Source of the DNA: Saksenaea vasiformis B4078
Lineage: Eukaryota > Mucoromycota > Mucoromycetes > Mucorales > Saksenaeaceae
Direction: 5' to 3'
NCBI GenBank assembly: GCA_000697055.1
Contig: JNDT01001505.1
Coordinates: forward strand, 1 to 30,569
DNA: 30,569 nucleotides
Under the pieces are notes generated by a model. That model was not told where the DNA came from. It did no database searches and was given only the letters and a program-made list of their open reading frames with translations. Numbering within the stretch: the stretch's first letter is position 1; each line of letters starts with the position of its first letter. Below are positions 1-30,569 of the stretch, piece after piece. The position numbers were made by a program, and so were the translations under genes.

Positions 1-198
1 TGTCTTGAGGCTGACACAATGATTCCGACTATTTACCTGAAAATGACAAAAACAGGTGAATTGTCGGTACCTATTCCCATAGTGTTTGACATGACAATAC
101 TTCGGATGAACATTCGTTACATTAAATCTCTTGCGTTTACTCTTGAAGATGATAATGTCTTTGTCTTTACACCAACGTGTCATTTTGCTACATTATAG
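1..198 (+). CDS. 3' end of an unrecognised gene, cut by the left edge
   Basis: Frame 1 is open from the first base to a TAG at 196-198 (65 codons). The visible tail is ordinary mixed-composition protein: a basic/polar stretch, then LSVPIPIVFDM and a C-terminus rich in F, V and T (DDNVFVFTPTCHF). I do not recognise the family. The true start and any upstream exons lie outside the window. The reading could be a chance open frame, although its hydrophobic/charged alternation looks coding. AT-rich non-coding DNA follows. Confidence 0.4.
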   Translation, partial: CLEADTMIPTIYLKMTKTGELSVPIPIVFDMTILRMNIRYIKSLAFTLEDDNVFVFTPTCHFATL

Positions 199-255
199 TG
201 TTATAGATGTTAGATAACCTACCCTTTTCAATTTTGGTGTGAGACAAAGTGATAA

Positions 256-462
256 AGAGAAAAAAGACTGTTCCAGAGATCAAGGTATTCTTTGGCCGTT
301 TGTCGAAGGGTTTACAGTAATAAGCGTTATACCAACCGGGAGAGGCTTAATGCCACGATATTAGGCGCCATATCTAAGCTTGCTATGATAGCGATACCAC
401 TAAGAAAGCTTGAGGAATTTTCCGCATCTAAAAGGAGAGACCTCGAACGGATAAAGCAATAA
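256..462 (+). pseudogene. Coding remnant of unknown gene, left of the CACTA element
   Basis: The frame is open from about 256 to a TAA at 460-462. The last ~50 residues look coding: YTNRERLNATILGAISKLAM, then a Leu/Lys/Glu-rich end with RDLERIKQ before the stop. No ATG-started ORF covers it on the plus strand, so it would be a terminal exon or a fragment. It ends about 80 bp left of the CACTA element and may belong to the same disrupted locus as the remnant on the other side (5605-6680). Function unknown. Confidence 0.3.
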
Positions 463-554
463 TTATCGAGATGGAAATTAAAGAATTTTGCGTTCTTGTA
501 CACCAAAGTACCTAAAACCTCACTAACGTTGGTCATTGCCACCATGGGAAAATG

Positions 555-870
555 GGAATCTGGAGGAATCTGGAGGAATCTGAATGTCTTCAATTTCAGA
601 CTTCGGAATCTGGAGGAATCTGAAGGAATCTGGAAAAATCAAGTGATTCAATACTGAATAGAAATACGATTTACGCACGTTATAGCAGAAGTTGATTGCT
701 ATTAATTCTATATAATGTTTTATAATTGCAAATATCAAGCAAAACAAACGATTTAACATTGTAAGACAAAGGAATCTGGAGGAATCTGGAAGATACTGGA
801 AATCTTCAAGGGGAATCTGAATGAATCTGGAAGTCTTTATGGGGGAATCTGGAGGATACTGAAACTCTTC
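555..870 (+). repeat. Left subterminal repeats of the CACTA element
   Basis: Two clusters of the 10-mer GGAATCTGGA and one-base variants (GGATACTGGA, GGAATCTGAA) lie at 555-635 and 771-870, separated by about 135 bp of AT-rich DNA. All are in the same orientation. CACTA elements carry short subterminal repeats bound by their accessory protein, and these fit that role. They also create spurious minus-strand ORFs rich in PPDS and RFLQIP. Confidence 0.85.
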
Positions 871-985
871 AAGTTGAAACCTGAGGATATAAGATGTTCT
901 ACGTTCTTCCATGAGTATTAGTAATGCACAACTATAAAAATAGTCCCTTTGACAAAAGCTATTCTCCTATAAACTTCAAGCCACC

Positions 986-3963
986 ATGCAACACAAACGG
1001 AGGCGCCTAAACAAGACCGTTATTCTCTGTTCCGCTTGTGGTCAATACTATGACAGGGCAAATACTAGCGAATTGGAGCATGCATACAGCTGCGGCGAAA
1101 ATCAAGCTACAGAAGAGCTTAGACAAATGCTATCGGCAGATCATAATGCCATTCACGGCTCCAGAATCCCTGTTCTCGCAGCGGAACAACAGGAAACTGC
1201 AAACACAGAAAGCAACAGTGACAGTTCAACAGCGATGGCTCATAGTGATGAAGTTAGAACCAAGAATAACATACTTTACCATGCTAAACTGAATACTCGA
1301 TAGGCTCGTGAACAACTGGAAACATCAAACGATCTCTGCGAACTATGATTACGACTTCGACGAAGACTGGTCTGAAGACACTTTTCGGCCCGAGCAACAT
1401 CACAATGAACAACTTCTTCCTGAAAACGACGTGATAGATACCAGCTTACCAGATAGTATCCAAACCAATAGCCAATCTACACAACCTATAAATGTCTCGT
1501 TCGATTCAGCAATCCCTGAAAAGCCTAACATAGCCACAGCTTTCAGCTTGAGGATGTTCCAACTCGCCAAGGAATACAACGTGCCACGGCAATACTATGA
1601 TGAGCAAGTGAAGCTGATAAACGAGTGGAATGTCTATCAAAACGTCCCAAAAATATTATCACACCATTCATCCAAGGAGGCGTTCACCAAACGATACCCA
1701 GTCAAGGCGACGGCATATGACGCCTGCAAGAATGGCTGCAAGATGTTCACCAAGCAAGACAAAGCAACGACATGCAGCCATTGCGGCGCACCTCGCTATG
1801 TCGAGCTGGATCAAACGAAGGTAGTTGTTCTTACTGTCGAACTCTACTGAAATTACCTGTATGATAAAACCATCCTATATCGTTAAACAACTACCACTCT
1901 CTCAGCAATTAGGCTTACTGCTGACTGACCGAAATACTAGCGAACTGCTGAGGTTCCGTTCCAAACGACAGCCAAATCCAGATGGTGTCTACGAGGACAT
2001 ATTCGATGGTGATGTCTATAAGTCTATGGCGGGAAGGAATATCTTTGGTGACTTGGATATCGCGCTGGGTATGTTTGTTGATGGATTCAGACCCCACGCA
2101 CGTGGGCGCTCGATTATGACGATGGTACTCCTTGTCATCATGAACCTTCCTCCAGAGATCCATTACGAGCTCAACAGAATGATCCAAGTCTGTATCGTCC
2201 CAGGAGAGAAAGCCCCAAAAGATCTGTTCAGCTACCTTGCTCCAATGCTTTCAGAATTGAAGAAAATGCAAAGCGCTGGTTTATATGTTCGACGAGGCAA
2301 TGAGGAGTACCGAGTGAAAGTCCAGTTGATGTTTGCATCTGGAGACATCTCTGGAATTGCAAAGCTGATGCATCATCGTGGACATAATTACAGATATGGT
2401 TGCCGTATCTGCTTGATCAAAGGCACCCGACGCAATCCTGCCCATGAAGATGAAAGCGATGAAGGTAAAAAAAAAATCAGCAACAACGCAATAAAAAAAT
2501 ACTAAATGAAGAAATAGATGCCGAAACGTTGAAAAGCTGCTGCTTTATACCCGACAACCACCGTTACCCGCTCCGATCGAAAGATTATCTGGTGAACGGC
2601 AATGAAGAGCAGGGTATTATGAGCAAGTGCCCATTCAGCGATCTGTACGGATTCAATGGCTCCTTCTTCTTCGGTATGGATGAGATGCATTTGATAGGCC
2701 ATGGTATAGGGAAGCAAACATGGGATCTGATATCAGGGCGATTTGGAAAGGACCATGCTCTCTACCTATCACCTGCCGTCAGACAGGCGATTGGGAAGAA
2801 GATAGCCGAAATCAGATTCCCCCGAGTTTCAACAGCAGCTGGAATAATGTCGAAAATATCTCTGGCCAGTTCAAAGCGGTGGATTGGATCGAGTTCCTCC
2901 TGTATATCGTCCCAACCATTGTCGCAGAACACATCGTGGACAACAGCGCCAGAGCTGCCCTACTGGATTTGGTTAATGCATGCTCTCTTGCTGAGCAATG
3001 GACCTTAAGCACTGCCGAACTAAGGTCCATCGACAACAGTGTAAAATCATGGCTCAGCTACCTCGTTGGACAACCCAAGATCAGTAGATCAGTGTTCACC
3101 GTCACCCAACATTACCTGACGCATATTACTTCGGTGGTGAAGCATCTGGGCCCTCTGCGCGCTATTAGTGCACGTCCAATGGAGAGAGCAATCGGCGAGT
3201 ATTCTAGCCGCATCAAATCCCGTGTTAAGCCAGGAGAAAATGCGGCCAACGTCATGCATGTTCTGTCAGCTTCTCGCCACTTAACGCGGATCTATAGCGA
3301 AGACACGTTGCAGTTCCAGAAAAGCAGCATAGTTCGTGAAAATGACCGCGTTCTGACCGCAACAAACGACGAAGACGACGTGGATGCATCAGAACTATGG
3401 GGCCCCTTTATGATGGATATCAACATTGCAAATATTGGTGGAGATGGATTCCAATTGGACCTGGAACACCTTCTTCGACGATTTTGGTCAATCTTCACCA
3501 GCAAAACGATTGCCATCAGCCCACAATATCAGCCGCAGCACGCTTGTGGAAGTCAACAGGAGAGGTCACAGGATGTCTGATGCTGGCTTCAAGAGGTGCA
3601 AGTAAGGCATCTCACATGGTGAATATGGTGCTGGACGTGGACAGAAACAGTAGAAGAAACCCCCAGATAAGAAGGTCCGCGCGTATATACTTTGGCAAGG
3701 TGTATTTATACTTTAAGCATGTTCATGGTCACCATGCACAGCTGCTTGCTCTTGTCTGTATCTACGACGCCAAACTCACCACATCAGGATTCCCTTATAT
3801 GCAACCTTCAGCTCCTAGCCAGTTCTGTGTCATTCGCGTGGAAGATATTGAGTGCATGACAGGGTGGATATCTGGTAGCTCTGGAAGAACGTATATTGTG
3901 TGGCCGCATATGCGGAAATGCAAAGAAGCGGAATTGGGAAAGCTAGCTGACCTTGATAACTAG
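986..3963 (+). pseudogene. CACTA Tnp2-type transposase, frame-broken
   Basis: Successive plus-strand frames together resemble the transposase of CACTA/En-Spm elements. In order: an N-terminal acidic region with CSACGQYYD; KNGCKMFTKQD followed by CSHCGAPRY (a CxxC pair typical of the Tnp2 N-terminus); KQLPLSQQLGLLL; PDGVYEDIFDG; FVDGFRPHARGRS; RYGCRICLIKG; DEMHLIGHGIGKQ; and a DUF4218-like part (HYLTHITSVVKHLGPLRAIS, then RPMERAIGEYSSRIKSRVKP). A convincing intron lies at 2465-2517 (branch TACTAAATG), and a possible 85-bp one at 1821-1905. Frame breaks remain near 1304, near the C-run at about 2820, and near 3500. The ATG at 986 is the best start. The copy is unlikely to make active protein. 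Confidence 0.7.
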
Positions 3964-4071
3964 TCATGATTTGACCAAAAAAACTTTTTTAGTTCCTTTC
4001 TTTCGTGTTTACTGTCTTTTCCCTTTTTTTCTCCCATTAAATCCTACTTTTTCTTTCAGCTAGTGATCGCT

Positions 4072-5114
4072 ATGGATAATAGCCAAACTTTTTTAAACAT
4101 GATCCCACAAATCTTCTCAAAGGTCGTCCAGATGTGTGATGAGATGACCGAACTAAGAAACACTGTTCAGGAACTAAAGAATGAGGTCCGCGATTTGAAG
4201 GTGCAAGTCGCTGATTTGCAGGTATTTAATATCAGGCATCTTTGTTTTACTTTTTTTTATTACTACTTAGCTGGTTCTCTACATTAATATTTCCACCCGT
4301 ATTACCCTTCTTTCTGATAGCTGCTTAATAGAAAACATCTTCCATGGAAGGAAATACCGAAGCGTCTACTTCCATTGAAGATACCGAAATGGACAATAGC
4401 CTTCGGAACATCCAGCAGCCTAAGGAGGACGATCCAAGCAGCAAGCGCTTTGGTAAAACGAAGCAGTACAGTGTGGAGCTCTTCCAATGGCTGATCAACG
4501 AGACGAAAGGTGAAAGAGAGCCAGAAGTTAGCTTATCAGAGGTGAAGATACGTCTTGCCAACGCTCGTCCTCATGTGATGTCTGTGGTGGCCAGCATCCG
4601 TTCCGACCTGGAGGAGTCCTGCCCCTGGGGAAAAGTGTTGAACGATGCAAAGGCCAAGGCCTACATTCTGCTGGAGCAGAGAGCCATCTCTGCCGGCATT
4701 CCTCTCCACAGATGTATTGGGCAGTGGGGAGCCAGGCTCATCCTCGCTAAGTATTGGAACAACACTGTCGTCCAGCCCGTTGCAGAGCGGCCCAGGACTC
4801 TGCTTCAAATGAGCAAGACGTATTGGAAGATGCAGTACCAGGTGAGTCCGGGCTCTACCCCACTGAGGACGAGCCGTCGGCTGGAAGCGACAAGGAAGGT
4901 GAAAACACGGAAGAACAGCAACAGGCTATTGGTAAGTTATTGTCAGATCGCACTTCATATCATAACGTGGTTTAAAGGCTGCATGCCGCCTCCTCCTGTG
5001 CTGTTGTTGGCACCACCGCCTGTCCTTCCAGCAGAAAAAGCTATCGCTTCTACCTCTGGCCCCAAAAGAGTAGCAAGTGGACGTCAAACCAAGTCCAAGA
5101 GACAAAAGAAATAA
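4072..5114 (+). CDS. Second gene of the CACTA element, coiled-coil accessory protein
   Basis: Exon 1 (4072-4221) starts with ATG at 4072 and encodes a heptad-like coiled coil (MTELRNTVQELKNEVRDLKV) ending DLQ. An intron at 4222-4331 (GTATTT..AATAG) joins in phase to KTSSMEGNTEAS. The next exon encodes a basic domain with YSVELFQWLINETKGE and ISAGIPLHRCIGQWG. Near 4780 the frame shifts to an acidic segment (TEDEPSAGSDKEGENTEE). A GTAAGT intron at 4932-4977 leads to a Pro-rich and Lys/Arg-rich C-terminus (SGRQTKSKRQKK), a plausible nuclear localisation signal. By position it corresponds to the TnpA/TNP1-like protein that binds subterminal repeats; that role is inference. The frame break near 4780 suggests decay or a missed feature. 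Confidence 0.5.
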
Positions 5115-5272
5115 AACATTTGCCATGTCAAACATATATATAGCTGTTTGGACCACTGTACAGTTGTCATAGTAAGGCTCAGAGATATTACAAGAGCCTG
5201 CTTTCAGCCTTTTTATGGCACTAAATTGGAAGAGATAGGGGATGATTAAGAACCAATAGCAATGTAAAACGG

Positions 5273-5487
5273 ATTCTAATGGATACTGGAGGAATCTGGC
5301 GCAGATTCCCGGGGGTGCTGGAGGATGCTGGAGGATGCTGCTTGTCTAGGAATCTGGAGGAATCTGGAGGAATCTGGAGGAATCTGAAGGATACTAGGAA
5401 TCTGGTTTCCTATTATAAGCTTAATAAAAAAATAAGAAATCAGATTCCGATTCCTCTAGGTTCCTCCAGATTCCTCCAGATTCCCCG
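5273..5487 (+). repeat. Right subterminal repeats of the CACTA element
   Basis: About ten copies of GGAATCTGGA and variants (GGATACTGGA, GGATGCTGGA) run in plus orientation at 5273-5410. After about 40 bp of AT-rich DNA come three or four copies in inverted orientation at 5446-5487 (TCCTCCAGATTCC). Thus the outermost right copies are inverted relative to the left end, while the inner right block is in the same orientation as the left end. Confidence 0.85.
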
Positions 5488-5604
5488 TTCCCACAGTGAA
5501 ACATTGAAACTCGAATTTTCCAATTGCTCGAAGGAGTGAAGTTTGGCGAACAGACGTGGTTCCGGTTTCGTCAAATTCACCTAATATCGAAGGTACTTGG
5601 ATAG

Positions 5605-6680
5605 CTTACAGAAACTCGCGTAGTGATACTGGATGCAATAGAGGACGTCAGTGACGCAGGTGGCGACCCTCTGCAGAGGTCCATGAATGGTCCGCAAAAT
5701 ATATTTAGGTGCGCTTCACTGACCCTGTAAGCAGGCTGACAGTTTTTGCAAATATATAGGGAATTTAAGCTCACAATATCAAAAGATACTATGGAGCACC
5801 AGGAATTTAAACGTCTGGCAGAGCTGGATTGCTATTTCTATGACGCTTTCATAGAGAAAAGTGATTCAGCCCAGCGAACCGTCGAAATTATCAAGCAGGT
5901 ACTCAAGATTGAAGGCGAACATAACAAGTACACAGTATCTGAAGAGGAAGCCAAAGAGGTAGAAGCTGAACAGCTAGGCAAGGCAAACTACGACTAACAG
6001 CCTGGAAATAGTACCGACAGATAATCAATAACAGACGGATCTCCCTGAGTGGCTCCGTTAAGAACTTTATTGAAAAGTATGAGTTTCTTGGTCTCGTAGT
6101 TCCCACAGTGGACGGTGCTCCTCCTACCAAGCTTCAAACGTACGTGTATCTCTTGCAAGATCTACGGTAAGCATTCGGTATATACTCATGTAAGCTTATG
6201 ACATATGATCGTGTTGTGTGTACAATAGTTTCATACGTAAACACTACGATACAGATGGGGAATCATTCTACTCGGAAGCGCTCACTGACTGCATAAAATA
6301 TACCATGCTAAACATTCACGGTGGCCCGCCGCGGCTGCAACGCAAGGGCGAAGTCATAACGAAAGAATGTATTAGCTTAATCTTTGTTATGGTAGGCTGA
6401 TACTATTATCTTATGCTTAAAAATGACCTTCAAATATCCCAATAGATGTACCATCACATTTTTAAGTTAGCAAAACAACCGAAAAAAAAATGGCGCGGAG
6501 CTCAGTCGCAACTCCTGTTGGCATAAACTATATTGCAACCTTTTGTCAAGCACGAGTAAAGTCAGTCGCAAGACAAACTGGGGTCCAATTACGGATCACG
6601 TTCAAAACACTATATACAGCTACAAGGTCCACGATGATGAAGCCAGTGTTGAGGAGCTGCTTGCTTCCTTGATATCATAA
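5605..6680 (+). pseudogene. Unknown multi-exon gene, 5' truncated, with an A9 frame break
   Basis: Five segments join in phase: 5605-5726 (VVILDAIEDVSDAGGDPLQR), 5760-5927 (EHQEFKRLAELDCYFYDAFI), 6035-6166 (VKNFIEKYEFLGLVVPTVDG), 6229-6391 (FIRKHYDTDGESFYSEALTD, then CISLIFVM) and 6446-6680, ending WGPITDHVQNTIYS...VEELLASLIS at TAA 6678-6680. Introns 6167-6228 and 6392-6445 are canonical; 5727-5759 is only 33 bp and 5928-6034 is long for this window, so those joins are less sure. In the last exon the frame shifts by one at a run of nine A (6482-6490). No start codon is evident upstream, and the CACTA element ends 107 bp away. I do not recognise the family. Confidence 0.4.
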
Positions 6681-7015
6681 AGTCAATAATAAAAATTAAT
6701 ATGATTTAGTATTGTTCGTCAAGTGACAAATGGTTTATTGTCAATCATTTAATTTGAATACTATGAAACGACCAAAGCACAGACACAGTACTTTGGGACT
6801 TTGAATGAACTTGAAGCTATTGAAAGAAAGCTGTTTCATTATGAGGTTTATAAAAGATAAAATTAATTGAAGGCTATAGGAACAACATTAATATTGATAG
6901 TACATATATAACAACTTCTAACCAAAGGTCGTTTCTGTGTAATTTTGGAGCCTTTCAAAGGCACCAAATTAATTTCAGATCAATGAAACGGGGGGGGTCT
7001 ATTCAAACAATACTA
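6681..7015. other. AT-rich intergenic DNA, no gene seen
   Basis: AT-rich sequence between the decayed gene and the MITE. It has a run of G at 6990-6997 and no ORF or splice pattern that I can support. Confidence 0.6.
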
Positions 7016-7414
7016 CAGTGCACTCCAGTACACGTCAGTCCCCCTCACTAAGTTTGGCAATTCTTGCGATGCACTACAGTAAGCATTATGTATAAGATTT
7101 GATAAAACGCATAAGATAAGAATTCTTTTTGCGGAACAAATTTGGTGGGCAGTGTCTTACAAGTCCTACAAGCAAATATTCTCGAGAAAATAATAAACAC
7201 CCTGTCTATCTAGAATATTCTTATCAAGCATCTACTGTAGCATATCTGAAGATAATTGCTGGGATCCAGCAACGAAAACTCTGTTGCAGGACGCTTCGCT
7301 TTGGGACATCGCACTATGGGGCACTCCACTGTAACCGAATTAAGCATTAGGTACTACACTCCATCCTTTTTTTGAACAATTTTGGGGGACTGGAGTGTCC
7401 CGTTGGAGTGTCCC
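7016..7414. mobile_element. TA-flanked inverted-repeat element (Tc1/mariner-type MITE)
   Basis: The left end after TA (7014-7015) begins CAGTGCACTCCAGTACACGT and continues into CAGTCCCCC. The right end, read on the minus strand from the TA at 7415-7416, begins GGGACACTCCAACGGGACAC and continues into TCCAGTCCCCC. The ends are imperfect inverted repeats of about 30 bp sharing CACTCCA and CAGTCCCCC, with TA on both sides as expected for IS630/Tc1/mariner insertion. The roughly 400-bp interior has no convincing coding potential. A further CACTCCACTGTAAC block near 7324 suggests internal rearrangement. Confidence 0.55.
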
Positions 7415-7492
7415 TAGCAATTCCCAATACGGTTTGATACTTAAGGTAAGCGAATCCTTATAGTCTCACAAATTTTCTAATCATTTTATTAG

Positions 7493-7834
7493 GTTCGTTA
7501 TTAATCATCCATACTTCACAAGTCATTCATCTATCAGAAAAGTCATCCCAGTCAATTCTATACTGGATACCATGTTTAATACCATGCGTCACCGGTTAAG
7601 GGTAGGTTTTTCAAGCTTTTTATACTATTAGCTGACTTCAAAACAGTGCACCATAGGTCACCGTAGTCACGCGGTCAAAAGGCTGATGATGGACGGCTTT
7701 TGGCTGTCCGAAGGCAAATCCTTTCGCTGTGTTCCGATTTACGAAAATTCTTGCTGCTCCAACGATTTGGTCATCCGTCAAATCTTCCACTTTATCTTAA
7801 CGCTATCGTATACTACAAGACTACAACTTTTTCT
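7493..7834 (+). CDS. Hypothetical coding exons, possibly a truncated gene
   Basis: Two segments join through a plausible 45-bp intron (7602-7646, branch GCTGAC). Exon 7493-7601 contains FTSHSSIRKVIPVNSILDTM; exon 7647-7834 contains MMDGFWLSEGKSFRCVPIYE. Upstream, a canonical acceptor (7492) and donor (7446) with branch TTCTAATC define another intron, but the exon before it hits a stop within a few codons and abuts the MITE end at 7414, which may have cut the gene. A GTAAGT donor follows at 7835, with no clear next exon. Family not recognised; could be a relic. Confidence 0.3.
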
Positions 7835-7944
7835 GTAAGTTATTCCGTCCATGTTCCCTCTCCTGGCCGTCAACACAAGAGCTGCTTGTCGCATGGATGC
7901 CGCTGCGGCGACTGTGGGGTGATCTACGGTGTCGATTTTCCGCC

Positions 7945-8005
7945 CTACTTCCTTTTTTCTTTTTTCTTTTTGCCTTTTCTTTTTCTTCATGGGAAGAAGA
8001 TCAAG
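7945..8005 (+). promoter_or_regulatory. Pyrimidine-rich tract with possible first exon
   Basis: A 45-bp run of almost only C and T (about 7945-7988) leads straight into ATGGGAAGAAGATCAAG followed by a GTAATA donor at 8006. Pyrimidine tracts just before the start are also seen at the Rho-GEF gene here. It could be the promoter and a short (possibly untranslated) 5' exon of the CHTOP-like gene that starts at 8468. No downstream acceptor can be chosen with confidence. Confidence 0.3.
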
Positions 8006-8467
8006 GTAATACGTTTTCAAATACGTTACACCACACCGAATCTTTTCTCCACTATCGATTGGTATGCGTCATTTGGGGCTTGGTCATGGCAAGATTGTCG
8101 ACATGATTTGAAAGCTGAGGAAGCTGTTTTTAATACGTACGATACTCGAAACACCGCACCTACCTGTGATTCTTTTTATTTTATTATCAGCGATACGTAC
8201 ACGATAGGCACCTTTTGCGAAGTGAAGGAAAGAAAATGGAGGATTAGTATGTGTGAGTGAGTGCATGTATGCATACATACATGTTTTGAAGAATGGGCGG
8301 TGGTTCAACAGATCACCCCACAACGTCGAAATCTAGGCTGTATATATGCGCTACGCAGCTTTTTTTTTCTTTGGATAGCAAATGCGGCGCAACATACTCT
8401 TGTAATGGTATATTGACTCATTTTTATCTTGTTCGGTTAAAAAAAGATCGTCAATATTCTACGCCCA

Positions 8468-9134
8468 ATGGCTCCTACACGAAATATATTTGCTCAATCA
8501 GCGGAGAGTGGTCGTACGGTGACTTACAGCATGGGAGGTCTCAACGAACGGTAATTATTATTACTCTAGTCAACGCATCTTGAATTTACTAATCTATAAT
8601 TGTAGATTCAGCCAGTTGGAAAAGACCCACAAGCCGTCTAATAACCAGACTCAACCACAACAGCGTCAGACAAGTGTTTTCAGTCGTATTAGAGGCGCAA
8701 AGGCTAGCACTAGCAGCTCCGTTGCTGGTCGTAAGCGTACAACTGGTATCCAAGATCGTCTTGGCAAGGTTGCAAGCGGTGGCATAAGGAAGCCAAGAAG
8801 TGGCCGCTCTCCTATGGTGGGTGTAGAACGAACTGGCCCGGCGCGTGAACGACGAGGAGGACCATCGAAAGGTAGAGCTGTAGGAGGAACAAATCAACGT
8901 GGAAATGCAGCTCGTGGAAAGTCTCGCGGAGGTAGTCGTGGTGCTGGCCGAGGGGCGAGTCGTGGCGCAAGTACTGGTGGCCGCGGAGGTGATAAGCCCA
9001 AGAAAGTTACTAGCGAAGACCTCGACAAGGCATTGGACGATTACATGATGAAGGACCCCAAGACAGCACAGTCCAAGTTGGACTTGGAGTTGACCTCGTA
9101 TATGGACGAAGCTGATATGTTGATGGATCTGTGA
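8468..9134 (+). CDS. CHTOP: CHTOP/FoP-like RNA-binding export adaptor
   Basis: Two exons (8468-8550 and 8606-9134) encode 203 aa. The 55-bp intron has GTAATT, branch TTACTAATC and TTGTAG, and joins the conserved motif LNERF (residues 25-29), the N-terminal signature of CHTOP (chromatin target of PRMT1). The middle (about 50-155) is Arg/Gly/Ser-rich with repeated RG dipeptides (SRGGSRGAGRGASRG), as in RGG RNA-binding proteins methylated by PRMT1. The C-terminus matches the FoP duplication domain, with two copies of an LDxxLxxYM-type motif (EDLDKALDDYMMKDP, KLDLELTSYMDEAD). CHTOP family members work in the nucleus with the TREX mRNA-export complex. Length is near the ~250-aa animal protein. The start is the first ATG upstream of the donor. 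Confidence 0.8.
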
Positions 9135-9274
9135 TCGATCCTTTATGTACCTGCAGCAAGAACAATGTACATGTCTTGTTTTATCTCGTAGTTGATGCAA
9201 CTTGCATCTGCAATGCTTATTCCAGAAATCGTAGCTGTTCTTTACAATCAATCTATTTCAACCGTGCCTGATCA

Positions 9275-9621
9275 ATGAAGAAGACCATTTTTCCTCTAGT
9301 TAACCACAACTTGCAGGGACCTAAAAAATTTCCTAAGGCCGACATCGTTTTTGACACCGATGAAACCTTACCTACTAGAAAAACTATGACGCTTGGACTT
9401 ACCAGTGAGTATTTTGATCGGTGAATAGCTCTCAAAATGACCAGTGTCAGAACGACGGACTGCATTAGGCTGGTGGTGATTTCCAATGAACGCACTATCG
9501 ACTTGTTGTCCTAAATGTTTAAAAAAACAAAAAAATGAAAAAAATGAAAAAAAGACCGCTTACCTCAGAAGCACCAGATGAACTCCGAATGTCCCAGTTA
9601 AATCTCAGTAGCATACTGTAA
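9275..9621 (+). CDS. Small hypothetical protein, two exons
   Basis: An ATG at 9275 opens 43 codons (MKKTIFPLVNHNLQGPKKFP, then FDTDETLPTRKTMTLGLT) ending at a strong GTGAGT donor (9405). A second segment after an acceptor at 9568 joins in phase to KAPDELRMSQLNLSSIL and a TAA, giving 60 aa. The 164-bp intron is long for this window, so a missed middle exon is possible. Composition looks coding and the codon phase is kept across the splice. Family not recognised. It starts 140 bp after the CHTOP-like gene. Confidence 0.4.
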
Positions 9622-9769
9622 GACTGGGTGTGGAAAACTGTCAATAAAAGTATCATGAAAAAGATGTGGAGGTAGAAACTATCATCGTGTGCTCTTGTCG
9701 TTTACTTTTAACAGTCTATGATGCAACCTAGTGTAAAATGGCATGCTAACTCCGGTCTTCATGTTATAA

Positions 9770-10020
9770 GATGACAGGGGCAATCCAAGGCACACTCAGT
9801 TGTACAGGATGCAGAATGTGCCACTAGATGTTTGTAACATGTTCTTCAAAGAGCATACCCACTTCAAGGAGAAGATCCTAGAAGTAGAAAATCATGATGC
9901 CTACAACCTTGTAATCGTTTATATGGACCGCAGATCGGCGTGTACAATGGCGTGGACTTGGTATTAATTGGGAATTTTGATGATCTCAGTCTTAGTCCGG
10001 GAGGCGATCGAATGACCTAG
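9770..10020 (+). pseudogene. Frameshifted coding remnant
   Basis: Frame open 9770-9967 reads VPLDVCNMFFKEHTHFKEKI and NHDAYNLVIVY. Around 9920 the coding signal passes to another frame: IGVYNGVDLVLIGNFDDLSL to a TAG at 10018-10020. Both halves look like real protein and no splice sites fit between them, so I read it as one gene broken by a small indel. It lacks a clear start, and the family is unknown. Confidence 0.3.
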
Positions 10021-10181
10021 GATAGATCTGCCAATCTCTACGCTGATAACATGTCTATGCTTCTGTCCTTGCGGTACTTCGCATTACTTTCTTTTATGCT
10101 TAATCATTTCCAAGTTGCTATGCTTTCTACACTCCTGTGTTGACGTTGATGATTTATTGAAATATATTCCTCATAACTAGC

Positions 10182-11288
10182 TTAGCTGCTGCCGGATCCC
10201 ATCGCAGCTGCTGAAGGTTTCTTCTTTTCAGCCTCCTCTTCCTTTTCTTTTTCAATTTCTGCCACAACAGCTTCGACTTCCTCGATTTCCAAAAGCTTCG
10301 ATACCTTAGTAAGTACCACTCGGTCTGTCATGTCACTTATTTACCTTCACAACACTGTCCGATGTCATGACCGCGATCTCGATATTCTTGGCACCGGTTT
10401 GCACGACCTGTACAATAAACAGTAAACATCCAATAGGTATCCTCTTTTTCTTTCTCTTATTATTACCTCCAATAAGGATCGGACAGCAAGTTTCACGGTT
10501 TCTTTCTGATCCAAACTATCTTTATAGTTCTTCTCCAGGAACTCTCGAACGGTCTTTGAGCTTCTTCCAATAGCATTCGCCTACGTCCATCTTAACAGAT
10601 ACTCTAACCATAGTTCTCATCTATTTACCTTCCAAGCCGTATAAATCCCAGATGGCTCTGTCATGTACAACTTTGGTTCCTTATTGTCAAACCCAATGAT
10701 AAGAGTCGAAATACCAAAAGGACGCACACCACCACTTTGGGTATATTTCTATCATTGACTCAATAAGTTTCGTTGTCTCATGTAATTGTTCTGGTGGAAG
10801 ACCTACTTGTTGCACTTGAGCGATGTATCGCGTAATGTACTCAACTGATGCGGGATCTTCGACTGTCAAACGATGACTTTGGCATTCGATTCTCGCCTTG
10901 TTAATAAGAACACGCGCGTCTGCTGTAAGACCTGCAGGAAAAGGGGAAAAGCGAATCAACTTAAAGTTAATAAACTACCACTGGACCGCTGCAATGATTA
11001 TTTTACCTGCAAATGCCAAGCTAATGTGATCATCCAGCTGGCAAATCTTGCGTACGGTTCTCGGGTCTTGCAATTTCAGTACCGATTTCTTTTCTACGCC
11101 AAGGACAACGACATCCTTTCCACGCACACCGACCTACACGGTGGAGCATTGAGTTACGTCGCTGTTATGCGGAAAGTTACAGAACGTACCGCACAGGTAC
11201 CTTTCCTGACAGCCTCTGATGCGTATTCGACCTGAAACAAATGACCATCGGGAGAGAAAACGGTCAAGGCGCTATCGTATCTGGACAT
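10182..11288 (-). CDS. PSMA7: 20S proteasome subunit alpha 4 (PSMA7/Pre6)
   Basis: Seven exons on the minus strand (11190-11288, 11007-11133, 10807-10931, 10629-10748, 10467-10580, 10345-10407, 10182-10304) encode 256 aa with every phase consistent. Introns are 40-75 bp with GT..AG ends. The N-terminus carries the alpha-subunit signature ([20 protein letters not shown]), then [17 protein letters not shown], the conserved [67 protein letters not shown] and a charged [12 protein letters not shown] tail typical of alpha 4. Alpha subunits form the outer gated rings of the 20S core and are not catalytic. Length is close to the ~250-aa family norm. The start ATG (11286-11288) gives the usual MSRYD beginning. 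An inverted CCAAT motif lies near 11415. Confidence 0.95.
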
Positions 11289-11579
11289 TGTATATTGAGT
11301 TGGTGATTACTTCGTATGGTGAGAGAGACGAAAGCTATAGTTGGACAATCGCACACGCGTCTTCCGTTAGCACGTCATACCTGTTACCCGACAGTCACGC
11401 AACTCGAATCGAAATTGGCGGGGATTTGTCGCATAACCCAAGCGATCCATGAAGCAACCCTTTGAGTATACCTTTGTGGTACACCAAATAAATATATGTA
11501 TCCATGAAGATCCAAGTTTGTGCTATGGAGAAAATCGCATATGTAATAATACGTTTGTACTGTTATTGACCTATTTTTT
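11289..11579 (-). other. Upstream region of the proteasome gene
   Basis: Likely promoter and 5' UTR of the minus-strand proteasome gene. The minus strand reads CCCCGCCAATTTCG near 11425-11412, which contains a CCAAT box. No ORF is supported. Confidence 0.4.
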
Positions 11580-12430
11580 TTTACGCTGCTCTAAGTAAAT
11601 CATGCGTCTCTGAAGAGCCGAGTGTACGGTAAGGGAGAGTTGAACGCACTGTCGTTAGCACATCAATTTTTCGTCAGAAGCTTAATCAATTTACATGAAC
11701 TTGGTCTCTCCAGTGAATGCAAAGTTTATTCGGGCAGCATAAAAAATCATCTATGGTTAATAAATGGAATAACGCTTGGATATCTTTTCACTTAACCCCA
11801 AAAGGGTATGGCTACATAACTGCGGCGGTTGGGATGGCGTGAGGTTTAGAGGAAGTCCACGGCGTTGCAGTGGCCATTTTCTGAATGATCTGCAGAGGAA
11901 TTGAAGCGATGCAGGTTCTGGCGATCTATCACGAAGAAATGGGTGATGTTCAGTATGACAACAATTACTTACGCGGTGAACGTAAGTTACACAGACGGCC
12001 AAGACGGTTCGGGACAGAGATCGTGCAGCGTAAACAACAGGCGGAAAATATGAATGCTTTTGTAGGTGTGATGAATTTGACATCTTTACCGGGAATGTTA
12101 GAGGTCAGCAGCGCCGAAGAATAAAAATAATAATTCATGCGTTTCTTTGACACAGATTATTCTAGTGGGAGCCTCATCTCGAAACGTTCCTATACCTTGT
12201 GATAAGGTATAGATAAACCTGTCACTGATGCAATGAATCGTCTCAACGTCATAAAGACGTACTGCTTTCGGTAGAACATTTTTCTTTCTGAGGACATTTT
12301 TTAAACTCTCCAATAGGATACTAAGAAATTCACACTGTAAAAATGAACTATTCTAACGCGATCTCCAGCTATCCAACGTGAACTGTTCGTTGGATTAACG
12401 TAAAATACGTACTTCAAAGCGCAGAATTCA
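11580..12430 (+). repeat. Dispersed repeat family, copy A (diverged)
   Basis: Shares ordered blocks with copies at 13990-14885 and 20955-21545. The 5' block is GCTGCTCTAAGTAAATCATG. Next comes a block around 11690 (TTACATGAACTTGGTCTCTC) with the following AAAGTTTATTCGGGCAGCAT. Near 12000 is GACGGTTCGGGACAGAGATC, at about 12080 GACATCTTTACCGGGAATGT, and at about 12380 TTCGTTGGATTAACGTAAAA. Blocks keep the same order in each copy, but spacers differ and point changes are many. No intact ORF. This is the most diverged of the long copies. Confidence 0.6.
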
Positions 12431-12821
12431 TCTGGAAATGATTCCGGATAATGTGGGCTCCTATAATTTGATGATCCAAAGTCTAACCAATATATCACCT
12501 CTCGAAACAGCAAGAAATTGCGATAAGCACCTGTATGGGACAAATTTCCCTTCCTTGGGCGAGCGACGATCTTGTGCTGGCTTCCGTCGACAGCGTTTTA
12601 TAAGCAAGACTATAGTCTATGGACGAAGACAGTGTGCTAAGAGGAAAGACCCATTCAAATAGGCTAGCCCGATAAAGACTTAGTCCCATTCCAACTGGCC
12701 GAACCATACTGCTCGACATGGCGGGAAATGTATGGCATCACCCACTTCATCTCCATGCTCATCTTCAGCGTACACCATTCCCATTCCTGCACAAAGAGCG
12801 ACACCGACACTCCATCCATAG

Positions 12822-13520
12822 GAACACCGTCCTGATACCAAGACGGAACAGGCATTTGGCGCAATGGCATTGTCCATACAACTTAAACCAAGAAATTACC
12901 GATACAAAGTGGATGAGCGAAGCAAAGCGAAAAACTACACCGCACTGAAGGACATGCTTGATGGTACAGATTTCTTAGGAGCCATACCTAATCCGAACCG
13001 CACCTTTTGAAGCCATACCTTTCATAAGCGCACACCCACCGAAACTATCCTAAACCTTATTGATCTCCGGGCCGGGAAGTTGGTATGGCTCCTAAGGAAA
13101 AGGTTGATTGATATAGTCTCTGTATATCCCGATTTAAAGCAAGGAATTGAAAGCATTTGGACTATCGACATATGGTAAGATCTTAATCGCAGCTACTTGA
13201 ATATATATATATCTACCCACCCACTTACTGATATCTTTTTTGTGGGATTTCTTCTAGGAATGACGATGGGCACCATCCGGATGGACATACCCCGCGGCTA
13301 TGTATATAGACTAATAGAAACCAATCCTTCCTGCGCAATTGACACGACGGCGTCGAACTTTTCCACGTCGTTCTTGTCATGCCTGTATCTTGCTTGGATG
13401 GTCAAAATTCGTGTCCAAAGTTTGATGAGACTACTGGCCAAAAACAATGAAGAAGCAGAGGGTGCTGCTGCCGATTACTGGATCGAACAATCAATCAGCT
13501 TCGCTCACAAGGCGACATAG
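12822..13520 (+). pseudogene. Unknown gene remnant with in-frame TGA
   Basis: After an acceptor-like CCATAG, frame 12822-13007 reads FGAMALSIQLKPRNYRYKVD and LKDMLDGTDFLGAIPNPNR, meets TGA at 13008-13010, and continues in the same frame with RTPTETILNLIDLRAGKLVW and DIVSVYPDLKQGIESIWTID to a GTAAGA donor near 13173. A later segment (about 13258-13520) reads FSTSFLSCLYLAWMVKIRVQ and ADYWIEQSISFAHKAT to TAG, but the splice phase between them does not fit (WNDDGHHPDG in one frame, the long ORF in another). I read one decayed gene. Family not recognised. Confidence 0.35.
12974..13096. repeat. Perfect 15-bp inverted repeat, 123-bp span
   Basis: CTTAGGAGCCATACC at 12974-12988 is perfectly inverted as GGTATGGCTCCTAAG at 13082-13096. 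No target duplication is visible at the edges, and an AGCCATACC motif recurs inside (13012-13020). It overlaps the open frame of the gene remnant, so it is either a small MITE-like insertion or a chance hairpin within old coding DNA. Confidence 0.5.
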
Positions 13521-13714
13521 ACGAGCAATATACGACCAATCTCAAGTAGTTACAATCACCTATTTTACGTAGTACTTTTTTATTTCTTTTATTTTCCTTC
13601 TTTCTGTAAGACTTTGCGAAACATATTTATTGCAGTCACTAATCTATAATTTGACAAAAGATTTGATGCAGTTAAACAACAAAATATTTTTAGTCTACAG
13701 TGCACTCAAGCTAT
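13521..13714. other. Intergenic, with partial repeat end
   Basis: AT-rich. At 13696-13709 the sequence CAGTGCACTCAAG resembles the left end of the 7016-7414 element (CAGTGCACTCCAG) and could be a solo terminal repeat. Otherwise nothing supported. Confidence 0.4.
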
Positions 13715-13820
13715 CACTACGGGAAAACATCTTGGAAAAATCTTGAATTTTGTTGGTTTTCTAAGATTTTGTTAAGATTTTTCCAAGATTATACAACAGT
13801 TAAGAACTTTTCCCGTAGTG
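13715..13820. mobile_element. 106-bp CACTA-type MITE with TAT target duplication
   Basis: It starts CACTACGGGAAAA and ends TTTTCCCGTAGTG, a perfect 13-bp terminal inverted repeat with the CACTA hallmark. It is flanked by TAT at 13712-13714 and again at 13821-13823, the 3-bp duplication expected of CACTA insertion. A second perfect 14-bp inverted repeat lies inside (CTTGGAAAAATCTT at 13731-13744, inverted at 13774-13787). It has no coding capacity. The ends share CAC-x-x-x-GGGAA with the large CACTA element at 540-5498. Confidence 0.9.
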
Positions 13821-13989
13821 TATAATACGCAATTTCTTCATTAAGTCTTTGCGATTAATAGCGAGTTAGGTGTATCAAAGCCAAAACCATGATAGAGAGT
13901 ATGTTGTATAAAATAGGTATCGGAGCGAACATTGAGTCCAACTACGTAAATGGTGCTTACTGTTTATACTGTTTATTCAACAACTTTTT

Positions 13990-14885
13990 ACACTGCTCTA
14001 AATAAACTATGCGTGCATGAAGAACTGTGTTTGCGCTAAGGGAATAATTGACTATGCGGTCATTAGTTCAAGAATTGGCGACAAAATGATACCGTACTTA
14101 CATCAACCTGGTCACCAGATGGACGCATAATTTATTGGAGCAGCATGAAAAATTCGTTCACAGTTAGTAAATGGAGGATGCTTTGATGTCTTTTTATTTG
14201 CCCCGAAGGTAATCAGGCCTACATTCCTGGGTCAAGCCCGCACTTAGGTCCGGTGGGGCCAACATGAAGGGGAACCCTAGTGACGACAATCAGCGATAAG
14301 ATTGTACGTCGTGCAAGGGACCTGAAAACGATGCAAACGTCCGGCGAGGTTCTATTGCGGAAGTTGGAGAACGCGGTTTGCGATAATACTTGCTTACCTG
14401 GTGATGAACAAGTGGCTATACCACAGCCAGGACGGTTCGGGACAGCGGTCATGGGGCTTAAACGGCATACAAAAAACATGGGTAATCCTGGATATGTAAT
14501 AAAAAGTTGACATCCTTACCGGGGATGTTAAAGAGAACAGAACAAAAGAAAAAGAAAAGAAATTCGTGTGTTTGTTTAAGTATGAATTAGTTTGGCTGGA
14601 ACCTGTCCTTATCGTGAGGCATTTCTGCTGCTTTCCGATGGGATGCTGGGAATCCATCACTGAAGCACTTTAATGCAAAAAACGATTTCTTGTTTCAATG
14701 GGACATTTGTCCTTATCTTGAGTCGTTTTTACTGCTTTCGAGAGGATGGAGAAAAGCGATCACCGAACCGATTTAGTGCAATACTCTAGTCACCCAGGCA
14801 CGAACTATTCCTCGGATTAACATAAAATGAACCACTTCTCCGCGCAAAGACGCATCACTTTCCACGTTAAACTTATTCGACTTGA
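13990..14885 (+). repeat. Dispersed repeat family, copy B
   Basis: The longest copy. Blocks in order: TTTTTACACTGCTCTAAATA (~13983); GTGTTTGCGCTAAGGG (~14026); ATGCGGTCATTAGTTCAAGA (~14054); TTACATCAACCTGGTCACCA (~14098) with GATGGACGCATAATTTATTG; CAGGACGGTTCGGGACAG (~14428); GACATCCTTACCGGGGATGT (~14510); CTGCTGCTTTCCGATGGGAT (~14626); CCTCGGATTAACATAAAATG (~14812); CGCAAAGACGCATCACTTTC (~14842). The TGTCCTTATC..TGCTTTCGA part occurs twice (14606-14650 and 14708-14752), so this copy carries an internal duplication. No intact gene. Confidence 0.65.
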
Positions 14886-15655
14886 GCGTAAACGGGATAT
14901 CAAGTTGACGCAAACATTTATTCCAAATCCAGTAATATTGGCGGTCAATGTTCGTTGTCACACACAGCCTTCCTGCTCGCGCTCTTGTGTTGGTAGTTTG
15001 ATATACTGTTTATACACAGAAACGCCAAATCCATCGACAGTGATTTTAACAATAAATGGCTCGCTACAAAAATGATATTCCGATCGACTACACATTATGC
15101 GGAAGAACAGATAAGGGTATACCCTTGTTTTTATAGATGGATGAGCTTTCTAATGTTACCCTAATACAATATTTGACGTTGGTTCTGTAAGTCTCAAACT
15201 AACAATTACCATTATTGGGATGCACAAGAACAGGTTCTCACATGCGTTATCAAGGAACAAAAGAAGGAAACATAAAACATGGGCATAAGAGATTTATTGC
15301 CAGTAGAGAGGCACATACTACCATCAAGGAAGAAAAAGAAAGCACAGACTATTTTTATCCTATTTTTGACATGTCGTATTTCTCCTATCGTTGCATCATA
15401 GTGATCGTCATCTGTGGCTATTTTGGCAGACATGATAATTGAGGTACAATGTGTCTTTTATGTTATCTATTCTGTCATGCGTTTAGGAAAAATAGAGGGA
15501 GATACAGACGGGTTTGCGCCCTAACGTTCAATTATGATGACATACTGCAGAAAGAGAACCATTTGGAAAAGAAGACAGCGACAGAGAGTAGGGGCAATTA
15601 CCAGATTTCCTTATTTTAGCCGCTGCTGCCAATGAAAGCCTTGTCTTACTTTCCT
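14886..15655. other. Intergenic region before the Rho-GEF gene
   Basis: No ORF here shows coding character on either strand; open frames of up to 75 codons overlap each other and have no family resemblance. It holds the far upstream DNA of the Rho-GEF gene. Confidence 0.5.
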
Positions 15656-15782
15656 AAGCAACTCCTTAGCTTTTTATATCCAACTCGTTAAAGCAGGTGG
15701 AACCTTCTTTCTTTTCTTTATTTTTCGTCTTTTCATTTTTCTTCCTCGGTTTCTTGTCGTCGTTGTACTCTCTTTTGCAATC
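15656..15782 (+). promoter_or_regulatory. Rho-GEF core promoter, pyrimidine-rich
   Basis: A TTTTATATCC TATA-like element (~15671) is followed by long C/T runs (CTTTCTTTTCTTTATTTTTC at ~15708, CTCTCTTTTGCAATC) ending at the ATG at 15783. This arrangement is common for fungal core promoters. Confidence 0.5.
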
Positions 15783-18700
15783 ATGACTCACTTTCAACAC
15801 ACTACATTACCCCAAGACAACGGATGGCGAAAACTGGAGAGTAATTCAACGGAGAACATTCAGGGAGAAAGAAAAATTACTGCCTCGGAAGCCATTCGCA
15901 ATGAGTACTATCAATCGCAGCAGTATGACCAGCTACGCGTGTACAGTGAGAACACACTGCACCCTGTCGAGGAAGACGAGGAAGATTTCGTATGCCGCCC
16001 AGGTGGAGTCACCTACGCGCCGCTCAAACCGCCAGATCCCAGCACATACAGTTTGAGTGACGCAGGCTCCATTATTTCGTTGAGGACAGAATATAACACA
16101 GATGATACCCAATCTATTTCAAGTATGCGAACGATGGATAGTTTCAGTAAGAGCCGCAGTACTCTTTTCGAATCCAAATCTGGCTCGGAGCCAAAAATCA
16201 TAGTGGATGAAGGATGGGCGCATCATGGGTCCAGAAGACATAGAATGCATTCGGGAAGTAGCAATGGTAGTAGCAATGGTCTGTTGTCTCGTTTGTCGAG
16301 GACAACTGCTCCCATGCGAGCCAAGTTATCTGCAATGTCTCGTAGCAGCAGTAAGTGCGGAGTGGGAATGATTGGCTCTGAAAATGAACAATGCATACAC
16401 AGATCATCTTCACTCGCCATCCTTATCAATCCCCCTCATAAGAAGATCGGCCGAAAGCGTCTACAATTTTCCAGTAACTCGAAAGAAACATGGACACCGA
16501 GCTAAAGGTGAACGCTCGCAGTCGTTTTCTTGGGATAAACCAACTGCAATTGAACAATCTGTAAACGAGCAAATTGTTTATGCTGCACTCCTATCTAAAG
16601 TGGCGGCGGCATTTAAAGATCGTATTACTTTGAGGACAAAAGTCAAAGATAGCATCACATACACAAACGTTTTTGACGGAAAGGAAGCGGTGGTAGGTGC
16701 TCTTATTGTTCCCGTTCATAGTAACGAGACCGCTATAGGACAAGTTAGCATTCCTGATCCAGACCAAAACTACCAATCGCAACGACGCCATTCTTTTAGG
16801 TCGAGCTTTGGAAGCACAAAAGTTTTTTCATGATGTCAATTACGAGCGTCGTCTGCGCGACTCCGAACATGAAATATATCAGTTTACAGAACACCTAACT
16901 ATACATGCACATCGCTCATCGAATAAGGATGTAGACATGGACGACGACATTGAACAACAATCAGATGGAGAGATGGCAAATCATAGAGCAAGGAATGATA
17001 GACTTCCTAATGGTGTATTTACTGGGCTTACAAACTGCTATTCTCCTACCTGCACGCGAGAGAGACTGTGTTACAGCGCACTTTGCCCGTGGAGATTAGA
17101 GCAGGTATATCCAAAACTTTACAGACGGATGCGCGCGTGCAGTCTTTGACGTTTCGTCTTTTTATAGCAAGCCAGAAATTCTGCACATCAGAAGCAGGTC
17201 AATCGTTCCAGCAGCAGGTCATCGCTAAACGATCAGGTATATTTGATGAAGACCGAAACAAATGATGTGAACTTATCACATGTGTAGAGAGAAGAGCGTC
17301 TTTGGAGCACCTCTGTATCGAAAGAGACTCTGGACAAACTCGTAAGCAGCGAAAGAAAACGACAGGAAAATATTTTCGAACTCTGCTATACTGAGAGCGA
17401 TTTTGTTGGCGATCTTGCCTATCTGGAAAAAGTTTGTTGTTTTATCCACTATTCAGGCTAATCGACGTTTTATTCTAGTTTTGGATTAATCCTTTGCTTA
17501 ACAACGACATTCTGGAAGCGGGACAGAGAAAGGCATTTGTGGATGAAGTGTTCTGGAATGTAATGGATATATATAACGTCAACGTAAAACTCGCGGAGGC
17601 ATTGTCAAAGCGTCAAGAGGAGAATCCAGTTGTTCCTCAAGTGGGAGATGTCCTGCTTGAGCATGTTGTCAAATTTGAACCATTTGTGACATATGGCGCC
17701 CATCAGATCATCGGCAGACACAGATTTGAGGCGGAGAAATCGCATAATCCCACATTTAGTGCCTTTGTTGAGGTAATTTTGGATATTATATGGACAGTAA
17801 CTCAATTACTTTCTGCGCAGATGACCGAGCGCCTACCACAATCCCGCAAACTCGAATTGAATGGTTTCTTGACCAAGCCAACGACAAGATTAGGTCGATA
17901 TAACTTGCTGCTTCGAGAGATCCTAAAGCATACTCCTGCGGATCATCCTGACCAGGCAGCTATTCCGAAAGCCATGGAAATAATTGACGTCTTCCTGGAA
18001 CGTGTCAACCACAAGACTGGTATCGAAGAAAACAAATTGAATTTAAAAATTTTAAGTGATAATCTGATGGCTAAACAGCTGCATGAAGTGGTAAGTGAGA
18101 GCGTCATGTCAAGACAGCATAGTTCATGGCCGGACGTAGTTGGAGACACTAGATCTTCAAGCCGAACAAAGACAACTTGTCATGAAAGGTCCTTTGAAGA
18201 TAAAGGGGACAGGATCGGAATCGTCAGAGATGCAGCTCTTCTTGTTGGATAACTATCTACTGATTACAAAACCCAGAATGGAGAACAACACCGAGAAGTA
18301 CAAACTGCATCGAAAGGTATTTGGAGACTGTTTACAAACGATTTTCTCATCACAAACAGGCCGTCCCTTTGGCATTGCTGACAGTGTCGTTACCAGACCA
18401 GATGAAACGTTCCATACTACCTTATGGTCGTAACTCCTCGAGCTCGTCTTTAATTTCAACTAGTCATGTGGATATTCCGCCACAATCAGGCAGCAAGAAT
18501 GGATACCCTCTCAGTTTTATCTACTTGGGTCGCCAAGGATTTGGTCCTATCACGCTTTATGCTATGACGTTTGCTGGTCGCCGTCAATGGATTGACAAGA
18601 TTGAGACGCAGCGCAATGTTTTGATGGAGAAGCAAAAAGTATTTGACGTCGTGCCAATCTGTCAAAAGTTCAATGCTATCAACAAGGTCAACTGCGCGGT

Positions 18701-19842
18701 AACACATGGTAAAGAACAAATGTTTTGCGAAAGGAATCTCACGCTGTAATAGGCTCATCCATTATTATTGGCAGCGATCAAGGCGTGTTTTTCAAAAAAG
18801 ACCCCGACAGCGATACGCTTGTACGAATTTTGGCTATGGAGAAGGTGTCTCAAATAGATGTCCTCAAACAATCGAGATTAATATTGGTTCTGGCTGACAA
18901 AATACTGTACACTTATTCGTTGGATACATTATTATCGTCAGACCCCAGCAAGCGCGGCAGAAAGATCAGTAGTCATGTCTCCTTTTTCAAGGTGGGTAGT
19001 GTTGTCCACAAAAACGATGACAAATCAGACGAAAAGATGCTTGTCTGCTTTGTACGATATAATGCTATGACATCCACCATACGAGCATTGGAGCCACACG
19101 CTAGCACAGACACAAAGAAAAAGAAAAAGAACGCTTTGGGAATATTCATGCGTAATTCCAGCGAAGGTCTTAAAGTGTATAAAGATCTGTATATTCCTGG
19201 AGAAGCGACATCAATTCAGTATTTCAAGAATATCATCTGTGTAGGAAGTGCCAAGGGATTCCAAATGGTGAATATTGCGACAACTGAAGTTCAAAGTATA
19301 TTCTGGTGGAAAAATACGTCGTAAGGAAACTGACCCTATTGCCCTAGGTGTCCTGGACCCCAACGACCAAAATCACCTGGCAATACTACAGCGTGAAAGC
19401 TTGAAACCCATATCAATGTACCGACACCCGGATGGAAGTATCTTACTATGTTACAATGGTAAAAAGGCATCATGCGATGTCTATTTCACTTACAAAGCTT
19501 CTTGGTAGAAATGGCATTCTATATTGACAAGAAGGGCAGGCGGGAGAAAAACGGCTGGATGATATCATGGGAAGGGACACCCAATTCATTTGCATTCCGC
19601 TACCCCTACATTGTTGCATTCAATCCTACGTTTATTGAGATACGTCACATGGACACTGTGAGTAAAGGCAAACTTACCTGCCAAAAACTGACGGTTGATT
19701 ACAGGGTGACCTTGTACAAGTCGTACCCGGTCAAAATATTCGTTGCTTAAAACCAGATCCAGTTGATTCAATCCACTGTGTTATGGAAGATCGTGCAAGC
19801 GGTCATGAACTTATCTTCGAACTCAAGTTCCTCGAACAATAA
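15783..19842 (+). CDS. ROM2: Rho1 guanine-nucleotide exchange factor, Rom2-like (DEP-DH-PH-CNH)
   Basis: Thirteen exons encode 1160 aa: 15783-16350, 16403-16692, 16739-17104, 17168-17236, 17288-17431, 17479-17772, 17821-18090, 18140-18316, 18360-18708, 18753-19288, 19326-19458, 19509-19657, 19705-19842. All phases agree. The N-terminal ~240 residues are Ser-rich and low complexity. A DEP domain (about 250-335) has SKVAAAFKDRITLRTKVKDS and AILLGRALEAQKFFHDVNYE. The DH domain (about 458-650) has ENIFELCYTESDFVGDLAYL and TERLPQSRKLELNGFLTKPT. PH is about 675-807 and CNH about 830-1150 (YIPGEATSIQYFKNIICVGS, KNGWMISWEGTPNSFAFRYP). Rom1/Rom2 proteins load GTP onto Rho1 at the plasma membrane to drive cell-wall integrity signalling and glucan synthesis. 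Introns are 37-63 bp; the 37-bp one (19289-19325, GTTCAA donor) is the least certain. Confidence 0.93.
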
Positions 19843-19989
19843 TATCCTATGCAGCTATACCATCCATGATACCTTCTTTCTTCCCACACCCCACTCAGAT
19901 ATGTTTTGTGTATATTTCTTTGTTGCTATGATGCAAGCCTATTATAAACACCAACAAGTCAATTTGTTTTCAAATTCGATTCTGGAATC

Positions 19990-20135
19990 ACTTACGTCAT
20001 AAACCATAAAATACACTTTTGATCGAGCATAACGGCGTCGCCGATCTGTATACTGTACTAACAGTCGCATATTCACTTCTTCCTTGGCGCAAACGTAGAA
20101 AAGTTTATTTAGAGTAGCGTAAAAGGATCGTTCAA
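19990..20135 (-). repeat. Dispersed repeat family, copy D (short, inverted)
   Basis: Read on the minus strand it begins TTTTACGCTACTCTAAATAA, then CGTTTGCGCCAAGGAAGAAG and ATGCGACTGTTAGTACAG, matching in order the first three blocks of copies B and C. The remaining blocks are absent. It lies just downstream of the Rho-GEF gene on the opposite strand. Confidence 0.55.
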
Positions 20136-20145
20136 TAGACAATTA

Positions 20146-20609
20146 AGCCCTATCTCTTAAACGGTGTTGGTTGTTATTTCCAAGGTGATCGTTTGAACGC
20201 TGTCAGTCTCCGTACCGTCGCTATCATTGCCATTCCTATAGAGTAAGCGATCTCGGATGCATTGGCAACTTGAACGTGTACATCGCCATATGGACATTAC
20301 CACCTACAAAACCTTTGTTATTTAAGATTTATCTAGCAGCCACCATTGCAAGGCGACTTGGAGCATATCTATATACAGCAGAAATAAATATACGTTCACC
20401 TTTCGTAACTTTTTATTGGGGAATCTTGAAGGGCTCTGCATCGTGCCAGAGCTGTCACTGCTCTTCATCACTAGGATTTCCTCCAAGCCTACTCTACATG
20501 ACTAGAGTGCAACCACAACTTCTGTCACGCGATAGATTTGCTCTGTGACGAGCAAGTTGATGTCCAAGTAGTATCGGTTTACTGATCTTGAGATTTTAGG
20601 GTGCCACAT
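20146..20609. other. Intergenic, no gene seen
   Basis: One 92-codon plus-strand frame (20270-20548) lacks coding character or a supporting promoter. Nothing else supported. Confidence 0.5.
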
Positions 20610-20977
20610 ATACCATTTATTGAATGAATATTTACGCTCCCACACGTTCCTGACCCACCTTACACGCCTACCCCTTCCAACGACTTTCTTCTCTGGCTCT
20701 TGAACCCACATACCACTACCTCTCGACTTTGACCCATTTTCCCCCGTTCCGCTCTTTTCTCTTCCCCTTCTGTTCTTTTAGACTATCGATTTTCTTTTTA
20801 TCTTGTTTTGTCCTTTTCTTTTCCTTTCGCTAGCAAGGGTTTTCTTCCTCGCATTCTACCTTTTGTCTTTTTCCAAGCGACCGGGCTAGCTCGAAAATGC
20901 CATTAGGCGCAGCGTTCACGGTCTTAGCAAACAATAAAATTCAAATTTTGACGGTACCTTTACACTACTCTATGTAA
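20610..20977 (+). promoter_or_regulatory. Orphan pyrimidine-rich promoter plus 26-codon 5' stub
   Basis: From about 20640 to 20880 the plus strand is strongly C/T-rich (TTTTCTCTTCCCCTTCTGTT, then TTGTCCTTTTCTTTTCC), like the promoters of other genes here. It leads to an ATG at 20897 that opens MPLGAAFTVLANNKIQIL and stops at 20975-20977, just inside repeat copy C. The promoter appears intact while the coding region is lost, as if the repeat replaced or interrupted the gene body. Confidence 0.35.
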
Positions 20978-21545
20978 ATCTCGCGTCCATCAAGAACCAG
21001 GTTTGCGCTAAGGAAGGATGAAATATGCGGTTATCAGTATATAAATTGGTGATAAAGCAATACTCTACTTACATCAACTTGGTCCCCAGATGGACGCAAA
21101 ATTTATTGGAGCAGCGTAAAAATTCATTCCTGTGCATACAAATGGATATCATTTCACTTACCGAATGTGACAAGAGGGTGCTCACTCAGCCAAAACGGTT
21201 CGAGCAGACGCCTTGTAGGCTAAAATATAAGCATGGAGAATGAATGATCCTGTATACATTTTGAAGAATTGACATTCTTACCGGGATATTTTTTTTTTGG
21301 AAAGACAGAGCCAAAGAAGGAAAAAAAAAAGGAAATTCATGTGTCACTTTAAATACGGATCTCTTTGGCTAGAACCTTTCCTTATCATGAGACGTTTTTA
21401 CTGCTTTCGATGGGATCCTGGGGATCCATGACTGGAGTACCCAAATGCAAGACTCTGGTTATGTAAGCGCGAATTATTCCTTGGATTAACACAAAACAAC
21501 TTACTTCCCAGCGCAAAGACGCATCACTATCCAAGGTTTGAGTCA
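20955..21545 (+). repeat. Dispersed repeat family, copy C
   Basis: Contains, in the same order as copy B: CTTTACACTACTCTATGTAA, GGTTTGCGCTAAGGAAGG, ATGCGGTTATCAGTATATAA, TTACATCAACTTGGTCCCCA followed by GATGGACGCAAAATTTATTG, AAAACGGTTCGAGCAGAC, TTGACATTCTTACCGGGATA, TACTGCTTTCGATGGGATCC, CCTTGGATTAACACAAAACA and CAAAGACGCATCACTATCC. It is about 300 bp shorter than B because the region between the GGAGCAGC block and the ACGGTTCG block is mostly missing. A 72-codon ORF at 21025-21243 is probably accidental. Confidence 0.65.
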
Positions 21546-22820
21546 GATAAATATTATGAGACATTCGCGTCCATGGGAGCCTAAGTCCATGTAAGGAAGT
21601 ATGCTATGTTTTAACCGATGTATCAAACGATGCATATATTCTTTTTCACTAGCACGAGGTTGGATCTTCATGAATGCGAGATCTATGTAATATAATTCGA
21701 AGTCCATCCAATAAACCTTCATGAAGGTGATGGCGACACTTACTTTTCACATCCCAAGAATACTCTTGTGATGCTGAATTTCTTGATTTGAGATGATATT
21801 ATCTGTTTACGCGATCGCTGCTATTTCTATTTTATAATCACTCTGACAACTTTTTCTCTGACGCTTAGATCGGCATTAGCGTGCTTTTGCTTTCTTTATG
21901 CATTCATGTTAGGTAATGACGTTTGGATCAATCTATCCCAATTCTTAGCATAGGCGCAAGTACTTTCTGTTTGGATAAAAGGAAACGCCAAGATATCACT
22001 ATCTCGGTCTCTTATTATAGCTGCATACGATTTTACTTATTACTTTGCGGGATGGATTGTATATTAGTACTGTGACCGCGTATGGAAGTTCTCCAGTAGT
22101 TGTTGGGATTAACAGATACGTCAGTCTTGCGGTAGAGCCGACTCGCGTGGTTTTATACAAGCTTGTTGCTATTTTTACGATCGCTGCGCTAAGCATCACG
22201 TATTTTCAAGCCGAAAGGATAACTACAGCAACTCCACCAAAAAATGGCATGGAAGTCTGACGCCCGAAAAGAACGAACTTTTTTTCCAAATCATGCGGGT
22301 AACAGATGCTGTTATTGTTCTGTACTTGATGGATGTACGTAGTGATTAATGGCTTCGCTATATTAAGAAAAACAATGTAAAAGCGAAGGATTTTCGTCCC
22401 TTGCATCACTTACTTGTCAGTAACGTTCATTCATCGTTGCTGACTACACGTGCTACCCTGACAATTATACTATCTTTAGGTGGATCGTTGATCCTTGAAA
22501 AAAAAACCTTCTTTTTTTCGATACAGTGCGCTTGCGATAAATTTTACAGATATGTAGACTGGTTCATTTGGTGTACGGCGCGAATTGAGTCGAGCACGGA
22601 CCCTTATTGTCAACAAGTGCTCGCTTTTGTTGTATCAGCATTATCAGGAAGGAGGAGAAACAGTCGAAAGGAGAAATATATTTGCCGATGTCTTTAGGCG
22701 ATCATTCAAACATGTGTTTTTATTTTCGTTGTACTTGCATACAATGAAAAACCACGCTACTTATCCCAGAAAAGAATTATGCCGCTGAAGTGCTCCTATC
22801 TCATAGGCGGTACAACAAGC
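21546..22820. other. Gene-poor AT-rich stretch
   Basis: About 1.3 kb without a supported gene. Short frames (for example 22045-22260 and 22401-22697) show no coding bias, conserved motif or splice pattern. Confidence 0.5.
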
Positions 22821-22830
22821 AAAAGCCGCA

Positions 22831-22838
22831 TATATAAG
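22831..22838 (+). promoter_or_regulatory. TATA box of the Myb/SANT gene
   Basis: TATATAAG lies 41-48 bp before the ATG at 22879, within a short leader with no intervening ATG. Confidence 0.55.
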
Positions 22839-22878
22839 CAAAGATTTCTTCCCAAGTGACTCAACGGTATATAGAGAC

Positions 22879-23349
22879 ATGCTGAAACTACCGTCGCCAC
22901 AGCTTATGTCGCAGCCTACGGAGCACGGGTACATAAAGTCCCAAGGTCCTCAATTGCCATCGTTAAACACAGAAAACAAGCCAATCACACAGTTACCACC
23001 GTTTCGCCTTCTGTTTGCCGCATGGGCTCCTCAGCGGCCGGTAACAAGGCCTGCATGGCCTAAGATTGCCAAAAAGATACCTGACCATGACTGCTCAAAA
23101 CGCATCAAGAAACAGCGACATGCTTTGTCAAAGCCGAGGTGGCAAACATCCGAACGCTTGTGTTTATTCAAAGCTATCGTAAAGGAGAAGCAGTTAGATG
23201 ACATGACCACTTTTCGATGGGATCAAATCTCCATGATTGTAGGTAGAGCACAAAAGTCCTGCAAAGATCAGTGGCGACGTGAAATCCTACCGGCATTGCT
23301 TAACAATCTGAAACCAGTTAATACATTTGTACACAACGATGCTTTATAG
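22879..23349 (+). CDS. Small Myb/SANT-domain protein
   Basis: Intronless ORF of 156 aa. The N-terminal half is Pro-rich and low complexity; a basic patch (KRIKKQRHALSKPR, residues 74-87) precedes a single Myb/SANT-like domain (about 86-140) with tryptophans at 88, 114 and 132 and the helix-3 segment GRAQKSCKDQWRREI. Such domains bind DNA or histone tails, and a single repeat fits either a small transcription regulator or a chromatin factor. A TATA box sits 41 bp upstream. Its stop lies 13 bp from the end of the convergent CBS-like gene, so the two 3' UTRs must overlap. Specific target unknown. Confidence 0.75.
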   Translation: MLKLPSPQLMSQPTEHGYIKSQGPQLPSLNTENKPITQLPPFRLLFAAWAPQRPVTRPAWPKIAKKIPDHDCSKRIKKQRHALSKPRWQTSERLCLFKAIVKEKQLDDMTTFRWDQISMIVGRAQKSCKDQWRREILPALLNNLKPVNTFVHNDAL

Positions 23350-23362
23350 AGAAATAAATCGT

Positions 23363-25164
23363 TTACAAAAACTGACGACGGTGCAGAAAGCTAATGAGAT
23401 CGTATTTGGTTGCAACACCAAGACACCATTTTCGCTGAGCGTCCGTAATCAAGGCAAACGAATTCTTTTCAAAGAATTTAGCTGTTGTAAACAAACAGAA
23501 AAGTGAGAAAAAGACACAAATATTTGCCTTTTCCGATTACCCAAATCTGCTAAGCTTGTATCAGGCGTAATAGTCTGGTATTCTTGATGCGAGCCGCCTT
23601 TTCGGAAAGTGAACATACAGGTTTCCACAGGATCGTTCAGTCGCACTGTGCCTTGGTCCAATCGAGCTTGTAATGCAGCCAGCGAGACGTACCCCACCAA
23701 CTTCTTGTTGGATGTACGGATCACAGGTAGCTGAGAATATTCACGTTCCAACATAACATCTAAAGCATACGAGACAGTGCTCGAAGGCGCGATCGTTACT
23801 GCTGCAGGAAGTTGTAAATCTTCAACACTGGCCTAATAGAAAGATGTCAGCGCAGCTATTAACGTAAGCAGGACAGCTTACCGCACGGTACCGATCGTGC
23901 GAGAGATACTCTAGTTCTCGTGTAATAATGTCATCCGCCAGATCGTTCTCAAATAGCCAGTCATCAGAAAGCAAAGTAGATGTATAGTTTCGTGCTGTAT
24001 CACTCAGGATCACAACTGATCTGTACTCACGATCAGTGGACGGATGCGATACACTTTCAGCATGACGCATAGCTGCGGCAACAACGGCACCGCTGGAGGG
24101 ACCTGCTCATAGTGCATAAGAAAGAACCAATAAAGCGGAGAATCCACTTACCACACAAAATACCTTGGTCTCGGATCAATCGCCGAGCCATTGAGAATGC
24201 CTCTTTATCCTGAACTTTAACCCATTCATCGACGGTATTCTTTGCCAAGGATGGGGGCACAAATGTATTACCCAGATCTTCGATCTTCCAATCCTATAAA
24301 TACAAAGGATTAATTTTTTTTTCCTTAGCCTTTGTTCATTCTCTCGTACCGCGCGACTATTTGCAGGATGAGCAGGTTCACTCAGAACAGATTCGCTGGG
24401 CTCCACACCAACAACCTATCTAACAGTGAGCCAACCTTCTGACGTCTTTTTCTCTTGACCTTAACGTTCGGCATTCGCTGCTTAAGATAGGTTGCTAAAC
24501 CACTGATGGTAGCACCTGATTCAACGCCCACGAAGAGGTAGTCAAATGTCATCTTCGTCTGTTGCAAGAGCTCTTCCGCCAAGCCGTCGTATGCATTTTT
24601 ATGAATTTTTGTCTCATCCATCACCACTGCGTCCGGCATCTGCTCAGCTAAGCGAGCTGCCACAGAGTACGTGCTTTCTGGTGCCTCAGGTCGCGCTTCA
24701 TTAGGCGACCGTAATATCTCAGCTCCAAGTGCCTTAAGCAGCAGGATACGATCATTTGAAGTCCGTTCTGGCACGATGGCAATCACCCTGTATTTTCGTT
24801 TTGCTGCCAATGTGGCAAGCGAAATACCAAGGTTACCAGTAGTGGGAATAATTAAGGTACGTTTCTTGTTCTCTGTTGAGCTTCTTTGCTCATAATCTAT
24901 CGCTAAAGTCAATAACAACAGCATAAATGACATGCAGTCCTTTGTTTCACCATCCAAAAGGTATTTTGCCGCTCTATCTTTGCCACTTCCTGTCGGATTG
25001 GTAAACTCAAGCTTAGCAAGCAATTCCACTATGTTTTGACTTTAGTTAGATGCTAGGACCTTTCTAATCATGAACTCGCCTTTGTTATGACACCCAATGT
25101 TGACCATGGGCGTTAGGCCTATGCCGTCAGCGATGCGATCAGTGATGGCAGGTGGTTCAAGCAT
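23363..25164 (-). CDS. Divergent cystathionine beta-synthase-like protein
   Basis: Eight exons on the minus strand (25092-25164, 24951-25028, 24460-24902, 24350-24415, 24152-24293, 23882-24102, 23541-23832, 23363-23481) encode 477 aa in consistent phase; introns are 44-63 bp. It aligns with CBS through ELLAKLEF, GSGKDR (the PLP lysine in the SxKDR-type motif), LGAEILRSPNEARPEAPEST, NTVDEWVKVQDKEAFSMARR, GILCGGPSSG and VVILSDTARNYTSTLLSDDW, and ends with CBS-domain motifs (YSQLPVIRTSNKKLVGYVSL, WCLGVATKYDLISFL). There is no haem domain, as in yeast. Odd points: TSGNTG is TTGNLG, the GTGGT phosphate loop is ESGAT, and the NPxxHY segment is replaced by DETKIHKNAYDG. It is likely PLP-fold but changed in substrate or inactive. 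The first exon join is the least certain, leaving a shorter N-terminus than usual. Confidence 0.8.
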
Positions 25165-25825
25165 GTTGCTGGTTCAAAGAAAGAAAACAAAGTCCGCGTC
25201 GAACAAAGCGGGTAGATGTTGCCCGCATCTCCGATCTTCCCATCTTTAAGACATTATTGTAACACGACGATCTTACACGCTTTTTTTTTCTGCATGCGTT
25301 AGATTCATTTTACAATGCATTTCCTTTCATATCTGCCGATACTCGGCGTTAGCACAAGACATGCATCTTATACAGCTGTAGCACCAGACACTCTCTCTTA
25401 AGGAATGATGATACATCCAAATAAGTAATCAGTCGTGCCAATCGCTCGGGTACGATGGCTCGCCCGTAGGCCTTCGTCTTTGCCCAATGGCGCTACACTA
25501 TTGGCACGTCGAACACCATGAATGCATACTTTTATGCTACTGGGAACAGGTCACGGTTCTTTATGCCTTATTTCCCATCTGTTTGTTATGTCCCTGATAT
25601 CTCTCTTTCTCTAGATAGTCTCGACATTTACTATCAGCAAGGATCACAACTTTCAATATTCGATCTCTCTTTTCACATCACTCTGACAGACAAGCCCAAT
25701 CTTTCATAATTCTGACTGAAAAAGTATAGTTTTGTTTCAACAAGAAAAAAACATCCTACTGTATCTTATTCAACTAGAAACAGAAACAGCTGTCCCATCG
25801 AATCCAAAAGGAAACAAAGGTTTCT
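25165..25825. other. Intergenic between CBS-like and eL39 genes
   Basis: Contains the upstream region of the CBS-like gene and the 3' region of eL39, both on the minus strand. A 63-codon plus-strand frame at 25518-25709 has no support. Confidence 0.5.
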
Positions 25826-26424
25826 TTAGATGTTCAACTTGGTGTGGCGCCAGTTGCGGCGCTTGGCGTTCCAGCTAAAGGAAAACAAAATAGTCAGCAT
25901 TGACGAAATTGCGCTTCCTCGTAAAGCCTTACCGGATCTTGGTGTCAGACTTCAAGCGGAACCAGTGGGGAAGAGGGCGGTTCTGCTTCTGGGCCTTGCC
26001 AAGCTTGACCTTAGTTCTGAAAGACTTCTGAGAAGGCTACAATACAGGAAAAAAGTGTAAGCAGTACTGTTCTGTTGACTGAGCTTGAAGAAGGCTTGAT
26101 GGTTGGGATGGTTGGTTTTCCAATGTATGCGTCCCTCTGCGTGGGATTGTGTAGGAATGAATACGAAACCACGTTGTTTCAAGTATTATGTATCCATATG
26201 CATACATATTGTATGTGTTGCGCCAGTGCTGTCCATTGTTGAGTTTTGCATACAAAATGGAGCGCCGGTTTCCGTTCGATGAAGCTGGTTGTTCATGTCA
26301 GGGCATGTTGTATCCGTTCCTACCCGCCAGATTGCTGATCCAAAAAGTATCCATCCATCCCAATCCATCCATCCTTCTGCATTGCTTCGTAGCTACTTAT
26401 ACAGAGGCGTGATGTACATACCAT
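25826..26424 (-). CDS. RPL39: 60S ribosomal protein eL39
   Basis: Three coding exons on the minus strand: 26422-26424 (only the ATG), 25933-26036 and 25826-25874, giving the family-typical 51 aa. The protein reads [20 protein letters not shown], then [20 protein letters not shown] and [10 protein letters not shown], nearly identical to eukaryotic eL39, which lines the peptide exit tunnel. Intron 1 (26037-26421, 385 bp) starts GTATGT and ends TTGTAG, far longer than other introns here. Intron 2 is 58 bp. Upstream on the minus strand are an ATTGG (inverted CCAAT) motif and a pyrimidine-rich stretch (TCCTCCCTTTCACTTG) before the ATG, as for many ribosomal-protein promoters. Confidence 0.93.
26349..26374 (+). 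repeat. CATC microsatellite inside eL39 intron 1
   Basis: A short run of CATC units with one interruption (ATCCATCCATCCCAATCCAT and following). It lies near the 5' end of the long first intron of eL39. Confidence 0.7.
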
Positions 26425-26620
26425 GACTGGCGATCTGTTTCAAGTGAAAGGGAGGATTTTTTCACCACCGAAGCCCAGTTATTTAGAGTTTTTTGTACGT
26501 GACTTTGCGCCGCTTGGATAGAAGTTTTGCGCTGACCAATAGACCAAGTCTGCGTTGGCTGGGAATCAATGTCAAGGGACATTTTGCATTATAGAAACTC
26601 CGCTGACGTTGTGTGATTAC

Positions 26621-27648
26621 ATGGAAGCTGAATATGCTTCGTTAGATATAGATGATGTTACTTTGTTTGAGGATGATGAACCGAATGAACAGGTTAAATT
26701 GCCTCATTTATGCGCAGCTATTTTGGGCGAAGACTGGCGGGAAAGTAGTAGTCATGTGAATAAAGCCTTTGTGCGTATGCGCACATTGGCAGATTCTGGA
26801 TCATCTGCTGAGGATGCTGGAGAGAAACGTTTAACAGGCATTGTTCCCTTTCCAAGCAGACCACGCACACAAGAAAAGCGTGAAGAGTCGAGTAAAGCTA
26901 GAGCAAGAGGATCATACAGAAGATATACTGTGCAGCAAATAGAGAAGCTGTTTGATTTAGCGATTGAAGAAGGACGAATGGCAAAGAAAGCAGGGCTGAT
27001 TACGGGTATAAAAGTCCGAACTGCTCAACATTATATCAAATCATACAATCGGGATGAAGAAAGACGTCTCCCTGATATTCAGAGAAAGCCTTGTGCGACG
27101 TGTCCTTTTTTTGTTCGTGCTGGAGCTTACCACCCAGAGGAAATACATTAGGCCTTCTGGTAAGCTGACTGAAGCTCACTCCCACTTTCTGGTAGACTAG
27201 TTTGCATAATAACGTGACTTCTATCCTGATTGGTATAAGGAGAAGGCTTTGTGAAGCTTTGCATAGACATCTGGTTAATTAATAAATGCGCTATAACTTT
27301 CAAAAAGTTGTAAAAGCTTCCTGCAGCAAGGAATTCTGATCGAGTCTTAGCATTACCGAAAAACGATACAAGAACCGAGTTTCATTAAAAATAATGTTTC
27401 TGTTGACGAAGCTGTATCTATCTTCATATACAAAGAAGGACTGCTATCGACAAGGAAAGCATGCTACTTTCATTATTAGATTGCAAGGTGTGGATCGGCG
27501 TGGTGCCGTATTCATTGCTGCTGTCTACAGTACGAGCAGGTCCAAAAATTGAAGTAGATAATTCTGAGCGTGAGATAAAGGGAAGGCCAAGATTTGGAGT
27601 GTATAGCAATTTAACTATGAAGGTCAATGACAGCTACAAAGGTCAGTA
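26621..27648 (+). pseudogene. Decayed IS630/Tc1-mariner-type transposase
   Basis: The ATG at 26621 opens 176 codons: an acidic N-terminus, then a helix-turn-helix segment (YTVQQIEKLFDLAIEEGRMA, KKAGLITGIKVRTAQHYIKS) typical of fungal IS630/Tc1-like transposases. After a frameshift near 27140 the match resumes with GKLTEAHSHFLVD (27156-27197), then NNVTSILIGIRRRLCEALHR in a third frame, and near 27394 NNVSVDEA, which resembles the first catalytic Asp strand (VDEAG) of the DDE domain. Stops and shifts persist to about 27650. Family assignment of the 3' part is from remembered motifs only. It directly precedes the Fanzor-like gene. Confidence 0.5.
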
Positions 27649-27774
27649 ATCCTCTCCAAAGCTACATTTATGACCTCCAATCAATATTCCAACGTTGAAA
27701 AGATAAGCCTGTTAGCGGAGTCCATTCAAGTGGGAAGTCTCGACACATTGCAAAAGTTGCCAAAGCGAAAAACA

Positions 27775-27844
27775 GTCTTTTCTTTTTTCCCTTCTTCTCA
27801 CCTATCCTACCTTTACCCTATTCTCTTTCCCTTTCTCTTTTATC
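27775..27844 (+). promoter_or_regulatory. Pyrimidine-rich promoter of the Fanzor-like gene
   Basis: A tract of about 65 bp composed almost wholly of C and T with few A (TCTTTTTTCCCTTCTTCTCA, CCTTTACCCTATTCTCTTTC) ends directly at the ATG at 27845. Confidence 0.5.
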
Positions 27845-30220
27845 ATGGAGCTTACCTTGACTGAAGTTATCCACATAGCACTCTGGTTAATCGTTCGCGT
27901 GATTAACTTGTCGGTGCGCTCCTTGATCACCCATAAAAAACATTTGCGAATTTTGAAATTAAAAGCAGAAAAAGAAGAGAGAACAAAAAGTACCTTTCAC
28001 ATTGATAGCGAGCTTAATCTTTCTGAACATCTCGATCTTAGTTGTCTGTAAGGACTGCAGCGACCTTGGGCATCCGAATAAGAGATACAAGGTGTGCCCA
28101 AAAAATGCCAACTACGGAAGGATAACTGGTGATCATATTTAAAAGACTTCCTTTTGCTAAATAACAAACCTATAGTCGGTACGAAAAGGAAGTTGACCAT
28201 CGAAGAACAAGCTGAATCACCCAAAGCAAAGAAACGGGGAAGGAACGCGAAAGCGTCCGCAAGTGCGAATGAAAGTTTGCCTCCACCGTCTTGCCCTGCC
28301 TGCGGCTCCAACAAGCATCGAAGTTCAAGGGCTTCGCAGTGCCCGAAGCATAAATTGACGATGAAACAGGTAGTTTATGAAAAGTTGGGAAAAGACCACG
28401 AAAGGTTTACTAGGAAATTACCGTTTGACAAGATCGTTCGTCATACATACCAACACGTACTCCACGAAAAGGTTACAAGGTTATGTAATCTGTCCAGAAA
28501 TGTGATAATACGGGCACAGTTGTTCGTCAACTGGTATATCATCAAGCATGCTCGTGAAGGGATCGCTCCGTACCTCTTTACACAAAATTTTTGGTATTCC
28601 ATATGTCAACTAGTCCTTGGGAAGGAGATTACCAGCACTAATCACAAGCTGCCGAGCGATATTGTACAAAATTGGGGAACAATTTGTACCAACCACCCAA
28701 ACAGTCTATACCTGTTAGCGCGGCAGGAACGCTGCAGCGACATACTTTCTGCCGCATGTGTGACGCTTGCCACAGCGTACTCGAACCATGTCGTCGAGAC
28801 ATTTGACAATCGAATATTCTTTTATGCCGTCTATCAATTGAGATTCCTTTTACCTGTACGTGCTCCACTTGTGCTATCATTTTACTCACAGCGTAATAGA
28901 ACCGTAGCCATAAGTTAGCAAAAGAAATTTCCAATGACTATATCTTTGAACGGATTGCCGGAGGTGAACCTCGTTGGCCTCATTCTATTTCCGAGCGTGT
29001 TCCTGGCGAGATCAAAACAGCGGTCGAAGCCGTATGCCAGGAGTTGGAAGAGATAGTCCCAAAACCAGCAACTAAAGAAGCGATATCTGCTTCTCCCGGG
29101 AAGTACATACCAGCTTTACGGCAAATTCTGGAACTGTATGATAACATGCATCTGCAAGCGACCAAGTCTATGCAGTCGAAGGATTTACCACGTCTTTTTG
29201 GCCTGACATCAAGCGAATCGTTCCAGTGGCGCTTTATTACCATCGATGCCAAAACTCTCAGCAGCCTTGTATCTCGCAAGGCTGGGACCACTCACGAGGA
29301 TCATTTGAAACTGTTCTACGACGTTCTAGATTTCTACAGATTACGGTTTCAAAGGTAACGCTTATGTAAAGAAATATCGCTGATTTTTTTCACGTAGCAT
29401 CGAATCCCTCCAAAATTCCGAAAGACACATGTTCACTAATTAAATATTGACTGACGGTTTCGCGGTTGACTTGCAGTTCGCTAGGGCAAAAAACGTTTCC
29501 AGGGTGCAGCACACGGAGCTTTCTGTCGACGATTTCACGCAAACAGAGATCCAAAAACATTTCCTTCCGTGTGCTATTGATCCAGGGGTCAGCCAGGTGT
29601 TTACCGCATCATACGGCGAGGGAACGAACTCTCATGAAATCCGTCGTTGTTCGACCGCAGAGTATTATACATATACCGGAGCATTTCGACGTCAACGGGC
29701 GATGGATGCAGCAAAGAAGACCGCTCGCATCAAAGACATTGAAACGGAGATGCCTACGGGGAAGACACAGCTTGAAGAACGCTACAATGACCATATCCGT
29801 TATGTATACCAGCATTTGGAGCAGCTTTTTGGGTTTTACGGTCCATCGACAGGAGAGAGCCGATTCAGAAACTATCAGGGCAGGCAGAGAGCCATGGAAG
29901 AAATGGTGAACATACTCGTCGATGGAGGAAAAAAATATAATCGGCGAAAAAGAAAGAAGACAAAAGCGAATCGTAAGGAACGCAAGCGAAGGCGCAAAAA
30001 AAAGAGGAGAAAGCCGGTCTTGGAGGTCGAAAAGTATGATGGAAGCTGTAAATGTATGAAAACTAATGGAATTCATAGGGGAAGAGTTCCAGCGCAGGTC
30101 ATGTCAAAAGACAGGTCTACTCTACGCCCAGGCCGTCACCCCAAAAAATGGAAGCAAATACCATTCCAGGAGATGAGAAAAATGCCTCTCATCGTTTTCG
30201 GGGATGCGATGTTTGCCAAT
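27845..30220 (+). pseudogene. Fanzor-like (eukaryotic TnpB) RNA-guided nuclease gene, interrupted
   Basis: Five segments join in phase: 27845-27989, 28042-28128, 28176-28859, 28919-29354, 29398-30220 (725 codons to the break). The N-terminus has a basic helix and two zinc knuckles with the same CX2CX4HX7C spacing (CKDCSDLGHPNKRYKVC; CPACGSNKHRSSRASQC). A helical middle follows (AYSNHVVETFDNRIFFYAVY), then LTDGFAVDLQFARAKN, the RuvC-I strand with its Asp (CAIDPGVSQVFTASYG; Asp codon 29579-29581), a Lys/Arg-rich linker and MPLIVFGDAMF. These match the TnpB-type nucleases of mucoralean fungi as I remember them. A TAA at 29441-29443 is in frame, and no splice choice removes it. The later RuvC motifs and zinc ribbon are absent: the frame is lost at a TA where a Tc1-like element seems to begin. 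Fanzors use a guide RNA to cut DNA and usually ride on transposons. The 59-bp intron at 28860-28918 is the weakest join. Confidence 0.6.
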
Positions 30221-30221
30221 A

Positions 30222-30569
30222 CACTCCAGACTGAAAAGTGTTCGTACGTTTGTGTAAACTCCGCAAATACTGGTTTGCTGTCATCGCATATGTACCTCAT
30301 ATCTCCCAGATAAACCATATTTAATACCCTGAAAGCACTATAAACATGTAGTATGACATGAAATCAGGATTTACTTTTATTTTTGCGTCATTTTAATAAC
30401 GTGTATGACCACCGAGGGCTTTAATGACAGCCTCACATCTGCGGGTCATTGAGGCTACTAAGCTTTCGCAAACGCTTTGCGGAATGGCTTGCCATTCTTC
30501 CAACAGAGCGGCTTGCAACTGCTCTGGTTTATGAATTAGGTGTCTCCGCTTTGCCAGTCGGCGCTCCAG
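30222..30569 (-). mobile_element. Tc1-like transposon, 3' part, running off the right edge
   Basis: After a TA at 30220-30221 the sequence begins CACTCCAGACTGAAAAGTGT, a Tc1-like terminal sequence. The transposase stop on the minus strand is about 170 bp inward, the expected spacing. The other end is outside the window, so the boundary is inferred from the loss of the Fanzor frame plus the TA. Confidence 0.5.
30393..30569 (-). CDS. Tc1-like transposase, C-terminal 58 residues
   Basis: The minus-strand frame is open from the window edge to TAA at 30393-30395. It reads EQLQAALLEEWQAIPQSVCE, then SLVASMTRRCEAVIKALGGH and TRY at the stop. This is the conserved Tc1 ending (EEW..IP....L..SM..R...VI...GG.T.Y) that follows the third catalytic residue of the DDE domain. 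The catalytic part lies beyond the window. No break is seen in the visible part, suggesting a younger element than its neighbours. Confidence 0.85.
   Translation of the reverse strand: MERRLAKRRHLIHKPEQLQAALLEEWQAIPQSVCESLVASMTRRCEAVIKALGGHTRY

Follow-up and report, generated by a model that had tools for sequence, protein, structure and literature searches.

The window analyzed here is the whole stretch of DNA under study, i.e., the entire contig JNDT01001505.1 of Saksenaea vasiformis B4078 (C251, 30,569 nucleotides). Its right-hand part holds an apparent Fanzor1-type gene, with a transposase remnant upstream and a Tc1-like insert within which the contig ends. Three host-type genes were also recognized (Table 1). 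What looks like the terminal part of a gene for ribosomal protein L39 (25830–26060, minus strand, named by eye) lies just outside the element that carries the gene, and overlapping open frames at 1293–5114 (plus strand) resemble a further decayed transposase, one piece of which gave a weak DUF4218 match (0.0018, below the cutoff). The gene family, its lesions, the ends of the carrying element and an RNA-like island with covariation could be documented directly, and the locus very probably represents a Fanzor1 gene that was disabled recently and sits in a TA-inserting element of Tc1/IS630 type, the transposase of which has decayed.

Table 1. Features located in the window, with the basis of each assignment.
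Feature	Position	Strand	Basis or remarks
Host-type gene, FoP_duplication	8523–9134	+	1.1e-17
Host-type gene, CNH domain	18713–19324	+	5.4e-28
Host-type gene, PALP enzyme	24382–25041	-	1.4e-35
Left-end TA of the Fanzor-carrying element; the base before it is T (TTA)	26484–26485		End of homology; left-end alignment by eye
Left terminal sequence GAGTTTTTTGTACGTGACTTTGCGCC..	26486–26560	+	Counterpart of the right-end inverted repeat
DDE_3-type transposase remnant, N-terminal part	26621–27151	+	Own-genome matches; open relative
Pyrimidine-rich stretch 5' of the start codon	27771–27844	+	Seen in the sequence; counterpart before the ATG of L015
Exon 1	27845–27989	+	L009 alignment
Intron 1	27990–28041	+	L009 alignment; 6-bp loss at the donor relative to L009
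Exon 2	28042–28128	+	L009 alignment; zinc-knuckle-like motif 1 (28047–28100)
Exon 3	28176–28855	+	L009 alignment; zinc-knuckle-like motif 2 (28292–28345)
Exon 4	28915–29354	+	L009 alignment; acceptor picked by frame
Exon 5, truncated by insertion	29398–30220	+	L009 alignment; profile match to Spizellomyces Fanzor1
In-frame nonsense codon TAA	29441–29443	+	Sequence; Gln in L009
RuvC-I motif AIDPG	29573–29587	+	Exon 5; Asp codon 29579–29581
IVFGDAM	30191–30211	+	Exon 5
TA insertion target of the Tc1-like element	30220–30221		End of homology to other copies
Tc1-like element, truncated by the contig end	30222–30569	-	Identity to the C514 and C405 copies
End of transposase-like frame in the Tc1-like element	30569–30393	-	Named by eye

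Exon borders of the window copy were set by alignment with L009, an uninterrupted paralogue that is open across six predicted exons and encodes 844 aa. In this pairwise alignment 2217 of the 2377 aligned positions were identical, and the only three gaps (6, 1, and 2 bp) were intronic, with none inside exons. The alignment bears out the five in-phase exons running from the ATG that a preliminary description, made from the sequence alone, had proposed; the pyrimidine-rich tract upstream of the start codon, the AIDPG RuvC-I motif, the VFGDA strand and the single in-frame stop that it listed are likewise all present. Its twin zinc knuckles can be kept as two motifs, but not as textbook knuckles, as both are spaced CX2CX4HX7C and the textbook form is CX2CX4HX4C. 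The repeated unit starts further upstream than the described stretch, near 26486 instead of at 27845, as judged by homology among copies. Within the same genome at least 136 matches to window positions 29444–30310 were found (the window itself included, 29–98% identical), a lower bound given that 135 of 340 candidates were scored, and the gene pattern is therefore more than a product of chance.

The interrupted C-terminus that had been described is explained by the Tc1-like element, which sits at a TA and breaks exon 5. Among the copies listed, 11 align as far as 30221 and one as far as 30219, while the alignments of the remaining ones end earlier or lie elsewhere. The insert is identical to copies of the same element on C514 (349/349 bases) and C405 (305/305 bases), and from two matches on C504 the complete element can be put at about 1.35 kb, flanked by inverted repeats of 49 bp. 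With a single nonsense codon, exons free of gaps relative to L009 and an insert that has not diverged from its C514 copy, the gene deserves the label "recently disabled" that it had been given; the window copy is no longer able to make a whole protein. The start of contig C610 carries the opposite end of a Tc1-like element, then a TA, and then the continuation of the gene. Among the copies compared, L012 resembles this half most (96.9%) and also ranks with the nearest matches of the window half (95.5%), and C251 and C610 are most likely a single copy that was divided by the assembly.

The assignment to Fanzor, also put forward in the preliminary description, holds, through paralogues that share about 90% identity with the window copy: a zinc ribbon profile above its cutoff, two separate Fanzor1 matches in the PDB and published motif spacings all point the same way. 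The description had suggested profile searches with the translated pieces; those of the window, searched directly against family profiles and the PDB, gave nothing above cutoff, whereas the paralogues matched Cas12f1-like_TNB. The window copy ends before the C4 zinc ribbon (OrfB_Zn_ribbon/Cas12f1-like_TNB, PF07282), and L009 supplies the missing end, consisting of this ribbon and RuvC-III, with a Pfam Cas12f1-like_TNB match of 1.8e-7. The corresponding exons of L015 and L016 were also above this cutoff; neither was accepted as an intact copy, as each has an apparent frameshift in exon 4. The C610 half contains CxxC..CxxC and scored, as a piece, 18.1 bits against a cutoff of 26.3. The best PDB match of L009 was Guillardia theta Fanzor1 (1.5e-4, spanning the zinc ribbon), and a profile headed by exon 5 of the window (7 rows) matched Spizellomyces Fanzor1 (0.001), followed by a histone at 0.31. 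This second match is modest and covers a different stretch, outside the RuvC motifs. In these sequence searches, PDB matches below 0.3 for L009 and for the exon 5 profile were to Fanzor1 proteins only, and PpFz1 of Parasitella was absent from the PDB sequence-search matches. Folded without an alignment, the exon 5 piece gave a poor model (pLDDT 46.8, pTM 0.24).

The Fanzor1 motif available from Bao and Jurka 2013 (PMC3627910) is D-X(125,275)-[TS][TS]-xx-C4-X(5,50)-RD. L009 has D512, a gap of 250, SS763, C4, X5 and RD, and the window copy retains just the first D. For the further conserved G500 and E536 between RuvC-I and the ribbon (spacing 36, from the available part of PMC3627910), the putative counterparts in L009 are GDAMF at 719 and the Glu of DEY at 760, with a spacing of 41. 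Of the 41 sequences scanned (40 loci plus the window), 28 have a C4 ribbon with D[VILM]N[AGS] after it. On these sequence comparisons, a broken Fanzor1-type gene is supported, with a protein that would belong to an already known family.

The gene's carrier looks like a Tc1/IS630-type element, judged by its ends and its transposase. A TA was present at the left ends and right ends that were read, except for the right ends of L027 and L024, which lack a readable one, and the inverted repeats are short and imperfect. The transposase remnant had 148 matches among those listed in its own genome. The window piece itself gave no Pfam match above cutoff; an open 466-aa relative (L050, 60% identical to the remnant) matched Pfam DDE_3 at 1e-25. 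That the nuclease gene is instead an unrelated DDE transposase or another transposon gene, as its position beside the remnant and the lack of family matches for the window pieces by themselves might suggest, is highly improbable, since the DDE_3 match belongs to a relative of the separate upstream gene, the DDE_3 profile matched neither the nuclease gene pieces nor L009, and the TNB zinc ribbon and RDxNA, like the two PDB matches, lead to Fanzor1. A Fanzor gene inside a Tc1/IS630-type element is a pairing already published, according to the accessible text of PMC3627910.

The base preceding the left TA was C or T in all 15 left ends counted by eye (C 9, T 6; L016, L034, and L036 left out as unreadable, L009 unsure), compared with a background of 46.7% for C or T before the 1906 TA cases across the window. 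The base following the right TA varied (C 9, A 8, T 3, G 2) in 22 right ends, which were chosen by eye for a GTA ending. Because the bias lies on the left side of the TA only, we infer 5'-YTA as a candidate target-adjacent motif, drawn from a small sample in which many copies come from one subfamily. Two right-terminal types occur within one subfamily (L009, L011, and L017 vs. L010, L012, L013, L025, and L026); their last ~40 bases differ although the remainder agrees at > 90%, a pattern resembling a swap of ends.

Directly 3' of the zinc ribbon, the paralogues contain an RNA-like island with covarying hairpins. The arrangement ATC..SL1..SL2..GATTTAGAT..TTACG was retained in 25 of the 26 regions scanned (the exception being L048), also where the frame had already stopped (L022, L040, and L045). 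Covariation was assessed on 23 distinct sequences (30 pattern matches minus repeats), with a structure drawn from these same sequences, which biases the test in its favour. Paired cells amounted to 91.2% (79.7 ± 1.4 in shuffles), cells changed on both sides to 34 (11.1 ± 3.0), and the covariation score to 0.396 (0.182), values that none of 500 shuffles reached. The other two of the five measures were unremarkable: 94 of 500 shuffles reached the number of pairs with a both-side change, and 480 of 500 that of further pair types. When the structure was slid, pairing amounted to 33–58%. A search of the window against Rfam gave no match at gathering scores. A duplex between the loop of SL1 and the beginning of segment E2 was considered as well and found unsupported (own duplexes −11.3 on average, crossed ones −10.56 ± 3.58).

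Within the genome, one island pattern located 57 places and a second one 13 (70 in total), while the same patterns read backwards located none. In 52 of the 70, a listed Fanzor exon match in the same orientation precedes the island by 341–785 bp; among the other 18, seven are less than 500 bases from a contig start and one is the C610 half of the window copy. Ten islands, on contigs C9, C198, C309, C317, C354, C370, C443, C464, C599, and C651, have neither a listed Fanzor exon nearby nor a contig start within 500 bases, and could mark genes that have diverged or been truncated, or else be guide-RNA-like copies standing alone. When the right end of L009 was used for a DNA search, 31 places matched, the distant ones over just the first ~50 bases (the island) or the last 50 (the inverted repeat).

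The best candidate for the function of the island is the scaffold of a guide (omega) RNA, which we regard as probable. The preliminary description had expected any guide RNA to come from a place close to the gene's 3' end, past the interruption, and the covarying island of the paralogues and of C610, as a putative scaffold, lends support to this location. The island follows the gene and reaches to the right end, an arrangement shared with the studied Fanzor1 systems in the available text of PMC10711439 and PMC10432273. An unlikely alternative is that the island acts as a structured 3' UTR, or at the DNA level in the transposon end (for example as transposase binding sites or a processing signal): the long hairpin SL4 takes in sections of the right inverted repeat, and its pairing could therefore belong to the DNA end, and the distance from the island to the right end exceeds the reach of known scaffolds (75–150 nt in the accessible part of PMC11423790, compared with an L009 island that starts ~340 nt before the right end), but SL1 and SL2 covary and lie beyond the inverted repeat, and the survival of the island after a frame stop also speaks against it.

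In several subfamilies, two intron-like GT..AG segments, I1 and I3, interrupt the hairpins between the start of the island and the right end. The end of the island, UUACG, can pair with a downstream CGGUAA to form SL3. By eye, the two arms are close together in L040, L043, L045, L042, L044, and L041, and they are separated by I1 in L009, L016, L020, L024, L046, L038, and L030. The predicted joined form has ..TTACG upstream and GTGTATTCA.. downstream. I1 (49–59 nt) has GTNNG..AG ends in 7/7 subfamily representatives and I3 (49–62 nt) in 6/6 (L009, L016, L020, L024, L038, and L044), where donors and acceptors were fixed by eye or by a pattern demanding them and the subfamilies share ancestry. 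Immediately past the island, six bases conform to GT[AT][ACT]G[TC] in 25/25 cases, the groups with contiguous arms included, and the pattern itself required only G[TA] there. In a scan of possible SL3 junctions the true one ranked 3/136, 14/136, 4/132, 10/124, 2/130, 67/143, and 8/75, a moderate and uneven outcome. A segment of ~28 nt after a 12-nt micro-exon-like piece was tried as an additional intron and rejected as too short, and this reading was also dropped because its GGTAAG is the 3' arm of SL3.

I3 sits in the loop of SL4, the arms of which vary from one subfamily to another but fit each other inside any one of them. Own duplexes averaged −30.9 kcal/mol, compared with −17.7 ± 5.5 for crossed ones, and none of the 5040 reassignments of the seven arms was better, although one crossed pair (the L020 arm with L024) reached −31.6. 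SL4 occurs without I3 in L046 and, by eye, in L037. The island exceeded shuffles in identity by +0.19 and the start of E2 by +0.13; E2 and E3 each gave +0.05, I1 +0.04, and I3 0.00, in a comparison that counted L044 under I1 (its SL3 is contiguous, and it is left out of the I1 count above). Conservation thus sets the island off clearly, and E2 and E3 weakly.

Whether I1 and I3 are spliceosomal introns, with the scaffold being spliced, appears to us an evenly balanced question. Such splicing would be in line with their shared GTNNG..AG ends, with lengths near those of the coding introns of L009 (45–59 nt) and with interiors near shuffled identity, and removal of both segments would bring the scaffold nearer to the 75–150 nt of known Fanzor1 scaffolds, as far as the available text of PMC11423790 describes them. 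It is conceivable, at somewhat less than even chances, that the island is a scaffold in which I1 and I3 are expansion loops retained in the RNA. SL4 can fold with I3 left in place, E2 and E3 are barely better conserved than I1, the ranks of the junction scan spread from 2 to 67 and the acceptors were picked by eye, all of which suits retained loops; the recurrent intron-like ends, the intron-like lengths and the poorly conserved interiors do not. If spliced, the scaffold may be split, a reading that we put forward tentatively: the gene end would bear SL1 and SL2 together with the 5' arm of SL3, spliceosomal introns of ~49–62 nt would break up SL3 and occupy the SL4 loop, and splicing would join the inverted repeat and the guide to the scaffold.

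By analogy with the studied Fanzor1 proteins, an intact copy would produce a RuvC nuclease of ~844 aa guided by an omega RNA. The scaffold of this RNA would start at the 3' end of the gene (SL1–SL3) and extend to the right inverted repeat (SL4), and the transcript would continue through the right TA into the host flank, which would serve as the guide. The resulting ribonucleoprotein might cut an empty site beside 5'-YTA, and repair copied from the filled site would then keep the element in place. A comparable design is that of the SfAV Fanzor1 reRNA (Yoon et al. 2023, PMC10711439), where the inverted repeat and the target duplication are part of the predicted scaffold; the accessible text mentions no intron there, unlike the intron-like segments seen here.

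Fanzor1 genes have been recorded in Mariner and other transposons, with 10 families in Mucor circinelloides, 4 in Rhizopus oryzae and 3 in Phycomyces blakesleeanus in the available text of PMC3627910. The genes described there resemble the present one in their motif, in the capture by TA-inserting Mariner-type elements and in being multi-exon fungal genes, whereas the fungal elements named in that text are MuDr-type with 9-bp duplications and the one described here inserts at TA. SpuFz1 and GtFz1, the best PDB matches here, have in common with it the TNB ribbon, RuvC-III and an omega RNA on the 3' side (PMC10432273, PMC11423790, as far as accessible). In the same two sources, the target-adjacent motifs of the set SpuFz1, GtFz1, and PpFz1 are CATA, TTAA(N), and ATN, compared with the candidate YTA here, and no intron-like segments were found in the accessible descriptions of these three. 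Covarying scaffolds with intron-like interruptions were not found in the Fanzor and TnpB literature searched, which lies mostly outside subscription papers, preprints and supplements; among the papers listed on Fanzor and splicing, none dealt with a spliced guide RNA, going by titles and opening lines of abstracts. Splicing and guide RNAs also meet in another setting. In bacterial IStrons the guide RNA of TnpB overlaps a group I intron, so that, as may be the case here, the two come together at a transposon end; IStrons rely on group I self-splicing at the element ends and the segments described here are GT..AG sequences inside scaffold hairpins.

The locus is a fresh Fanzor fossil in a genome where its relatives are abundant, which allows decayed and uninterrupted copies to be compared. 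The RNA-like island with covariation was newly observed here, and the paralogues that carry it yield, for a Fanzor1 family, a testable model of the guide RNA as well as a candidate target-adjacent motif. Should the introns prove real, the spliceosome can build guide RNAs of eukaryotic nucleases, and the search for omega RNAs would have to change. If the split scaffold is true as well, the ribonucleoprotein would form solely where the host spliceosome acts, and the maturation of the guide RNA would be tied to the nucleus.
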